This document shows, one piece after another, positions 1 through 64,000 of a stretch of 64,000 bases of DNA (position 1 is its first letter; the number at the start of each line of letters is the position of its first letter). A program made the translations under genes and the position numbers. This DNA is from Gammaproteobacteria bacterium (GTDB taxonomy: Bacteria; Pseudomonadota; Gammaproteobacteria; Steroidobacterales; Woeseiaceae), in the NCBI GenBank assembly GCA_013151645.1, contig JAADHU010000017.1:1-64000 (forward strand). The letters are read 5' to 3'. Under the pieces are notes generated by a model. The model made no database searches. It was not told where the DNA came from and saw nothing but the letters and a program-made list of their open reading frames with translations.

Positions 1-89
<89 letters not shown>

Positions 90-117
90 ATTAAACTTTC
101 CAGTCAATCACTCCCCC

Positions 118-238
118 GAGGGCGGGATTGATTCGGGCCTGCGGCCCTCACCCCTTCGGGGCGCACTGCGTGCGTCCAAATTCGCTACGCGAATTTGTCG
201 AACCCGCGGTACGCTATAAACGCACACTCACTTTCCAG
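118..238 (-). pseudogene. partial tRNA-Ser(GGA) copy interrupted in the T-loop
   Basis: Bases 118-129 repeat 6-17 of the real tRNA exactly, and bases 198-238 repeat 17-57 exactly (41 bp, anticodon loop through T-loop). Between the two halves sit about 68 extra bases. Past 238 only fragments resembling the D-arm remain (CAACCAC, AGCC) and no 5' acceptor strand is seen, so this copy cannot form a normal tRNA. It resembles in spirit the tRNA-tail repeats next to some enterobacterial tRNA genes (the rtT repeats after tyrT), but the internal insertion is different. Confidence 0.8.
130..197. repeat. 68-bp element of four tandem 3-nt-loop hairpins
   Basis: Four consecutive perfect inverted repeats, each with a 3-nt loop: GGGCC/GGCCC (135-139, 143-147), CCCC/GGGG (151-154, 158-161), CGCAC/GTGCG (162-166, 170-174) and CAAATTCGC/GCGAATTTG (177-185, 189-197). 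The block lies exactly where the T-loop of the tRNA-Ser copy is split. No coding potential is expected. The regular design suggests a REP-like or RNA-structural element rather than chance. Confidence 0.75.
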
Positions 239-267
239 CCAACCACAGCCCAAGGGCCGGATCGCTT

Positions 268-522
268 CTAAATCCCTTTCGACTGCAATACCGGCGGCAA
301 ATCCAGGCACGGCGAGCCGTCCGGACGAGCATCTCGAGGCGATGCCGATGGGACGGTCAGTTCCTTGGAAGCCTCTAGCTCGTCCAGATCATCGGGTGCG
401 TCGATTCTTGTTCCCGCGCGCGCCTTTTGGTAGCGCTGCGGGTCATCGCAGGACAGATCCTTGGCGCAACCGGCAAACACGGTGCAGACCATGATTATCA
501 GGGCCAGACCCTTCATTCTCAT
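268..522 (-). CDS. short lipoprotein, possibly BamC-like
   Basis: An 84-residue protein with a lipoprotein signal: basic MRMK, hydrophobic stretch, lipobox VFAGC with Cys19. The ATG at 522 is chosen because a run of seven G lies just upstream; an in-frame TTG at 540 would put that run inside the gene. The mature part is hydrophilic, with APDDLDEL and ELTVP stretches that recall the unstructured N-terminus of BamC. In E. coli bamC lies near gcvR-bcp, which fits, but dapA is absent here and the globular BamC domains are missing. The BamC link is inference; lipoprotein is well supported. Confidence 0.7.
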   Translation of the reverse strand: MRMKGLALIIMVCTVFAGCAKDLSCDDPQRYQKARAGTRIDAPDDLDELEASKELTVPSASPRDARPDGSPCLDLPPVLQSKGI

Positions 523-710
523 AGGTTCCCCCCCGAACAAACGTAAAATTTCAGCATTAGCTGCGTCATTAATTCTCGCCAGAAATCAGCCGGCGATGGT
601 ACTGTTCACATACAGCGCTGGCAAGCCGTGAAACAAACTTCTCGTCGGCCCGTCAGTGGACAGTAACCGTAAACAACACCAGCAATCGAATAAGGTTTTA
701 CATTAATTAA

Positions 711-1241
711 ATGACACAACTTATTGTTTTATCAGTTCTTGGAACAGATCGACCCGGCATCGTCGATGACATAACCAAGGTCATTCTGGCATGCGGCGGC
801 AATATTGACGAAAGTCGTATGACAGCCCTCGGCAAAGAATTTGCGATGTTACTGCTGATTTCCGGCAACTGGCATACATTGAGCAAGCTCGAGGCCAGTC
901 TCGACAAGCTCGCCGCTACCAACAATCTCACGGTCACCATGAAGAAAACCGACCTGCGTGAGGACACCAAAGAATGCATGCCTTATGGTGTCGACATCGT
1001 CTGCCTCGACGAACCCGGCATCGTTTTCAGTCTTGCCAATTTCTTCGCATCACGAAAGATCGAGATTTCGGAGCTCGTAACGCGGCGCTATGCAGCGGCG
1101 CATACCGGCGCCCCCATGTTCTCGTTACAAATGAGTATTAACCTGCCCGGCTCGGTGCACATATCGCAACTGCGGGATGAATTCATGGAAATTTGCGACC
1201 AACTCAATCTCGATGCGCTGCTGGAACCCGTCAAACCCTGA
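711..1241 (+). CDS. gcvR: glycine cleavage system repressor GcvR-like, two ACT domains
   Basis: A 176-residue protein made of two ACT domains. The first begins LIVLSVLGTDRPGIVDDITK (residues 3-22); the second covers about 93-170 and contains DIVCLDEPGIVFSLANFF. In E. coli GcvR binds the LysR-type activator GcvA and, with glycine, keeps the gcvTHP operon off. Length is close to the family (about 180-190). It is followed 26 bp later by bcp, the usual gammaproteobacterial pair. No gcv genes are in the window, but kbl-tdh, another glycine-forming route, is. Confidence 0.88.
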   Translation: MTQLIVLSVLGTDRPGIVDDITKVILACGGNIDESRMTALGKEFAMLLLISGNWHTLSKLEASLDKLAATNNLTVTMKKTDLREDTKECMPYGVDIVCLDEPGIVFSLANFFASRKIEISELVTRRYAAAHTGAPMFSLQMSINLPGSVHISQLRDEFMEICDQLNLDALLEPVKP

Positions 1242-1267
1242 GCAAATAACCACAAGGAGATCTTGCA

Positions 1268-1735
1268 TTGAGTGGACCCACGATGAACCGGGTAGTCGCT
1301 GATTTTAAATGTGCGTCAACCGGAGACAAGACCGTACGGTTAAAAGACCTGCGAGGAAAGAAAGTTATCTTGTATTTCTACCCGAAAGACAACACCCCGG
1401 GCTGCACCACCGAGGGCCAGGATTTCAGGGATCTGTACGCAAAGTTCAAACGCCAGAACGCCATCGTATTTGGTGTTTCTCGCGACAGCCTGGCGTCCCA
1501 TGAAAAATTCAAGGCAAAACAGGGCTTTCCTTTCGATCTGTTATCGGACCCGGACGAGAAGCTTTGCCGGCGCTTCGATGTCATCAAGGAAAAAATGCTG
1601 TACGGGCGCAAATTTATGGGTATTGAAAGAAGCACCTTCCTGATTGATGAGGACGGCAAGCTGCGCGCCGCATGGCATAAAGTCAAAGTGAAAAATCACG
1701 CGCAGGAAGTGCTAGACTCCCTGAAGAAAGGTTGA
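1268..1735 (+). CDS. bcp: thiol peroxidase Bcp / peroxiredoxin Q
   Basis: 155 residues of the AhpC-TSA fold. It reduces H2O2 and organic hydroperoxides using thioredoxin. The peroxidatic cysteine is Cys46 in NTPGCTTEG. The TTG start at 1268 is chosen because AAGGAGA ends 7 nt before it; ATG at 1283 is the alternative. The usual resolving cysteine five residues on is missing (Gln51), and the alternative position used by Xylella PrxQ is Lys82. Cys15 and Cys100 (EKLCRRF) are the only others, so the enzyme may act as a 1-Cys form or use an unusual partner. Confidence 0.93.
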   Translation: MSGPTMNRVVADFKCASTGDKTVRLKDLRGKKVILYFYPKDNTPGCTTEGQDFRDLYAKFKRQNAIVFGVSRDSLASHEKFKAKQGFPFDLLSDPDEKLCRRFDVIKEKMLYGRKFMGIERSTFLIDEDGKLRAAWHKVKVKNHAQEVLDSLKKG

Positions 1736-1787
1736 CCCAATAATTGCAGCAAACTCAAGTTGTTATGTAACACCGAATCGATGAAAT

Positions 1788-1799
1788 TCATGCGATAAT
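1788..1799 (+). promoter_or_regulatory. possible extended -10 promoter of bepA
   Basis: TGCGATAAT about 95 bp before the bepA start resembles an extended -10; no good -35 is seen. The leader that follows holds two short palindromes, GTTCCCGGGGAAC and TGGGCTCGCGCCCA, so the transcript would begin with small hairpins. Confidence 0.35.
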
Positions 1800-1891
1800 G
1801 GGACCGGAGTATTTCTCGGGAGTGGTTCCCGGGGAACGGATGGGCTCGCGCCCAGTCTTATTCTGCAGAGCTTGAGCCAGAGAACGTCATC

Positions 1892-3394
1892 TTGATTTTG
1901 CGACAAATACAAAAATTCGTGCTGGTAGTGGCAATAGCCGGATTGTTGCTGCTGATCGGGCAACCACAGGCAGCGGAAATCAAGCTGCCGGATATGGGCA
2001 GTCCCGCCGACGCCGTTTTATCCAAATCGGACGAGGCCCAGATCGGCCGCTCCATCATGCGCCAGATCCGGGCCAGCGGTTCGCTGGTTGAAGATCCGCA
2101 AGTCAATGAATACATTAACGATATCGGACACCGTATTTCGGCCTACGCAAACGACAGCGGGCGGAAATTCACGTTCTTCGTGATCGATGACCCCAGCATC
2201 AACGCATTCGCCTTGCCAGGGGGATATATCGGTGTTCACACCGGGCTGATCGAGGCGAGCCGCAGCGAAGACGAACTGGCCGGCGTTCTCGCCCACGAAA
2301 TTGCACACGTCACGCAACGGCATATAGCGCGCGCGGTAACGGCCGGCCGGCGACAAAGCATTCTGAGTACCGCCATCATGCTCGGCGCAATCCTTGCCGG
2401 AGCGGCCGGAGCCGGTGCCGATGTAATGCAAGGCGGCATTTCCGTTGCACAGGGTACCGCTGCGCAGCAGCGAATCGATTTCACACGCAGCAATGAGTAT
2501 GAAGCCGATCGCATCGGTATATCGGCGCTCGCGGATTCCGGCTTCGACCCTGAAGGCATGGCCTCCTTTTTTGAAGTGATCTCAAGAAACACCCGCCCGG
2601 TCGAATCCCGCATGCCGGCGTTCCTGCGAACGCACCCGGTTAGCAGCGCGAGAATTGCTGAAGCGAGAAATCGCGCGCGCAGCTACCCGTCCGTACAAAC
2701 CGATGACTCGCACAACTACGGTATCGTCCGTGCCCGGCTCATGGCCAATGGTGAGGAAACCGCCGAGGATGCGGTCGCCCTGTTCGAAACCAGGAACTAC
2801 GAACAGCAAACCGATGCAGCGCGATACGGCCGCGCTGTCGCCTACCTTCGCGCGGGCCGCGACAATGAGGCCAACCGGATTTTTGAAGACTTGATCAGTC
2901 GGGATCAGCAGGTCATTGCCTATCATATTGGTCTCGCCCAGGCGCAACTGGCGCTGGAACGTGTGGATGAATCCCAGGCCACCTTCGAACGAGCGATTGA
3001 ATTATTTCCCAGAAATGTACCGCTGGTCGTTCACTATGCGGAAGCATTGCTGCAATTTGACCAGCCTCAAAAAGCGCATAAGCTGCTGCTGGATCTACTC
3101 AACAATGTGCCACCCACGCCGGAGCAGATTCGCCTGATCGCACGCGCGGCCATCGACGCAGGTGATGCCGCGGAAGCACATTATTATATGGCAGAATATC
3201 GATTCATGATCGGCGACCTGGTCGGCGGCGTCGGTTTTTTGCAGCGTGCCCTGAACCTGCCGGAACTCGAAGAGATTCAACGAATTCGTTACGAGGCCCG
3301 TATCGATTTCATCCAGGAATTTATGTCCGAAGAACAATTGCAGCAAATGCAACGCAACCGACCACGTGGCCCGGTTGCCGGCCTGGTACGCTAG
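1892..3394 (+). CDS. bepA: periplasmic M48 metalloprotease BepA (YfgC)
   Basis: 500 residues. A signal peptide (residues 1-28, ending QPQAA) precedes an M48 zinc protease domain with HEIAH at about 135-139 and the downstream ligand region NEYEADRIG near 202. The second half is TPR-like helical repeats, as in E. coli BepA (487 residues). BepA degrades or helps assemble LptD and other barrel proteins at the BAM complex. The start is TTG. It is followed 39 bp later by mlaA, so the pair is probably an outer-membrane maintenance operon. No missing catalytic residue is seen. Confidence 0.92.
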   Translation: MILRQIQKFVLVVAIAGLLLLIGQPQAAEIKLPDMGSPADAVLSKSDEAQIGRSIMRQIRASGSLVEDPQVNEYINDIGHRISAYANDSGRKFTFFVIDDPSINAFALPGGYIGVHTGLIEASRSEDELAGVLAHEIAHVTQRHIARAVTAGRRQSILSTAIMLGAILAGAAGAGADVMQGGISVAQGTAAQQRIDFTRSNEYEADRIGISALADSGFDPEGMASFFEVISRNTRPVESRMPAFLRTHPVSSARIAEARNRARSYPSVQTDDSHNYGIVRARLMANGEETAEDAVALFETRNYEQQTDAARYGRAVAYLRAGRDNEANRIFEDLISRDQQVIAYHIGLAQAQLALERVDESQATFERAIELFPRNVPLVVHYAEALLQFDQPQKAHKLLLDLLNNVPPTPEQIRLIARAAIDAGDAAEAHYYMAEYRFMIGDLVGGVGFLQRALNLPELEEIQRIRYEARIDFIQEFMSEEQLQQMQRNRPRGPVAGLVR

Positions 3395-3433
3395 CGGTCT
3401 GCGAGGCAAGGGCACAAAAGAGCGAACTGCAAC

Positions 3434-4195
3434 ATGCCAATTGACAAATTTCTGCGCGCGGGCCGGATATCATTTATGTGGATGTTCTTGTTGCTTGGCG
3501 CTTGCGCTGGCAGCGGTCCCCGAACGGGCACGGCAGCCTCCGTCGATCCCTGGGAAGGCTTGAATCGACCGATCGACAGCTTCAACAACGGGGTCGACAA
3601 GGTCCTCATCAAGCCGGTTGCAAAGGGCTACGAATTTATCGTGCCTAAATTCATGCGCCGGGGTGTCAGCAATTTTTCGCACAACCTTCGCGAGCCCCTC
3701 AACATCATCAACAACCTGCTGCAGGGCAAAGGCGGCGCGGCAACGAACAACTTTGGACGCTTCGTCGCCAACAGCACGTTTGGTGTCCTGGGGATATTCG
3801 ACGTCGCCACGGCAGCGGGGCTGGATGAGGCAAAAGACGAAGATTTCGGTCAGACGGCGGCCGTTTGGGGTGTTCCGGACGGCCCGTACGTCATATTGCC
3901 CTTGCTGGGCCCGCAGACGTTGCGGGACGCGATACTGATGCCCCTCAACGTACTGGCAGACCCCCTTCTATATCATCGTGACGCCTCCGTACGGGACACG
4001 CTGTACGTACTCAGGCTGGTCGACGTACGACAACAACTGTTTCGGGCCGAAGAACTCCTCAAGGGATCGAAGGATCGCTACATCGCCATACGTGAAGCCT
4101 ACCTGCAGCACCGCCGATACGTGATCTATGACGGTGATCCGCCGGTTGACGACGACTTCTACGACGAATTTCTCGACGACGAAGAGAACTATTGA
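3434..4195 (+). CDS. mlaA: outer-membrane lipoprotein MlaA (VacJ)
   Basis: 253 residues with a lipoprotein signal and lipobox LLGAC (Cys24). The mature protein has the family core: DPWEGLNRPIDSFN, then FMRRGVSNFSHNLREP, NNFGRFVANST and GPYVILPLLGP. MlaA sits as a ring in the outer membrane with porins and passes mislocalised phospholipids to MlaC. It converges on mlaB across 25 bp, so all six Mla components are in one locus. The acidic C-terminal tail is typical of the family. Confidence 0.95.
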   Translation: MPIDKFLRAGRISFMWMFLLLGACAGSGPRTGTAASVDPWEGLNRPIDSFNNGVDKVLIKPVAKGYEFIVPKFMRRGVSNFSHNLREPLNIINNLLQGKGGAATNNFGRFVANSTFGVLGIFDVATAAGLDEAKDEDFGQTAAVWGVPDGPYVILPLLGPQTLRDAILMPLNVLADPLLYHRDASVRDTLYVLRLVDVRQQLFRAEELLKGSKDRYIAIREAYLQHRRYVIYDGDPPVDDDFYDEFLDDEENY

Positions 4196-4220
4196 TTGCG
4201 ACGCATCATCGTGAGATCGA

Positions 4221-4556
4221 TTACTCCGCCGGTGCCTCGATAAATCCGGCCCAGCGTTCCCCCCGTTTCAACAGATTATCCACTTCCGTCACCTTGGCGA
4301 TGGACTCGATGATCGCGGGCATGGCGGTAAAGCGAATTTCCCTGACGGTGTGATTGGCCCAGGTTATCCATTCCAGCAAGAGCGCAAGCCCGGCGGAATC
4401 CGATTCGGTGACGCCGGATAAATCCACTTCGATTAACGTGTGTTCCTCAAACGGCGTTTCGCTGTCACGCAAGATATCGGCGGCCGTGTCAAAGGTCATA
4501 CTGCCGCTCAGCGCGAACTTGCCCTCACCAAGATCCTTGAGTTCGAACTCGCTCAT
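4221..4556 (-). CDS. mlaB: MlaB, STAS-domain subunit of the Mla ABC transporter
   Basis: 111 residues forming a single STAS domain, with the phosphorylation-like loop region DLSGVTESDSAGLALLLEW. MlaB binds MlaF in the cytoplasm and stabilises the MlaFEDB complex. Its ATG overlaps the mlaC stop by 4 bp (ATGA), so it is translationally coupled as the last gene of the mlaFEDCB operon. STAS domains also occur in anti-anti-sigma factors, but position makes MlaB the clear reading. Confidence 0.9.
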   Translation of the reverse strand: MSEFELKDLGEGKFALSGSMTFDTAADILRDSETPFEEHTLIEVDLSGVTESDSAGLALLLEWITWANHTVREIRFTAMPAIIESIAKVTEVDNLLKRGERWAGFIEAPAE

Positions 4557-5182
4557 TGCGCGGTGACAATTCCTGTTTCATGCTCAAGGCGCTCAATCAC
4601 CGCGTCCAGACTACTTTCCTGAATCTCCGCGTTGATCTCCGCGCGAAAGTTTCGTACGTAGGAGATGCCCTCAATGGTGACATCAAACATCAGCCAGCCG
4701 GCTTTGCGGTGTACCAGACCGTAATCGACCGGCACCTTCTTGCCGTCTTCCAGCGTCACTATCGTCTTGACGACGACGCGTGGCTTGGTGTCATCGCCAC
4801 GAAACTTGAGTATCTGAATCCGATCGTGATTGAACTCCAGTATGCCGTCCGCATACTTGTGCACCATGCTGGCGTAAAACGCGTTGATGAATCGCTCAAG
4901 TTGCTCCTCGCTGGCTTCTCGTACGTTACGTCCCAGTACCAGTCTCGCCGCATAGCGACGATCGAATCGCGGTAACAGGATTTCGTCGATCAGCGCATAA
5001 AGTTCTGTTCTGTTGGCCTGCAGTTCCTCCTTGTGGCCCTCGATCCTTTGACTCATCAGATTCATTGCGTCTTCGATCAGTGCAGTGGGTGACTGCGCCC
5101 AGGCCGCCGGCGATACAAGCCCCGCCAGCAACAGCAGTAGTCCGATACGCACGCCAACGCCGCCGATGGCCATCTTATTCAT
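4553..5182 (-). CDS. mlaC: periplasmic phospholipid carrier MlaC
   Basis: 209 residues from the ATG at 5182 (MNKMAIGG), chosen because it gives a clean signal peptide ending AAWA at about residue 29 and overlaps the mlaD stop by 8 bp; the upstream extension of the frame lies wholly inside mlaD. The mature part is a Tol-Ttg2/MlaC domain: EDAMNLMSQRI, then LLPRFDRRYAARLVLGRNV. MlaC carries one phospholipid between the MlaA complex and MlaD. Confidence 0.93.
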   Translation of the reverse strand: MNKMAIGGVGVRIGLLLLLAGLVSPAAWAQSPTALIEDAMNLMSQRIEGHKEELQANRTELYALIDEILLPRFDRRYAARLVLGRNVREASEEQLERFINAFYASMVHKYADGILEFNHDRIQILKFRGDDTKPRVVVKTIVTLEDGKKVPVDYGLVHRKAGWLMFDVTIEGISYVRNFRAEINAEIQESSLDAVIERLEHETGIVTAQ

Positions 5183-5648
5183 GCTCTTTCTCCGAGCTGC
5201 TGCTAAACAGGTATTTGCTGATAAGCTGCTCAATAATAATCGCCGATTGCGTGAATTGAATTTCGCTGCCATCTTCAAGACTGAACTCGGAACCACCCGC
5301 CTGCAGACCGAGGTACTGACTGCCAAGAATGCCGGCCGTCAGGATGCTCGCATCCGAGTCGTCGGGAATCTGGTCATACCGGCTGTCGATTTCAAACACA
5401 ACGACCGCTTCAAGCGATACCGGATCGAATTCAACCGACTGGACGCGGCCGATTGTCACACCGGACATCGCCACCGGCGCCCGCACCTTGAGGCTGCCGA
5501 CATTGCTGAAGCGCGCCGTAACCGAATAGGTATCCTCGCCGGCGAGAGTGTTCGACCCCGTTGTCTGCATGGTCAGGAAAAACAACGCCGCGAGACCCAG
5601 TAATACAAAAAGCCCGGTTCCAAGTTCAACTGATCGTGTTTGTTGCAT
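5175..5648 (-). CDS. mlaD: MlaD, MCE-domain substrate-binding subunit
   Basis: 157 residues: short cytoplasmic start (MQQTRSVELG), one membrane helix (about 11-28), one MCE domain (about 38-115, with FSNVGSLKVRAPVAMSGVTI and LTAGILGSQYLGL) and a C-terminal helix. It forms a hexameric ring in the periplasm on top of MlaE and receives lipid from MlaC. Length matches the single-MCE MlaD family. It lies 9 bp after mlaE. Confidence 0.95.
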   Translation of the reverse strand: MQQTRSVELGTGLFVLLGLAALFFLTMQTTGSNTLAGEDTYSVTARFSNVGSLKVRAPVAMSGVTIGRVQSVEFDPVSLEAVVVFEIDSRYDQIPDDSDASILTAGILGSQYLGLQAGGSEFSLEDGSEIQFTQSAIIIEQLISKYLFSSSSEKEHE

Positions 5649-5657
5649 CGTTATTCC

Positions 5658-6422
5658 TCAGATGGCCATTGCCGTAATCATGAAATCAAGGATCAGCACG
5701 GCGATCGCCGAGATGACCACTGTACGGGTTGTGGCTCGCCCCACACCCTCTGCGGTCGGGATCGCGTTGTATCCTTCCCACACCGCCAGCAAGCTGACGA
5801 CCACACCAAAAACGACACTCTTGATAATGCCCTCGTAGACGTCGCTCATGTCCAGCGTCGACTGCATCTGCTGCCAGAACGCGCCTGCATCGACGCCCAG
5901 GAGATTCACGCCCACAAGGTGTGCGCCCAACAATCCGATAGCACTGAAAACGGCGGCCAGCAGCGGCATCGAAATGACGCCGCCCAGGAAGCGCGGCACG
6001 AGCACGCGTGGCAAGGGATCGACGGCCATCATCTCCATCGCCGAAAGCTGGTCGGTCGCCTTCATCAAGCCTATTTCAGAGGCCAGCGCCGTACCGGCGC
6101 GGCCCGCAAATAACAGCGCACTGATGACCGGGCCCAGTTCTTTTAGTAACGAAAACGCCGCAAAAGTGCCCACGGAATCCTCGGCGTTGAATCGCGCGAG
6201 GTTCGAGTATCCCTGCAATCCCAGAACGCCGCCGACGAAAAATCCACTCACCATGATGATGACCAGCGACAACGTGCCCGAATTTTGTACCTGTTGTACA
6301 ACCAGGCGAAACCGGCCGAAAAATATATGTGGCGAGTTCACCAGCAGACGCAGGAAAAACAGTTGCAACGCACCGAAGGTGCGCAGGAAACCGACGACTG
6401 TAAAATAGATGTCACGCAGCAC
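5658..6422 (-). CDS. mlaE: MlaE, permease subunit of the Mla transporter
   Basis: 254 residues, five to six membrane helices, MlaE permease family (MLRDIYFTVVGFLRTFG; GPVISALLFAGRAGTALASE; MKATDQLSAMEMMAVDP). The start is GTG with GGAG about 9 nt upstream. It forms the membrane part of the MlaFEDB ABC transporter and sits 6 bp after mlaF. Confidence 0.95.
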   Translation of the reverse strand: MLRDIYFTVVGFLRTFGALQLFFLRLLVNSPHIFFGRFRLVVQQVQNSGTLSLVIIMVSGFFVGGVLGLQGYSNLARFNAEDSVGTFAAFSLLKELGPVISALLFAGRAGTALASEIGLMKATDQLSAMEMMAVDPLPRVLVPRFLGGVISMPLLAAVFSAIGLLGAHLVGVNLLGVDAGAFWQQMQSTLDMSDVYEGIIKSVVFGVVVSLLAVWEGYNAIPTAEGVGRATTRTVVISAIAVLILDFMITAMAI

Positions 6423-6428
6423 TGGCGA

Positions 6429-7244
6429 TCACTCCGAATCTCGACCCAGCAATTGATCGGCATAGTTGGGGGCCGCAAAATGAAAAGCAACCGGTCCATC
6501 CGCCATGCCGTGCATGAACTGCCGTACAAGCTCGGACGAGGTGTTGTTGAGTTCGTCCGGACTGCCCGACGCGGCGACTTTGCCGTCCGCCAGTAGCAAA
6601 CTGCAATCGGCGACGGCCGCGATTTCCTGCACATCGTGACTGACCAGAATACTGGTGATTCCCAGCGCATCGTTCATCTTTCTCACCAGTCGTACGATGA
6701 CACCCATCGAAATCGGATCGAGGCCAACAAAAGGTTCATCGTAGATGAGAATTTCCGGATCCATGACCATCGCGCGCGCGAGGGCGACCCGTCGCGCCAT
6801 GCCGCCGGACAACTCGGTCGGCATCAGGTCGGCGGCACCGCGCAATCCGACCGCATGCAGCTTCGTGAGAACGACGTGCCGAATGAGTCGGTTGGGCAGA
6901 CGAGTGTGCTCACGCAGCGGGAAAGCCACGTTCTCGAACACACTGATATCCGTCAGCAATGCCCCGTTCTGGAACAACATGCCAAATCGACGTCGCAACT
7001 GATACAGCTGCTTTTGCGTCAAGTTGGCGATATCGACTCCGTCCACGAGAATCTTGCCGCTATCCGGTCGCAATTGACGCGTGATCAGCCGCAACAACGT
7101 CGTTTTGCCGGTGCCACTGGGGCCCATGATCGCCGTGACCTTGCCGCGACCAATCGAAAGATTCAGTCCCTTGAATATCTGACGCGGCCCTCGAGAATAG
7201 TCGAGGTCCTGTATCTCAATCACATTGTCGGATGCACTGTCCAT
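6429..7244 (-). CDS. mlaF: MlaF, ATPase subunit of the Mla transporter
   Basis: 271 residues of an ABC ATPase: Walker A GPSGTGKTT, signature LSGGMARRVALARA, Walker B ILIYDEPFVGLDP, then the H-loop in LVSHDV. First gene of the mlaFEDCB operon; MlaF with MlaB energises lipid movement through MlaE. The C-terminal stretch after about 245 (AAPNYADQLLGRDSE) may correspond to the tail that contacts a neighbouring MlaF in E. coli; that is inference. Confidence 0.95.
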   Translation of the reverse strand: MDSASDNVIEIQDLDYSRGPRQIFKGLNLSIGRGKVTAIMGPSGTGKTTLLRLITRQLRPDSGKILVDGVDIANLTQKQLYQLRRRFGMLFQNGALLTDISVFENVAFPLREHTRLPNRLIRHVVLTKLHAVGLRGAADLMPTELSGGMARRVALARAMVMDPEILIYDEPFVGLDPISMGVIVRLVRKMNDALGITSILVSHDVQEIAAVADCSLLLADGKVAASGSPDELNNTSSELVRQFMHGMADGPVAFHFAAPNYADQLLGRDSE

Positions 7245-7291
7245 GGTGGCGCCCTCCCCGACACCGTGTTGCCGAGCCGTTTTCTTGTTTA

Positions 7292-8311
7292 TTACGCGGC
7301 AGTTTCCATCGCCGTTTCGTACTGGCCCAAATGCGCCAGACTGTTCAGCTTCGCACGTTTAGCCAGTGCATTCTGACCGGCGGTGAAATTCTCTTCTTTA
7401 CCACGCCAGGCATCCAGCGCCGGCGCCTGCAGTGCCCGTCCGTAGGAGAAAGACAACTCCCACGGCAAGTCGCCCGCCTGATTCATCAAACCCAGGTGTT
7501 CCGTGGCCTCTTCGGCACTCTGCCCGCCTGACAAAAATGCGATACCGGGTACCTCGGCCGGTACCTGCGCTTTCAGGCAACGCAGCGTCGCTTCCGCGAC
7601 GTCAGCCGGTCCCGCACGATTGGCCGCATCCGTTCCCGATATAACCATATTCGGCTTGAGGATGATTCCTTCGAGCGCGACCCGATGCGCGGCGAGTGCC
7701 TCGAACAACGCCGCCAGTGCGGCCGAGGTTACTTCCTCGCATCGCTCGATGCTGTGGTCGCCGTCCATCAAAACCTCCGGCTCGACAATCGGCACAATGT
7801 TCGCTTCCTGGCAAAGCGCGGCGTATCGCGCCAGCGCGTGCGCATTCGCCTCAATGCAGAAGTCGCTGGGAATGTCGGTACCGATGTTGATGACCGCGCG
7901 CCATTTCGCGAAGCGAGCACCCAGTGAATAGTATTCCGCCAGCCGATCACGCAGGCCGTCCAGGCCCTCGGTGATGGTTTCACCCGGAAATCCGGCCAGT
8001 GGTTTCGCGCCGGTATCCACTTTGATGCCGGCAATCATGCCAAGATTGTTCAGATAATCAGGAAACGCAACGCCCTCGCCGGTACTTTGCCGAATCGTCT
8101 CGTCGAACAGAATGACGCCACCGATGTGATCTGCCGCGCCTGGCGTCGTAAAAAGCATCTCACGATATCGCCGACGATTCTCCTCAGTCGACTCGGTATC
8201 GATTGTATCGAATCGTTTGGTAATGGTGGGTGTGCTCTCGTCGGCAGCCAGAATGCCTTTGCCATTCCCAACCATAGCCTTAGCAACCGCGTTCAACTCA
8301 TTGACATTCAT
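7292..8311 (-). CDS. class I fructose-1,6-bisphosphate aldolase
   Basis: 339 residues from the ATG at 8311 (MNVNELNAVAK), chosen over an upstream frame extension because conserved sequence starts here and a GGCGGAG element precedes it. It is the animal/plant-like class I type: GKGILAADEST, GVILFDETI, KWRAVINIG, IVEPEVLMDG and the Schiff-base lysine in EGIILKPNMV. It splits fructose-1,6-bisphosphate into DHAP and glyceraldehyde-3-phosphate in glycolysis and gluconeogenesis. The C-terminus ends TAMETAA and lacks the tyrosine important in animal enzymes. It stands alone between mla and suf. Confidence 0.93.
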   Translation of the reverse strand: MNVNELNAVAKAMVGNGKGILAADESTPTITKRFDTIDTESTEENRRRYREMLFTTPGAADHIGGVILFDETIRQSTGEGVAFPDYLNNLGMIAGIKVDTGAKPLAGFPGETITEGLDGLRDRLAEYYSLGARFAKWRAVINIGTDIPSDFCIEANAHALARYAALCQEANIVPIVEPEVLMDGDHSIERCEEVTSAALAALFEALAAHRVALEGIILKPNMVISGTDAANRAGPADVAEATLRCLKAQVPAEVPGIAFLSGGQSAEEATEHLGLMNQAGDLPWELSFSYGRALQAPALDAWRGKEENFTAGQNALAKRAKLNSLAHLGQYETAMETAA

Positions 8312-8499
8312 GCAATTAACTCCGCCTTCTTGTTGTTTTGGCCGCCGACCACGCAAACGATGAGCCGTGCACGCCGGGGGCCTTGATAGGTGACCGGCTA
8401 GAATAGCAAAAAATCACCGCGTCTTGGCTTAAGAAATCGTCTTCCTGTGCGACGAATTTCACTATTTTTTGCCGATTCGACTGGCCCCGCAAATCAAAC

Positions 8500-8516
8500 A
8501 GGACTAAAATAGTCCT
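8500..8516 (+). promoter_or_regulatory. palindromic operator over the suf -10
   Basis: AGGACTAAAATAGTCCT is a perfect inverted repeat (7 bp arms, 3 bp centre) 26 bp before the rrf2-type gene. Its core TAAAAT (8505-8510) matches a -10 box in 5 of 6 bases. No good -35 is visible. A regulator bound here would block RNA polymerase, which fits autorepression by the downstream gene. It resembles Rrf2-family operators in general form only. Confidence 0.65.
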
Positions 8517-8541
8517 CTTTACTCGGAATGGGAGCTGCGTC

Positions 8542-9006
8542 GTGTTGCGAATCAGCCGATTAACGGACTACGGGACAGTCGTTCTGGCTCACCTGGCCAA
8601 CGATCAGGACAGCGTTGCCAGCGCTGCTGACGTCGCCTCGGCAACCGGACTGGGCCTCCCCACCGTCAGCAAGATTTTCAAGACGCTCGGCAAGGCCGGC
8701 CTCGTAACCTCAACCCGGGGGGCACAAGGAGGCTACCGGCTGGCACGCAAACCGACGGATATCAGCGCGGCGGACGTCATCGATGCACTCGAGGGACCTG
8801 TTTCGATTACCGACTGCAGCGCGAGCGACCGCCATTGCAATCTCGCGTCCCATTGCAATGTCGGCAGCGCCTGGCAACGGATCAACATTGCCATTCGCAG
8901 AGCACTGGCCGACATCTCTCTGCTCGACCTGCAACGAAGCAACAGCCGTATTCCGACATTTACGTTTGCCGGGATGCCAATCACAACCGGAAAGAAGGCA
9001 CCTTAA
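8542..9006 (+). CDS. Rrf2-family regulator of the SUF operon (IscR/SufR-like)
   Basis: 154 residues with a winged helix at the N-terminus (LRISRLTDYGTVVLAHLA; TGLGLPTVSKIFKTL) and a cluster of three cysteines, CSASDRHCNLASHC (about residues 93-106), as in Rrf2 proteins that bind a [2Fe-2S] cluster. It probably senses Fe-S status and represses sufBCDSUT when clusters are plentiful. GTG start with GGAG 7 nt upstream. It abuts sufB directly, and a perfect palindrome lies just upstream, so autoregulation is likely. Confidence 0.9.
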   Translation: MLRISRLTDYGTVVLAHLANDQDSVASAADVASATGLGLPTVSKIFKTLGKAGLVTSTRGAQGGYRLARKPTDISAADVIDALEGPVSITDCSASDRHCNLASHCNVGSAWQRINIAIRRALADISLLDLQRSNSRIPTFTFAGMPITTGKKAP

Positions 9007-10455
9007 ATGTCCAGCGAAGCAAACGATATCGATCGGCTGGTTAATCGCCGCTACGAACACGGATTCGTCACGGATATTGAATCAGAAAGCCTGCCGCCCG
9101 GCCTCGATGAAGGCGTCATTCGCGCCATATCCGCGCGCAAGAACGAACCGGAGTTTATGCTGGAGTGGCGCCTCAAGGCCTACCGCCACTGGCTCACGCT
9201 CAATGAACCCAACTGGGCGCATGTCAGTTACACGCCGATCGACTATCAGGAAATTTCCTATTTTTCGGCGCCCAAGTCGGATGCCGACCGACCGAAAAGC
9301 CTGGACGAAGTGGACCCGAAACTACTCGAAACCTACGACAAGCTCGGCATTCCCCTGCACGAACGCGCCAGGCTTGCCGGTGTGGCGGTTGACGCGGTCT
9401 TCGACAGTGTCTCGGTGGCAACCACATTCAAGGACAAGCTCTCGGAGGCCGGCGTTATTTTTTGCCCGTTTTCGGAAGCCGTAGTCAACCACCCCGAACT
9501 GGTCAGGAAATATCTCGGCAGCGTCGTGCCCTATCGGGATAATTTTTTCGCCACGCTGAACACGGCCGTTTTCAGCGATGGATCGTTTGTCTACATCCCC
9601 AAGGGCGTGCGCTGCCCGATGGAACTCTCGACCTATTTTCGCATCAATGCCGCCAATACCGGCCAGTTCGAACGGACCCTGATCATCGCCGACGAAGGCA
9701 GTTACGTCAGCTACCTGGAAGGCTGTACCGCGCCCATGCGAGACGAAAACCAGCTGCATGCGGCCGTTGTCGAACTGGTCGCCCTGAAAGATGCGGAAAT
9801 CAAATACTCGACCGTGCAGAACTGGTATCCCGGTGATGAGGAAGGTAAAGGCGGTATTTTCAATTTCGTGACCAAGCGCGGTGACTGCCGTGGCGACAAC
9901 GCGAAAATCTCCTGGACCCAGGTCGAAACCGGTTCCGCAATCACCTGGAAATACCCAAGCTGTATATTGCGTGGCGACAATTCCGTCGGCGAATTCTATT
10001 CGGTCGCGGTCGCCAACAATATGCAACAGGCCGATACCGGCACGAAAATGATCCATATCGGCAAGAACACGAAAAGCACCATCGTCTCGAAAGGTATCTC
10101 GGCGGGCAAAGCCCAAAACGCCTACCGGGGGCTGGTACGCGTCATGCCGCAAGCGGCGAACGCCCGCAATCACACGCAATGCGATTCATTGTTGATCGGC
10201 AAGCAATGCGGCGCACACACGTTCCCCTATATCGAAACAAGAAACTCCAGCGCGCAAATCGAGCACGAAGCAACGACCTCCAAGATATCGGCGGACCAGT
10301 TATTTTACTGTCGCCAGCGCGGCATCTCCGAAGAAGATGCCGTCAACATGATCGTGAACGGTTTCTGCAAGGAAGTTTTCAAGGAATTGCCGATGGAATT
10401 CGCGGTTGAAGCGCAAGCGCTTCTCAATGTAAGCCTGGAAGGCGCCGTCGGTTAG
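9007..10455 (+). CDS. sufB: Fe-S cluster assembly protein SufB
   Basis: 482 residues (E. coli 495). Scaffold subunit of SufBC2D on which [Fe-S] clusters are built. Conserved stretches include [67 protein letters not shown] and the cysteine and histidine-rich [10 protein letters not shown]. Starts 1 bp after the regulator stop. A 44-bp gap separates it from sufC. Confidence 0.97.
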
Positions 10456-10499
10456 GTCGTCGAGCATTTTATTATTAAAAGGGTTAAGGAAAAGAGATT

Positions 10500-11261
10500 G
10501 TGAGTATTATGCTGGAAATCGAAAATTTACAGGCATCAATTGATGACACGCCCATTCTGCGCGGACTGTCATTGAAAGTGGGCGCCGGTGAAGTACATGC
10601 CATCATGGGGCCCAATGGCTCCGGCAAAAGCACGCTGGCACAAGTGATCGCCGGCCACGAAGACTACCGGGTGACTGACGGATCTGTTCTTTTCGACGGT
10701 GAAAATCTGCTTGATCTGGCCCCGGAAGAACGCGCACGAAAAGGCATCTTCCTCGGCTTTCAATACCCCGTTGAAATTCCGGGCGTCAACAACGCCTATC
10801 TACTGAAAGCCGCCGTCAATGCACGGCGAACCTACCAGGGCCAGGACGAAATCGATGCCTTCGAATTCCTTAAGCTGGCGCGGGAAAAAATGAGTTTACT
10901 GGACATGGATCCCGGCTTTCTCAACCGCGGCGTCAACGAGGGCTTTTCCGGCGGCGAGAAAAAACGCAATGAGATATTGCAGATGGCCTTGCTTGAGCCA
11001 CGACTGGCCATCCTCGATGAGACTGATTCCGGACTGGATATCGATGCGTTGAAAGCCGTCGCTAAAGGCGTCAATGCACTGCGCGATCCGCAACGGTCCA
11101 TCGTCCTTGTAACCCACTATCAACGCCTGCTCGACTACATCGTTCCGGACTACGTGCACGTGCTGTCGAAGGGCCGCATTGTTCGCTCCGGCGACAAATC
11201 ACTCGCGCTGGAGCTGGAAGCGCGTGGCTACGACTGGGTCCAGGAGGCCGTCAGCGCATGA
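10500..11261 (+). CDS. sufC: SUF complex ATPase SufC
   Basis: 253 residues, ABC-type ATPase: Walker [10 protein letters not shown], SufC-type signature [14 protein letters not shown], Walker [18 protein letters not shown]. It drives conformational change in SufB-SufD. GTG start at 10500 after an AAGGAAAAGAG stretch; ATG at 10509 is an alternative. The stop overlaps the sufD start by 4 bp. Confidence 0.97.
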
Positions 11262-12544
11262 GTGCTGCGGTTTTGAACCAGGATCTTCTGGAAGCCGCTG
11301 TGGGTCGTCTTGCGGCGGACGGGCTGACCGACCTTCGCGAGCGTGCGCTGGTTCGTTTTGGCGAGACCGGATTTCCTTCCGTTCGAGAGGAAAACTGGCG
11401 CTACACGAACCTCGCGGCCGCAGTGGAATTAAGCAACGCGTATTTGTCTGACGCGCCAGGCGCTATTTCTGCCACCAATGTCGACATCAGTCAATTGAAC
11501 GACGACATTGATGCACACTGGATTGTGATAAGCAGCGGTGTCGCGGATCCGGACGCACTTGCCGCACTTCAGGACGACGGCATCGTGATCACGCCGCTGT
11601 CTGAAAGTAACGACTCAGACCAGGTCTGTATTGACGACCCGCTTTCGAGTTTCAACGCCGCTTTGCTGCATGACGGCTTGCGGGTTCGAGTCGCTGAGAA
11701 TGCCCGTATCGAAAAACCCATCGGCTTCCTGCTGCAAGACGACGCCGCAGCGACGGCCGGGCTCAGCCAGACTCGTATCGTCGTTGACCTGGGCCGGAAT
11801 GCGAGCGCCTCGTTCATTGAGCTGCATCGATCCGGCGGCGACTCTGCCCACTTCGCGAATTCCGTTGTGCAAATGGAACTGGATGCCGGCGCCAGTGCCA
11901 ACTTCGTGCGCATTCAGGAACGCAGCACCAAACACATGCAGATCGGACGGCTCCAGGCCCGATTGCAGGAAAACACAACGTTCAACTTTACAACTATCGA
12001 TGTTGGCGGAAAACTGATCCGCAACGACGTCGCGGTAACCATCGAAGGCGCACACGCTGTCGCCAATGTATGCGGCGTCTATCTCGCCGACGGAAATCAG
12101 CACATCGACAATCATATTCTGCTTGATCACCGCGTCGGCCCGGCGGTAAGTATGCAGGACTACCGGGGCATCGTCGGTGGCCGTGCGCGTTGCATTTTTA
12201 ATGGCAAAGCACTGGTACGCGAAGGCGCGGACGGCACCGATGCAGAGCAGTCCAATCGTAATCTGCTGCTCTCCGACACCGCTGAAATCGATACGAAACC
12301 AGAGCTCGAGATTTTTGCGGACGATGTCAAATGTGCCCATGGGACCACCGTCGGCCAACTGGACAAGAAAGAACTTTTCTATCTGCGGTCCCGGGGGTTG
12401 AGTCATGAACAGGCAAGAATTCTGCTAACGCGTGCCTTCGCCGGCCACATACTGAAAAAATTGCCGATTGAAAACGCCAAGAAATACATCGATCAATTGA
12501 TCGAACGTAAGCTCGACCAGTTGACCGGGGATACCGACCAATGA
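11258..12544 (+). CDS. sufD: Fe-S cluster assembly protein SufD
   Basis: 428 residues (E. coli 423), paralogue of SufB: N-terminal helical part with [13 protein letters not shown], beta-helix core, and C-terminal [19 protein letters not shown] containing the conserved Cys and His thought to bind the nascent cluster with SufB. Overlaps sufC and sufS by 4 bp at each end, so the three are translationally coupled. Confidence 0.96.
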
Positions 12545-13797
12545 GTCATGCCGCAAAAGCACCAAACCGGTCCACGGAGCAACGCCCTATCGAGGACTGT
12601 CGTGCGGATTTCCCCGTTCTCGCTCAGACGATCAACGGTGAACCTCTGGTTTATCTCGACAGCGCGGCATCGTCGCAGGCGCCCGGCGTCGTCATTGATG
12701 CCGTCGCCGAATACCAGCGGCATGATCACGCCAACGTGCACCGGGGTGTACACACGCTGAGCCATCGTGCGACTGACCTTTATGAAAGTGCGCGTGATGC
12801 GGTGCAGGAGTTTATCGGCGCTGGCCGACGCACCGAGATTGTTTTCACGCGCGGCACGACGGAATCGATCAATCTTGTTGCGCAAAGTTTCTGCCGCCCG
12901 ACACTCGGTGCCGGCGACAGGATATTGATTACTCACCTTGAGCATCATTCGAACATCGTTCCCTGGCAAATTGTGTGTGAGCAAACCGGTGCAGAGTTGG
13001 TGATCGTGCCGATCGATTCATCCGGGCAAGTCGACCCGCAGGAACTGATTGAAAAAATGGACGATCGCGTTCGCATTGTCGCCATCGCACACGTTTCCAA
13101 TGCGCTCGGTTCTATTCTTCCATTGACCGAGATCATCCAGGCGGCACATGACCGGGACATACCGGTTCTCGTCGACGGTGCACAGGCGGTGCCGCATCTG
13201 GCCGTTGATGTACAGGCGCTGGATGTCGACTTCTATGCGTTCTCTGGCCACAAGATGTTTGCACCGACCGGCATTGGCATCCTGTATGCAAAAGAAACGC
13301 ATCTGGAAGCCATGCCACCGTATCAGGGCGGTGGCGACATGATTCTCGAAGTGCGCTTCGAGGGTACGACGTACAACGAGCTACCGTATAAATTTGAGGC
13401 CGGCACGCCCAATATTTCCGGTGCAATCGGTTTGGGTGCCGCCGCCCGCTATCTGGCTTCGATGGGTCTTGAGCGGATCGCGGCCCACGAGAACAGGCTG
13501 CTCGCCTACCTGACCCGCCGCCTCGCGGCGATCAACGGCATCAGACTCATCGGCACCGCAAGCAACAAGGCCAGCGTACAGTCTTTTTTGCTCGACGACA
13601 TACACCCGCATGACATTGGTACGATCCTCGACCACCAGGGCGTCGCCATCCGCACCGGGCACCACTGTGCCATGCCCGTCATGGATTTCTTCGGTATTCC
13701 CGGTACCGCCCGTGCGTCGCTGGCTTTGTACAATAACGAAGAAGACATTGATCGACTGATCGCCGCACTGGCGAAGACCCAGGAAATCTTCGCGTGA
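12541..13797 (+). CDS. sufS: cysteine desulfurase SufS
   Basis: 418 residues, PLP-dependent class V aminotransferase fold. The PLP lysine is in FSGHKMFAPTGIGILY and the sulfur-accepting cysteine in RTGHHCAMPVMDFFG, the longer-loop group II form typical of SufS. It strips sulfur from cysteine and passes it to SufU. Overlaps sufD and the next gene by 4 bp. Confidence 0.97.
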   Translation: MSHAAKAPNRSTEQRPIEDCRADFPVLAQTINGEPLVYLDSAASSQAPGVVIDAVAEYQRHDHANVHRGVHTLSHRATDLYESARDAVQEFIGAGRRTEIVFTRGTTESINLVAQSFCRPTLGAGDRILITHLEHHSNIVPWQIVCEQTGAELVIVPIDSSGQVDPQELIEKMDDRVRIVAIAHVSNALGSILPLTEIIQAAHDRDIPVLVDGAQAVPHLAVDVQALDVDFYAFSGHKMFAPTGIGILYAKETHLEAMPPYQGGGDMILEVRFEGTTYNELPYKFEAGTPNISGAIGLGAAARYLASMGLERIAAHENRLLAYLTRRLAAINGIRLIGTASNKASVQSFLLDDIHPHDIGTILDHQGVAIRTGHHCAMPVMDFFGIPGTARASLALYNNEEDIDRLIAALAKTQEIFA

Positions 13798-14282
13798 GTG
13801 AAAAGAACGAAGGCAAAGCAGCCGAACTCCGTGAGCTTTATCGTGAACTGATCCTTGAACATGCACGCAGCCCGCGCCACTTTGGCAAGTTGAAAGATGC
13901 CACTCATTCGGCGGAAGGCATCAACCCGTTGTGTGGTGACAAGTTGAAAATGTATTTTCGAATCCTGAAAAACGGCCGCATCGACGCGGCGTGTTTTGAA
14001 GGATCCGGTTGTGCTATTTCCGTCGCATCGGCCTCGTTGCTCACGGATACCGTTATTGGCATGAGCACAGCAGATGCCCTGCAATTTTTCAGCGCAGTAA
14101 TTTCGCGTCTCAGTGGCCGATCGACGACGAGTGATGACGCCGACACCGTCATTGATCTTGGAAAAATCCGCGCGCTGGAAGGCGTCAAGGAATTTCCGTC
14201 CCGCATCAAATGCGCATCACTGGCCTGGCACGCATTGAACTCGGCGATTCATTGCAACGATCAAACAGTTTCAACGGAGTAA
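13794..14282 (+). CDS. sufU: SufU-type sulfur transfer protein
   Basis: 162 residues, NifU-N/IscU-like fold: LYRELILEHARSPRHFGKL, NPLCGDKL, FEGSGCAISVASASLL and KCASLAWHAL, giving three conserved cysteines plus the Asp after the first. Zinc-bound SufU in Firmicutes accepts persulfide from SufS. No SufE or SufA gene follows, so this protein probably takes the SufE role here. GTG start overlapping the sufS stop. Confidence 0.93.
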   Translation: MSEKNEGKAAELRELYRELILEHARSPRHFGKLKDATHSAEGINPLCGDKLKMYFRILKNGRIDAACFEGSGCAISVASASLLTDTVIGMSTADALQFFSAVISRLSGRSTTSDDADTVIDLGKIRALEGVKEFPSRIKCASLAWHALNSAIHCNDQTVSTE

Positions 14283-14290
14283 TCTCAAGC

Positions 14291-14842
14291 ATGTTCGGAC
14301 ACACGAATGAACCGATCACACTGGAGCGCGACGTGACCGCGACGATCATCCCGATCGGAGAGTCCCTGACGCTACGGGAAGGTACACCCGGATTTATCAC
14401 ACAATCGCTCGGTGGCAGTTTCACCGTTTATATTGAGGGCAATCTTTTTCGCATTGCCGGTGCGGATGCCGACGCACTGGGCAAAGAACCGGTACCGCCG
14501 CCCGCCATCCCGGAAAATGCCAGCGACAAGGATATCGAAGAGGTGGTCTGGAACCAGCTCAGGACCTGCTACGACCCGGAAATTCCGGTCAACATTGTCG
14601 ACCTTGGCCTTATCTATCGATGTGACATCACGCCGCTGCCGAATGGTCATCGTTCGGTCACGGTGGACATGACCCTGACCGCGCCCGGCTGCGGCATGGG
14701 CGAAATTCTGGTGCAGGATGCGCAGGAAAAAATCGCCGTTATTCCGACGATTGACGCTGTAACCGTCGAGTTGGTATTCGATCCGCCGTGGAACCAGAGT
14801 ATGATGTCGGACGAAGCGAGGTTGCAAACAGGATTGATGTAG
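14291..14842 (+). CDS. sufT: SufT, Fe-S assembly auxiliary protein (DUF59)
   Basis: 183 residues from ATG at 14291 (MFGHTNEPI), 8 bp after the sufU stop with GGAG upstream; an in-frame upstream extension lies within sufU. An N-terminal SufT-specific part (about 1-75, with a GGSFTVYIEGNLFRI strand) is followed by an MIP18/DUF59 domain: YDPEIPVNIVDLGLIY, then TLTAPGCGMG. SufT helps mature Fe-S proteins. Last gene of the suf operon. Confidence 0.92.
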   Translation: MFGHTNEPITLERDVTATIIPIGESLTLREGTPGFITQSLGGSFTVYIEGNLFRIAGADADALGKEPVPPPAIPENASDKDIEEVVWNQLRTCYDPEIPVNIVDLGLIYRCDITPLPNGHRSVTVDMTLTAPGCGMGEILVQDAQEKIAVIPTIDAVTVELVFDPPWNQSMMSDEARLQTGLM

Positions 14843-14853
14843 GCTGTAACACC

Positions 14854-15348
14854 ATGAAGTCGATTACCCTCCTACGGCACGCCAAATCGAGTTGGAACAC
14901 GGCCGGTCTGTCCGATCGGGATCGTCCGCTGAATAAACGCGGTGAACGAGACGCCCCGACAATGGGCAAGAGAATCGGCGGCCACGACATTCGCCCGTCA
15001 CTCATCGTCAGCAGCCCGGCAGTGCGGGCCTGGACGACCGCCAAGACCGTTGCCGAGGCCATCAACTACCCGCGCGAATTCCTGCAACGCGATGATCGTC
15101 TGTACGGGGCGAACGTGGCGACCATTATCGATGTGATTGCCGACCAGGATGCCGGCTTCAATCACATCATGATCGTTGGCCACAATCCTGGCCTGACGCA
15201 ATTCGCCAATTACCTGATTGCAGACATCACGCCCAACCTTCCAACCTGTGGAGTAGTATCCGTTCTGGTCGAGTCCGATGACTGGAATCTGCGTGGACAA
15301 CCGGATGCAACGCTGGCGCTTTTCGATTATCCGAAGCGCAGCGACTAA
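14854..15348 (+). CDS. sixA: SixA-like histidine phosphatase
   Basis: 164 residues from ATG at 14854. Histidine phosphatase superfamily: catalytic LLRHAKSSW (His8), SSPAVRAWTTAKTV and the second His in IVGHNPGLT. E. coli SixA (161 residues) removes phosphate from His in phosphotransfer and PTS proteins. It starts 11 bp after sufT and could be read through with it. The substrate here is unknown. Confidence 0.88.
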   Translation: MKSITLLRHAKSSWNTAGLSDRDRPLNKRGERDAPTMGKRIGGHDIRPSLIVSSPAVRAWTTAKTVAEAINYPREFLQRDDRLYGANVATIIDVIADQDAGFNHIMIVGHNPGLTQFANYLIADITPNLPTCGVVSVLVESDDWNLRGQPDATLALFDYPKRSD

Positions 15349-15367
15349 TTCAACGGCTGTTTACGCG

Positions 15368-18300
15368 TCAGTCGTCCCCTAACGCCAACAGGCTGGCATC
15401 GCCGCCGACGGCGGAAATATTATTGCTCACCGTATATTCCGTCGTAAATCGCTGCAAATAATTAGGCCCGCCGGCTTTAGGCCCCGTACCCGACAGTCCT
15501 CGTCCGCCGAACGGTTGCACACCAACGACCGCACCAATCATATTTCGATTGATGTAGATATTGCCCGCTCCCGAGTGCGCAATGAATGCCTGCACACGGC
15601 TGTCGATGCGGCTGTGTAAACCCATCGTCAATCCAAAGCCGGTGCGGTTCACAGCATCCATCGTTTCTTTCAGCTTGTTACGCGGAAAACGTAGCACATG
15701 CAGTACCGGTCCGAAAACTTCGTGCGCCAGCGAGTCCACGGACTCGATTTCCAGGGCGACCGGTGCAAAGAAATAGCCTTGTCCTGTGGCGCCAGGCAGT
15801 TCGCATCGGTGTATCACGCTGGCCGAAGCCGAGAGTGTGTCGACGTGCTGTTGCAATTGGTGGCAGGCCTCTTCGTCGATAACAGGACCTACATCGGTCG
15901 CCATGTCGACGGGGTCTCCTATTACCAGTTCCTGCATGTGACCCTGAAGCAATTCGATCACCGGCGACGCAATATCTTCCTGCACACACAACAGACGCAA
16001 CGCGGAACAGCGTTGACCCGCACTGTTGAACGCCGATTGAACAACGTCGAGTACCACTTGCTCAGGCAGCGCCGAGCTATCGACAAACATGGCATTCTGC
16101 CCACCCGTTTCGGCCACCAGGACCGCAATCGCGCCACGGCGTGCCGCCAGCGTCTGGTTGATAATCCACGCCGTTTCATTCGAGCCGGTGAAGGCCACGC
16201 CGGCGACGTCGGCCTGTGCAACCGCGTATCCACCGATTTCCTCACCATCGCCGGGCAGGAAGTGCAATACATCCACAGGCACGCCCGCTTCGAGGAGCAA
16301 TTCCGTCGCACGGAAAGCAACCAGCGGTGTCTGCTCCGCGGGTTTCGCCAGCACTGCATTGCCCGCGACCAGCGCAGCCGCGACCTGGCCGGTAAATATC
16401 GCCAGTGGAAAATTCCACGGACTGATGCAGACGAACACACCACGCCCCCTGATTCCCAGCGTATTACGTTCGCCGCTGGGCCCCGGAAGGTCCACCGGCT
16501 GCGCAAATTTAGTCCGCGCTTCCAGCGCGTAGTAGCGCAGAAAGTCGATCGCTTCGCGCAACTCGGCGAGCGCGTCTTCAAGCGTCTTGCCGGCCTCCCG
16601 GACGCATAAAGCCAGTAACTCGGCCGCGTGTTGTTGATAAAGATCCGCCGCACGAATCAGTATATCCGCGCGCTCGTTCACGGGCCGTAAACTCCAGTTA
16701 ACGTGTCCGACAATGGCTGCGGCCATAGCCTGATCGACGGCCGCGTGATCGGCCTGCTCACAGGTACCCACAATTTCGTCTGCCTTCGCCGGATTCCGTG
16801 ACGCACGCGCACGGCCGTCAAGGTACTTGCCGCTGACGATCGGTCGAGCCGCCACGGGCTTTGCAAGCGCCAGATCCATTCTCCCGAGCAAGTCCGCTAA
16901 CAACGCGCGATCCGCAAGATTTACTCCGCGCGAATTTTCACGTTCCTTGCCGAAAAGGTGAGAAGGAGCGGGAATTCGAGGGTGCGGTTGGCATGCCGTC
17001 GCACGGCTCAACGTTATCGGATCCGCTACGATGTCCTGCACCTCGATATTCTCGTCGAATATTCTGTTCACGAAAGACGTATTGGAACCGTTTTCAAGCA
17101 GGCGACGTACCAGGTACGGCAGCAACTCTTCGTGGCTGCCGACAGGTGCGTAAACGCGGCAAGCTCGGCCGTACTTATCGGGATTCAGTATTTCCTCATA
17201 CAATTCCTCACCCATGCCGTGCAATCGCTGGAATTCGAAATCCTGGCGGGATCCGGCAAGGTGCAAAACACTGGCGATCGTGTGGGCATTGTGAGTCGCA
17301 AATTGCGGGTAAATGTTTTCACCCGCGTTGAACAACAGTCGCGCGCACGCCAGATAGGAAACGTCCGTATGCACCTTGCGCGTGAACACCGGGAAACTCT
17401 CAAAGCCGCCCTCTTGCGCGGATTTGATTTCGGCATCCCAATACGCGCCCTTGACCAGTCTCACGGGTATACGCCGCCCCCCGCCATCGGCAAGGTCGAT
17501 CAGGTAACGCACCACATCCGTCGCCCTGCGCTGGTAAGACTGGACAACCATGCCCAAACCTTCATACCCCGCCAGCGCGTCGTCCCGGTAGACCTGCTGA
17601 AAAATATCCAGTGACAATTCAAGTCGATGCGACTCCTCGGCATCGATCGTCAATGCGATGCCCCCCGCTTTTGCCGCCTCACAAAGCTGCATCAGGCGCG
17701 GTACCAACTCGCGCATCACGCGCCCGTATTGAGTGTAAGAATATCGCGGACACAATGCGGACAATTTGACCGAGATACTCGGCGCGGAAAAGATGCTGCG
17801 GTCATCCTCGATATGTGCCGAAATTTTCTGAATAGCGTCGCGGTAGGCGTCAAAGTATTGCGTCGCATCGCCTGCCGTCAACGCGGATTCGCCAAGCATG
17901 TCGAACGAATACCGGCAATCCCGCAGGCCTTTCTTGCGTGAACGTGCCAGCGCCTCTTCGATCGTACGGCCCATGACGAACTGGTGCCCCATGATCCGCA
18001 TCGCCTGTCGCATCGCCGCCCGCACCACCGGCTCACCGGCCCGGCTCGCAAGCTTGCCGAGATATTGTGCGGGTGTCCGGGTAACCGGCGTATCGAGCTG
18101 CAGCACTTCGCCCGTTAACATCAAACCCCAGGTGGAAGCGTTGACGAACAGCGAATCGCTGGCGCCCAGGTGGTCCTTCCAGTTCGCGGACGTCACCTTG
18201 TCAGCGATAAGCCGATCTGCCGTATCGGCATCCGGAATACGCAACAGGGCTTCCGCGATACACATGAGCAACACCCCCTCTTTTGACGACAGGTCGTATT

Positions 18301-18517
18301 GCTGCAGGAATGCGTCGATACCACCTTCCCGGGCAGATCGCTTGCGCACCGCCCTGACCAGTCCTGCCGCAGTCACCTGAACGGCTGGCCAGAGACTCGA
18401 ACCCGCATCCGCCATTTCAATCAATTCCTCGACCAGTTCGGTTTCCCCGGCCAGGTAACGCCGGCTGATTTCGCCTGACGGGTGTGTATTGACTGACGGC
18501 TGATCAACGAATTTCAT
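15368..18517 (-). CDS. putA: bifunctional proline dehydrogenase / P5C dehydrogenase PutA
   Basis: 1049 residues, short (type A) PutA with no N-terminal ribbon-helix-helix DNA-binding domain. Proline dehydrogenase barrel about 90-480 (ISVKLSALCPRY, LTIDAEESHRLE, RLVKGAYWDAEIK, FQRLHGMGEELY) then aldehyde dehydrogenase about 550-1030 (PWNFPLAIFTGQVAAAL, VAFTGSNETAW, catalytic Cys near 835 in SAGQRCSALR). It oxidises proline to glutamate through P5C channelled inside the protein, feeding electrons to quinone. An AT-rich stretch upstream (18525-18565) is the probable promoter region. Lacking the RHH domain, it cannot self-repress as E. coli PutA does. Confidence 0.97.
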   Translation of the reverse strand: MKFVDQPSVNTHPSGEISRRYLAGETELVEELIEMADAGSSLWPAVQVTAAGLVRAVRKRSAREGGIDAFLQQYDLSSKEGVLLMCIAEALLRIPDADTADRLIADKVTSANWKDHLGASDSLFVNASTWGLMLTGEVLQLDTPVTRTPAQYLGKLASRAGEPVVRAAMRQAMRIMGHQFVMGRTIEEALARSRKKGLRDCRYSFDMLGESALTAGDATQYFDAYRDAIQKISAHIEDDRSIFSAPSISVKLSALCPRYSYTQYGRVMRELVPRLMQLCEAAKAGGIALTIDAEESHRLELSLDIFQQVYRDDALAGYEGLGMVVQSYQRRATDVVRYLIDLADGGGRRIPVRLVKGAYWDAEIKSAQEGGFESFPVFTRKVHTDVSYLACARLLFNAGENIYPQFATHNAHTIASVLHLAGSRQDFEFQRLHGMGEELYEEILNPDKYGRACRVYAPVGSHEELLPYLVRRLLENGSNTSFVNRIFDENIEVQDIVADPITLSRATACQPHPRIPAPSHLFGKERENSRGVNLADRALLADLLGRMDLALAKPVAARPIVSGKYLDGRARASRNPAKADEIVGTCEQADHAAVDQAMAAAIVGHVNWSLRPVNERADILIRAADLYQQHAAELLALCVREAGKTLEDALAELREAIDFLRYYALEARTKFAQPVDLPGPSGERNTLGIRGRGVFVCISPWNFPLAIFTGQVAAALVAGNAVLAKPAEQTPLVAFRATELLLEAGVPVDVLHFLPGDGEEIGGYAVAQADVAGVAFTGSNETAWIINQTLAARRGAIAVLVAETGGQNAMFVDSSALPEQVVLDVVQSAFNSAGQRCSALRLLCVQEDIASPVIELLQGHMQELVIGDPVDMATDVGPVIDEEACHQLQQHVDTLSASASVIHRCELPGATGQGYFFAPVALEIESVDSLAHEVFGPVLHVLRFPRNKLKETMDAVNRTGFGLTMGLHSRIDSRVQAFIAHSGAGNIYINRNMIGAVVGVQPFGGRGLSGTGPKAGGPNYLQRFTTEYTVSNNISAVGGDASLLALGDD

Positions 18518-18569
18518 GTCGAAAAATACCTTATAATTTTGTTTTATTACAACAAGTAACAGGACTTTT

Positions 18570-18974
18570 TTAATCTGTTTCCGACTCTCGGTTACGCGCT
18601 CTTAGCTGGCGTCGAGTATGTTTGTCCGGTCTCCCCGCCGTGCGCGGCATCTGCAGACGATCCCGCCGAATACTGTTCGCAATCGCCTCTCGCTCACGCA
18701 CGGATTCCGCGGACTCCCGGTAACACGCACGCGCTTGCGATGCCGGTCCGCGTCGCGTTGGAACCGATTGCACGATCAGCGAATACGGCAATTGCTCACG
18801 CACCATAGTGATGACATCGCCCTGCCGGATACGATGCCCCGGCCGAACGCGCTCACCGTTCACCCGCACATGCCCGCCGTGCGCCGCTGCGGTCGCCAGA
18901 ACCCTCGTTTTAAAAAAGCGTGCATGCCATAACCACTTGTCAATGCGCCCCGTTATCGCGGCCTCATCCGTCAT
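18570..18974 (-). CDS. hslR: heat-shock protein 15-like S4 RNA-binding protein
   Basis: 134 residues from ATG at 18974 (MTDEAAI). S4 domain at the start: RIDKWLWHARFFKTRVLAT, GGHVRVNGERVRPG, VRPGHRIRQGDVIT; a basic C-terminal tail follows (RRQLRARNRESETD). Hsp15 binds stalled 50S subunits carrying peptidyl-tRNA. Length matches E. coli HslR (133). Divergent from kbl. Confidence 0.9.
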   Translation of the reverse strand: MTDEAAITGRIDKWLWHARFFKTRVLATAAAHGGHVRVNGERVRPGHRIRQGDVITMVREQLPYSLIVQSVPTRRGPASQARACYRESAESVREREAIANSIRRDRLQMPRTAGRPDKHTRRQLRARNRESETD

Positions 18975-19018
18975 CGTATCGCCTCTCCGCACGCTATCTT
19001 CGCTCTCTCCGGCACTGA

Positions 19019-19024
19019 TATACT
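19019..19024 (+). promoter_or_regulatory. -10 box of the kbl-tdh operon
   Basis: TATACT 31 bp before the kbl GTG start is a strong -10 (5 of 6). The -35 is weak. Transcription would start near 19031, giving a short leader, which supports the GTG at 19055 rather than the in-frame TTG at 19025. Confidence 0.5.
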
Positions 19025-19054
19025 TTGCGGCCTTTACAGCCTGAGAGCAAACCT

Positions 19055-20254
19055 GTGAAAACCAACCTACTCCATTCTCTCGCAGAGCAAACCGAATCTC
19101 TGAAAGAACAGGGTCTTTTCAAGAAAGAACGACTCATCGATGGACCTCAACAGGCATCCATCCGTGTACAGAACAACGGCGACGCGCTCGAGGTCATTAA
19201 CTTGTGCGCGAACAATTATCTTGGGCTCGCCAACCATCCGACCGTCATCGCTGCAGCCCACAAAGCGCTCGATGACTATGGCTATGGCATGGCGTCGGTT
19301 CGCTTCATTTGTGGTACGCAAAATATCCACAAGGAACTCGAAGATCGCATCAGCCGGTTTCTTGGCACGGAAGACACTATCCTCTACCCCTCCTGCTTCG
19401 ATGCGAATGGCGGATTGTTCGAAACCATTCTCGGCCCGGATGACGCCATCATCAGCGACGCGCTGAATCACGCCAGCATCATTGACGGAGTTCGCCTTTC
19501 GAAGGCACAACGTTTTCGTTACAAGAACGACGATATGGACGACCTCGAGGCACAGTTGAATGCGGCCGCAGACTGTCGCGAAAAACTGATCGTCAGCGAT
19601 GGCGTTTTTTCGATGGATGGCACGATTGCCGATCTCGCCGGTATCTGTGACCTCGCCGATCGTTACGGCGCCCTGACGATGATCGATGATGCCCATGCCA
19701 GCGGTTTTCTCGGCGACACCGGTCGAGGAACTCACGAGTACCGCGGCGTCATGGGGCGCATCGACATCATTACCGGTACGCTGGGAAAAGCCCTGGGCGG
19801 TGCGTCCGGCGGATTTACCTCGGGACGCAAGGAAATCACCGGCTGGTTGCGGCAGCGCTCGCGGCCCTATCTGTTCTCCAATTCAGTCGCGCCCACCATT
19901 GTCGCCGCCTCCATCGCGGTTCTGGACCTGCTGGAAAACGACCCATCGCTGCGTACTACCCTGCACGAAAATGCAGCTTATTTTCGCGCCGCGATGACGG
20001 CGCTGGGCTTCGACCTCAAACCCGGTGAGCACCCGATCATCCCCGTCATGCTGGGTGATGCAAAACTGGCCAGCGAGATGGCGGATCGACTGCTCGGCCA
20101 TGGCATTTATGTCATTGGATTCTCCTTCCCTGTCGTACCGCAAGGCCAGGCCCGTATCCGCACACAGATGTCGGCCGGACTCACGCGGGCGCAGCTGGAT
20201 CGTGCTGTCGATGCGTTTGCAACGGTCGGCCGTGAACTGGGAGTCATTCAGTAA
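19055..20254 (+). CDS. kbl: glycine C-acetyltransferase (2-amino-3-ketobutyrate CoA ligase)
   Basis: 399 residues from the GTG at 19055 (E. coli 398). Alpha-oxoamine synthase family, PLP lysine at about 244 in [13 protein letters not shown]; also [10 protein letters not shown] and SVRFICGTQ. It splits 2-amino-3-ketobutyrate with CoA to glycine and acetyl-CoA, following Tdh. Its stop overlaps the tdh start (TAATG), so the two enzymes of the threonine degradation pathway are coupled. Confidence 0.96.
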
Positions 20255-21279
20255 TGAGGGCACTGGTCAAAGCGAAAGCCGAGCGTGGTATCTGGCTTGA
20301 AGACATCGAGAAGCCGAAAATCGGCCACAACGACGTGCTCATCAAGATTCGGCGCACCGCCATCTGCGGCACCGATATTCACATCTACCAATGGGACGAT
20401 TGGGCACGCAAGACCATCCCCGTGCCGATTGCCATCGGCCATGAGTTTGCCGGCGTCATCGTCGAATGCGGCAGCGAAGTCCGCGGCTTTGCCGTTGGCG
20501 ACCGTGTTTCCGCCGAGGGACACATTACCTGCGGGGTTTGCCGCAACTGTCGTGCCGGCCGCCGGCATCTGTGCATCAACACGGTGGGGGTCGGCGTCGA
20601 CCGGCCTGGCGCTTTTGCGGAGTATCTCGCGGTACCCGCCTTCAACGTATTCAAACTTCCCGAGGTCATTTCCGATGACATGGCCGCGATTCTCGACCCG
20701 CTCGGCAACGCGACTCATACGGCCTTGTCGTTCGACCTGGTCGGCGAAGACGTATTGATCACGGGCGCAGGACCCATCGGCATCATGGCCGTCGCTATTG
20801 CTCGTTATGCTGGTGCACGTCACGTCGTCATCACCGACGTCAACGACTATCGGCTGGCACTCGCCCGCCAGGCCGGTGCGTCGGTCGCCGTCAATGTCAC
20901 CAACGGATCGCTCGACGACACCATGCAGGAACTCGGCATGGAAGAAGGCTTCGATATCGGCATGGAAATGTCCGGCAATCCGTCCGCGTTCCGTGACATG
21001 TTACGCACGATGCACAACGGCGGCAGTATCGCATTGCTGGGCATTGTGCCCGGCGAGACCGCCATCGACTGGAACCAGGTCATCTTCAAGGGCCTGACCC
21101 TGAAAGGAATCTACGGCCGTGAGATGTTTGAGACCTGGTACAAGATGTCCAGCATGTTGCAAAGTGGCCTGGATATCGACCCAATCATCACCCACCGCTT
21201 CCCGGTCGACGATTTTCAGCCCGCGTTCGATCTGATGGAATCGGGTCAGTCGGGGAAGATTATTCTCAGTTGGGACTGA
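20254..21279 (+). CDS. tdh: L-threonine 3-dehydrogenase
   Basis: 341 residues, exactly the E. coli length. Zinc-dependent medium-chain dehydrogenase: catalytic zinc region [14 protein letters not shown] and GHEFAG, structural zinc cysteines in [15 protein letters not shown], Rossmann motif GAGPIGIMA. Oxidises threonine to 2-amino-3-ketobutyrate with NAD+. Second gene of kbl-tdh. Confidence 0.97.
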
Positions 21280-21308
21280 CCGTCCGCGCCGGTCTCGACT
21301 CACTACCA

Positions 21309-21372
21309 TGTAAAGGGTATTTGACTATTTGTCTATGATGCTATACATTCTTTTTATCAAGCTTCCTTTACA
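21309..21372 (+). promoter_or_regulatory. promoter flanked by TGTAAAGG/CCTTTACA
   Basis: TTGACT (21321-21326), a 17-bp gap and TACATT (21344-21349) form a fair sigma-70 promoter. It is bracketed by the inverted half-sites TGTAAAGG (21309-21316) and CCTTTACA (21365-21372). These may be operator half-sites for the XRE protein encoded by the second gene of this operon; that is inference. Confidence 0.45.
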
Positions 21373-21392
21373 CAATGACAAAGAGAATTTAC

Positions 21393-21839
21393 ATGATGAC
21401 GAATGAACCCTTGCCACGAAAAAGCATCCTGGAACTGATCCGGAGCTGCTCCGGAACCCTGCAGGACCAGAGAAACAGCCGACGCTTTACGTTTTGGTGT
21501 CTTGCCTGGGCACTGGCCTACGTCGGTGCCAGCTGGGCCCTGAAGGCAGACATGGATCTCGCACCTGCGCTGGTCTGGTCATTGGTATTCGTGCCGATAC
21601 TGCTCATGATCGGCGCGGTTTTTTCGTACATGCATTTCCTGCGCAATGCCGACGAGCTGCTGCAAAAAATACAGTTTCAAGGGTTGGCGATGGGCTTCGC
21701 CGCGGCCGTGGTCTTCGTCACCGGTTATCAGCTCGTGGAAGCCGCCGGGGCCAATGAGATGCAAACCGATCACTTGATGCTCGTGATGATATTCAGCTGG
21801 GTGGGCGGTCAACTGTACGGCTCGTGGCGCTACCGATGA
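21393..21839 (+). CDS. four-helix membrane protein paired with an XRE regulator
   Basis: About 148 residues from ATG at 21393, chosen for the AGAGAA element 5-10 nt upstream; an ATG at 21375 also exists. Four predicted membrane helices: WCLAWALAYVGASWAL, ALVWSLVFVPILLMIGAVF, LAMGFAAAVVFVTGYQL and LMLVMIFSWVGGQLYGSW, with a charged cytoplasmic start. No family recognised with certainty. Its stop overlaps the next gene by 4 bp. Small membrane protein plus XRE pairs are common in bacteria, and the membrane protein may control the regulator. Confidence 0.75.
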   Translation: MMTNEPLPRKSILELIRSCSGTLQDQRNSRRFTFWCLAWALAYVGASWALKADMDLAPALVWSLVFVPILLMIGAVFSYMHFLRNADELLQKIQFQGLAMGFAAAVVFVTGYQLVEAAGANEMQTDHLMLVMIFSWVGGQLYGSWRYR

Positions 21840-22030
21840 ACAATCGTCTACGCGTATTGCGGGCGGAACGAAAGTGGTCGCAGGCGACGCTTGCCGACCG
21901 TCTTCAGGTCTCCCGACAAACCGTCAATGCCATTGAGACCGGCAAATACGATCCCGGTCTGCCGCTGGCTTTCAAGATCGCCCGCCTCTTCGAACACCCG
22001 ATCGAAGCGATCTTCGATCCCGACGAATAG
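21836..22030 (+). CDS. small XRE-family transcriptional regulator
   Basis: 64 residues, almost entirely one helix-turn-helix: LRVLRAERKWSQATLADRLQ, recognition helix VSRQTVNAIETGKYDPGLPL, ending AIFDPDE. It resembles the short Cro/C1-type proteins next to membrane proteins (YozG/YgzD-like). Start ATG overlaps the preceding stop (ATGA). Target unknown; the inverted half-sites around the operon promoter are candidates. Confidence 0.9.
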   Translation: MNNRLRVLRAERKWSQATLADRLQVSRQTVNAIETGKYDPGLPLAFKIARLFEHPIEAIFDPDE

Positions 22031-22059
22031 TTTCGCGACAGCCGATCCGGGCAGTGCGC

Positions 22060-23919
22060 CTATTCAATGCTGCAGAAACAATAGGCGTACATGCCCTGCG
22101 GGTCGTTGAAGCGCAATAACGGCTTCGCGGCGTCTTCAAGCATACCGGCCAGTCGTTCTAAAGAGGAACTGCGAACCTTGATACTGGCCAGGTCAATACC
22201 GACCCATTTCGCGCTGCTCATCAGGTCCAGCGCGAATTGCTCGGTCGGGCTCAGTGACTTCTCGATATAACGAGTTCCGTATCCATCTGTCTCAAGACCG
22301 GCCAGTTCCGCGGCCATTTCGATGGAGAATTCGAGGCCCCCGATACCATCGATCAAGCCGATTTCCAGCGCATCGCGCCCGGTCCACACCTGACCCTGGG
22401 CAATCGTGTCGACGGCCGACTTTTCCAGGTTTCGATGGTCGGCAACCTTGCCGATAAACTCATCGTAGCCGCGATTGACCACCGCCTGAAAAAGTCGTTT
22501 GGCATCATCCGACATTTCCCGGTCCAGCCTGAATTGCCCGGACCACGGAGTAGTACCGACGCCGTCCGTGGTGATACCGATCGTATCGAGCGTGCGTTGA
22601 TAGGTTTGAAACATGCCGAAAACACCGATAGAGCCGGTGATGGTCGTCTCGCGTGCATAAATCTTGTCGGCCGCCATTGATATCCAATAGCCTCCGGATG
22701 CCGCCTGGCTACTCATGGATGCCACGACCGGTTTCCCTGCGGCACGCAAGGCCTCAACTTCATTGCGAATCTGTTCTGACGCAAAGCTACTCCCGCCCGG
22801 GCTGTCGACACGCAGTACGACGGCCTTTACGTCCTCGTCTCTGAGCGCCTGGCGCAACAATTTTGCGGTCGATTCTCCGCCGATCGTGCCGGGTGATTGC
22901 GAGCCGTTAAGAATCTCGCCGGACGCAACCACAATCGCGACGTTCTGTTCGCTGGATTTCACGCTATCGAACAAACGCATGTGCACCAGGTAATCGCCAA
23001 GACTGGTCGCCGGATAGCCACGATCATTGTCCTTGTCACTACCTGCATAGGCCGACACGATACGCTGCAATTCGACCCGGGTAAGCAAGTCATCGACAAA
23101 TCCAAGGCCCTTGGCGGCTTGCGCAAAATCACCCTCATACTCGCCCAGGAGCGTTAACAGATTATTCGAATAATCCGCCACGCTGCCCGGCGCCAGTTCA
23201 CGCGCCGCCACGACATCTTCCCGATACTTGCCCCACAACTGGTCGATCAAGCGGGATTTCGACACGCGATCTTCATCCGACATATCCGTTCTCAGGTACG
23301 GCTCAACAGCGGATTTGTGCGTGCCAACTCGAAAAACGTTCCAGTCGATTTTTAGCTTGTCGAGTACGTTCTTGTAATAGTTGCCGTAGATTCCGAAACC
23401 CTGCGGCAGGAACATGCCATCCGGGTGCATGTATAACTCACTCGCGTGCGCTGCGACGTAATAGGCACCCTGGCTGTAAGAACTGGCCGTGGCAATCACC
23501 GGCTTGCCGGACTCGCGAAAATCGTCGATCGCATCGGCGATACGTTCGAGTTTGCTCAAGCCGCTACCGCCCAGCCGGTCTAACTCAAGCACCACCACCT
23601 TAATACGTGCGTCGTCTTTCGCGAATCGCAAACCGTCGACGATATTCTGTACCAGTGTCTGCGGGCTTGCCTCGCCCAGTAATTCTTCGACGGCCCGGTC
23701 GTAGGGATCGCCATCGAGTTGTTCAACCAGACTACCCGCAGGCGCGATGATCAACGCGGCCTTGCTCGGCAGTGGTGGCGCCGTTGAGGACAGCGTGCCA
23801 AGGACAACTACAAACAGAAACAGCAGCACGACAAGATGCAGAACCTTCCGCAGACCGTCTATACCGCGCCAAAGGCCTGCAAAGATGTTTACCAGTTTCT
23901 TTCGAATAGCCAAGATCAC
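22060..23919 (-). CDS. sppA: signal peptide peptidase SppA, 67K type
   Basis: 619 residues (E. coli 618): N-terminal membrane anchor (VLHLVVLLFLFVVVLGTL) and two tandem S49 protease domains. The catalytic lysine lies in the first half and the nucleophile serine in the second (SSQAASGGYWISMAADKI). It cleaves leftover signal peptides in the inner membrane. The start is uncertain: GTG at 23919 sits almost on its GGAG, while TTG at 23913 has GGAG 7 nt upstream and may be the true start. Last gene of a minus-strand run from tatT. Confidence 0.94.
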   Translation of the reverse strand: MILAIRKKLVNIFAGLWRGIDGLRKVLHLVVLLFLFVVVLGTLSSTAPPLPSKAALIIAPAGSLVEQLDGDPYDRAVEELLGEASPQTLVQNIVDGLRFAKDDARIKVVVLELDRLGGSGLSKLERIADAIDDFRESGKPVIATASSYSQGAYYVAAHASELYMHPDGMFLPQGFGIYGNYYKNVLDKLKIDWNVFRVGTHKSAVEPYLRTDMSDEDRVSKSRLIDQLWGKYREDVVAARELAPGSVADYSNNLLTLLGEYEGDFAQAAKGLGFVDDLLTRVELQRIVSAYAGSDKDNDRGYPATSLGDYLVHMRLFDSVKSSEQNVAIVVASGEILNGSQSPGTIGGESTAKLLRQALRDEDVKAVVLRVDSPGGSSFASEQIRNEVEALRAAGKPVVASMSSQAASGGYWISMAADKIYARETTITGSIGVFGMFQTYQRTLDTIGITTDGVGTTPWSGQFRLDREMSDDAKRLFQAVVNRGYDEFIGKVADHRNLEKSAVDTIAQGQVWTGRDALEIGLIDGIGGLEFSIEMAAELAGLETDGYGTRYIEKSLSPTEQFALDLMSSAKWVGIDLASIKVRSSSLERLAGMLEDAAKPLLRFNDPQGMYAYCFCSIE

Positions 23920-23998
23920 ACTCCAGTTTCTAATTCTGTCATTAAGGCCTTTGAATCGTTCGACCCCACACTCTGCCGAATGTTTTCATTCCGGCTGT

Positions 23999-25114
23999 TC
24001 AGTGCACCGTCAAATCACCGCTCAGGGGTTCGGTATAAATGATTCGATACAGGCTGCCGGCCATGTCATCGCTGACCACCATCGAACCGTCGGCAAGTAC
24101 CAGCAAGTCCACCGGACGCCCGGAAACTTCCTCTTTCAGCCAGCCGCTAGCGAATACGTCGTAGGCTTGCGGCTGACCATTTTTCATACGAACGATACTA
24201 ATACGATAGCCGATTTTTGTTGAGCGATTCCACGAACCGTGTTCGGCGATAAAGATCTGCCGCCGATATTCCTCGGGAAACATACTGCCGTCATAAAATA
24301 GCAGGCCCAGCGGTGCTACGTGTGCGTTTAGTTTTTGCGCGGGCGGCGTGTAGTCGGCGCAGTCGCGGCCTTGCCCAAACTCCGGATCGAGTATGTCGCC
24401 ACCGTGGCAATAGGGAAAGCCGAAATGCATACCAACATCGCTGGCGTGATTCACTTCGCCTGCCGGAATGTCGTCGCCCATCATGTCGCGGCCGTTATCG
24501 GTGAACCAGAGGTCGCCATCGCCCGGGTCCCAGGTCAGTCCGACCGAATTTCTGACGCCGAACGCCACCGTTTCGAATTCGCTGCCATCGGCATTCATGC
24601 GCACAATTTCACCGTAGCCCTCCTTGTCACAAACATTACAGGGTGCGCCGATTGTGAGGTACAGCTTACCGTCCGGTCCGAATGCGATGTATCGCCAGCC
24701 GTGGTGACTTTCCGGTGGCAATGAATCGAGTATCACTTCGTACGCCGGGATATCGTCCAGTCGATCCTCGATGTTTCGAAAACGAATGATGCGGGTCGTC
24801 TCTGCAACGTATAGATCACCTTCATGAAACGCAATCCCGTTCGGCATCTTCAGCTGTTCAGCGATGGTGACGATCGAAGGCCCGGCATTCTCCCGGGGTA
24901 CTACTGCATACACGCGGCCGTCACCCATTGTCCCCACAAACAGCGTCCCTCGATCACCGAGTGCTATCGAGCGGGCACCCGGAACTTCATCCGTAAGTAC
25001 CTCAATCGAAAACCCCTCGGGCAGCGTGATATCCGCTAACGCCGAATTCGCCTGGGTGTGGCCCAATGACGGAACAAGAACGATCGATATCAATGACAGT
25101 AGAACTCGATTCAC
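23999..25114 (-). CDS. exported PQQ-dependent sugar dehydrogenase-like protein
   Basis: 371 residues with a signal peptide ending GHTQA (about 21). Six-bladed propeller of the soluble glucose/L-sorbosone dehydrogenase family: GDRGTLFVGTMGDGRVYAV, MPNGIAFHEGDLYVAE, HHGWRYIAFGPDGKLYLTIG, GLTWDPGDGDLWFTDNG, IFIAEHGSWNRS. It probably oxidises a sugar or aldehyde in the periplasm. PQQ binding is inferred from the family; no PQQ synthesis genes are in the window. It lies 49 bp after the TRAP permease gene, so the transported or oxidised compound may be shared. Confidence 0.85.
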   Translation of the reverse strand: MNRVLLSLISIVLVPSLGHTQANSALADITLPEGFSIEVLTDEVPGARSIALGDRGTLFVGTMGDGRVYAVVPRENAGPSIVTIAEQLKMPNGIAFHEGDLYVAETTRIIRFRNIEDRLDDIPAYEVILDSLPPESHHGWRYIAFGPDGKLYLTIGAPCNVCDKEGYGEIVRMNADGSEFETVAFGVRNSVGLTWDPGDGDLWFTDNGRDMMGDDIPAGEVNHASDVGMHFGFPYCHGGDILDPEFGQGRDCADYTPPAQKLNAHVAPLGLLFYDGSMFPEEYRRQIFIAEHGSWNRSTKIGYRISIVRMKNGQPQAYDVFASGWLKEEVSGRPVDLLVLADGSMVVSDDMAGSLYRIIYTEPLSGDLTVH

Positions 25115-25163
25115 AATAAATCCTGAAGTAAGAACCAGCTGCTCAGCGGCAATGCCCCAACGG

Positions 25164-26423
25164 TTAGTCCGCCACCAGCCACAAGGACAGCGACGGCCAG
25201 TAAGTGATTATGATCACGGACAACATGAGCATCAGCAGGAACGGGAACGTCGCGGAATATACTTTCATTATAGGCTTTTCGAAGCGGTAGCTCGCAATAA
25301 ACAGATTCAGACCGACCGGTGGTGTCAGGTAGCCTAGCTGCATTGCGGCCAGAAACACGATACCCAGATGCACCGGATCCACATTGTATTGTGCCGCAAT
25401 GGGCAAGATTAGCGGCACGATAAGAACGATCGCCGAGAAAATATCCAAAATGGCGCCGAGAACCAGAAGAAACAACAGCAACAACACCAGGAAACTGGCC
25501 TGACTCGTTACCTGTTCCGCGACAACACCCAGTAGCGCTTGCGGCACTCCTGCGTCGATCATGTAGTTCGTCGATGCCAGCGATACCGCAAGAATAATCA
25601 GAATCCCGCCCACCAGAAGCATCGATTCACGCATGACGCGCGGCAGGTCCCGCAAACTTATTTCGCGAAGTATGATCACTTCAACGATCAGTACATAAAG
25701 GGCCGTCACCGCCGCCGCTTCGGAGACCGCGAAAAAACCGGAATAAATACCGCCGAGCACGACGATGGGTAGCGGCAATTCCCAAATCGATTCGCGCAAG
25801 GCACCACCGAGCTCCTTGAACGAAAAAGGCGTCAATGGTTTTTCATTGCCACGACTCACCCACAAACTGTAGCCTGACAGCATGAGTAACATCAGCAATC
25901 CAGGCAGGATACCGGCGCGAAACAAACTGTCGATCGAAACCTCCGCGATGACGCCGTAAAGAATCAACGGCAACGAGGGCGCAAAGAGGAGACCCAGACT
26001 ACCCGACGTAGTCACCAGCCCCAGGTTAAAATTATCCGGGTAGCCGTCGTGCTTCAGTGCGGGGTACAAAATGGCGCCCAGGGCGATAATCGTGACGCCG
26101 GATGCGCCGGTGAAAGCGGTGAAAAATGCACACGCCGCCAATGCCACCAACGCCAGCCCTCCCGGCATCCAACCGAGAAATGCACCCGTGAGACGCACCA
26201 GGCGCGTCGGTGCGTTACTTTCGCTCAGCAAATACCCGGCGAATGTAAACAGGGGGATCGCCGACAGAAAAGGCATGTTCGCGATGCCAAGAATCTCGAT
26301 GGCGATGGCCATCAAATCGATTCCCTCTTTGTAATAGCCGAGCATTGCGCTGCCGGCTATCACGACGAACAACGGTGCTCCCAGGACGGCCAGGATGACG
26401 AGAATCACGCTCAGAATCATCAT
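25164..26423 (-). CDS. TRAP transporter large permease (DctM)
   Basis: 419 residues from the first of two adjacent ATGs at 26423, which overlaps the dctQ stop (ATGA). About twelve membrane helices; DctM features include GYLLSESNAPTRLVRLTGAF, FTAFTGASGVTIIALGAILY and LGYLTPPVGLNLFIASYRF. It moves the substrate with Na+ or H+, together with DctQ. Substrate not predictable from sequence. Confidence 0.95.
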   Translation of the reverse strand: MMILSVILVILAVLGAPLFVVIAGSAMLGYYKEGIDLMAIAIEILGIANMPFLSAIPLFTFAGYLLSESNAPTRLVRLTGAFLGWMPGGLALVALAACAFFTAFTGASGVTIIALGAILYPALKHDGYPDNFNLGLVTTSGSLGLLFAPSLPLILYGVIAEVSIDSLFRAGILPGLLMLLMLSGYSLWVSRGNEKPLTPFSFKELGGALRESIWELPLPIVVLGGIYSGFFAVSEAAAVTALYVLIVEVIILREISLRDLPRVMRESMLLVGGILIILAVSLASTNYMIDAGVPQALLGVVAEQVTSQASFLVLLLLFLLVLGAILDIFSAIVLIVPLILPIAAQYNVDPVHLGIVFLAAMQLGYLTPPVGLNLFIASYRFEKPIMKVYSATFPFLLMLMLSVIIITYWPSLSLWLVAD

Positions 26424-26929
26424 TGCGAATCCGTCTTCAGGAAGCCGATCGATTCGGCAATAAAGGACAGAAAAAAGCGATAGCACATCAGTGCGAAAGC
26501 CAATGGCAAAATGCTGTGAGCAATCCAGGAAGGGATGCCGACAAGTACAGTATCTTCGAATTCAATGGACAACTGTATGAATCGCCACGACTGCCATGCC
26601 AGAACGCCACAAATCGATGCAGCGAACGCGTCGACCACCAGTCGCGGTACGCGCGCATACTTCTTTGGCGCAAAATGGGAAATGATATCGATGCGTAGAT
26701 GTCGGTCGCTACGACTGGCCGCAACGGAGGCGATCATGGCCATCCACAAGACCATCAACTTCAGAAGTTCGTCACCCCACACGACCCCCGTATTAAAGAA
26801 AATACGCATGACAATCTGGCCGACCGCCAATATCATCATCGCGCCGAGCAAGATCACCAGTGAAGCGTTCTCAGCCGCTGTTCCCCACTGCTCCAGGCGA
26901 TGCAGGAGTCCGGATCGCTTCTCGGACAC
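26420..26929 (-). CDS. TRAP transporter small permease (DctQ)
   Basis: 169 residues, four membrane helices: ASLVILLGAMMILAVGQIVM, then the conserved VVWGDELLKLMVLWMAMIAS and DRHLRIDIISHFAPKK, which mark DctQ. Overlaps dctP at 26929 and dctM by 4 bp, so the three are coupled. Confidence 0.93.
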   Translation of the reverse strand: MSEKRSGLLHRLEQWGTAAENASLVILLGAMMILAVGQIVMRIFFNTGVVWGDELLKLMVLWMAMIASVAASRSDRHLRIDIISHFAPKKYARVPRLVVDAFAASICGVLAWQSWRFIQLSIEFEDTVLVGIPSWIAHSILPLAFALMCYRFFLSFIAESIGFLKTDSQ

Positions 26930-27987
26930 TAGGTACCGCTACTCGCGGATTCCGCCGCGGTACTATCGGCCTGCTCATCACCATGCTCATGCCGGTAGTG
27001 TGCAACGTGGCGTTCCATCTCTTCGAGCAGTTCGAGCGAGAACATGCCTTTTCTGGCAAGTGCCCGGTTGGTTTCGTCCATCTCGGCGCGAATTCTGCGG
27101 AACTCACCGGCACCGAGTTCAACGTCTTCAACGCCGACGTTCAGCAACGCATCCGTGGCCGCATTTGCCTCGCTCTCGCTCTTCGCATCCAGGTCGGCGT
27201 AAAGACGCGTCAGGACCTCGGTCATGACGGCGCGGTCTTCCGGTTTCATTTTCTTCATCGCCCTTTGGTCAATCGCCATGAAGCCGATCGAAAAGAGTAC
27301 CGGAATCCGTGTTACGTACTTCACCTTGGTGTGCCATTGCAACGCGAGTGCCACGAGCGGTGGAATCGCGACAATATCAATCAAGCCCGTTTGCAGCCCT
27401 GTCAGGACATCCGTCAATGGCAGCGGCACGGGCGATAATTTCAGGGATTTCATCGCCTCATAGCTAATCAAGTCTCCCTGCGGCAACCAGACCTTTTTAC
27501 CCACGAGATCCGCGTGGCCGTGCACGGGCTGGTTCGACAGCACGTAAGCGAAGCCGCCGCCGGCAAAACCGAATGTCTGGTATCCGAGTTTTGCAAATCC
27601 CGCCTGCAACTTGTCATCCATTTGGCTACGTACGTAGTCAACCTCACCATAATTCTCGAAGAAAAACGGCAGGCCGTAGATATTGACATCCGGATACGGT
27701 CCCTGAAAATCCGTTGGCGAGAACGTGCCGCCCTGCAACTGTCCGATCTTGATTTTCTGCAGGACTTTTTTCTCATTGCCTTGCGCGCCGCCCCAGTAAA
27801 ATCTCAGTTGTACACGGCCGTCTGTGCGTTCGCCGATTTCCTTGGCACCGGCGCGAAACGTCGTTGCCCAGCCGGAATTTTGCGGCGCCAGCGTTGCAAT
27901 CTTAATCTTTGTCTGTGCATAGGATGCCTGGCTACTGACTACGCCCATCACCACAAGCACTAAAACGACCAATCTTCGCATGTTCAT
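26929..27987 (-). CDS. TRAP transporter solute-binding protein (DctP)
   Basis: 352 residues, signal peptide ending SYAQ (about 24), then KIKIATLAPQNSGWATTFRA and a DctP fold; GGFAYVLSNQPVHGHADLVG and GLIDIVAIPPLVALALQW are typical. A Ser/Ala/Asp-rich tail follows (EQADSTAAESASSGT). The partner TatT gene lies 42 bp upstream, so this is a TPR-associated TRAP (TPAT) binding protein that probably meets TatT in the periplasm. Confidence 0.93.
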   Translation of the reverse strand: MNMRRLVVLVLVVMGVVSSQASYAQTKIKIATLAPQNSGWATTFRAGAKEIGERTDGRVQLRFYWGGAQGNEKKVLQKIKIGQLQGGTFSPTDFQGPYPDVNIYGLPFFFENYGEVDYVRSQMDDKLQAGFAKLGYQTFGFAGGGFAYVLSNQPVHGHADLVGKKVWLPQGDLISYEAMKSLKLSPVPLPLTDVLTGLQTGLIDIVAIPPLVALALQWHTKVKYVTRIPVLFSIGFMAIDQRAMKKMKPEDRAVMTEVLTRLYADLDAKSESEANAATDALLNVGVEDVELGAGEFRRIRAEMDETNRALARKGMFSLELLEEMERHVAHYRHEHGDEQADSTAAESASSGT

Positions 27988-28029
27988 TCTCCGTTACTGC
28001 GACCGAGGTTCGCAGAAAAATCTAATCCG

Positions 28030-28905
28030 TCAGAAATAGTCGTCTGCACTGGACAAAAGTTCGCGGGCATCTCGTTGTGCCAGCACATTCGTCAATGTGT
28101 AACCCGGATAATCCGGATCGGCCGCCAACACTTCCTGCAGCAGCTGATCGTGCAATCCCCGTTCATACAGGGGCCGCGCATAACCGCGGGCAAACTCAAC
28201 TTTGGCGCTAAGATCGTGTCCGTCGCTCAGCTCGATCGCACGCTCAAAATATCGTCGACCTTTCTCAGGTTCGCCACCGAGTGCCGGTGGCCGCAAGGTT
28301 GCCAGTATACCGAGGTAGGTGTAAACGGTCCCCTCGGCTTCCCCGTCATCGATGTCCAGATAGCGGGTCAGCAGTGCTTCCATATGCGGCAGCCGTGCCA
28401 ACGCGTTCCAGTCTTCGCTGTGAGCACGGATAAAAGCGAGCGCGGATACGCCGTACGCATAGACAACGTCGGCATGCTTGCTCGACAAGCCCGCTAGCGA
28501 GGCTTCGTATTGCTCATAGGTCATGTCGCCCCAGCCACAGGACGGGGCGAAAGAAATACACAGTGCTTTGATGGAATAGCGGCGCGCGCGTTCCGTCAAA
28601 CGCGCCGCACGTTCGGGATCCGCGGCAAAAACGGCACCGTAGGATGCATAGAGATTGGCAGCCGCCGCAAGCAGCATCGGGTCATCCGGACTGCCCTGCA
28701 AGAAGCTGTCGAGCAATAATATGTAGGCAGGCGCGCCGTCGCGCACTATTTCCGGATCGTTCTGATTGATCACGGCGGCCGAGAGATTGTCCGCGAACTT
28801 GCCGGCGGCCGATGAAACAATGGTCGCGCAACCACTGTTGAGCAACACAATGGCTGCTAACACCAGCTGGCCGGTCCGTGCCTGTATTCCTTGCAAGATG
28901 CTCAT
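28030..28905 (-). CDS. TatT-type TPR lipoprotein of a TPAT transporter
   Basis: 291 residues with a lipoprotein signal (lipobox NSGC, Cys26) followed by helical TPR-like repeats: ILLLDSFLQGSPDDPMLLAA, AERARRYSIKALC-like segments and YFERAIELSDGHDLSAKVEF. It matches the TRAP transporter T-component described from Treponema (Tp0956), a trimer with pores that pairs with the binding protein. Two further cysteines (KALCISFAPSCGWG) may form a disulfide. First gene of the tatT-dctPQM run. Confidence 0.85.
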   Translation of the reverse strand: MSILQGIQARTGQLVLAAIVLLNSGCATIVSSAAGKFADNLSAAVINQNDPEIVRDGAPAYILLLDSFLQGSPDDPMLLAAAANLYASYGAVFAADPERAARLTERARRYSIKALCISFAPSCGWGDMTYEQYEASLAGLSSKHADVVYAYGVSALAFIRAHSEDWNALARLPHMEALLTRYLDIDDGEAEGTVYTYLGILATLRPPALGGEPEKGRRYFERAIELSDGHDLSAKVEFARGYARPLYERGLHDQLLQEVLAADPDYPGYTLTNVLAQRDARELLSSADDYF

Positions 28906-29000
28906 GCCTCAAAGACCCCGCACCCGGGGATTAGTTCAGGCTTCCGGACAGTATTCAGCCACATACGAGAAAGAAACTCCCGAATGTGGCAAGTCTCGCC

Positions 29001-29345
29001 CTAAATCTTTTCTTTGATTCGGGCAGCCTTACCCGTCCGGCCACGCAGGTAGTATAACTTCGCGCGACGAACATCACCGCGACGCTTGACCTTGATTTCG
29101 CTGACGATTGGGCTATACGTCTGGAAAACGCGCTCGACACCTTCGCCGTGGGAAATCTTGCGGACGGTAAAGGCGGAATTAAGTCCTCGATTACGCTTTG
29201 CAATGACCACGCCTTCAAATGCCTGCAGGCGTTCACGAGTGCCTTCCTTAACTTTAACCATGACGACCACGGTATCTCCCGGAGAAAACGCCGGAATTTC
29301 CTTGCTCATCTGTTCCTGTTCAATTGCATCGATTATTTTGCTCAT
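29001..29345 (-). CDS. rplS: 50S ribosomal protein L19
   Basis: 114 residues with the family signature: [48 protein letters not shown] and [20 protein letters not shown]. At the 30S-50S interface. Last gene of rpsP-rimM-trmD-rplS, 57 bp after trmD. Confidence 0.98.
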
Positions 29346-29402
29346 CGTTCTCTACCTGCCAGCTCAAGTGCCGGATAATCAAAATTGAAACACCGGAGGC
29401 GA

Positions 29403-30149
29403 CTAATCGCGACCCGGACGTTCCCGTAAATACTCGTCAAGCAACTTGCGTTGCTCATCACTCAAATTCAACTTTTCCACCAGGTCGGGACGGCGCACGT
29501 ACGTTCGTCCCAACGCTTCCTTCTGCCGCCACGCGGCAATACGCGCGTGATCGCCGGACAACAACACGTCCGGCACCGGCTGCCCATCAACGACCTCCGG
29601 TCGCGTGTAATGCGGGCAGTCGAGCAAGCCTTCCATAAAAGAATCCTGCTGCGCCGATTCCGCATCGCCGAGTACCCCCGGTAACAACCTGGCCACCGCA
29701 TCCACCAATGCCATCGCCGCAATCTCACCGCCGCTCAAGACGAAATCACCGAGCGACACCTCTTCATCCACGTGCGACTCAATCAGTCGCTCGTCAATGC
29801 CTTCGTACCTTCCCGCCACCAACACCAAACCCGGCAACGTGGCATAGCGTTTTGCCATGGCCTGATCGAATACCGTCCCCTGCGGGCTGAGGCACACAAC
29901 CGGGCAATCGTCCGGCACTAACGCCCTGGCGGTCCGAATCGACTCAGCCAGCGGCGCGTATTTCATCACCATGCCCGGTCCGCCGCCGTAGGGCCGGTCG
30001 TCCACTGTACGGTGCGCGTCTGTCGTAAAATCGCGTGGATTCACGCAGTTAACCGACAGCAAGCCCCGTTCCGTTGCACGCCCGACCACGCCATAGGCGG
30101 ATACGGTCCGAACCATCTCCGGGAACAGGCTGACGATTTGCCATTGCAC
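29403..30149 (-). CDS. trmD: tRNA (guanine-N1)-methyltransferase TrmD
   Basis: 248 residues, SPOUT knotted methyltransferase that makes m1G37. Motifs: [62 protein letters not shown] and the C-terminal [10 protein letters not shown]. Four bases separate it from rimM. Confidence 0.98.
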
Positions 30150-30153
30150 CGCG

Positions 30154-30648
30154 TCAGTCCCAGTCCCAGTCGACCCTGATCACACCGGTTACCTGATCAA
30201 CGTCCAAAATCACTTCTTCCGGCAGGAAGGGAATCAGTACTTCCTTCTCTCCCTGCACCACCAGTACATCGTTTGCGCCGGTTGCCAGCAGGTACGCGAC
30301 CTTGCCTAACACCGTTCCGTCGCGATGTACCACGCTCATTCCCTCAAGGTCTGACCAGTAATAATGGCCCTCCCCGGGGTCTGGCATTTTGTCTCTCGGC
30401 ACCGCAATATCGGCGCCGATGTAGGCGGCCGCTGCATCCCGGTCATCGACGCCCTTTAGTTTTACGATGACCGTCTTGCTGTGCCGTTTTCCCTCGGCAA
30501 ACGTTACCGGTTGCCACTCGCCATCGCGCATCAGTAAACAGTCCCGATACTCAAGAATGGCTTCGCGGGGTTCGGTGTACGAATAAACCTTTACCCAGCC
30601 CATGACCCCAAACAATCCGGAAATCTGGCCAAGGATGACCGGATCCAT
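30154..30648 (-). CDS. rimM: ribosome maturation factor RimM
   Basis: About 164 residues from ATG at 30648 ([11 protein letters not shown]), chosen because AAAGGA lies 10 nt before it; ATG at 30678 and GTG at 30699 are in-frame alternatives without a clear ribosome site. N-terminal barrel ([14 protein letters not shown]) and C-terminal PRC-barrel ([29 protein letters not shown]). It helps mature the 30S head and binds S19. Confidence 0.95.
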
Positions 30649-30724
30649 TGCTTCCCGGTCCTTTTCTTTCTGCACCATTGTGAGATCAGACCGCGGCACG
30701 AATAGTCCGCAATCCCCTCAAGCC

Positions 30725-30988
30725 TCAGTTGGCAGCCAGCGCCTTGCGTTTTACTTTCAGCAACGAGGCAACGCGATCCGAGGGCTGGGCACCCTGACCG
30801 ATCCAGTAGTCGACCCGATCGAGGTCAATGCGGAGATTTTCCTCATTCTCGGTGCCAACCGGGTTAAAAAAGCCCAGACGCTCAATGTAACGGCCGTCCC
30901 GACGATTGCGACTGTCGGTGACCACCAGGTGGTAAAAAGGACGCTTTTTCGCGCCAGCGCGCGAAAGACGAATACTGACCATGATCAA
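30725..30988 (-). CDS. rpsP: 30S ribosomal protein S16
   Basis: 87 residues: [40 protein letters not shown], then [17 protein letters not shown]. The start is the ATG near 30982 or 30988 (MIMVSIRL); the second ATG gives the usual N-terminus. First gene of the ribosomal operon, with its own promoter at 31053-31080. Confidence 0.97.
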
Positions 30989-31021
30989 TCCGTTTAAAGT
31001 AGTTACAGGCAGACATGCCTA

Positions 31022-31041
31022 CACTCGGACTCAAGCCCGAG
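31022..31041 (-). other. leader hairpin before rpsP
   Basis: ACTCGG and CCGAGT form a 6-bp stem around an 8-nt loop near the start of the predicted rpsP transcript. No T-run follows, so it is probably a 5' leader structure rather than a terminator of ffh. Confidence 0.4.
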
Positions 31042-31052
31042 TAAGCGGCGCA

Positions 31053-31080
31053 TTGTACTCAATTCAGCGCGAATGTGAAG
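31053..31080 (-). promoter_or_regulatory. rpsP operon promoter
   Basis: On the minus strand TTCACA (31080-31075), a 16-bp gap and TACAAT (31058-31053) each match consensus in 5 of 6 bases. The GC-rich GCGCCGC just downstream suits stringent control. It lies between the ffh stop and rpsP, so the ribosomal operon need not depend on ffh transcription. Confidence 0.65.
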
Positions 31081-31139
31081 CGCTTTCGGAAGGATTATTG
31101 TCTGTTTTATCCGCGTCTTAGGCCGACAGGCCATCGAAA

Positions 31140-32501
31140 TCAGCCGAGGCCCGGCGGCATCCCGCCCGGCGACATCCCACGGAGCATTTTTTTCATGCCG
31201 CCACGCGCCATCTTCTTCATCATCTTCTCCATCTGCAGGTGCTGCTTGAGGAGGCGGTTGACGTCCTGGATCTGCATACCGCAACCGCCGGCGATGCGCC
31301 GCTTGCGCGAGCCATTGATCGTCTTGGGGAAACGTCGCTCGCCGGCCGTCATGGAATTAATGATGGCAATCTGCCGTTGCAGCTGTTTTTCATCCGTTTT
31401 GCTCTTCAGAGCGGCCGCATTGATCTTGCCGGGCAACGGCAACTTCTCGAGCATCGCCGCCATACCGCCCATATTCATCATCTGCTCAAGCTGATCCTTA
31501 AGATCGGAAAGATCGAATCCCCGGCCCTTGCTGATCTTTTTGGCAAGTTTGTCGGCTTGCGCCTTATCGACTTTCTCTTCAATTTCCTCAACCAGCGAAA
31601 GCACGTCGCCCATACCGAGAATACGCGACGCCATCCGATCCGGATGGAACACCTCCAGCGCGTCGATTTTTTCCCCAACGCCCAGAAAACGAATGGGCTT
31701 GCCGGTCACTTCACGGGCCGACAGCGCTACGCCGCCTTTGGCGTCACCATCCGCTTTGGTCAGAACAATACCGGTCAGGGGCAAGCGCTCACCGAAAGCA
31801 CGCGCCGAATTCACGGCATCCTGTCCCGCCATGCTATCGATTACAAACAAGGTTTCATGAGGCGTGGCGGCGCTATGCACGGCTTGCACCTCGTCCATCA
31901 TGTCCTCATCAACGTGCAGCCGACCTGCAGTGTCGACGATCAGCACATCGGCGTGCGAACGGCGACTTTCGTCCAGCGCGTGCGCCACGATGGTGGTCGG
32001 CGCTTCACTTGCATTGCTGCTGCAGTAGAGCGCGCCCACCTCCCTGGCCAGTGTTTCCAGTTGCAATATCGCCGCCGGTCGGTGCACGTCGACGCTAACC
32101 ATCATCACGCGCCTGGACTCTTTTTTAATCAGGCGCAGAGCCAGCTTCGCGGCCGTTGTCGTTTTGCCTGCGCCCTGCAGACCGACGAGCATGATGACAA
32201 CCGGGGGTTGTGCGCGCAGATCCAGGTCTACTGTTGCACTGCCAAGCAGCGAAACCAGCTCACCGTGGATTATTTTGACCAGCGCCTGACCCGGTGTGAG
32301 GCTCTTGCCGACCTCTTCGCCTATCGCACGTTCACGAATGCGCTCAACGAATGATTTGACGACGGGCAATGCCACGTCGGCCTCCAGCAGGGCAAGCCGC
32401 ACTTGCCGCAACGTGTCTTTGATGTTCGCTTCGCTGAGGCGACCGCGACCGGTGAGGTTCTTGGTTGCCCGTGTCAGGCGATCCGACAAATTATCAAACA
32501 T
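31140..32501 (-). CDS. ffh: signal recognition particle protein Ffh
   Basis: 453 residues, SRP54 family: N domain, G domain with GLQGAGKTTTAAKLA, SVDVHRPAAILQL, DTAGRLHVDE and TKADGDAKGG, then the methionine-rich M domain (QMEKMMKKMARGGMKKM) that binds signal peptides and 4.5S RNA. The RNA-binding stretch RRIAGGCGMQIQDVNRLLKQ is intact. Divergent from ypjD as in E. coli. Confidence 0.98.
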   Translation of the reverse strand: MFDNLSDRLTRATKNLTGRGRLSEANIKDTLRQVRLALLEADVALPVVKSFVERIRERAIGEEVGKSLTPGQALVKIIHGELVSLLGSATVDLDLRAQPPVVIMLVGLQGAGKTTTAAKLALRLIKKESRRVMMVSVDVHRPAAILQLETLAREVGALYCSSNASEAPTTIVAHALDESRRSHADVLIVDTAGRLHVDEDMMDEVQAVHSAATPHETLFVIDSMAGQDAVNSARAFGERLPLTGIVLTKADGDAKGGVALSAREVTGKPIRFLGVGEKIDALEVFHPDRMASRILGMGDVLSLVEEIEEKVDKAQADKLAKKISKGRGFDLSDLKDQLEQMMNMGGMAAMLEKLPLPGKINAAALKSKTDEKQLQRQIAIINSMTAGERRFPKTINGSRKRRIAGGCGMQIQDVNRLLKQHLQMEKMMKKMARGGMKKMLRGMSPGGMPPGLG

Positions 32502-32607
32502 AAATCACTTCTTTGCCTGGAATTAGGGAATCGAAAGAGTCTTCAAGCACAAAGTGTAACGTGATTCGGGTGAAAACGTCTGCAATCCTTCCCTGCGAAC
32601 AGACTCG

Positions 32608-32696
32608 CGACGGTTTTCATAGGTACCGTCGCGAGAGCGTGACCGGACACACGAGCAGGCTCAGGAGGTCGCGTCTCAGGTGACGCTCCTACAATA
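32608..32696. repeat. REP-like palindrome pair (GTAG type)
   Basis: Read on the minus strand, GTAGGAGCGTCACCTGAGAC begins a hairpin GCGTC-ACCTGA-GACGC next to a GTAG tetranucleotide, the plan of REP sequences linked to RAYT transposases. About 30 bp on lies a second perfect stem, CTCGCGACGG/CCGTCGCGAG, with a 12-nt loop. The pair sits in the ffh/ypjD gap (32502-32803), which holds no convincing gene. Confidence 0.6.
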
Positions 32697-32803
32697 GTAA
32701 TGCTGGCACAGGCGACACGCTTTGTGCCTCGCAGGGTTCTAATGACCCCCGCCATGTGGGATGATTCGGCGGAGAAAAACAGCGCATAGCGGGTCGGGAG
32801 TCT

Positions 32804-33610
32804 GTGTTTCAAATCACCATTTTTTTCGTGTACCTGATCGCCGGCGTTGCGTTCGGCTTATCCCGCTGGCCCCGCTTTAGCGATCAACCGAAGATGCTTC
32901 TAAGCATCGGGGTAAGCTGCGGCCTGGTGGGCCTGTTGTTGCATTCGTACCTGTTGTGGACCGAAATTCTGCCGCCAGGCGGTCTATTGCTGTCACTCGC
33001 GAACTCTGCATCCTTCATCGGTCTGCAGCTCGCACTGATTGCCTTGCTCGGTGCCAGGGATGCTGCTTTGCGTGGCCTTTCCGGCGGTTTGCTGTTGCTC
33101 GCCGCGATAACTGCCGCAATGACAAGCTGGCAAACACCGGTTACGCCGAGCACGGAATTGACCTGGCAGTTGCAGGCGCACGTCCTCATCTCGCTGTTCG
33201 CCTACGGCCTCCTGACCGTCGGGGCAATCGTGGCCGTGTATGCGCTCGTTCAGGATCAGCGTTTACGATCCGCAAAACTGTCGCCGATCAATCAGCTCTT
33301 CGCACCGCTTGAGACAACCGAGCGGCTTCTTTATGGCATCACCGCCGCCGGTTTTACGGCACTTGCGCTGGCCGTATTCTCCGGGTTTGTATTCGTTGAG
33401 AATCTTTTTGCACAGCACCTGGTGCATAAGACCGCACTCTCCATGCTCGCCTTGCTCTTGTTTGGCATTCTGCTGGCCGGACGCCACTTTGCCGGCTGGC
33501 GTGGCCGGCGTGCCGTTTATCTCTACCTGTGGGGGTTCCTGGTGCTGGGCCTCGCCTATTTCGGCAGCCGTTATATCCTTGAGTACGTGCTGGGACGAAG
33601 CTGGAATTGA
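32804..33610 (+). CDS. ypjD: YpjD, CcsA-like cytochrome c assembly family membrane protein
   Basis: 268 residues, eight predicted membrane helices, GTG start. The conserved core is LQAHVLISLFAYGLLTVGAI and HKTALSMLALLLFGILLAGR, with histidines in the places used by haem-handling CcsA/CcmC proteins, then WGFLVLGLAYFGSRYILEY. In E. coli ypjD lies between ffh and yfjD (corB), as here, and has been linked to magnesium/cobalt phenotypes; the true role is uncertain. Confidence 0.9.
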   Translation: MFQITIFFVYLIAGVAFGLSRWPRFSDQPKMLLSIGVSCGLVGLLLHSYLLWTEILPPGGLLLSLANSASFIGLQLALIALLGARDAALRGLSGGLLLLAAITAAMTSWQTPVTPSTELTWQLQAHVLISLFAYGLLTVGAIVAVYALVQDQRLRSAKLSPINQLFAPLETTERLLYGITAAGFTALALAVFSGFVFVENLFAQHLVHKTALSMLALLLFGILLAGRHFAGWRGRRAVYLYLWGFLVLGLAYFGSRYILEYVLGRSWN

Positions 33611-33695
33611 GTACCCGTTGCAACTCATTTCCTTGACAGTTCGATGGCTGACTGATGAACTAACACGGTTGCCTTAGTAAGGAGGTGCTCATTCT

Positions 33696-34961
33696 TTGAG
33701 CGACGACATTCCGCTGCCGGCACTTTTCGGCATATTGGCCGTATTGTTAGTGCTCTCAGCTTTTTTTTCCGGCTCGGAAACGGCGTTAATGCGCTTGAAC
33801 CGTTACCGGCTTCGCCACAAGGTACGTGAAGGACATCGCGGCGCCCTGTTAGCGGAAAAGCTTCTCGAGCGACCGGATCGTCTGATCGGCCTGATACTGC
33901 TCGGAAACAATCTCGTCAATTTCGCGGCGGTGGCACTGGTTACCCTGGTCGCCCAGCGAATCGGCGGAGAGCCCGCGGTGGCGGTGGCAATTGTACTCCT
34001 GACGATCGTCGTGTTGATCTTTTCAGAGGCTGCGCCTAAAACACTGGCCGCTTTGCACCCGGAACGAATCGCCTATCCGGCCGCGTTTGTCTATTACCCG
34101 CTACTGATCGTCACCTACCCGATCGTCTGGCTCGTAAACGTTCTATCCAATGGCGTGTTATGGCTGCTCGGTGTTCGCGATGATGATTCCGGCCCGCAAT
34201 CCCTGAGCCAGGAAGAACTACGTACCATCGTCTACGAAGCCGGCACGATGATTTCGCGAAAGTACCGCAGCATGCTGCTGAACATTCTCGATCTCGAACA
34301 CGTCACCGTCGACGACGTTATGGTGCCGCATAATGAAATCGTCGGTATCGACCTTGACGAAAGTATGCAGGAAATAGCCAACGTCATTCAACACAGCGAA
34401 CATACGCGGCTCCCGGTCTATCGCGACAACATCGATCAGGTCATTGGTTTAATGCATCTCCGCAAACTCGCTAACCTGACGAGCCATTCGAGCATTGACA
34501 AGGCATCGATTGAACGGCTGGCAGCCGAACCCTACTTCGTTCCCGAAGGTACGCCGCTCAGTACGCAGCTGCTGCAATTTCAGAAAACGAAACAACGTTT
34601 CGCAATGGTGGTCGACGAATACGGCGACATTCAGGGAATTGTGACGCTGGAAGACATACTGGAAGAAATTGTGGGGGAATTTACGACCGATCCCGCCAGC
34701 AACGATGATGACGTTATCAAGGAATCGGACTCCAGCTACCTGGTAAACGGTACCGCCAACATTCGTCAAATCAATCGGCTGATGAACTGGTCGTTTTCGA
34801 CCGATGGACCAAAAACGCTGAATGGTTTGATCCTTGAATATCTCGAAATGATTCCGCCGCCGGGAACGTGCCTCAAGATTGACGACTACCCGATCGAAAT
34901 CGTCAGCAGCGACGACAATCGGGTCCAGCTCGCTCGAATTTCAATGCAGCAAGCACCCTGA
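33696..34961 (+). CDS. corB: CNNM/CorB-type membrane protein with CBS pair
   Basis: 421 residues: DUF21 membrane domain (about 1-190, with FFSGSETALMRLNRYRLRHK and LILGNNLVNFAAVALVTL-like helices), two CBS domains (about 205-330, starting DDVMVPHNEIVGID, then VVDEYGDIQGIVTLEDILEE) and a CorC_HlyC domain (about 345-421). The family moves or senses Mg2+ and binds ATP in the CBS pair. TTG start with a very strong TAAGGAGGTG site. Paired with ypjD. Confidence 0.93.
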   Translation: MSDDIPLPALFGILAVLLVLSAFFSGSETALMRLNRYRLRHKVREGHRGALLAEKLLERPDRLIGLILLGNNLVNFAAVALVTLVAQRIGGEPAVAVAIVLLTIVVLIFSEAAPKTLAALHPERIAYPAAFVYYPLLIVTYPIVWLVNVLSNGVLWLLGVRDDDSGPQSLSQEELRTIVYEAGTMISRKYRSMLLNILDLEHVTVDDVMVPHNEIVGIDLDESMQEIANVIQHSEHTRLPVYRDNIDQVIGLMHLRKLANLTSHSSIDKASIERLAAEPYFVPEGTPLSTQLLQFQKTKQRFAMVVDEYGDIQGIVTLEDILEEIVGEFTTDPASNDDDVIKESDSSYLVNGTANIRQINRLMNWSFSTDGPKTLNGLILEYLEMIPPPGTCLKIDDYPIEIVSSDDNRVQLARISMQQAP

Positions 34962-34962
34962 T

Positions 34963-36309
34963 TCAATCGTCAAAGGCGAAGCCGAGCGCCTCATCCAGTG
35001 TTGTTACCGGAACGATCTCGATTCCCTTGGGCGCGCGGCGCGGCACGTTTGCCTTCGGTACAATTGCGTGGCTAAAGCCCTGTTTTGCAGCTTCGCGAAT
35101 TCTCTCCGCGCCGTAGCGTACAGGGCGAACTTCGCCGGCGAGACCGATCTCGCCAAAACTGATCAGGCGGTGCCTGCAAGGGCGATCCCGGAAGCTCGAC
35201 ACAATGGCGAGCACCACCGGTAAGTCGGCCGCCGTTTCCGCGATGCGCAATCCCCCGACGACGTTGACGAAAATATCTTCATTCGTCAGTGCGATATTGC
35301 CGTGCCGTTGCAGTACCGCAATGAGCAAAGCCAGTCGGCTCTGGTCCACGCCCTGCGCCAATCGCTTCGGATAGTTGCTAAAACCGTCCGCAACCAATGC
35401 CTGGATTTCGACCAGCAACGGGCGGCTGCCCTCCCACACGACAGAAACGACACTGCCCGCACTCGCGGCATGTTCAGCGGACAGGAAGATAGCCGATGGA
35501 TTGACCACTTCACGAAAGCCGACCTCCGTCATGGCGAAAACACCCATTTCGCTGCTTGCCCCGAAACGATTCTTAACTGCCCGCACGATCGTATAGCGAC
35601 TCGCAGGATCGCTTTCGAAATAAAGGACGGTATCAACCATGTGTTCCACGACTCGCGGACCGGCAATGGCACCTTCTTTGGTCACATGACCGATGAGAAA
35701 AACGGCGACCTCGTTCTGTTTGGCAAATCGTACAATTCGGCCAACGCATTCACGAAGTTGTGCCACTGAGCCGGGTGCCGAGGAAAGTTCTTCACTAACC
35801 AGCGTTTGGATGGAATCAATGACAACAACAGTTGCATTCACGGTCGTCGCCTGCTCAAGAATGTTCTCCAGCGACGTGTCCGACAGCAACAGCAAATCCT
35901 CGTTGTGGGTGCCGATTCGTTGCGAACGTTGCGCGACCTGGCGTAGCGATTCTTCTCCCGTTGCATAACAGGTTCTGAGCTCCGGCGGCAAATTCGACGC
36001 GACCTGTTGCAGTAACGTGGACTTGCCGACACCGGGATCCCCGCCGAGCAGCACGACCGAGCCCGGCACAAGACCGCCGCCGAGCACCCGATCGAACTCG
36101 GTGAACCCCGTGGCGTAGCGCGTCCCTGACTCTTGTGCCAGTTCGCTAAGGCGCGAGGGCTCCCGCCCGGTGACGCCTTCTTTTCGTGCCGGCGCGACCT
36201 CTGTCTTGAGCAACGCGTTCCAGGCGTCGCAGTCAGGGCACTGCCCCTGCCACTTGACGCTATGGGCTCCGCACGCACTACAAACATAGGCTATTTTCGG
36301 TCTTGCCAT
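34963..36309 (-). CDS. radA: DNA repair protein RadA
   Basis: 448 residues from ATG at 36309 (MARPKIAYVC). Zinc finger with Cys10, 13, 24 and 27; RecA-like ATPase with Walker A GGDPGVGKSTLLQ (Lys96) and the RadA motif VKNRFG; C-terminal Lon-like domain (ALTNEDIFVNVVGGLRI). It is a DnaB-like helicase that extends D-loops in recombination. The stop is 1 bp from corB, convergent. Confidence 0.97.
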   Translation of the reverse strand: MARPKIAYVCSACGAHSVKWQGQCPDCDAWNALLKTEVAPARKEGVTGREPSRLSELAQESGTRYATGFTEFDRVLGGGLVPGSVVLLGGDPGVGKSTLLQQVASNLPPELRTCYATGEESLRQVAQRSQRIGTHNEDLLLLSDTSLENILEQATTVNATVVVIDSIQTLVSEELSSAPGSVAQLRECVGRIVRFAKQNEVAVFLIGHVTKEGAIAGPRVVEHMVDTVLYFESDPASRYTIVRAVKNRFGASSEMGVFAMTEVGFREVVNPSAIFLSAEHAASAGSVVSVVWEGSRPLLVEIQALVADGFSNYPKRLAQGVDQSRLALLIAVLQRHGNIALTNEDIFVNVVGGLRIAETAADLPVVLAIVSSFRDRPCRHRLISFGEIGLAGEVRPVRYGAERIREAAKQGFSHAIVPKANVPRRAPKGIEIVPVTTLDEALGFAFDD

Positions 36310-36515
36310 CTCGCATTGTCCTGTCAATTCCGGGGCCCGACTGGCCGGCCGGAGTGCGAAAAATCGTCACGCGGGTGAGAAAAATACCGTGATTCCGGTT
36401 GCCGCGGTGCGATTAACTGATCAATTGGAAAATTTTTCGACCTGGCCGGGGTCACAATCGCAATCATAGCAGGGCTTGCAGGATCGTAAACGGAGCAAAA
36501 GTGCCAACCCTATCT

Positions 36516-36544
36516 CATTAAAAAATAGGCCTGTTTCCTATAAT
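36516..36544 (+). promoter_or_regulatory. promoter of the kinase-phosphatase-FHA cassette
   Basis: A perfect TATAAT at 36539-36544, 17 bp after a weak CATTAA. It lies 27 bp before the TTG start of the CHASE2 kinase. The 260-bp gap from radA holds no other clear feature. Confidence 0.55.
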
Positions 36545-36570
36545 TCGCCACATTATGTCAGAGAACGAAT

Positions 36571-38667
36571 TTGAATAAACAACGCAAAGAACACCGGGAC
36601 CGTCTGATCACCCTTGCATTCGTCAGCATCCTGCTGGTGCTGATCTATGGGCCGGCGGCGCCCTGGTTCGTCTCAGCCGACCGCCTGGTATACGACCAGG
36701 TGGCATCGCGTCTGCAAAATACCGCACTCGCGGACGGCCTGATCGTCAGCATCGATCCGGCGGCCAAATCACCCGCAGCACTGATGAGTGAGTACGGGCA
36801 ACTCATTCGCATTTTCAAAGAACAGGGCGCCCGGCGCATCGTCATAACGCAGCCGCCCGCGTTGGGTCCGGATGCTGCATTGCCTGTCTGGGCCGCTGGC
36901 CTGTCCGATGTCATACCGGTTTTTGTACCGAGCAACCAGCCGTTTTCAGCCGTCGCAACCAAGAGCGGATTCATTAACTCAAATACAGAGAGTGACGGCA
37001 TAATGCGGCGTTCACCTCTGTGGCAGTTGAACGGTGGCGTCATGTCACCATCGCTGGCACTCGCGATCACCCTGGCGGATCCGAAACGTGTCGTCGATCC
37101 GCGCATGTCGATGACCGACGACTCCGTTTATCTTTCGAATTACGCGCCAATCCCGCGCCTGTCAGCGGCGGATATTCTCAATGGGAAAGCGACGGCAGCG
37201 CAATTCAGTAACAAGACGATTTTTCTGGATGCTTCATTGCCGTTGGTTTCCGCAGCGGCCGTATTGCCTTCGGGTCAATACGTGACGACTTCTGAAATCA
37301 CAGCCACGCTGCTCGCCAACATGGAGCAACGACAAAGCATTATTTCGCCGACCTGGGTGCGAGCGCTGGAATGGCTGGTACCGGCGCTACTCGCTATTGT
37401 TGCTGCGCTTTTCATGCCCGGCAGGAAGCGGGCCGATATCCTCTTTCTGACCTTGGCGATGGTCGCATCGTTAATCCTGATTGAAGCGCTCATGCTCATG
37501 ATTTTCAGAATTCGCATCGACTTGGGCAGGCCCCTGCTGATTTTCCTCGGTGCCGGCATCCTCACCTGGTGGCTGCAGGGAACCGCGAAACAAACCGCAG
37601 TAAACGCCTACAAGCGCGGTTCGGACTTCCTGGCCGCCGGCCGACTGGAGCCGGCTTTCGCGGAATTTCGACGCTGTAAACCGACAGAGACGATTTCATC
37701 CGTCATGTATAAATTATCGCTGGCTTTCGAGAAACAGGAAAAACCCGAGCGCGCCGAGGCCGTTCTGGACTGGTTGAAGCGGACGCATGGGGCGACCATC
37801 AGTGAAGCGGGCACCTTCGGCTTGTCAAAAGATACGCCAAAGCGACTGGGTCGATACGAAATCGAGCGCAAACTCGGGCGTGGTGCCATGGGAGCGGTGT
37901 ATCTCGCCAAGGATCCACGCATTAACCGCCCCGTTGCCCTGAAAGTCATTCCCATTGAAAAAGAATTCGAAGATGAGGAGCTCAAGGAAGCGCGCCAGCG
38001 ATTCTATCGGGAAGCGGAGTCTGCGGGCCGATTGACGCACCCCAATATCGTGACCGTCTATGATGCCGGCGAGGACAAACATCTAGCTTATATTGCGATG
38101 GAGTTCCTGCAGGGTTCACCACTGACGCCTTATACGGACAAGAACAAGCTCCTGGCGCCGAGCAAAGCGCTGGAACTGTGCGCCCGCACGGCTGATGCGC
38201 TGGACTATGCGCACAACCAGGGCGTCGTGCACCGCGACATCAAGCCCGCCAATATCCTTTACAATATGCGCGATGACGTATTGAAGATCAGCGACTTCGG
38301 TGTCGCTCGTATGACAGACAACAATCGCACCAAGACGGGCATCGTCCTGGGAACTCCGATGTACATGTCGCCGGAGCAACTCAACGCCGAGCCGGTGACG
38401 GGACATTCGGACTTGTTCTCGTTGGGTGTTACCCTATACGAGCTTCTCGCTGGCGAGGTGCCCTTCAAGGCGACGAACATCGCAGTACTCATGACCAAGA
38501 TTACGACCGAGGACCCGACACCGGTGTCCAATCGCCGTGCGGGTGTGCCACCAAGCGTTGATTCTGTCTTGTTCAAGGCATTGGCAAAACGACCGGAAGA
38601 CCGCTTCGCCAATGGCGGTGAAATGGCGATTGCGCTAAGGAATTGCGCGCGATTCGCGTCGAAGTAG
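36571..38667 (+). CDS. membrane Ser/Thr protein kinase with CHASE2 sensor
   Basis: 698 residues, TTG start. One helix (about 12-28) leads to a periplasmic CHASE2 domain (about 30-250), followed by three helices (WLVPALLAIVAALFMPG, ILFLTLAMVASLILIEALML, PLLIFLGAGILTWWLQ), a short helical linker and a Hanks-type kinase (about 427-690): GRGAMGAVYLAK, ALKVIP lysine, HRDIKPANIL near 552, DFGVAR near 574, GTPMYMSPEQL. All catalytic motifs are intact. CHASE2 senses an unknown outside signal. It is followed by a PP2C phosphatase 24 bp on and an FHA protein, forming a full phospho-Ser/Thr module. Confidence 0.93.
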   Translation: MNKQRKEHRDRLITLAFVSILLVLIYGPAAPWFVSADRLVYDQVASRLQNTALADGLIVSIDPAAKSPAALMSEYGQLIRIFKEQGARRIVITQPPALGPDAALPVWAAGLSDVIPVFVPSNQPFSAVATKSGFINSNTESDGIMRRSPLWQLNGGVMSPSLALAITLADPKRVVDPRMSMTDDSVYLSNYAPIPRLSAADILNGKATAAQFSNKTIFLDASLPLVSAAAVLPSGQYVTTSEITATLLANMEQRQSIISPTWVRALEWLVPALLAIVAALFMPGRKRADILFLTLAMVASLILIEALMLMIFRIRIDLGRPLLIFLGAGILTWWLQGTAKQTAVNAYKRGSDFLAAGRLEPAFAEFRRCKPTETISSVMYKLSLAFEKQEKPERAEAVLDWLKRTHGATISEAGTFGLSKDTPKRLGRYEIERKLGRGAMGAVYLAKDPRINRPVALKVIPIEKEFEDEELKEARQRFYREAESAGRLTHPNIVTVYDAGEDKHLAYIAMEFLQGSPLTPYTDKNKLLAPSKALELCARTADALDYAHNQGVVHRDIKPANILYNMRDDVLKISDFGVARMTDNNRTKTGIVLGTPMYMSPEQLNAEPVTGHSDLFSLGVTLYELLAGEVPFKATNIAVLMTKITTEDPTPVSNRRAGVPPSVDSVLFKALAKRPEDRFANGGEMAIALRNCARFASK

Positions 38668-38691
38668 ATTGAAAAGAGCGATAAGACGAGA

Positions 38692-39519
38692 ATGAGCCTG
38701 CGCGGAAAAATCAAGATTCATGAAATCACGCATACCGGCATGGTACGTGACCACAATGAAGACGCGATCGGTTCCGACAGCGATGTCGGCCTGCTCGTGC
38801 TGGCAGACGGCATGGGCGGCTACAACGCGGGCGAAGTCGCCAGCGGCATCGCTGTGCAGACCGTCACGGAATTGGCGACCGAGGGCGCCAATCGCGAAGA
38901 GCGCGAAGACAGGGATCCCACCACGGGATTGCTGCGCCAGACGATCGTCCTGCGCGACGCCATCGCTCGAGCCAACAAGATCATTTATCAGACCGCCCAG
39001 AGCCAGACCCACTGTGAGGGCATGGGGACGACCCTGGTCGCGGCCATGTTCTACGATGACAAGATTTCCATCGCCCATGTGGGGGATTCCCGCGCATATC
39101 GGCTGCGGGACGACAAATTCGAGCAAATTACCCTGGATCACTCGCTGCTACAGGAACTGGTCGATCGCGGCTTCTATTCCGAGGAGGAAGCACAACGTTC
39201 GACCAACCGTAACTACGTGACGCGGGCGCTCGGTGTCGAGCCCACAGTAGAGGTTGAGGTCAACGAGTACGATGTACTGCCCGGCGATGTCTATCTGCTC
39301 TGTTCGGACGGTCTGTCAGACATGGTTGAAGATGAGGATATTCACTTAACTATCAGCACGTTTAATGCTAGCCTTGATGTAGTGGGTCAACAATTGGTTC
39401 AGTTGGCCAACGATCATGGCGGAAGGGACAATATCTCCATCATGATGGCTCAGATCGTTGATGCTTTTCCGGCCAAACGGGGTTTGATGGAACGCATCGC
39501 GAATATGTTTCGTTCATAG
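38692..39519 (+). CDS. PP2C-type Ser/Thr protein phosphatase
   Basis: 275 residues of the Stp1/PrpC type: GMVRDHNEDAI, LVLADGMGGYNAGEVASG, IAHVGDSRAYRLRD, ITLDHSLLQELVDRG, LLCSDGLSDMVED and DNISIMMAQIV, so all metal-binding Asp residues are present. Cytoplasmic. It most likely reverses phosphorylation by the kinase encoded just upstream. Confidence 0.94.
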   Translation: MSLRGKIKIHEITHTGMVRDHNEDAIGSDSDVGLLVLADGMGGYNAGEVASGIAVQTVTELATEGANREEREDRDPTTGLLRQTIVLRDAIARANKIIYQTAQSQTHCEGMGTTLVAAMFYDDKISIAHVGDSRAYRLRDDKFEQITLDHSLLQELVDRGFYSEEEAQRSTNRNYVTRALGVEPTVEVEVNEYDVLPGDVYLLCSDGLSDMVEDEDIHLTISTFNASLDVVGQQLVQLANDHGGRDNISIMMAQIVDAFPAKRGLMERIANMFRS

Positions 39520-39586
39520 GGGAGGCAGAGCGTTTACTTAGGAATGCTCGCCGAAAATCAGTCTTACAAGAGACGGCAAAAATAAT

Positions 39587-40534
39587 ATGGCACGCTTAAT
39601 CCTTAGTCTGGACAGCCAGGTTCTCGCGGAATACAACATGTCGAAAGAGCGCTACACGGTCGGGCGCCTGCCCGACAATGACGTGCGCATCGACAATCCC
39701 GCCGTCAGTGGTCACCACTCGCTCATCATCAATATCCTGAACGATTCGTTTCTTGAGGATTTGAACAGCACCAATGGCACCTACGTCAACGGCAAACTGA
39801 TCAAGAAACACGCACTGCAACACGGCGATGTCATAACGATCGGTCACCATCAGCTGCGCTTCTCCGACGAAGAAAGCAACGTCGAAGATCAGGATGAATT
39901 CGAAAAAACCATGGTCATCCCGGCCGGGCAGCAGAACCCGGACCAACTGGCGAAAGCCGAGGCCGCCGCCGATGAAGCAGCGGCTGATCGTGCCGCCGAA
40001 GAACGGCTGGACATCAAGGTCGACATGCCGGACATCGATCAAAGCCCGGTAGCCGCTGAGGAAGAGTCGGTCGAAGAAAAACCCGCCGCTGCCAAAACTG
40101 AGGCAGAGGAAGCGGAAGCTGAAAAACCCGTGGCCGCTGAACCTGAAGTCGAGGAACGCGAAACTGAAAAACCCGCGGCAGCCGCCGAGGCGGCGACAGC
40201 CGAGCCTGCCAGGCACACGGAAACGACCACTGGTCTCGATCCAAGCAGCGCTCCGAGCGCCTTACCGCTCGCCAAACTGCAGGTTCTCAGCGGTGCATTC
40301 GCCGGTCGCGAGCTTGAATTGACAAAAGCGCTAAGCACGCTGGGTCGTCCCGGCATCCAGGTCGCCGCGATTACACGCCGCAAGGAAGGTTATTTCATCG
40401 TGCACGTTGAAAGCGGCAAGGAAGGCGATTACCCACTGGTCAATGGTCAGCCGATCGGCGGGAAGGCACGCAAGCTTACTGATAACGACGTTGTACAAAT
40501 TGCCGGCGTAAAAATGGGCTTCTTCAAGTCCTAG
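39587..40534 (+). CDS. FHA-domain protein with a second FHA-like C-terminal domain
   Basis: 315 residues. N-terminal FHA (about 1-95): YTVGRLPDNDVRIDNPAVSG, HHSLI and LNSTNGTYVNGKL carry the phospho-Thr binding Arg, Ser, His and Asn. The middle (about 120-220) is low-complexity Glu/Ala/Pro/Lys. The C-terminus (about 225-315) is a second FHA-like fold that has GRPGIQVAAITRRKEGYFIV and PLVNGQPIGGKA but lacks the clear Ser-His pair, so it may not bind phosphate. Likely reader or scaffold of the upstream kinase. Confidence 0.88.
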   Translation: MARLILSLDSQVLAEYNMSKERYTVGRLPDNDVRIDNPAVSGHHSLIINILNDSFLEDLNSTNGTYVNGKLIKKHALQHGDVITIGHHQLRFSDEESNVEDQDEFEKTMVIPAGQQNPDQLAKAEAAADEAAADRAAEERLDIKVDMPDIDQSPVAAEEESVEEKPAAAKTEAEEAEAEKPVAAEPEVEERETEKPAAAAEAATAEPARHTETTTGLDPSSAPSALPLAKLQVLSGAFAGRELELTKALSTLGRPGIQVAAITRRKEGYFIVHVESGKEGDYPLVNGQPIGGKARKLTDNDVVQIAGVKMGFFKS

Positions 40535-40577
40535 CGCGGACTGTTCATGTCGAGCCCTGACCTGCTCGCGACGAGCG

Positions 40578-41675
40578 TCAGGTCAGTGGCTTTTCCCGAT
40601 CTCTGACGCCGGTCAGCAGCGGATACGCCGTTGTAGAAGCGAATTGCGCCACCTCCTCCACCGGCAGTGATTCTCCCCAGAGAATCACCGGGTCGCCAAC
40701 GACATCACGGGCGTTCGGGCCAAGATCGACGGCGCAAAGATCCATGGATATCACGCCTGCAAGCGGCACTTGCCGGCCGTTGACCCGCATTGGCGTACCC
40801 GAAGGCAGGAAGCGCGAATAACCGTCACCATAACCCGCCGCAACGATTCCGAGAACACTGTCCTGCGGCGCAAGCCAATGGCCGCCGTAGCCCACTGCTT
40901 CGCCCTGGCGAACCGATTTTACGGCAATGAGTGTCGAGCCAAATTGCATGACGGGCCTAAGGTCTAAGTCTGCGGCGGTCGCGCTCGCCAGTGGCGATAC
41001 GCCGTACAGCGCCAGGCCCGGTCTAGACCATATTTCTCCCGCGCTATTCCATGACCCCAGAGTCTTGATCTGCGTTTGCCAACCCAGCATCGCGGCCGAA
41101 TTCGCGACACTCACGTCGCCGCCGAACGGCTCGGCAATCGTCCTGAAACGCTGCAATTGCTGCGTCGAAGTCGGATCGTTGACGTCGTCTGCATTCGCGA
41201 AATGGGTCATCAGCCCCAGGTTGCTATCGCAGCCAAGTCGCCGCAATCGAACCACCACCGCGCCGGCATCCTCAATCCGAATGCCCAGACGATTCATGCC
41301 GGTATCGATTTTCAGCCAAATATAGTCCGGCCGAGTTTCGGCCGCTTCCAGCAGCTCGAGCTGATATTCGCTGTGAATCACCACGGCACAATGGTGCGCA
41401 AGCGCAACCGAGAGTTCATCACGATTGCTAACACCGCCCAGGAGCACAATCGTCTGCGTAATTCCCGCTTGCCGAAGCAAGACCGCCTCGCTCAATCGAG
41501 CGACCGCAAATGCGTCAGCCGCGGACAGCGTGCGTGCCACGGTCACCAGTCCGTGTCCGTAAGCGTTCGCCTTGACGGCGACCATCATCCGACTACCCGG
41601 AACAGCGCCCTTCAATACGTCGAAATTATGTTTGAGTGCATCGAGTCTGATTTCGACTCGAGCTCCGAAACTCAC
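40578..41675 (-). CDS. alr: alanine racemase
   Basis: 365 residues, PLP enzyme making D-alanine for peptidoglycan. PLP lysine in VAVKANAYGHG, catalytic tyrosine in AVGYGGHW, and the YGDGYSR loop are present. Its start overlaps the dnaB stop by 4 bp, matching the gammaproteobacterial dnaB-alr order. Confidence 0.97.
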   Translation of the reverse strand: MSFGARVEIRLDALKHNFDVLKGAVPGSRMMVAVKANAYGHGLVTVARTLSAADAFAVARLSEAVLLRQAGITQTIVLLGGVSNRDELSVALAHHCAVVIHSEYQLELLEAAETRPDYIWLKIDTGMNRLGIRIEDAGAVVVRLRRLGCDSNLGLMTHFANADDVNDPTSTQQLQRFRTIAEPFGGDVSVANSAAMLGWQTQIKTLGSWNSAGEIWSRPGLALYGVSPLASATAADLDLRPVMQFGSTLIAVKSVRQGEAVGYGGHWLAPQDSVLGIVAAGYGDGYSRFLPSGTPMRVNGRQVPLAGVISMDLCAVDLGPNARDVVGDPVILWGESLPVEEVAQFASTTAYPLLTGVRDREKPLT

Positions 41676-43069
41676 GGATAGCCCTCATCCGCATAGGTGT
41701 CGGGAACCCAGTTCTCGAATTTGGTGAATCGGCCAACGAAGGTCAGCGGGAAGTCACCGATGGGCCCGTTTCGTTGCTTGGCGATGCTGATATCGGCAAC
41801 GCCCTTGCGCGGCGTGTCCTGGTTATAGACTTCCTCGCGATAGATAAAAACAATCAAATCGGCATCCTGCTCGATAGCACCGGACTCACGCAGGTCAGAC
41901 ATAACCGGTCGTTTGTCAGGTCGCTGCTCAACGCCTCGATTGAGCTGCGACAGTGCGATCACCGGCACCTCCAGCTCCTTCGCAAGCGCTTTCAACGAAC
42001 GCGAGATTTCAGAAATCTCGGTCGCACGATTTTCCTTGTTGCCGTGGACCTGCATAAGTTGCAGATAGTCAATCACAATCAGTCCAAGCCCGTGCTCACG
42101 TTTCAATCGCCTGGCCCGCGCGCGAATTTCGGTCGGCGACATGGCCGGTGTATCGTCAATAAAAATAGGCGCATCGGACATCAACTGAACGGCTGTATTA
42201 ATGCGCGACCAGTCTTCGTCCGGAAAATTACCGGTTCTTAAATGTGTCTGGTCCACCCGTCCCAGTGAAGAAATCATACGAAACGCCAACTGTTGCGACG
42301 GCATTTCCATCGAGAATATGGCGGTCGGGACCTTGGCCCCGATTGCGGCATTCTCGGCGATATTAACGGCCAGTGTCGTCTTGCCCATCGATGGTCGACC
42401 CGCAATAATTATCAGGTCGCCGGGCTGCAAGCCAGCGGTCATCTTGTCAAATTCGTTATAACCCGTGGAAACGCCGGTGATATTGCCGTCGGACTGATGC
42501 AGCAAATCGATACGGTCCACGGCACCCGGCAAGATATGCTTGAGCGCCTTAAAGCCAACCTTGCCGCGGGCTCCTTTATCGGCGATCTCGAATACCCGGC
42601 GCTCAGCCTCGTCGACCAGCTCCGACGCCGAGCGGCCATCGGTGGCAAAGGCACTGCCGCTGATTTCGTTTCCGGCGGCGATCAAAGCGCGCAGCATCGA
42701 GCGCTCGCGAAGAATTTTCGCATAGGCGCGCGCGTTCGCTGCACCGGGGGTTTCGTTGGCCAGCGTCGCCAGGTATTCAAGGCCGCCGGCACTCTCAAGT
42801 TCACCGCGATTGTCGAGGAATTCGGAAACCGTGACGACGTCGCACGGCCGGCTATCCTCAGCCAGCGCGGCGATGCCGGAAAAAATTATACGGTGATCTT
42901 TCCGGTAAAAATCGGTTTCGACAATTATGTCAGCGATCTTGTCCCATGCCGTATTGTCCAGCATGACACCGCCCAGCACGGACTGCTCGGCTTCGATGGA
43001 ATTTGGCGGGACCTTGAGGCGCAGCTCCGCCCCCTCGATATTCCCCCCGTCGTCCAGCGCTCGCACCAT
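41672..43069 (-). CDS. dnaB: replicative DNA helicase DnaB
   Basis: 465 residues (E. coli 471): N-terminal DnaG-interacting domain (VPPNSIEAEQSVLGGVMLDN) and RecA-like motor with Walker A GRPSMGKTTLA, Walker B LIVIDYLQLM and SLKALAKELEVPVIALSQLN. No intein. Preceded by two hairpins in the gap to rplI. Confidence 0.98.
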   Translation of the reverse strand: MVRALDDGGNIEGAELRLKVPPNSIEAEQSVLGGVMLDNTAWDKIADIIVETDFYRKDHRIIFSGIAALAEDSRPCDVVTVSEFLDNRGELESAGGLEYLATLANETPGAANARAYAKILRERSMLRALIAAGNEISGSAFATDGRSASELVDEAERRVFEIADKGARGKVGFKALKHILPGAVDRIDLLHQSDGNITGVSTGYNEFDKMTAGLQPGDLIIIAGRPSMGKTTLAVNIAENAAIGAKVPTAIFSMEMPSQQLAFRMISSLGRVDQTHLRTGNFPDEDWSRINTAVQLMSDAPIFIDDTPAMSPTEIRARARRLKREHGLGLIVIDYLQLMQVHGNKENRATEISEISRSLKALAKELEVPVIALSQLNRGVEQRPDKRPVMSDLRESGAIEQDADLIVFIYREEVYNQDTPRKGVADISIAKQRNGPIGDFPLTFVGRFTKFENWVPDTYADEGYP

Positions 43070-43087
43070 GGTTCTGTGACCACTCCC

Positions 43088-43149
43088 GCAGAGTGCACCT
43101 CTGCATCAGTTCGGATTACATTCGCCCGCCGCCAGGCATTCCCGGCGGC
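43088..43149. other. two hairpins between rplI and dnaB
   Basis: GCAGAG/CTCTGC with a 5-nt loop (43088-43104) and GCCGCC/GGCGGC with a 10-nt loop (43128-43149). No T-run follows on either strand. They may lower read-through from the ribosomal genes into dnaB or form a dnaB leader. Confidence 0.35.
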
Positions 43150-43202
43150 CGTCTACGTTACCACAGGCAAGCCAAAGCCTTCCGCCTTAAAAAGCCTACA
43201 GG

Positions 43203-43652
43203 CTAATCCTCGGGAACGATCTGCACGGTAATTTCGACGTTAACATCGATATGCAGGTGCAGTCCGACGGCGTGACCGCCGAGTTCGTGGATGGGCCCGT
43301 CCGGCAAGCGTACTTCGCTGCGAGCGATTTCGACACCCACTTTTTCCAGTGCCGCGGCGATGTCTATGGGTCCGACCGAGCCGAAAAGCTTGCCTTCGCT
43401 GCCGGCATTCGCTGGAATCACCAGCTCCATACCGGTCAACAAATCGGCACGCGCTTTTGCTGCAGCCAGATCTTCCGCGGCCGTTTTTTCCAGACCAGCG
43501 CGTCGGGATTCGAATTCCTTGATATTCGCCGGTGTGGCCAGAGCGGCCTTACCGGTCGGTATCAGAAAATTTCGGCCGTAACCCGGCTTTACGTTCACGA
43601 GGTCGCCAATAGCGCCAAGATTTTCCACTTTATCCAATAATATTACGTTCAT
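43203..43652 (-). CDS. rplI: 50S ribosomal protein L9
   Basis: 149 residues: MNVILLDKVENLGAIGDLV, NVKPGYGRNFLIPTGKA, central helix, then LFGSVGPIDIAAAL. Same length as E. coli L9. Separated from the DUF2232 gene by 46 bp. Confidence 0.98.
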   Translation of the reverse strand: MNVILLDKVENLGAIGDLVNVKPGYGRNFLIPTGKAALATPANIKEFESRRAGLEKTAAEDLAAAKARADLLTGMELVIPANAGSEGKLFGSVGPIDIAAALEKVGVEIARSEVRLPDGPIHELGGHAVGLHLHIDVNVEITVQIVPED

Positions 43653-43698
43653 ATCTCAAGCCCTAAATTGCTCTATTGTCCGTTTGTGCGGCGCGTCA

Positions 43699-44592
43699 TC
43701 AACGCGCCATATTTTTTCCCATGCGGCCCCGGTAGTCAAACCAGGCATCGGTATATCCAAGTATCGCCAGTGCCATGATGAGCAGCGCGTTCAAGAATGG
43801 CAACAACGCGTAAATCACCACCAAGACGATGAAAGGCAAAGGGCCGACAACGTGCAACCAATGCATCATCGAGAGTCCCTGTAACCAGAAAATCGCGAAA
43901 ATCACGAAGGCGACATTCCGTAGCCACTCCGCTCCGACCGCCAGCGCCAGTACCGACGTCACCGCCATGACCAGCGCCAGAGTGCGACCAAAACGCAAAT
44001 CGCAGAACCGGCCGAACTCCCCTTTTTTCTCCGGCAGCGACTGGTAAACCTCATAACCCAGCACCGTCACCAACGCAATCAGCGACCAGCTGGTCAGTAC
44101 CGTCAACATCGTCATCTGCGGCGCAATCAGTTCTTTTTGCGCAATCACCAGATTTGCCTGCTCAGTGAGGCCGATGTCCGTAAACGCCGCCGCCACCTCC
44201 GTCAAAACCGATAACCAATACGCGGTCGGATCGGCGACCACGACGTAAAAACCCACCGTCGCCAGCAGCGCCACGATGACCGATACCTGCAATGTCAACG
44301 TCAGCGAACGAGACCGCCGCAGTAGCCATGCCAGCAGGAAAACCGGCAGCCAGGCGAATAAGCCGTTGACCAACATTTCCGGCAACGACGCGGCGGTGAT
44401 CAGCGAGAGTGCTGCCAGCACGACCATGGTGATCAAACCCCGCAATGCAGCGATGCCCGTCCCGCTGTACAGAACCAGCACGACCATCGTCGCACCACTG
44501 AAAATCGGCCCAAATGGCAACACCAGTGTGAGCGCCAGACCGAGCACCGCGTGCATCGGTCGCGCAACCAGCCATGCGGCAATCGGCTGCAT
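43699..44592 (-). CDS. DUF2232 (YybS-like) membrane protein
   Basis: 297 residues with about eight membrane helices (LGLALTLVLPFGPIFSGAT, GLITMVVLAALSLITAASL, LQVSVIVALLATVGFYVVV, FVIFAIFWLQGLSMMHWLH, PFIVLVVIYALLPFLNALLI). It lies between rpsR and rplI, 14 bp after rpsR. In several gammaproteobacteria and in Firmicutes a DUF2232/YybS gene occupies this spot near rpsF-rpsR-rplI. Function unknown; some YybS-like proteins look like energy-coupling or vitamin-transport membrane parts. Confidence 0.85.
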   Translation of the reverse strand: MQPIAAWLVARPMHAVLGLALTLVLPFGPIFSGATMVVLVLYSGTGIAALRGLITMVVLAALSLITAASLPEMLVNGLFAWLPVFLLAWLLRRSRSLTLTLQVSVIVALLATVGFYVVVADPTAYWLSVLTEVAAAFTDIGLTEQANLVIAQKELIAPQMTMLTVLTSWSLIALVTVLGYEVYQSLPEKKGEFGRFCDLRFGRTLALVMAVTSVLALAVGAEWLRNVAFVIFAIFWLQGLSMMHWLHVVGPLPFIVLVVIYALLPFLNALLIMALAILGYTDAWFDYRGRMGKNMAR

Positions 44593-44606
44593 GACCCTGG
44601 CCTGTC

Positions 44607-44831
44607 TTAGTGCCGGTCAGTGTACGGCAACAGCGCCAGGAACCGTGCCCGCTTGACGGCGGTCGACAACTGACGCTGATAGTGGGCCTTCGTGCCGGTA
44701 ATACGACTCGGTACGATCTTTCCGGTCTCGGTCACATAGGCTTTGAGCAACACGAGATCCTTGTAGTCAATCTCGGTGATGCCTTCAGCGGTGAAACGGC
44801 AATACTTACGTCTGCGTGAATAGCGGCTCAT
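44607..44831 (-). CDS. rpsR: 30S ribosomal protein S18
   Basis: 74 residues: [53 protein letters not shown]. Same size as E. coli S18 (75). Binds next to S6 on the 30S platform; rpsF is 14 bp upstream. The single Cys in RKYCRF is of the zinc-binding-type position but has no partners. Confidence 0.98.
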
Positions 44832-44845
44832 AATCTGGGTCTCCC

Positions 44846-45616
44846 TCAGGAAGTCTTGGCTTCAGCGGCCGGCGCTTCGGCGGCCTCGCTGTCGCGGGTG
44901 TCGTCATCGTCAGTCACGGGCTCGACCGCTGCTTCAGCGGCCGGCGCGGCGGCTTTCTCGGGCTCTGCATCCGCCGGAGCTTCTGCTGACTCTGTCGGAG
45001 CTTCTGCGTCCGCCGGAGCTTCTGCTGACTCTGTCGGAGCTTCTGCAGCCGCCGGTGCTTCTGCTGGCTCTGTCGGAGCTTCTGCATCCGCCGGTGCTTC
45101 TGCCGGAGCTTCTACCGACTCTGTCTGCGCTTTTGCATCCGCCGGAGCCGACGCGGTTTTCTCACCGTCTGTCGCCGCGGCATCATCGCCTTTATCGGAC
45201 GATTCGGCGGTGGCTGCTTCGGCCAGCATCGCGCTTTCGGCCGCTGCTTTCGCATCGCGCCGGCGCTGCGATTCACGCTCCTTGGCATTCTCCTCTTCGA
45301 CCGCAATCGCCATCGGTGAGGCGTCGCTGATGGCCGCGTCACGCTTGATGACGAGATGCCGCAACACGGCATCGTTAAAGCGAAATGCGCTCGTAATCTC
45401 ATCGATGACGTCGTGAGTGCATTCCACGTTCAACATGACGTAGTGTGCCTTGTGAACTTTGGTGATGGGATGTGCCAACTGGCGGCGACCCCAGTCTTCG
45501 GAGCGGTGAACCGTACCTTTGGATGCGGTAACCAGGCTCTGGTAACGTTCCACCATGGCAGGTACTTGCTCGCTCTGGTCCGGATGGACCAGAAACACGA
45601 TTTCGTAGTGTCTCAT
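44846..45616 (-). CDS. rpsF: 30S ribosomal protein S6 with long acidic repeat tail
   Basis: 256 residues, about twice the usual S6. Residues 1-100 are a normal S6 ([54 protein letters not shown]). Residues 105-130 are charged and helical ([20 protein letters not shown]); the rest is Ala/Glu/Pro/Asp-rich with near-perfect 13-residue repeats around [14 protein letters not shown]. coli S6 also has an acidic tail, with added glutamates, but a short one. The tail is expected to be disordered and exposed on the 30S platform. Confidence 0.96.
44964..45118 (-). repeat. 39-bp tandem repeats inside rpsF
   Basis: Three complete near-identical 39-bp units (44964-45002, 45003-45041, 45042-45080) and a fourth degenerate one. 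Each encodes 13 residues of the [13 protein letters not shown] type, so copy changes keep frame. Confidence 0.85.
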
Positions 45617-45685
45617 TGTCTTCCCTTTCGGTTAAAATCCGATCGGCAACGCTGTCTCTACGAGCGCGCACCTTTACGGATGATA

Positions 45686-45709
45686 GCCTCCCGAATAATC
45701 CGGTGAGGC
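45686..45709 (-). promoter_or_regulatory. hairpin in the rpsF leader
   Basis: GCCTC/GAGGC continues into CCG/CGG across a one-base bulge, closing a 7-nt loop about 70 bp before rpsF. Leaders that bind the S6-S18 pair are known upstream of rpsF in many bacteria and use CCG-type loops, so this may be one; the match is only suggestive. Confidence 0.3.
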
Positions 45710-45801
45710 AAGAGGTTAAGCCCTTGTCAGGCTACCCGCCAACTCGACGGGGACGCGAATCCTACCCAAGCCGGGGCCCCTGTGCAAGAGCTCAAGGCAC
45801 G

Positions 45802-46590
45802 TTATTCCGGCCCTTCCCCTGTCGGAGCGTCGGCAGCACCGCGCTGGCGCAAGGCCTCGTAGAGACAAACCCCGGTAGCGACCGATACATTCAGGCTTTC
45901 AACACTCCCCAGCATCGGCAGGTGCACCAGAAGGTCACAGCGCTCCATAACCTTTTTCTTGAGGCCTGAATGCTCGCGGCCCATAACCAACGCCACCGGC
46001 CCGTCCAGTTCCGCCTCAAATACGCTCTTGCTCCCGGTATCGCTGGTGCCCACCAAGACAACACCGTAATCAGCCAGCCACGCCAGCACGCGGCCGATAT
46101 TGCCGACCGTTGCAAACGGCACTAATTCCGCCGCCCCGGCGGCCACCTTGCTCACCGTCGGGCCCAGGCCCGCCGCATCGTGGCGCGGCACAACCACGGC
46201 ATCCACGCCCGCGGCATCGGCCGTGCGCAGACAGGCGCCCAGATTGTGCGGGTCCTGAATACCGTCCAGAACCAGCAACAACAACGGACCGTGGACCTCG
46301 TTCACCAGGCGGTCTTCGACCAACGTCCTGAGCGCGGCTTCATCCATTACCGTACTGCGTTGAACTTCGGCAACAATCCCCTGGTGGCGCGATTCGCCAC
46401 TGATCTGTTGCAATCGAGCCCGGTTAGCCGCCTGCATAACGACGCCCTTGGCTTGCGCCAATTCGATCAGCGCCGCGACACGGGGATTGGCACTGCGGTA
46501 TTCCGTATACAGTTTCCTGACCTCGGATCCGGGTGCCGCCAGAAGCTGTTCGACAGCCCGCAGACCCGTAACGAATCTGGCCTTGCTCAC
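45802..46590 (-). CDS. rlmB: 23S rRNA (guanosine-2'-O-)-methyltransferase RlmB
   Basis: 262 residues, SpoU methyltransferase: substrate-binding N-domain (FVTGLRAVEQLLAAPGSEV) and knotted C-domain with LDGIQDPHNLGACLRTADAA, VMGREHSGLKKKVMERCD and MLGSVESLNVSVATGVCLYE. Methylates G2251. Start overlaps the rnr stop by 4 bp, the usual rnr-rlmB pair. Confidence 0.97.
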   Translation of the reverse strand: MSKARFVTGLRAVEQLLAAPGSEVRKLYTEYRSANPRVAALIELAQAKGVVMQAANRARLQQISGESRHQGIVAEVQRSTVMDEAALRTLVEDRLVNEVHGPLLLLVLDGIQDPHNLGACLRTADAAGVDAVVVPRHDAAGLGPTVSKVAAGAAELVPFATVGNIGRVLAWLADYGVVLVGTSDTGSKSVFEAELDGPVALVMGREHSGLKKKVMERCDLLVHLPMLGSVESLNVSVATGVCLYEALRQRGAADAPTGEGPE

Positions 46591-48803
46591 CGACGGCGTC
46601 CTTTAGGCGGCGATCTCCGCCGTTGCCGGTCGTCGGCGAGTCGAAAGTCGATTCGCCGCGTTTCCAGATCAACCTGGTGCACAACAATCTGCAATTCATC
46701 ACCCATTGCGTAAACATTGCCGCTGCGCTCACCAACCAGGGTGCGGGTTACGGCATCGAAAACGTAGTAGTCATTCGACAGGCTGGATACGTGCACGAGT
46801 CCGTCGACCGCGTTCTCGTTCAACTGCACGAACACACCGAAGTTGGTAACGCCGGTAATGACGCCATTGAACTGCTGGCCGATTTTTTCTTCCATGAACT
46901 GGCACTTGAGCAACGCCTCGACTTCCCGAGTGGCCTCTTCGGCCCGTCGCTCGTGTGCCGAACAGATCGATCCGAAACGTTCCATTCGGTCGGCGTCATA
47001 GTCGTAGCCGCCCGCTTTTCCGCCACGAACGATGTGTCGAATCGCGCGGTGTACCAGTAAATCCGGGTACCGTCTGATGGGAGAAGTAAAATGTGCGTAC
47101 GCGTCGAGGGCAAGACCAAAATGACCCTCATTCTTCGGCGTGTACTCCGCGTGTTTGAGCGAACGTAACATCGACATCGAAATCGCAGCGCTGTCCGGGC
47201 GATCTTTTACCTGCTCGATCATTCGATTGAAATCCCGCGGCTGAACATGATCGGGATGCGGTACTTTCAATCCCAGGCTCAGCAGGTATTGGCGTAACTC
47301 GTCGAAACTGTCCGGGTCCGGTTTCGCATGTACGCGATACAGCCCGACAATCTTGTTACGCCGCAAAAACTTGGCCGCCTGTACGTTGGCCGCGATCATG
47401 CACTCTTCAATCAGCCGGTGTGCATCGTTTCTCGACTCGGCGACAATATCGACAACCGCGCCGTGCTCGTCCAGGCGAATTTTCGTCTGTGGAATATCGA
47501 GCTCGATCGCACCGCGCTTGTGCCTGTTTTTAGCAAATACTGTGTAAAGGTTGTGCAGTTCGTGAATAGCCGAATGCAAGTTATCCGGAATCGCATGGTC
47601 CTTCTCGCCCGTCAACAATTTGTTGACCTGTGAGTACGTCAGGCGCTCTGACGAGCACATGACGCCTTCCACAAATTTCGATCGTGACACCTTGCCGTCG
47701 GCACCGATGCGCATTTCACACACCAGACAAAGCCGGTCAACTTTCGGCTTCAGCGAACAGAGGCCGTTCGAGAGTATTTCCGGCAGCATGGGAACCACCC
47801 GGTCCGGAAAATACACCGAGGTACCGCGGCGAATGGCTTCTTCGTCGAGAGCGGAACCGATTTCGACGTAGTGCGCGACGTCCGCTATCGCAACCCAGAG
47901 CCGCCAACCATTACCCGATTTCTCGCAATAGACCGCATCGTCGAAATCGCGTGCATCCGCACCGTCGATAGTGACGAGATCGAGATCGCGCAAATCGATT
48001 CGGTCCTGCTTCGCCGCGGCGGGAACCTCAGCACCCAGTTTTCTGATTTGCTGATCGACCGGCTTGGGCCAGTCAACTGGAATTTCGTGGGAGTGAATCG
48101 CAATGTCGGTCGCAATGCCCTTCTGGTGAGGATCGCCGATGACCTCGATGACAGTCGCCGTGGGTTGCTCAAACTTGTTCGGATAATCCAGAATCCTGAC
48201 GACAACTATCTGTCCCGGTTTGGCATTGCCTGACTCGCCCTTCGGAATCAAAATCCGATGTGCAATTTTCGGGTTGTCCGGTATGACCAGGCCGATACCG
48301 CGCTCACGAATAAATTGCCCGACTACTTCCTGAGTACGCCGCTCCAGAACCTCGACGAGTTTCCCGGCTGAACGGCCCCGACGGTCGACACCGGAGACCT
48401 TGACGGCGACCCGGTCACCGTCAAACAACGAGCGCATTTCCCGGGCGGACAGGAAGACATCGTCTCCGCCCTGGTCAGCAATGACGAAGCCGAAGCCGTC
48501 CTTATGCGCACTGACAGTACCGGAAATGAGATCCAGCTTTTCGCTCAGACAATACCCGCCGCGGCGGTTTTGAATGGTCTGCCCGGCCCGTACCATCGCA
48601 TTGAGTTTATCCAGTAGCTGCGCACGCCCTTTGGCGCCCTTGATACTGAAGTCTTTCAGGATCGCATCGGCTTGCCGCGGCTGACCCACATCGCGCAGAT
48701 ACTCCAAAAGTGTGTTCCGATCGGGGATCGGGTGCTTGTACGAACTTGCTTTCGCCTTCTTCGACGAGGTTTTCCTGGCTTTTGGCAATCGATATTGCTC
48801 CAA
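46587..48803 (-). CDS. rnr: ribonuclease R
   Basis: 738 residues: basic start (RKTSSKKAKASS), helix-turn-helix and cold-shock domains, RNB catalytic domain (TIDGADARDFDDAVYCEK with the metal-binding aspartates, then FTSPIRRYPDLLVHRAI), S1 domain (GVITGVTNFGVFVQLNENA) and a short basic tail. It degrades structured RNA 3' to 5'. The tail is shorter than in E. coli RNase R (813 residues). Confidence 0.97.
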   Translation of the reverse strand: MEQYRLPKARKTSSKKAKASSYKHPIPDRNTLLEYLRDVGQPRQADAILKDFSIKGAKGRAQLLDKLNAMVRAGQTIQNRRGGYCLSEKLDLISGTVSAHKDGFGFVIADQGGDDVFLSAREMRSLFDGDRVAVKVSGVDRRGRSAGKLVEVLERRTQEVVGQFIRERGIGLVIPDNPKIAHRILIPKGESGNAKPGQIVVVRILDYPNKFEQPTATVIEVIGDPHQKGIATDIAIHSHEIPVDWPKPVDQQIRKLGAEVPAAAKQDRIDLRDLDLVTIDGADARDFDDAVYCEKSGNGWRLWVAIADVAHYVEIGSALDEEAIRRGTSVYFPDRVVPMLPEILSNGLCSLKPKVDRLCLVCEMRIGADGKVSRSKFVEGVMCSSERLTYSQVNKLLTGEKDHAIPDNLHSAIHELHNLYTVFAKNRHKRGAIELDIPQTKIRLDEHGAVVDIVAESRNDAHRLIEECMIAANVQAAKFLRRNKIVGLYRVHAKPDPDSFDELRQYLLSLGLKVPHPDHVQPRDFNRMIEQVKDRPDSAAISMSMLRSLKHAEYTPKNEGHFGLALDAYAHFTSPIRRYPDLLVHRAIRHIVRGGKAGGYDYDADRMERFGSICSAHERRAEEATREVEALLKCQFMEEKIGQQFNGVITGVTNFGVFVQLNENAVDGLVHVSSLSNDYYVFDAVTRTLVGERSGNVYAMGDELQIVVHQVDLETRRIDFRLADDRQRRRSPPKGRRR

Positions 48804-48821
48804 ATGAATTAATGCGGTTTA

Positions 48822-48851
48822 TTGACAGAATGAGCCATCATTCTGTAGAGT
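48822..48851 (+). promoter_or_regulatory. tRNA-Leu promoter with embedded palindrome
   Basis: A consensus TTGACA (48822-48827) is followed 18 bp later by TAGAGT (48846-48851) and a GC-rich discriminator GCGCGGCCC, the usual stable-RNA pattern. The spacer is a perfect inverted repeat: ACAGAATGA (48825-48833), 4 bp, TCATTCTGT (48838-48846), overlapping both boxes. Confidence 0.65.
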
Positions 48852-48892
48852 GCGCGGCCCACAGGGACTGCAATTGTACGCGGTTCCAACTT

Positions 48893-48979
48893 GCCCAGGT
48901 GGCGGAATTGGTAGACGCGCTAGCTTCAGGTGCTAGTCTACGTAAGTAGGTGGAGGTTCAAGTCCTCTTCTGGGCACCA
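48893..48979 (+). tRNA. tRNA-Leu(CAG)
   Basis: Acceptor GCCCAGG pairs with CTGGGC near the end; anticodon stem CTAGC/GCTAG encloses loop TTCAGGT with anticodon CAG; long variable arm; T-loop GTTCAAG; encoded CCA at 48977-48979. The D-arm GGCGGAATTGGTAGACGC is typical of leucine tRNAs. Confidence 0.97.
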
Positions 48980-48985
48980 AACAAA

Positions 48986-51757
48986 TCAAGGACTCCCTTC
49001 GGGGAGTCCTGCTGATTCTAGCTCAAGAATCGACACGTTCAACTCTTGCCTGAACGTCGACGCGATATCGGCTTTCCCCCAACCGTCATACAATCGCACC
49101 GCCGCTTCCAGCGATTGCTGGTATCGCCGTCCTTTTTTCCGCCTGAGTACGTCGATGCTCTTGAGAAGAAGCACTTCCGCTGCATCGTAACGACCCAGCC
49201 TCGACAGCGTATCGGCGTACACCGCACTGGTCGCCGCCGCGAGAGGACTATCGAACGAATAGTCCTGGCGCCGAATCTCGATCGCGCGCTGTAACAAAGG
49301 CTCTGCCTCTGCGGCGGAACCCGACGAATTCAATACCGCACCAAGTGCGGTTAACGTCGACCCTACATACTGGTGCGTGGCCCCCAACGATTGCTGGTAT
49401 ATATCCAGCGCACCGCGCAGAGATTCCTCGGCTTCTGCCAGCCTGCCCATGTCGTGCAGGAGCATCCCTATGTTGGTCATGTCATAGCCGACATAGGGAT
49501 GGGTCGGACCACGAGCATTCGTATGAATTCGCAACGCCATGCGCAGGGCATCCTCAGCGGCGACATATTCGCCGCGTTCGTGCAACAACGAACCCAACAT
49601 GACGTACGACGTGCCCAGCAAATCATGTTCGTTGCCGAGAATACGCCGAGTGACTTCAATCGACTGGTGTAACAGTCCCTCCGCGCCTTCGATATCGCCT
49701 TTCGACTGCAGCAAAACCGCCAGATTCTGCAGGTAATAGGCCATGTGCGGGTGATCCGTCCCAACACTGCTTTGGACGATCGCAATAGCCTCTCGCAAGA
49801 GTTGTTCCGTTTGCGCCAGGTCTCCGGTGACCTGGAAAATTCTCGCGAGCAGTGATTTCGCTTCCGCAAGTTTTAGCGCCTGTTTTTCGCCGAGCTGGCT
49901 GTAGACCGAGATGCATTCCGTCGCAAACTGCTCCGCTTCGTCCAGGTTACCGATCGACAGGTGCAGCTCGGCAAGGTTGTAAAGGTTGGCCGCGATCGGC
50001 GCGCTCACCGCCGCCAGGCTGTCACGGTTTTGTCGCAGTGCTTCCTCCAGAAGCCGCCGTGCCCGCTCGAACTCGCCTTGCTTGATCAGGGAGAGGGCGA
50101 GTTCGTTCTTGCTCGCCGCCACTACAACCCCCTTATCGCCAAACATTTCGCGGCGTATTCTTAATGACTCTTCCTGCATATCCACCGAGGTGCCGTACTC
50201 GCCGAGGTTCAGGTAGACGCGACCGATGGTCTCCATGAGCGCCGACTGAATATCGGGCCGGTCTGCCAGTTGTTGTTGAATGCGCCTGGCACCGTTTGAC
50301 AGTATCTCTTTGGCGGTAATGTCCAGACCACGGGCACGCGCCGGATCCGGTTCCATGAATATTTCTTCGAGGAATTTAGACACGGCCTGAGCCGTGTCCC
50401 GCTCGAGCGCGATGCGTTTGTTTTGTATGGAAGTGACGATACCGAAACCAAGCACCATCAGCATCACCAGCGCCGATGTAATCACGATGGCGTAACGACG
50501 TCGAACGAATTTAACGGAGCGATACGTCCACGTATCGGCACGCGCGGAAACGGGCAATGACTGCAAATGAAAACGAATATCTTCCGCGAACGCGTTGGCT
50601 GAGTGATAACGCCGCTTCGGTTCCTTGCGCAGCGCCGTCAGGAGAATATTGTCGAGATCACCGCGGAGTCGACGTTGCAGCCGTTCGACACTGGTGCGCC
50701 TGTCTCGACTCACTTCCTGGATTGACGGTGCACCATCGGCAGCGGTCCGTGTGCGCAGTTTTTCCATCGCGATTCGCCGACTTGGCCGCTCCGGTACCTG
50801 CTCAATAATGATGCGAGCGATTTTCCCCTGCTGGACGTTGCGCACGGCCAGCGGCGGATAACCCGTCAGTAGCGTGTAGAGCAAGACACCCAGTGCGTAG
50901 GTGTCCGTCGCCGTTGTGATGGGATCGCCCAGGACCTGCTCAGGCGCCGCATTACCCGGGGTCATCATGGCAAGGCCCTGGCGGGTCAGACCGTCGGTTG
51001 CGGTGCCGCTGGTATCAATGAGTTTTGCAATGCCGAAGTCAAGCAACTTGAGCATGCCGTCTTTCGTAACGAGAATGTTCGACGGTTTGATGTCGCGGTG
51101 AACAACGAGGTTTTGGTGTGCGTAGTGTACGGCGTCGCATATCACCCGGAACAGTTGCAGTCGTTCATCAATGTTCAGCCGGTTGGAATCGCAATAGATA
51201 TCGATAGGAACGCCATCAATGTATTCCATGACCAGGTACGGCGTTCCATCGGCGGTCGTGCCACCGTCCAGGAGACGAGCTATGTTGGGATTGTCCAGGT
51301 TCGCCAGGATCTGACGTTCGGCCATCAGGCGTGACTCAACCATCGGGTCCAGCAAGCGTTGACGAACCAGTTTGATCGCGACCTGTTGCTCAAATTGATC
51401 GTCTGCACGCTCGGCGAGATAAACGACGCCCATGCCGCCACTGCCAAGCTCACGAATGATCTGGTAGGGACCGATTCTGTCGCCGCTAAAATCGCGCTGT
51501 TCAACGAACGCATCGGCGTCAACAAGTTTGAGCGCACCGACAATCATGTCGGAGATCGCCTCCTCGCTGGCTATGTCGGAATCAAGCAACGACAAAATAT
51601 AGCTGCGCAACTCGAGGTCGGCGTCGCAAGCTTCCGCAAGATAAGCATCGCGCTTTTCCGCCGGCAAATCGGCTGCCTGGTCGAACAAGGCCTCCACCTG
51701 TGCCCAGCGAGCCGGACTCAGGTCGATCGTTTTTGCATCAGTGGGCACTGTGTTCAT
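48986..51757 (-). CDS. TPR-containing Ser/Thr protein kinase
   Basis: About 923 residues from ATG at 51757 (MNTVPTDAK); ATGs at 51772 and 51805 are alternatives and all overlap the sigma gene. N-terminal helical region (RWAQVEALFDQAADLP), kinase about 95-365 (GSGGMGVVYLAERA, VAIKLVRQ lysine near 127, HRDIKPSNIL near 220, DFGIAKL near 240, APEQVLGDP), one membrane helix about 422-445 (VITSALVMLMVLGFGIVTS), then about ten TPR repeats (SIEVTRRILGNEHDLLGTSY and others). Kinase-TPR proteins cotranscribed with ECF sigma factors of this type are common in related bacteria; the target is unknown. Confidence 0.93.
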   Translation of the reverse strand: MNTVPTDAKTIDLSPARWAQVEALFDQAADLPAEKRDAYLAEACDADLELRSYILSLLDSDIASEEAISDMIVGALKLVDADAFVEQRDFSGDRIGPYQIIRELGSGGMGVVYLAERADDQFEQQVAIKLVRQRLLDPMVESRLMAERQILANLDNPNIARLLDGGTTADGTPYLVMEYIDGVPIDIYCDSNRLNIDERLQLFRVICDAVHYAHQNLVVHRDIKPSNILVTKDGMLKLLDFGIAKLIDTSGTATDGLTRQGLAMMTPGNAAPEQVLGDPITTATDTYALGVLLYTLLTGYPPLAVRNVQQGKIARIIIEQVPERPSRRIAMEKLRTRTAADGAPSIQEVSRDRRTSVERLQRRLRGDLDNILLTALRKEPKRRYHSANAFAEDIRFHLQSLPVSARADTWTYRSVKFVRRRYAIVITSALVMLMVLGFGIVTSIQNKRIALERDTAQAVSKFLEEIFMEPDPARARGLDITAKEILSNGARRIQQQLADRPDIQSALMETIGRVYLNLGEYGTSVDMQEESLRIRREMFGDKGVVVAASKNELALSLIKQGEFERARRLLEEALRQNRDSLAAVSAPIAANLYNLAELHLSIGNLDEAEQFATECISVYSQLGEKQALKLAEAKSLLARIFQVTGDLAQTEQLLREAIAIVQSSVGTDHPHMAYYLQNLAVLLQSKGDIEGAEGLLHQSIEVTRRILGNEHDLLGTSYVMLGSLLHERGEYVAAEDALRMALRIHTNARGPTHPYVGYDMTNIGMLLHDMGRLAEAEESLRGALDIYQQSLGATHQYVGSTLTALGAVLNSSGSAAEAEPLLQRAIEIRRQDYSFDSPLAAATSAVYADTLSRLGRYDAAEVLLLKSIDVLRRKKGRRYQQSLEAAVRLYDGWGKADIASTFRQELNVSILELESAGLPEGSP
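48989..49010. terminator. bidirectional hairpin after tRNA-Leu
   Basis: AGGACTCCC and GGGAGTCCT form a perfect 9-bp stem around a TTCG tetraloop, 10 bp after the tRNA. It also encodes the last residues of the convergent kinase gene. The minus-strand side is followed by a loosely T-rich TTGATTTGT; the plus-strand side is not, so tRNA termination here is less certain. Confidence 0.6.
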
Positions 51758-52316
51758 GATCTTTGAGTTCATTGAGCAGCCAGGCTTTCGCCAGTCGTAG
51801 TTCACGATGTACCGTTGCCGCGGAGATGCCGAGCGCTTCGGCTATTTCGTCGTACGTCATGCCACCGAAAAAGTGCATAACGATGACGTCACTCTTGCGT
51901 TTATCGAGTCTTGCCAGGTGAATCAGTTGCTCATCCAATGCGATGATATCGTGTGAAACAAGGCTATTGGAAGGCACTCGGTCTTCTTGTAATGTCACGT
52001 TCGGCTGCCCGGAACCTCGCTTGGTGCTGTTGTGCGCACGAGCGTGGTCGATCAGAATTCGGCGCATCAAGCGAGCGGCGATGGCAAAAAAATGTGCTCG
52101 GTCGGCCCACGGCTGCTCGACATCAACGAGGCGCAAAAGCGCCTCATTGACCAGCCCGGTCGCCTGTAGCGTGTGGCCCGGTCGCTCCATGCGCATATAG
52201 CGACGCGCCAAACCACGCAATTCCTCGTAGATCATGGGCGTCAACTGCTGAAAAGCATCGGCATCTCCTGATTGCCAATCCTCGAGCAGCTGCGTAACAG
52301 CGGGTGCGGGTTTCAC
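51738..52316 (-). CDS. ECF-type RNA polymerase sigma factor (TIGR02999-like)
   Basis: 192 residues: region 2 (YEELRGLARRYMRMERPGHT, LVNEALLRLVD, FFAIAARLMRRILIDHAR) and region 4 (LIHLARLDKRKSDVIVMHFF, MTYDEIAEALGISAATVHRE). This subgroup typically sits next to kinase-TPR genes instead of an anti-sigma factor. Its stop overlaps the kinase start by about 20 bp, so both are made together and the kinase may control the sigma factor by phosphorylation (inference). Confidence 0.94.
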   Translation of the reverse strand: MKPAPAVTQLLEDWQSGDADAFQQLTPMIYEELRGLARRYMRMERPGHTLQATGLVNEALLRLVDVEQPWADRAHFFAIAARLMRRILIDHARAHNSTKRGSGQPNVTLQEDRVPSNSLVSHDIIALDEQLIHLARLDKRKSDVIVMHFFGGMTYDEIAEALGISAATVHRELRLAKAWLLNELKDHEHSAH

Positions 52317-52478
52317 TGGGGGTTCACGATCACGGCCTTACCGAGTCCTTGTCTGTTCGATGCGTAAAATTAATATTGTCCGCGTACTGTGCGGCTATCT
52401 TCGCCGAAATATTCCATCCAACGAAAAAAAATGCATACACTGGACGAGGATTATCCCACTAATAGAAGGAAAATAGAG

Positions 52479-52676
52479 ATGCCTGAAGGAAGTTTGCCCC
52501 CACAGAAAAACACATCCATCGCCCTGGCCGCCGCCGGTGGCGGCTTTCTCGGCGCCGCCGTAGCCGTCCTGGCAATCAACGCTATGACGGGTTCCGGCCA
52601 GGGTTCTGCGTCGATCCAGAATATCGAGAATAGTCAACAAGTTGCGATGGTCGAACAAAAGCCGATCTCCGACTAA
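52479..52676 (+). CDS. small single-helix membrane protein
   Basis: 65 residues from ATG at 52479 (MPEGSLPPQK), chosen for the AGAAGGAAAATAGAG stretch upstream; earlier in-frame starts lack a site. One helix rich in Gly and Ala (ALAAAGGGFLGAAVAVLAIN), then a Gln/Ser tail. No family recognised. Divergent from the ECF sigma gene with 160 bp between, so it may be part of the same regulon. Confidence 0.6.
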   Translation: MPEGSLPPQKNTSIALAAAGGGFLGAAVAVLAINAMTGSGQGSASIQNIENSQQVAMVEQKPISD

Positions 52677-52700
52677 GACCGCCACAGTGATGCTCACGGC

Positions 52701-52767
52701 GCAGCTAGTTTGCTGCACCGTCTCCTATTGCCCAAAATTTTCGGCAACTCCCTGAGGGGATTTGCCG
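52701..52767. other. two hairpins between small genes
   Basis: GCAGC/GCTGC with a 6-nt loop (52701-52716) and CGGCAA/TTGCCG extended by TCCC/GGGA after one mismatch (52742-52767). The second may end transcription of the preceding small gene; the following ATTCTCGCTTT is only weakly T-rich. Confidence 0.4.
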
Positions 52768-52820
52768 ATCATTCTCGCTTTACTCATTGGAGAGTACTGA
52801 TTTGAACTGCGAGAGAACCA

Positions 52821-53003
52821 ATGAACAAGGAACGCGAGAAATCCATTCTGACCGTTGATCACGCCAACAAACGAGAAGATTCGAAAAAACTGGTCTACCG
52901 TACGCGGCGACGCAGTCCGTTCCGGGCCGGCGAAACTGAGCAGCCAGAGGTACAGAGGGTAATCGCCGCAGCGGACAAGAAAAAGGCGCCGCATCAAGAC
53001 TGA
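52821..53003 (+). CDS. small basic hypothetical protein
   Basis: 60 residues, highly charged, with many Lys and Arg (ANKREDSKKLVYRTRRRSPF) and no membrane helix. GAGAG lies about 5 nt before the ATG. No family recognised. A short hairpin follows its stop. It may be a real small gene or chance. Confidence 0.4.
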   Translation: MNKEREKSILTVDHANKREDSKKLVYRTRRRSPFRAGETEQPEVQRVIAAADKKKAPHQD

Positions 53004-53026
53004 TACGGGGTTATCTGACGGCCGCA

Positions 53027-53039
53027 AGAACGGCCCGTT
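53027..53039. terminator. short hairpin in a convergent gap
   Basis: GAACG/CGTTC with a 3-nt loop lies between the small gene stop (53003) and the convergent gene ending at 53042. There is no T-run; this is a weak terminator candidate. Confidence 0.3.
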
Positions 53040-53041
53040 CG

Positions 53042-54085
53042 TCATTCTTCAAACGATATCTCCGAGATACCAAGACCACTTTCTCCGGCTAGCGCGTAAA
53101 TCAGCAACACACGTCCGTCTTCTTCGTAGATCGCGGGGTCGCGTAACTGGTTCACCTGCCCGAATGCCGTGCCGCGGATGCTCGGTTCGAGCGGCGCGTT
53201 CGACCCTTCCCAATCACGCCCGGGCCGCAGCACGTCAACAGCAGGGGATTCCCGCCAGTCCTGCCAGTCCCTCGTCAGATCGATCGTGCTAAGCACAATA
53301 CGCTCGGGAGTGTCCCCCACCCGCGTCCAGAATACGAAAAGTGTATCGTCACGTAGCAACAACGCGGCGTGACGCATGTTCGGGCCGAATAAGCTCGGTC
53401 CCTTCGCAAAATTACTCAGTCCGTCCGCCGACCGATAGAACTGTCCGGGCATGGCCAGCGCGTAGGTGTAGCCCTCCCAGTCGAAGGTTCTCATATAGCT
53501 ATTGCCCAGAATCTCCGGACGCACGACAAAATGGATCCCGTCAACCGATTCCGCGACCCGCGTCACTTGTGTCGCGACATCGTCGAGTCCGTGCAAATAC
53601 ATACGTATTCGCTGCCGGGCAAAATCCACATGAACGTCCGGTGAGGCGATGTGGGGCTGTGTAGCCTCGATGGCTGCGGCTTCAATCAGACTGTCATCGT
53701 CGACACCAACAGCAACCCGGATTGCCGCCCGCTGCGCAGGCGACAGCCTGGGCGCGGTCGCGAGAAAATACGATTCTTCTATTTGCACGCTCCCGGGCAC
53801 GTGAATTTTCCACGGCCCCGTCAGCGAATCGGCATAGGCCAGCCGAATATAACGTCCTTTGTGATCGGCGAAATAAAGGTAATACCGACCGAGCGGCGCT
53901 TCAATCCAGTCTGGCACCCGTATCATTGACGGGCCCTGAATGTTCGCGCCCAGGCTGGCGTCGAGATCCGGAGCGATAATCGCCCCGTCGACCAGTCGCG
54001 TCACACTAACGATTTCTTGTGCCCCTGCCGACATAGGGTATAGCAGCACCAGGATGAACGAGACCAGCACCCTGAAATCGGACAT
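53042..54085 (-). CDS. exported glycosidase-fold (five-bladed propeller-like) protein
   Basis: 347 residues from the ATG at 54085 (MSDFRVLVS), with a signal peptide ending MSAGAQ (about 23). Repeats such as GRYYLYFADHKGRYIRLAYA and SLTGPWKIH, then VFWTRVGDTPERIVLS and QLRDPAIYEEDGRVLLIYAL, resemble GH43/GH32/GH68-type propellers. I cannot identify the acidic catalytic residues, so enzyme activity is unproven. It stands alone; no carbohydrate-use genes are nearby. Confidence 0.6.
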   Translation of the reverse strand: MSDFRVLVSFILVLLYPMSAGAQEIVSVTRLVDGAIIAPDLDASLGANIQGPSMIRVPDWIEAPLGRYYLYFADHKGRYIRLAYADSLTGPWKIHVPGSVQIEESYFLATAPRLSPAQRAAIRVAVGVDDDSLIEAAAIEATQPHIASPDVHVDFARQRIRMYLHGLDDVATQVTRVAESVDGIHFVVRPEILGNSYMRTFDWEGYTYALAMPGQFYRSADGLSNFAKGPSLFGPNMRHAALLLRDDTLFVFWTRVGDTPERIVLSTIDLTRDWQDWRESPAVDVLRPGRDWEGSNAPLEPSIRGTAFGQVNQLRDPAIYEEDGRVLLIYALAGESGLGISEISFEE

Positions 54086-54240
54086 TTTTCTGCACATGCG
54101 ATCGTCTCCACAGGAATGCGCTCTTTGTCACGAGTCTTTTGCAAATCAAAAAACACGAACACAGATAATTCCATATAAAGAACGACGCCGCTAGTGTGTC
54201 AGCTCACTGCCTCCCTGGTCGGAAAATTTTGGCGCCATTC

Positions 54241-55917
54241 TCAGGCTGGCGTCTCCAGCTTCTCCGCGACGGAGGTTGACGAATCGCCGCCAACGGAGCC
54301 CGCGGCCTTCTCGATTTGAACAACGGCGGCACGGAGCGCATCGATGCGCTTCTCGAAACTGGTATCGACCGGCATGCACCGAGTCGCATCGAGGCCAGAA
54401 AGCGTCCGGCGTACATCGTCGTTCATACCGGTTTCATAAACGATCCTGCCCGCCTCACTCGCATCACAAATGATGGTTTCGACAGCACGGGCCGCCGATA
54501 CATCGACGAACGGCACCCGTGAAAAATCCAGAATCATCGCTGACGTATTGTTCTTAACGCGTTCCCGTACCTGGTGGCCAAGGTCTGCCGCTGCGCCGAA
54601 ACTCAATGGTCCGCCAAAATCGAAGATCGTAATCTTGCCGTGTGCCCGTTCAAGGAGTTCCCGCTCTTCGGGCGTGGTAACCACACTGCCTCTCGATTTG
54701 CCGCTGAATTGCTTGAGTTGCTCGTCCGCGAGCTGCTTTACGAACGCTAACGCGGCAAAGACAACGCCCATCGCAACGGCGGTAATCAAATCAACGAACA
54801 CCGTCAGCCCGAGCACCATGGTCATCAACGCCAGATCCCAACGTGGTCCCTTGTGCGCACGTTTCAGATAGCCGATGTCAAGGATGTCGTAGCCTACCTT
54901 GATAAGAATACCGGCCAGGACGGCATGCGGAATCTGTGACGCCAGCGGCGACAAACTGACCACCACCGCCAGCAACAAAACCGCGTGTAACATGCCCGAA
55001 ATACGGGTCTTACCGCCGGTTCTTACGTTAACGACGGTGCGCATGGTAGCGCCTGCACCCGGAATAGCGCCAAACAAACCGGCAACGGCATTACCGATGC
55101 CCTGTCCCACAAGCTCCTGATCTGAATTATGGCGTGTGCGTGTCATGTTGTCGGCAACCAACGATGTCAACAGGCTGTCAATCGCTCCGAGCACGGCGAG
55201 CAACACAGCCGCTTCCAGAACGATCGCGAACGTATCGCTTGAAAAGCCCGGCATTACGAATGCCGGAAAGCCGGTTGGAATATCACCGAGAATCGGCGCG
55301 CCGGTTACGACCAGGCTCGCGAGCGTGCCAATGATCAGTGCCGCCAGCGGCGCCGGGACAAATCGGCCGAGGTTTTTCGGCCAAAAGAAGACGATCGCGA
55401 GCGTCAACAGCCCGGCTCCGAGCGCGGCAAAATTCGGATCGACGACGGCGCCAGGAATCGCCGTCAGTGCCGGAATCGTGCCACCGCCGCTGGGCTCGTG
55501 GCCAAACAAACGGGAAAACTGCAATGCAATGATGATACAGCCGATACCGCTCATGAAACCGGAAACGACCGGATACGGCACGAGTCTGATGTACTGCCCC
55601 ATCTTGAAGACGCCGAGGAGGATTTGTAATATGCCCGCGAGTACAACTGCGGCGAAAACCAGCGCCGGATCGCCACTGAGCGACGCGAACACGCCAGCAA
55701 ATACAACCACCATCGGGCCGGTCGGTCCTGACACGTTCGATCCGGTTCCACCGAAAAGTGACGCAAAAAAACCGACGATTATCGCACCCCAGAGACCCGC
55801 AATGGGCCCCGCTCCCGAGGCTTCACCGAACGCAAGCGCCAGCGGCAATGCAACAACGCCGGCCGTCAATCCACCGAAAACATCACCTCGAAGATTGGAC
55901 AAATCGAAATACTTCAC
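54241..55917 (-). CDS. SulP-family anion transporter with STAS domain
   Basis: 558 residues: SLC26/SulP membrane domain (about 1-420) with LRGDVFGGLTAGVVALPLAL, NVSGPTGPMVVVFAGVFASL and DSLLTSLVADNMTRTRHNSD, then a cytoplasmic STAS domain (about 440-540, ILDFSRVPFVDVSAARAVET). 24 bp after a beta-carbonic anhydrase, so the substrate is most likely bicarbonate, as for BicA and other SulP proteins paired with carbonic anhydrase; sulfate cannot be excluded. Confidence 0.93.
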   Translation of the reverse strand: MKYFDLSNLRGDVFGGLTAGVVALPLALAFGEASGAGPIAGLWGAIIVGFFASLFGGTGSNVSGPTGPMVVVFAGVFASLSGDPALVFAAVVLAGILQILLGVFKMGQYIRLVPYPVVSGFMSGIGCIIIALQFSRLFGHEPSGGGTIPALTAIPGAVVDPNFAALGAGLLTLAIVFFWPKNLGRFVPAPLAALIIGTLASLVVTGAPILGDIPTGFPAFVMPGFSSDTFAIVLEAAVLLAVLGAIDSLLTSLVADNMTRTRHNSDQELVGQGIGNAVAGLFGAIPGAGATMRTVVNVRTGGKTRISGMLHAVLLLAVVVSLSPLASQIPHAVLAGILIKVGYDILDIGYLKRAHKGPRWDLALMTMVLGLTVFVDLITAVAMGVVFAALAFVKQLADEQLKQFSGKSRGSVVTTPEERELLERAHGKITIFDFGGPLSFGAAADLGHQVRERVKNNTSAMILDFSRVPFVDVSAARAVETIICDASEAGRIVYETGMNDDVRRTLSGLDATRCMPVDTSFEKRIDALRAAVVQIEKAAGSVGGDSSTSVAEKLETPA

Positions 55918-55941
55918 AACAGATCTCCTGGCAGAACCCGC

Positions 55942-56610
55942 CTACGCGGAACAGCTCTTTGAATGCTGCATGGCAGCGAATTCTGACGCATAACGTGCGT
56001 CTACCGAGATGAATTCGTTCTTGCCTTCATCGAATGCGTTTACGTCGCCGGACTTGATGTCATAAACCCACCCATGCAAGATAAGTTTACCCGTTGCGAG
56101 TCTTACCGCGACGCTCGGATGTGTCTTGAGGTGCTGCAGTTGCAAGATGACGTTTTGTTCCAGTAGAAGACGCATCTTTTCGCTCTCTGACGCATCGGGC
56201 GCGACCTGATTTACGATGTCAACGGCCGCTTTGGAGTAACCCAGCCATTCCCTGACATGCGGCAGAGAGTCCAGGCCAGCCGGATCCATTGCCCCTTTCA
56301 TCGCACCGCATTCCGTGTGCCCGCAAACGACAATATGTGGCACCTCCAGCGCGCACACTGCGAACTCGATCGATGCTGTCATGCCGCCGGTATGATTGGT
56401 ATGCGGCGGCACGATGTTGCCGGCATTGCGACAAACAAAGAGTTCGCCGGGATCCGTTTGCGTGATCATCGCTGTTTCGATACGCGAGTCCGAGCAGGTG
56501 ATAAAAAGGGCCTCAGGTACCTGCCCCTTGCTTAACTTCTCAAATAAATCTTTTTTTGCCGGATAAACTTCGTTCTGAAAACGAATAACTCCTGCTGCAA
56601 AATGCGGCAT
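55942..56610 (-). CDS. beta-carbonic anhydrase
   Basis: 222 residues with all zinc ligands: Cys39 in TCSDSR, His98 and Cys101 in GHTECGAMKG, and the Asp41-Arg43 dyad. Interconverts CO2 and bicarbonate. Middle gene of an arsR-can-sulP operon, probably trapping or supplying bicarbonate for carboxylases. Confidence 0.95.
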   Translation of the reverse strand: MPHFAAGVIRFQNEVYPAKKDLFEKLSKGQVPEALFITCSDSRIETAMITQTDPGELFVCRNAGNIVPPHTNHTGGMTASIEFAVCALEVPHIVVCGHTECGAMKGAMDPAGLDSLPHVREWLGYSKAAVDIVNQVAPDASESEKMRLLLEQNVILQLQHLKTHPSVAVRLATGKLILHGWVYDIKSGDVNAFDEGKNEFISVDARYASEFAAMQHSKSCSA

Positions 56611-56640
56611 TGACGGATCCTCTTGTAGTCCAATTCGTGT

Positions 56641-57009
56641 TTATGAAATAACCTGTTCTTTTGACGATGCCGACCACTTCTTTCTGGCCTTGCTAATCGC
56701 CGACTTACTCACACCAGCCATGCGGCCCTCGACAAAATTCAATCCTTCGATGATCCAGTCGGCGATTTCCGGCTGCGTCAGATGGTAGTAGTGATGCCGT
56801 CCGTCCCGCCGCTCCTCAACAATGCGGTGTGCTCGCATCAATGATAGGTGTTGCGAGACCCGCGGGCCCGGCAAGTCCAGTGCTTCCTGGAGGGTGTTGA
56901 CATCTTTTTCGCCGGAGCGGAGCTCTTCAATCATGCAAATCCGGTCCGGATTCGCCGTAATTTTGAAAATATCAGCCAGTTCTTTGGCAACAATTTTTCG
57001 ATCTGGCAT
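56641..57009 (-). CDS. ArsR-family transcriptional regulator
   Basis: 122 residues with a winged helix: ELADIFKITANPDRICMIEE, LDLPGPRVSQHLSLMRAHRI, VEERRDGRHHYYHL. The usual metal-site ELCVC motif is absent (KDVNTLQ instead) and Cys25 is the only cysteine, so classic metal sensing is unlikely. First gene of the operon with carbonic anhydrase and SulP; the perfect inverted repeat at 57054-57105 is its probable operator. Confidence 0.9.
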   Translation of the reverse strand: MPDRKIVAKELADIFKITANPDRICMIEELRSGEKDVNTLQEALDLPGPRVSQHLSLMRAHRIVEERRDGRHHYYHLTQPEIADWIIEGLNFVEGRMAGVSKSAISKARKKWSASSKEQVIS

Positions 57010-57053
57010 AGCACACCCCGAAATAGTGAATGCTCGATGTCTCGAACGATTTC

Positions 57054-57105
57054 ATATTGATTACTTCATATCTGCATACTTTTGCAGATATGAAGTAATC
57101 AATAT
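57054..57105. promoter_or_regulatory. perfect 23+23 bp inverted repeat upstream of arsR
   Basis: Left arm 57054-57076, 6-bp centre (57077-57082), right arm 57083-57105, with no mismatch. The core is ATATCTGCA mirrored by TGCAGATAT, followed outward by GAAGTAATCAATAT. It lies 45 bp before the arsR ATG. ArsR dimers bind shorter imperfect palindromes, so two dimers may bind side by side, or the RNA could form a long hairpin. Confidence 0.8.
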
Positions 57106-57166
57106 AAATACTGCCCCCACGAATGTCAAGGACGCCTGCTCGATCTTCAGGATCAGGTCAGAGCCG

Positions 57167-57190
57167 AATAGCCGTTGATTCCTGGCTATT
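57167..57190 (+). other. AATAGCC/GGCTATT hairpin
   Basis: A 7-bp stem with a 10-nt loop followed by TTCACTT on the plus strand. No plus-strand gene ends here, so its role is unclear. The 57010-57309 gap otherwise holds only the arsR inverted repeat and the receptor terminator. Confidence 0.3.
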
Positions 57191-57224
57191 TTCACTTACT
57201 CGCCGACCGGCAGACTTAGCCAGC

Positions 57225-57259
57225 AAAAAAAAACGGTTACGGCACGGGCCGTAACCGTT
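57225..57259 (-). terminator. intrinsic terminator of the TonB receptor gene
   Basis: AACGGTTACGGC and GCCGTAACCGTT form a perfect 12-bp stem with a 4-nt loop (57232-57259). On the minus strand it is followed by nine T (57233-57225), starting 51 bp after the receptor stop. Confidence 0.93.
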
Positions 57260-57309
57260 CCAAATTCAGCCCGGCAGGATCCACCCCGGGCCAAATTTTC
57301 TGCGAAACA

Positions 57310-59760
57310 CTAGAACTTATAGTTTGCCGTCAAGTACCACGAACCGCCTTCGAAGTTAACAGGCGTTTCCGACGGGTATTGCAAGCCAATGTTCAGACGA
57401 TTGGCAAACGGAGCACCAACCCTGTCCGGGAACTGATCGAAAATGTTCGATCCGCCCAGTTTCAAGGTCACGTTTTCGGTTGCCCGGTAGGCTAACTCCA
57501 GATCGACCAATACCGTGGCGCTGAGTTTCTTGCTCGGCGGTTCTCCATCGACTCCACCAATTCTGCCGCGTGTATCGAAGTGCTCGCCGTAGTAGTTAGC
57601 GCGCAACATCAAGCCCCATTGGTCATTAAACTCCGTATTCGCCGACACGACGAAGCGGTTCTCAGGATAGTTGTTTTCAATATCCTCGACCGCGTCGTCT
57701 TGTACCGGCTGGAAGCCGTTAATGATCCTGACGCTGGTTACATCGGTCTTGTTGTAATTGTAGGCAAAAGAGAACGAAGTGCTTTGATCGCCACCCCAAT
57801 CCATAACTGAAGTTATGACCAGATCGGCACCGGAATGTTCGACATCCAACGCATTCGTATAGAACGAAATAGTGGAACCATCAGCGGCCGGTATTCTATC
57901 TGTCCGATAAATTCTGTCGTCGACGGCGATCTTGTAAAAGTCGAGACTGATGTTGGTATTTTCGAACAGGTCGGCGGTAAAGCCCACACTGGTATTCAGG
58001 GAGGTTTCCTCTTTCATCGGCGTAGCACCTGCAGCGATCGCCCGTGGGTCCGATACGGGTACGAGTCCCTGGATGAGCAGGATTCCGGTGGCAGGATCGG
58101 CCGAACTAACCGTTGCCCTGACATTGTTCTGTCCAGGCGTTGGCGCTTTGAAACCGGTCGACACGGCACCGCGGAAAGCAAATGAATCGTTTATCCTGAA
58201 TCGACCCGCGAGTTTACCGGTCAAAACACCGCCAAAATCCGTGAAATCCTCGTATCGTGCGGCATACTGCAGCAAGAACCGGTCAGTAATGTCGTGCTCA
58301 ACATCTATGTAGACTGCGGAGTTCGAACGATCCCACGTGCCGGCCTGGCTTGGTGAAATTCTTCCATCGACACCCGGGCCTTCGAGACCAGTAGCAGGGT
58401 CAAGCCAGGCGTTTCTCTCACCGGCATTGGTCGTCCAGGCTTCGTCACGCCATTCTGCGCCGTAGGCAACGTTGATCGAATCTGAAAGCGCCGTCGAAAA
58501 GTCAGCGTTGAGAAGTAACTCTTCCTGCTCGTAGCCACCGGTGTCGAAAGCGAATTGTGGAATCTGACCTAACGGTGTCAGACCGAGGCTCGGGCTGATT
58601 TCCCGGTTCAGGAACAAATCCATCGTGTTCTTGCCGTAACCAAAGCTGAAGTCCCAGGTCGTGCCGCCGGCGAACTCGCCTTTGAAGCCTGTGGAAACGC
58701 TGATGTCTTCCTGAGTGCCATCGAGATACGGGGTATAACCGGTCAGCAATAAATCACCGGTATATCCCAGATCGACCAGAGGCTCCAGCGCTTCGTCGAC
58801 CGCATTCAGCGCTCGGTAGAAAAACCTGAAGCGAGCCTTGGTATCCGCGTATCCCACTCGGCCATACCAGGAGGTCGTATCATTGATGTCCTTACCGGAA
58901 TTCAGGAAAAATCTCGTGCCACTGGATTCAACGCGACCGAAGGTTTGCACCAACGGACCATCGCCGAAAGGCGAGTCTTCACCAACACCCACTGCACCTG
59001 CATCGATATTAGCCTGTGCCGCCGGGCGCTGTATGCCACGCGATAGTGCATCGTTACTTTGATACTCCAGGCTGAGGTTTACAAAGCCGTTATCACCAAG
59101 CGAAAAGCCCTGGTTGCCGGAGATATTATAGTTGGCTTCACTCGAGCCACCTTCAAAAGCCTGACCGTATCGGATCTGATACTCGCCGCCTTCTGCGTTA
59201 TCCCTGGTGACAAAGTTGATGACACCGGCTATGGCATCGGAGCCGTATTGTGCCGATGCACCATCACGCAATATTTCGACACGTTTCAACGCAATGGAAG
59301 GAATCATGCCGATATCGACACCGTGTGAGCCACTGCCGGATGCCGGTGCAAAAAACTGAATCACCGAAGATCGATGCCTTCTCTTACCGTTGACCAGGAC
59401 CATGGTCTGGTCCGGTGCAGTACCGCGCAACGAGGTAGGACGAACGAATGCACTGGTATCGCCCGTTGCACGCGTCGCCGAAAAGGACGGAATCAGATTT
59501 TTCAGACTATCCGTCAGATCGGTGATGCCACCCATCGTGTTGAGGTCATCTGCTGAAAGTACATCGATGGGTACCGGAGAATCAGAGATTGTTCGTTCCC
59601 TGTGACTTCTGGAACCGATCGTCACGATCTCTTCAACCATCGCGTCGTCATCCCCATCGCCCGAGCCTTGGGCTATTGCCGCTTGTGAGCTCAGAAATGC
59701 TCCGCCGAACGCAAGTGCGACCGCCATGAGCTTTTCTCTTTTAAGATAATAATTCTTCAT
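57310..59760 (-). CDS. TonB-dependent outer-membrane receptor
   Basis: 816 residues. Signal peptide (ending AAIAQ, about 31), TonB box-like EEIVTIGSR, plug domain (about 55-180, SPVPIDVLSADDLNTMGGIT, FVRPTSLRGTAPDQTMVLVN, VEILRDGASAQYGSDAIAGV) and a 22-strand barrel ending WYLTANYKF, with the terminal Phe used by BAM. The ligand is not predictable; no siderophore, B12 or sugar genes adjoin. Own terminator and a long upstream gap, so monocistronic. Confidence 0.95.
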   Translation of the reverse strand: MKNYYLKREKLMAVALAFGGAFLSSQAAIAQGSGDGDDDAMVEEIVTIGSRSHRERTISDSPVPIDVLSADDLNTMGGITDLTDSLKNLIPSFSATRATGDTSAFVRPTSLRGTAPDQTMVLVNGKRRHRSSVIQFFAPASGSGSHGVDIGMIPSIALKRVEILRDGASAQYGSDAIAGVINFVTRDNAEGGEYQIRYGQAFEGGSSEANYNISGNQGFSLGDNGFVNLSLEYQSNDALSRGIQRPAAQANIDAGAVGVGEDSPFGDGPLVQTFGRVESSGTRFFLNSGKDINDTTSWYGRVGYADTKARFRFFYRALNAVDEALEPLVDLGYTGDLLLTGYTPYLDGTQEDISVSTGFKGEFAGGTTWDFSFGYGKNTMDLFLNREISPSLGLTPLGQIPQFAFDTGGYEQEELLLNADFSTALSDSINVAYGAEWRDEAWTTNAGERNAWLDPATGLEGPGVDGRISPSQAGTWDRSNSAVYIDVEHDITDRFLLQYAARYEDFTDFGGVLTGKLAGRFRINDSFAFRGAVSTGFKAPTPGQNNVRATVSSADPATGILLIQGLVPVSDPRAIAAGATPMKEETSLNTSVGFTADLFENTNISLDFYKIAVDDRIYRTDRIPAADGSTISFYTNALDVEHSGADLVITSVMDWGGDQSTSFSFAYNYNKTDVTSVRIINGFQPVQDDAVEDIENNYPENRFVVSANTEFNDQWGLMLRANYYGEHFDTRGRIGGVDGEPPSKKLSATVLVDLELAYRATENVTLKLGGSNIFDQFPDRVGAPFANRLNIGLQYPSETPVNFEGGSWYLTANYKF

Positions 59761-60104
59761 TGTTTTTCCCTAATTTCAAATTTTTGATTTTTGAATATTC
59801 ATTCAATTGCGCCGCAGCCCGCTGACGAATAAGTCACCGAGCCCGCGCGAAGACAGGCATTTGGTATTTAGTGCGGAAACAGCAGACATAGCTGTCGCAA
59901 GTCGCAAGAGATGCTGAGTGTTAAATCCACCAGAGTCTGAATAGTCCTGGCAATAACCAGGCACTTGGCGGAAAGGTTGATCCCGGTTCAGCAATTACAT
60001 AAGTGCAACTATGTAACTTAATGACACAACGCTGGGTATTCGGGAGCCTTGGCAGGCATCACTCGGACATTGCGCCACAAAAAACAGACGCACCTATCCT
60101 GTGA
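59761..60104. other. 344-bp upstream region of the TonB receptor
   Basis: No gene supported. It contains CCTGG/CCAGG around a 6-nt loop near 59946-59961 and the TTACATA/TATGTAA palindrome at 59995-60016. I could not recognise a cobalamin or other riboswitch. Confidence 0.5.
59995..60016. promoter_or_regulatory. TTACATA-8-TATGTAA palindrome
   Basis: Perfect 7-bp arms separated by AGTGCAAC, about 235 bp before the receptor start. Candidate operator for a dimeric regulator of the receptor gene; no regulator for it is nearby. Confidence 0.5.
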
Positions 60105-60449
60105 TTAACTGAATCTAGGTGGGCGCAGGAGGCCTTCCAGATGAGGAAAAGGCAGATTCTTGAATCTAAGCACGGTCATGCCGCCGTGAGCCCCTGCGTC
60201 GCCGCTAAGGATCGTCGCACCAGAGCCTTGCGCGGTGCAACACACGCAGTCGACGTGACAGCAGTCCGCTTCGTGCTCTTCATTGGCTTGGTCAGACTGG
60301 GAGACGGAAGTCGATTGGCTTAAGTGACCGCCATGGCTGGATTGGTCGGCAGAATCGGTGTGCGTACCGAGATCGGCAATAGCGTGGCCTACATTAGGCC
60401 CAATAATCATTGGCAGTGCCATCACCAAAAAGATTAGTGTATTTCTCAA
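60105..60449 (-). CDS. small exported Cys/His-rich protein
   Basis: About 114 residues from a TTG at 60449, with a GGGGGG stretch just upstream. A hydrophobic signal (LRNTLIFLVMALPMIIG) is followed by a His/Ser/Gln-rich part and the cluster EEHEADCCHVDCVCCTAQG, then a C-terminus ending LEGLLRPPRFS. This plan, Cys cluster plus a final RPPR, recalls uncharacterised exported proteins found beside heavy-metal efflux genes. No such genes are nearby. A metal-binding role is inference; a longer frame extends upstream but lacks a site. Confidence 0.6.
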   Translation of the reverse strand: MRNTLIFLVMALPMIIGPNVGHAIADLGTHTDSADQSSHGGHLSQSTSVSQSDQANEEHEADCCHVDCVCCTAQGSGATILSGDAGAHGGMTVLRFKNLPFPHLEGLLRPPRFS

Positions 60450-60815
60450 GTCGCCCCCCAGCTTCTCGCCGACAAGTATGTACGCCCGGAGACAGTAGGC
60501 GATTTCGTCGCAAAAAACAAGCAGGAAATGTTCGAAAAGCGGCGGAGCAATATTCCAAAACATATATATGCAGATCACTGACGATTTCATTTCAAGCGCA
60601 ATCAATTCATCGAATAACAATCGTGCGGCATGGGTTTACCTCGGCTGTCGCCGGCAATGCTGAATGTTCAGACCTTCGGTTCAGGCGGAAAGAATCCAAC
60701 AGGAGCATCGATCTGTGCACGTCATCCGCTATCACCTGCCAGGAATAAATCAATGGTGACATTGCCCGCCAAAATACGGATACTGCGCCGCCCTGGTGCT
60801 CCGGATTTAGCCACT

Positions 60816-61706
60816 ATGTTCAGAAACGTACGTTACTACCGTCTCGATAGTGACTGGCCCGAAACGGAAGAGGCATTGTCGCGGATGCTGGAGAATTCAG
60901 AATTCACGCCTTGCGGACCCCTGACAGAACGCAGTTCGGGCTGGGTTGCCGTTTATCCGGATACCGGTGAATTGCTGGCGCGCCGCCTGAATGGCGCAGA
61001 CCTCATCAAGCTGCGCAGCCAGTCCCGCGTATTGCCACCGTCTGTGATCAACGAAGAACTGGAAGAACGCATCGAGGCGTTTCGCAATCGTATGCAGGAG
61101 GTTCCCGGACCACGCGAGAAACGCCGCATGAAAGCAGAAGCTCGCGATGAACTGCTGCCCAAAGCGCTGCTCAAGTCAGACCGAATATGGGGCTTCGTCG
61201 ACCTGAAGGAAAAATTGATCGGCATCGATGCCGCACAGACATCGGTCGCGGAACGATTCCTGCGGCGGCTGCGCGCCGCATTCGGTGACCTGGTCATATT
61301 CCCGTTACAATACCGGCAACCGGTCAGCGAATTGCTCACCGGTATTTTTCTCGGCGATGCGCCCGATCGATTTGCTGTTGGCCGGGAGTGCCGTATGCAA
61401 GACGCCGGGGATACCGGTTCGATTGTGCGGTGGACCGATTTTGACCTGAGTGATAACACCATTCGCAATCACGTCGCGGACGGCATGCGCCTGACACACC
61501 TCGCCATCGAATACGACAGTATCCTCGGTTGTGTACTGGACGAGAATGGCGTGATCAGTAAGCTGCGTTTTCTCGGCATGGATGAGAATACGGACGACAA
61601 CAACGATCCACTTGCAAGGCTGGACGCTGAGTTCGTACTGGCAACCGGCACGCTGCGCAAGCTCGTTGCGGATCTTAAGAAATTGCTGGGCGGTTTTACC
61701 CGGTAG
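60816..61706 (+). CDS. rdgC: recombination-associated protein RdgC
   Basis: 296 residues from ATG at 60816 (MFRNVRYYRLD), where family similarity begins; ATG at 60753 has a better AGGAA site and would add 21 residues. Motifs: FTPCGPLTERSSGWV, LPPSVINEELEERIEAFRN, LLPKALLKSDRIWGFVDL and DAEFVLATGTLRKLVADLKK. RdgC forms a ring around DNA and limits RecA. Nucleoid-associated, monocistronic here. Confidence 0.93.
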   Translation: MFRNVRYYRLDSDWPETEEALSRMLENSEFTPCGPLTERSSGWVAVYPDTGELLARRLNGADLIKLRSQSRVLPPSVINEELEERIEAFRNRMQEVPGPREKRRMKAEARDELLPKALLKSDRIWGFVDLKEKLIGIDAAQTSVAERFLRRLRAAFGDLVIFPLQYRQPVSELLTGIFLGDAPDRFAVGRECRMQDAGDTGSIVRWTDFDLSDNTIRNHVADGMRLTHLAIEYDSILGCVLDENGVISKLRFLGMDENTDDNNDPLARLDAEFVLATGTLRKLVADLKKLLGGFTR

Positions 61707-61832
61707 TCCAACGAAGTCGGTTTGATCGACTACTGGTTCGGAAAAAACTCCGGCCTGCATTGAAACTTCCGAAGTCTGCTACGATGCGCTTCCCGGTCCC
61801 GATGACAGGACGTCAAAAACCATAACAAACCG

Positions 61833-63689
61833 ATGGATGCGCTGCCTGTACTGACCACCGAAATAGCGATCGTCATGCTAATCGTGGTATTCGCAGTGTT
61901 TCTTTTTGCAACAGAAGTGGTGCGAGTCGACGTCACGGCGATGCTGATCATGACGCTGCTGGGTCTGTTGAGCTTCGTGCCGGGTCTGGACGATCTGCTA
62001 ACGAACGACGTCCTGTTCTCCGGCTTTTCCAGTAATGCGGTAATTTCCATCATCGGGGTCATGATTCTGGGCGGCGGCCTCGACAAGACCGGCGTCATGG
62101 AGCGGGTGGCCTGGGGTATCTTGCGCTACGGCGGCAAGACCGAAAAACAGATCGTTTCATTGACTGCAGGTACTGCCGCCGTCATTTCATCGTTCATGCA
62201 AAATGTTGGCGCGGCGGCCTTATTCCTTCCCGTCGTCTCGCGTATTTCGTCGCGTACCCGGCTGTCCATGTCCCGATTGGTGATGCCCATGGGTTTCTGC
62301 GCCATCCTCGGCGGCACGATGACGCTGGTCGCATCAAGCCCTTTGATTATGCTCAACGACCTGCTCGACAATGCAAATCGCAGCCTCGACCCGGATCAGG
62401 CGATGCAGCATTTTGGCCTTTTTTCGGTAACGCCGGTCGGCCTCGCGCTGGTCGGTAGCGGCTTGGCCTTTTTCGTTTTCTTTGGTAAATCCGTGTTACC
62501 GGAGGGCAAAACGGTTAGCGCCTCTCGCAGAACCGGCACTTCGCGCTATATGCGCAGCCTGCATGGCATCCGTGCGGCGGTTCGCGAAGTCGTTGTTCCC
62601 GATGGCAGCGATCTCGCCGGGATGGATATCGCCAGCGTACAGTCCAGATACGACATCCGCATCGTCGCCTCGAGTTACGCCGGCAAGGTACTGGTATCAC
62701 CGCCAGTCGAAATTCAGATCGCGACCCCTGCGTCACTGGCAATCATTGCACAACCCGACAGACTAAAAGCCTTCGTCAACGGCTGTGGTCTGTCGTTGCG
62801 TCCGAAACTTCGCGAATTCCGACACTTGCTGGCCCGTTCGATTGCCGGTGTAGTTGAGATTCTTGTGCCGCCGGATTCCCCGGTAGAAGGCCGAACCGCA
62901 AAAGAAATGCATTTTCGAATGACCTACGGTCTCAGCCTGCTGTCGATTGTTCGCGCCGGCAAGGCCATCACGGACAACGTTGCCGATATCCCGTTTGCCG
63001 CGGGTGACATGCTGCTTTGTCACACGCGCTGGGACCATCTGGCGCGGCTTGAAAAGGATCGGGACCTGGTCATCGTTACCACCGACTATCCCCGCGAGCC
63101 GCAGGAACCCTACAAGCTCGCGTTGGCGCTGGCTTTTTTCGCTCTCGCTATCGGCCTGATCATTTTCACCGATATATTGTTGCCCGTCGCCCTCATGGCG
63201 GGTGCCGTTGGCATGATCGTATCGGGTGTAGTAACCATGGACGACGCTTACAAAGCCGTCAGCTGGAAAACCGTCTTTCTGCTCGCCGGTTTGCTGCCGC
63301 TGGGCATTGCTGTCGAATCCTCGGGGACAGCAGAATACGTCGTGCGACACCTGTTGGCACGCCTTGGAGACGCCCCGGTCTGGACACTGCAAACGATGAT
63401 CGCCGTCCTCGCGAGCGCAGTCTCTTTGGTCATGTCGAACGTGGGTGCCACGGTGTTGCTGGTACCGTTTGCGATCAACCTGGCACTGGCAATCGGCGCC
63501 GATCCGGCGGTGTTCGCTTTGACGGTGGCGATTTCAACGTCAAATTCCTTTCTGATTCCCACTCACCAGGTTAACGCACTCATCATGGGGCCGGGTGACT
63601 ACAAAGTCTCCGATTTCGTTCGTGCCGGAAGCATCATGAGCATTCTGTTCCTGGTGGTGTCGCTGCTGATGCTCAATCTTGTGTTCTGA
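61833..63689 (+). CDS. SLC13-type anion permease with two RCK_C domains
   Basis: 618 residues. Membrane half 1 (about 1-220: IAIVMLIVVFAVFLFATEVV, SSNAVISIIGVMILGGGLD, SFMQNVGAAALFLPVV), two TrkA-C/RCK_C domains (about 240-305 and 330-415), membrane half 2 (about 420-618: FLLAGLLPLGIAVESSGTAE, SNVGATVLLVPFAINLALAI, STSNSFLIPTHQVNALIMGP). It moves dicarboxylates, sulfate or similar anions with Na+; the RCK_C domains suggest ligand control. Substrate unknown. Confidence 0.9.
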   Translation: MDALPVLTTEIAIVMLIVVFAVFLFATEVVRVDVTAMLIMTLLGLLSFVPGLDDLLTNDVLFSGFSSNAVISIIGVMILGGGLDKTGVMERVAWGILRYGGKTEKQIVSLTAGTAAVISSFMQNVGAAALFLPVVSRISSRTRLSMSRLVMPMGFCAILGGTMTLVASSPLIMLNDLLDNANRSLDPDQAMQHFGLFSVTPVGLALVGSGLAFFVFFGKSVLPEGKTVSASRRTGTSRYMRSLHGIRAAVREVVVPDGSDLAGMDIASVQSRYDIRIVASSYAGKVLVSPPVEIQIATPASLAIIAQPDRLKAFVNGCGLSLRPKLREFRHLLARSIAGVVEILVPPDSPVEGRTAKEMHFRMTYGLSLLSIVRAGKAITDNVADIPFAAGDMLLCHTRWDHLARLEKDRDLVIVTTDYPREPQEPYKLALALAFFALAIGLIIFTDILLPVALMAGAVGMIVSGVVTMDDAYKAVSWKTVFLLAGLLPLGIAVESSGTAEYVVRHLLARLGDAPVWTLQTMIAVLASAVSLVMSNVGATVLLVPFAINLALAIGADPAVFALTVAISTSNSFLIPTHQVNALIMGPGDYKVSDFVRAGSIMSILFLVVSLLMLNLVF

Positions 63690-63735
63690 TGTGCGACTGA
63701 CGTTCGGCTCGCAGCGGCACGTCTGACCGCGGCGT

Positions 63736-64000
63736 CTATTGCCGGGAATAATGTGCTTTCTTGGGGAGAACCTGCCGTACGCCACCCTGGGGCCGCGCGG
63801 AATCGCCCGTATAGCGAGGAATCAAATGAATGTGGACGTGGAAGATACTCTGCCCTGCCGCCCGACCCACGTTGACGCCGACATTATAGCCATCGGGACT
63901 GAATTCTTCGTCCAGAACCTTTTGCTCTTCAGCCACTAATTCCATACAGGCGGCTACCTCTTCGGCGCTAAGGTCGAAGAAGCTGGCGCAGTGCCGAATC
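63736..64000 (-). CDS. HIT-family (HINT-like) protein, N-terminus outside window
   Basis: The last 88 codons are visible. The frame stays open to the window edge with RHCASFFDLSAEE, then DGYNVGVNVGRAAGQSIFHV and the histidine triad HVHIHLIPRY. It is a purine nucleotide phosphoramidase or dinucleotide hydrolase type. The start codon lies beyond 64000; an internal ATG at 63945 is not the start. Confidence 0.9.
   Translation of the reverse strand, partial: IRHCASFFDLSAEEVAACMELVAEEQKVLDEEFSPDGYNVGVNVGRAAGQSIFHVHIHLIPRYTGDSARPQGGVRQVLPKKAHYSRQ

Follow-up and report, generated by a model that had tools for sequence, protein, structure and literature searches.

The window, that is the whole 64,000-nucleotide stretch of gammaproteobacterial DNA analysed here, begins where its contig (C35) begins, at the 3' end of an intact tRNA-Ser(GGA) gene. 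Upstream (5') of this gene, in the tRNA sense, lies a second and incomplete copy of the same tRNA, which is split by a run of four hairpins. The features of the locus, given in window positions, are the following:

1–89, minus strand: intact tRNA-Ser(GGA) gene (ARAGORN; Rfam tRNA model, 58 bits)
95–104, minus strand: ACTGGAAAGT, leader of the intact tRNA; also present at the anticodon-loop end of the split copy
118–128, minus strand: 3' part of the split tRNA copy, corresponding to tRNA nucleotides 74–84 (11/11 identical)
129–197, minus strand: four-hairpin block, 69 bp (covariance model R1, 84.2 bits; covariance model R2, 75.9 bits)
135–147, minus strand: hairpin D, 5 bp, loop GCA (from the sequence)
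151–161, minus strand: hairpin C, 4 bp, loop GAA (from the sequence)
162–174, minus strand: hairpin B, 5 bp, loop GCA (from the sequence)
177–197, minus strand: hairpin A, 9 bp, loop GTA (from the sequence)
198–238, minus strand: 5' part of the split tRNA copy, corresponding to tRNA nucleotides 33–73 (41/41 identical)

In the tRNA sense the block reads C-hpA-GA-hpB-hpC-TGA-hpD-GAATCA (hp, hairpin); the hairpin limits were read from the sequence, and an automatic parse pairs the middle two slightly differently. Direct repeat comparison bore out the description given in an earlier, sequence-only reading of this DNA, namely a tRNA-Ser copy made of two exact repeats, of 41 bp (17–57 = 198–238) and 12 bp (6–17 = 118–129), and cut precisely in its T-loop by four perfect hairpins that all have 3-nt loops. 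The longer part of the copy runs from the anticodon loop to TTCGA of the T-loop, with the block starting after TTCGA, and the shorter part spans the T-loop end, the T-stem and the start of the acceptor 3' strand. An exact repeat of 41 bp is not chance. Since base 129 can be assigned to either side, the block measures 68 or 69 bp. The same reading had placed the tRNA-Ser in front of the chimera; the two are indeed adjacent, but their order is the opposite one.

Because the contig begins at window position 1, the CCA end and the downstream side of tRNA-Ser(GGA) are unseen. Repeated tRNA 3' halves downstream would lead one to expect a contig break at this position, but searching the window's own genome for the 3' half of tRNA-Ser(GGA) returned only the window copy and a copy with one mismatch in contig C13, which is the tRNA-Ser(TGA) gene. 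As for the missing 5' part of the split copy, positions 95–125 and 230–260 form a direct repeat family (D2, 74%), from which we infer that this part was plausibly lost by deletion between the CTGGAAAGT repeat of the leader and its counterpart in the anticodon loop, with 95–104 as the possible deletion point. Further upstream of the split copy lies a small ORF (268–540, minus strand) with a lipoprotein-like start (…VFAGCAKDLSCDDPQRY…), and in relatives, too, similar text can be seen by eye ahead of tRNA-Ser(GGA).

The RNA fold of the region beats shuffled sequences modestly (z -2.1; 6/200 shuffles equally good), and its minimum-energy RNA structure is not simply the four hairpins. The model of the proteobacterial sRNA sX4 (RF02223) overlaps the intact tRNA and its leader at 48.9 bits, below its gathering score of 70, and what it matches is the intact tRNA-Ser, not the block.

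A recurrent, covarying four-hairpin family

The block belongs to a recurrent, covarying family of four-hairpin DNA units of about 70 bp. Two covariance models were used to search for it: R1, built from 25 sequences with the T-loop ends included, and R2, built from 20 sequences without these ends and with none from a record named as Enterobacterales. In a whole-genome search with R1 the window block is found at E 4.2e-18. The window's own genome carries four blocks, three of them beside or inside tRNA-like sequence. Apart from the window block, one interrupts a tRNA-Ser(CGA) copy that lies some 160 bp away from the intact gene and retains its 5' part and leader (L002); one lies near tRNA-Pro, with the 3' half of that tRNA on one side (L004); and for the fourth no tRNA was found within the fetched 3 kb (L005).

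Plain DNA similarity gave matches in 26 of 60 genomes, 24 of them among the 37 genomes of the window's taxonomic family, and in that family the covariance model places the block in 26/37 genomes. Across the class, R1 detected the block in at least 120 of the 274 genomes sampled and in at least 100 of 222 genera, which, together with the four copies of the own genome, rules out a unique chance event and favours the sequence-only reading, against which a block found only here would have counted. In the phylum sample at least 66 of 299 genomes were positive at E 1e-4 (R1), other classes among them; the class and phylum counts are lower bounds, as searches over more than 40 genomes apply stricter filters. 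A pattern scan of named genomes yielded at least 119 stretches with at least 148 matches and, among the matches listed, these came from a wide range of gammaproteobacterial genera as well as from genomes labelled otherwise; 123 of the 148 have a tRNA on the same strand at most 1.5 kb away. The match search found no block in phages and a single 35-bp block match in plasmids, and viral contigs gave six stretches, none bearing an intact tRNA.

The stems of the block covary strongly, both in the covariance-model alignment and in an independent MAFFT alignment, which favours the element proposed in the sequence-only reading. In the MAFFT alignment (25 sequences) 90.7% of the cells were paired and 103 cells had changed on both sides; none of 500 shuffles was as good, and slid controls reached 27–41% paired. 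For the 84 model hits, whose alignment is fitted to the model, the figures were 97.9% paired and 438 cells changed on both sides, with 0/500 shuffles as good and slid controls far lower.

On the block's sense strand the triloops are GNA in 76/118 cases and TNC in none, C(GNA)G accounts for 68/118 triloops against 1/110 in shuffles, and with hairpin C masked GNA triloops still make up 41/84. Since GNA occurs and TNC never does, the GNA loops belong to the strand on which the block is read 5' to 3'. GNA triloops have been described as forming extraordinarily stable DNA mini-hairpins (PMC4686876). We also considered whether the rarity of G-U pairs speaks for structure at the level of DNA: G-U makes up 1.3% of block pairs against 3.6% in a tRNA control, and one-sided G-U changes number 21/459 in the block against 52/540 in that control. 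Because the tRNA control is itself nearly as low, the scarcity does not decide between DNA and RNA, and the argument was set aside as such and retained as weak support.

Junctions and layouts at tRNA genes

The tRNA association claimed by the sequence-only reading holds for most copies, a same-strand, CCA-ending tRNA lying within 700 bp of 67 of the 84 model hits, but it is not general, as some copies have no tRNA link. In 59 of these 67 cases the hit lies downstream of the tRNA, and the units nearest a tRNA are found 47–118 nt downstream of it. The flanks, moreover, resemble the particular tRNA beside which the block lies. Compared with the last 18 nt of the neighbouring tRNA, the 3' flank gave a mean of 14.3 matches against 11.1 with permuted tRNAs (maximum 12.2 in 1000 permutations) and was identical (18/18) to its own tRNA in 26 of the 67 hits, and the left flank resembles the antisense of its own tRNA's T-arm (10.95 against 8.52 when permuted among tRNAs; maximum 9.05 in 200 permutations; 60 hits).

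Two layouts recur, and in both an intact tRNA usually stands beside the block. In the downstream layout, which is that of the E. coli RtT repeats discussed below, the intact tRNA is followed by a usually present terminator-like hairpin, a stretch resembling the T-arm antisense, GGTTCGA, the block, the tRNA 3' half and CCA, often in tandem. In the upstream layout, that of the window, the order is leader, tRNA 5' part, block, a short 3' continuation, and then leader and intact tRNA. The tmRNA is used too: in L047 (G017:C17) tandem blocks lie downstream of tmRNA at 530–609 and 712–791, with tmRNA T-loop sequence at the junction.

To locate the junctions, R2 was run over 94 loci of the window's taxonomic family, giving 130 hits, or 120 after removal of duplicates and short flanks, and each junction was compared with all the tRNA genes collected, at every position, a score of at least 18 being counted as strong. 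Strong junctions numbered 59/120, against 0/600 for shuffled flanks; real flanks re-paired at random were strong in 28/120 cases on average, because tRNA arms resemble each other. A further 42/120 scored below 14 and had no tRNA match. Among the 59 strong junctions 41 fall in the T-loop, 11 at the D-loop 3' edge, 6 in the anticodon loop and 1 elsewhere. The block thus ends at exact tRNA points, namely after TTCGA of the T-loop, after the anticodon and at the D-loop 3' edge, and the T-loop targeting proposed in the sequence-only reading describes the majority of cases while the other two loops are used as well. Relative to the tRNA sequence the block can lie either way round: 35 of the T-loop junctions are in the sense orientation and 6 are reversed, the reversed ones all in tRNA-Phe. 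The D-loop-edge and anticodon-loop junctions are all in tRNA-Ser.

The clearest case is L378 (G011), where all three loops of a single tRNA-Ser(GGA) copy hold a block, the copy being divided into tRNA nucleotides 1–22, 25–37, 40–72 and 74–82 with blocks of 68, 81 and 91 nt between them; the third of these is a weak model hit (R1 30.4 bits, R2 24.3 bits). In L371 (G006, a single contig) there are tandem copies with the block after the anticodon. Outside the window's taxonomic family 173 of 254 distinct junctions were strong, 170 in the T-loop, 2 in the D-loop and 1 other, in a set that was selected by T-loop ends in the query and is therefore biased to T-loops; of the D-loop pair, one comes from another taxonomic family (G323).

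At the level of single bases, GA precedes the block in 90/120 junctions and A follows it in 105/120, so that most read GA-block-A. In 91 distinct tRNA-Ser genes the points of the type GA·A (the dot marking the place of the block) lie in the T-loop (86), the D-loop (80), the anticodon loop (70) or elsewhere (21), which means that the loops hold 236 of 257. Because GAA in tRNA-Ser is mostly found in loops, a simple GAA preference would put most insertions in loops, and the 58/59 strong junctions in loops are compatible with such a preference. It accounts for the loop position, not for the use of tRNA genes over the very many other GAA sites. The anticodon loop of tRNA-Ser(GCT) has no GAA (one gene), and no block was found there among 7 strong Ser(GCT) junctions. 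A general targeting of hairpin loops was considered and found unsupported beyond tRNA, since in the 42 tRNA-unmatched copies the junction is not surrounded by a hairpin (2.69 bp against 2.70 when re-paired).

The occupancy of the tRNA-Ser(GGA) locus was compared with R1 among 16 relatives, which belong to different genera, so that these counts do not tell loss from gain:

Hit upstream of tRNA-Ser(GGA), 3 relatives: L371, L379, L380
Hit on both sides, 1 relative: L378
Hit downstream, 3 relatives: L370, L373, L375
No hit, 8 relatives: L366–L369, L372, L374, L376, L377
Unclassified, 1 relative: L381 (no intact tRNA in the piece compared)

Three of the relatives with no R1 hit (L368, L372 and L374) show, by eye, a shorter hairpin unit downstream. 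At one and the same tRNA locus the block is therefore present, absent, upstream, downstream or tandem, depending on the relative.

Copies are also dispersed within genomes. In G012 and G026, units made of a tRNA-Phe fragment plus the block stand at unrelated places with different flanks, and tRNA-Phe fragments without the block also occur. In G338, which belongs to another class, high-scoring copies lie at several places within a larger dispersed repeat.

Some individual arrangements are recorded here. The G338 stretches (L311–L320) carry near-identical blocks in a longer dispersed repeat, with cacccgcttaagggtcacagacc common to most, and no tRNA was found in 9/10 of them. On G026:C7 (L227, L228) two blocks stand back to back in opposite orientation (22099 plus, 22187 minus), as they do in L231 and L232, which suggests that one block was stacked beside another. 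The copies of G026:C7 seemed to lie about 5.3 kb apart, yet an integron-like cassette array was unsupported, as no cassette or recombinase was recognisable by eye in the first 60 residues of each intervening ORF. On G010:C13 two very similar blocks with the same orientation (19848 and 66692; L187, L189) are separated by 47 kb; the second carries a tRNA-Arg 3' half, and no tRNA was found in its 19-kb stretch. With regard to a possible genomic island between the two, the ORFs near both ends look metabolic by eye.

Relation to the E. coli RtT repeats

RtT repeats have reportedly been known in E. coli for decades, and we know of no account of their origin. The E. coli RtT units (RF00391) share the architecture of the block family, of which RtT is one lineage and the sole named member found. 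The two have in common GGTTCGA, the hairpins, CCCGAAGGG-YGA, a last hairpin, GAGT/GAAT, AATCC and a tRNA 3' half to CCA, as well as the tandem arrangement of units beside a tRNA, and one tyrT unit is nearly letter-for-letter the same as the family member L018 over CCCGAAGGGTGAGGAGCGAAGCGACGAAT. The tyrT/tyrV stretch examined gave four Rfam RtT matches, with the 3' half being that of tRNA-Tyr. From the other side, R2 detects the E. coli RtT units, both of the two beside tRNA-Ser (E 4e-8) and one of the four at tyrT (E 5e-5).

The window, too, has an RtT-type layout, with four hairpins between GGTTCGA and AATCC of the tRNA 3' half. The Rfam RtT model itself gave no match over window positions 1–1500, either at gathering (45 bits) or at E up to 1; it passed gathering in none of 10 sources from the window and its relatives, and it passes in 2 of 18 loci outside E. 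coli (L110, L149). The window copy differs from RtT in several ways: RtT lies downstream of the tRNA and includes CCA, whereas the window copy lies upstream, has a 3' part that ends after 11 nt and is preceded by true tRNA sequence. Unlike RtT, the family as a whole is found at many tRNAs, at tmRNA and in further loops.

In RefSeq, RtT units are annotated beside tRNA-Ser between ghrA and ycdU, and in L332 (NZ_CP076285) the units beside tRNA-Ser at 977–1294 are annotated as 'rtT sRNA, processed from tyrT transcript', though they are not at tyrT. A query taken from the unit region of Escherichia whittamii had a place covering at least 80% of it in 3,314 of 5,426 E. coli genomes. In a prophage-like viral contig (L182, 11320–11760) two RtT-like units come after the 3' part of tRNA-Ser(GGA), an array that adjoins a probable phage attachment site.

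As to earlier descriptions, the relevant passages of PMC7657543 give only a tandem GA motif in RtT, and those of PMC2658671 tabulate a 175-bp variable-number repeat next to rtT RNA. Titles and abstract openings of the open-access papers searched revealed no paper on the block family, of which a description elsewhere is possible. A systematic survey of stem-loop repeats is described as having removed tRNA-related clusters (PMC2267715), which may be a reason why the family was missed. Taken together, the evidence supports the mobile or RNA-structural element targeting tRNA T-loops that was first proposed; the element is real, it is larger than was thought, and one of its lineages already has a name.

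Candidate origins and their meaning

We lean towards reading the window as a decayed upstream partial copy of tRNA-Ser(GGA) that carries, in its T-loop, a block from a widespread class of non-autonomous palindromic repeats inserting at GA·A. In this reading the block, being non-autonomous and palindromic, would spread with the help of a trans-acting enzyme that probably recognises and moves it while it is folded as single-stranded DNA. Its insertion would be coupled with duplication of the tRNA 5' part, as in the window, or of the 3' part and terminator, as in RtT; by such partial duplication, we propose, one functional tRNA survives each insertion. Some lineages, RtT for example, may since have been kept as processed RNA. 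Against mobility, no transposition was observed and no enzyme was found in this analysis, and the genera of Enterobacterales have RtT-like units at one and the same tRNA-Ser, a pattern with which long vertical inheritance would agree as well.

The main rival is accordingly a vertically kept, functional RtT-like RNA, in which the units form part of tRNA transcripts as trailer or leader, are kept by selection, act through their hairpins in RNA, and are copied along tRNA loci via tandem duplication and gene conversion. The annotation of RtT as an sRNA processed from the tyrT transcript speaks for it, as do the tight spacing of the nearest units downstream of tRNAs (47–118 nt) and the likeness of the left flank to the antisense of its own T-arm, which would allow a unit to fold back and close, like the RtT structure of Rfam. 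However, a terminator-like hairpin and a T run are often seen by eye between tRNA and unit, the presence of the block varies among relatives, and the use of three loops, the reversed copies and the copies away from tRNAs are unexpected of a fixed trailer RNA. We therefore regard this explanation as serious and yet rather unlikely.

It is improbable that the blocks are palindromes of the REP/BIME type, mobilised by RAYT (Y1) transposases and finding in tRNA one of many landing places. Like these, the blocks are short, palindromic, dispersed and non-coding, they come in arrays and are sometimes paired in opposite orientation, and related blocks lie within larger dispersed repeats in another class (G338). 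PF01797 co-occurs with them weakly (81/120 element genomes against 81/154 others, p 0.014, kinship ignored), and the window's own genome has one PF01797 hit. But the four hairpins keep a fixed order, the junctions are tRNA-bound, and PF01797 is not obligatory, 39 of the 120 element genomes having no hit; exact tRNA points are, moreover, not among the features of REPs described in the abstract of PMC2817692. As the driver, the Y1 transposase is an insufficient answer, its association being weak.

A third explanation, that the blocks are bacterial tRNA introns, inserted in the anticodon, D- and T-loops and spliced from tRNA precursors, is very hard to uphold. The pattern of three loops recalls the positions of archaeal tRNA introns, yet the copies examined (window, L371 and L378) are truncated, lacking the acceptor 3' strand or the 5' part, and have an intact gene alongside, and group I introns are far larger than the blocks. 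Larger integrative elements that target tRNA genes restore the tRNA 3' part and leave displaced tRNA fragments. Such elements, prophages and islands among them, are like the block units in their use of tRNA genes and in the displaced fragments, and unlike them in other respects, the units measuring about 130–182 bp, containing no gene and having their junctions in several loops. Finally, one could suppose that the locus was rearranged by chance or misassembled in this one metagenome-assembled genome, and cite the contig end at or inside a tRNA and the 83 contigs of the genome; this is scarcely credible given the same layout in single-contig genomes (G006), in E. coli K-12 and in 120/274 genomes.

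Returning to the reading of the blocks as mobile DNA, we put forward tentatively, as a possibility, a wider form of it. The family would be an undescribed class of non-autonomous mobile DNA of Pseudomonadota. Its blocks would enter tRNA genes while these are single-stranded and folded, at GA·A in their loops and in one orientation or the other, with a duplication that spares an intact tRNA, and RtT would represent domesticated or fossil members of the class. If insertion into the folded tRNA gene is true, all three loops of a single gene copy could come to hold a block.

By these results RtT becomes part of a family which nearly half of the sampled gammaproteobacterial genomes contain and which is linked to exact positions in tRNA genes. 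If movement occurs, the blocks would be a mobile element aimed at tRNA genes as such, in which a partial duplication keeps the tRNA unharmed; even without movement, there is a large class of RtT-like units that stand unlabelled or mislabelled.
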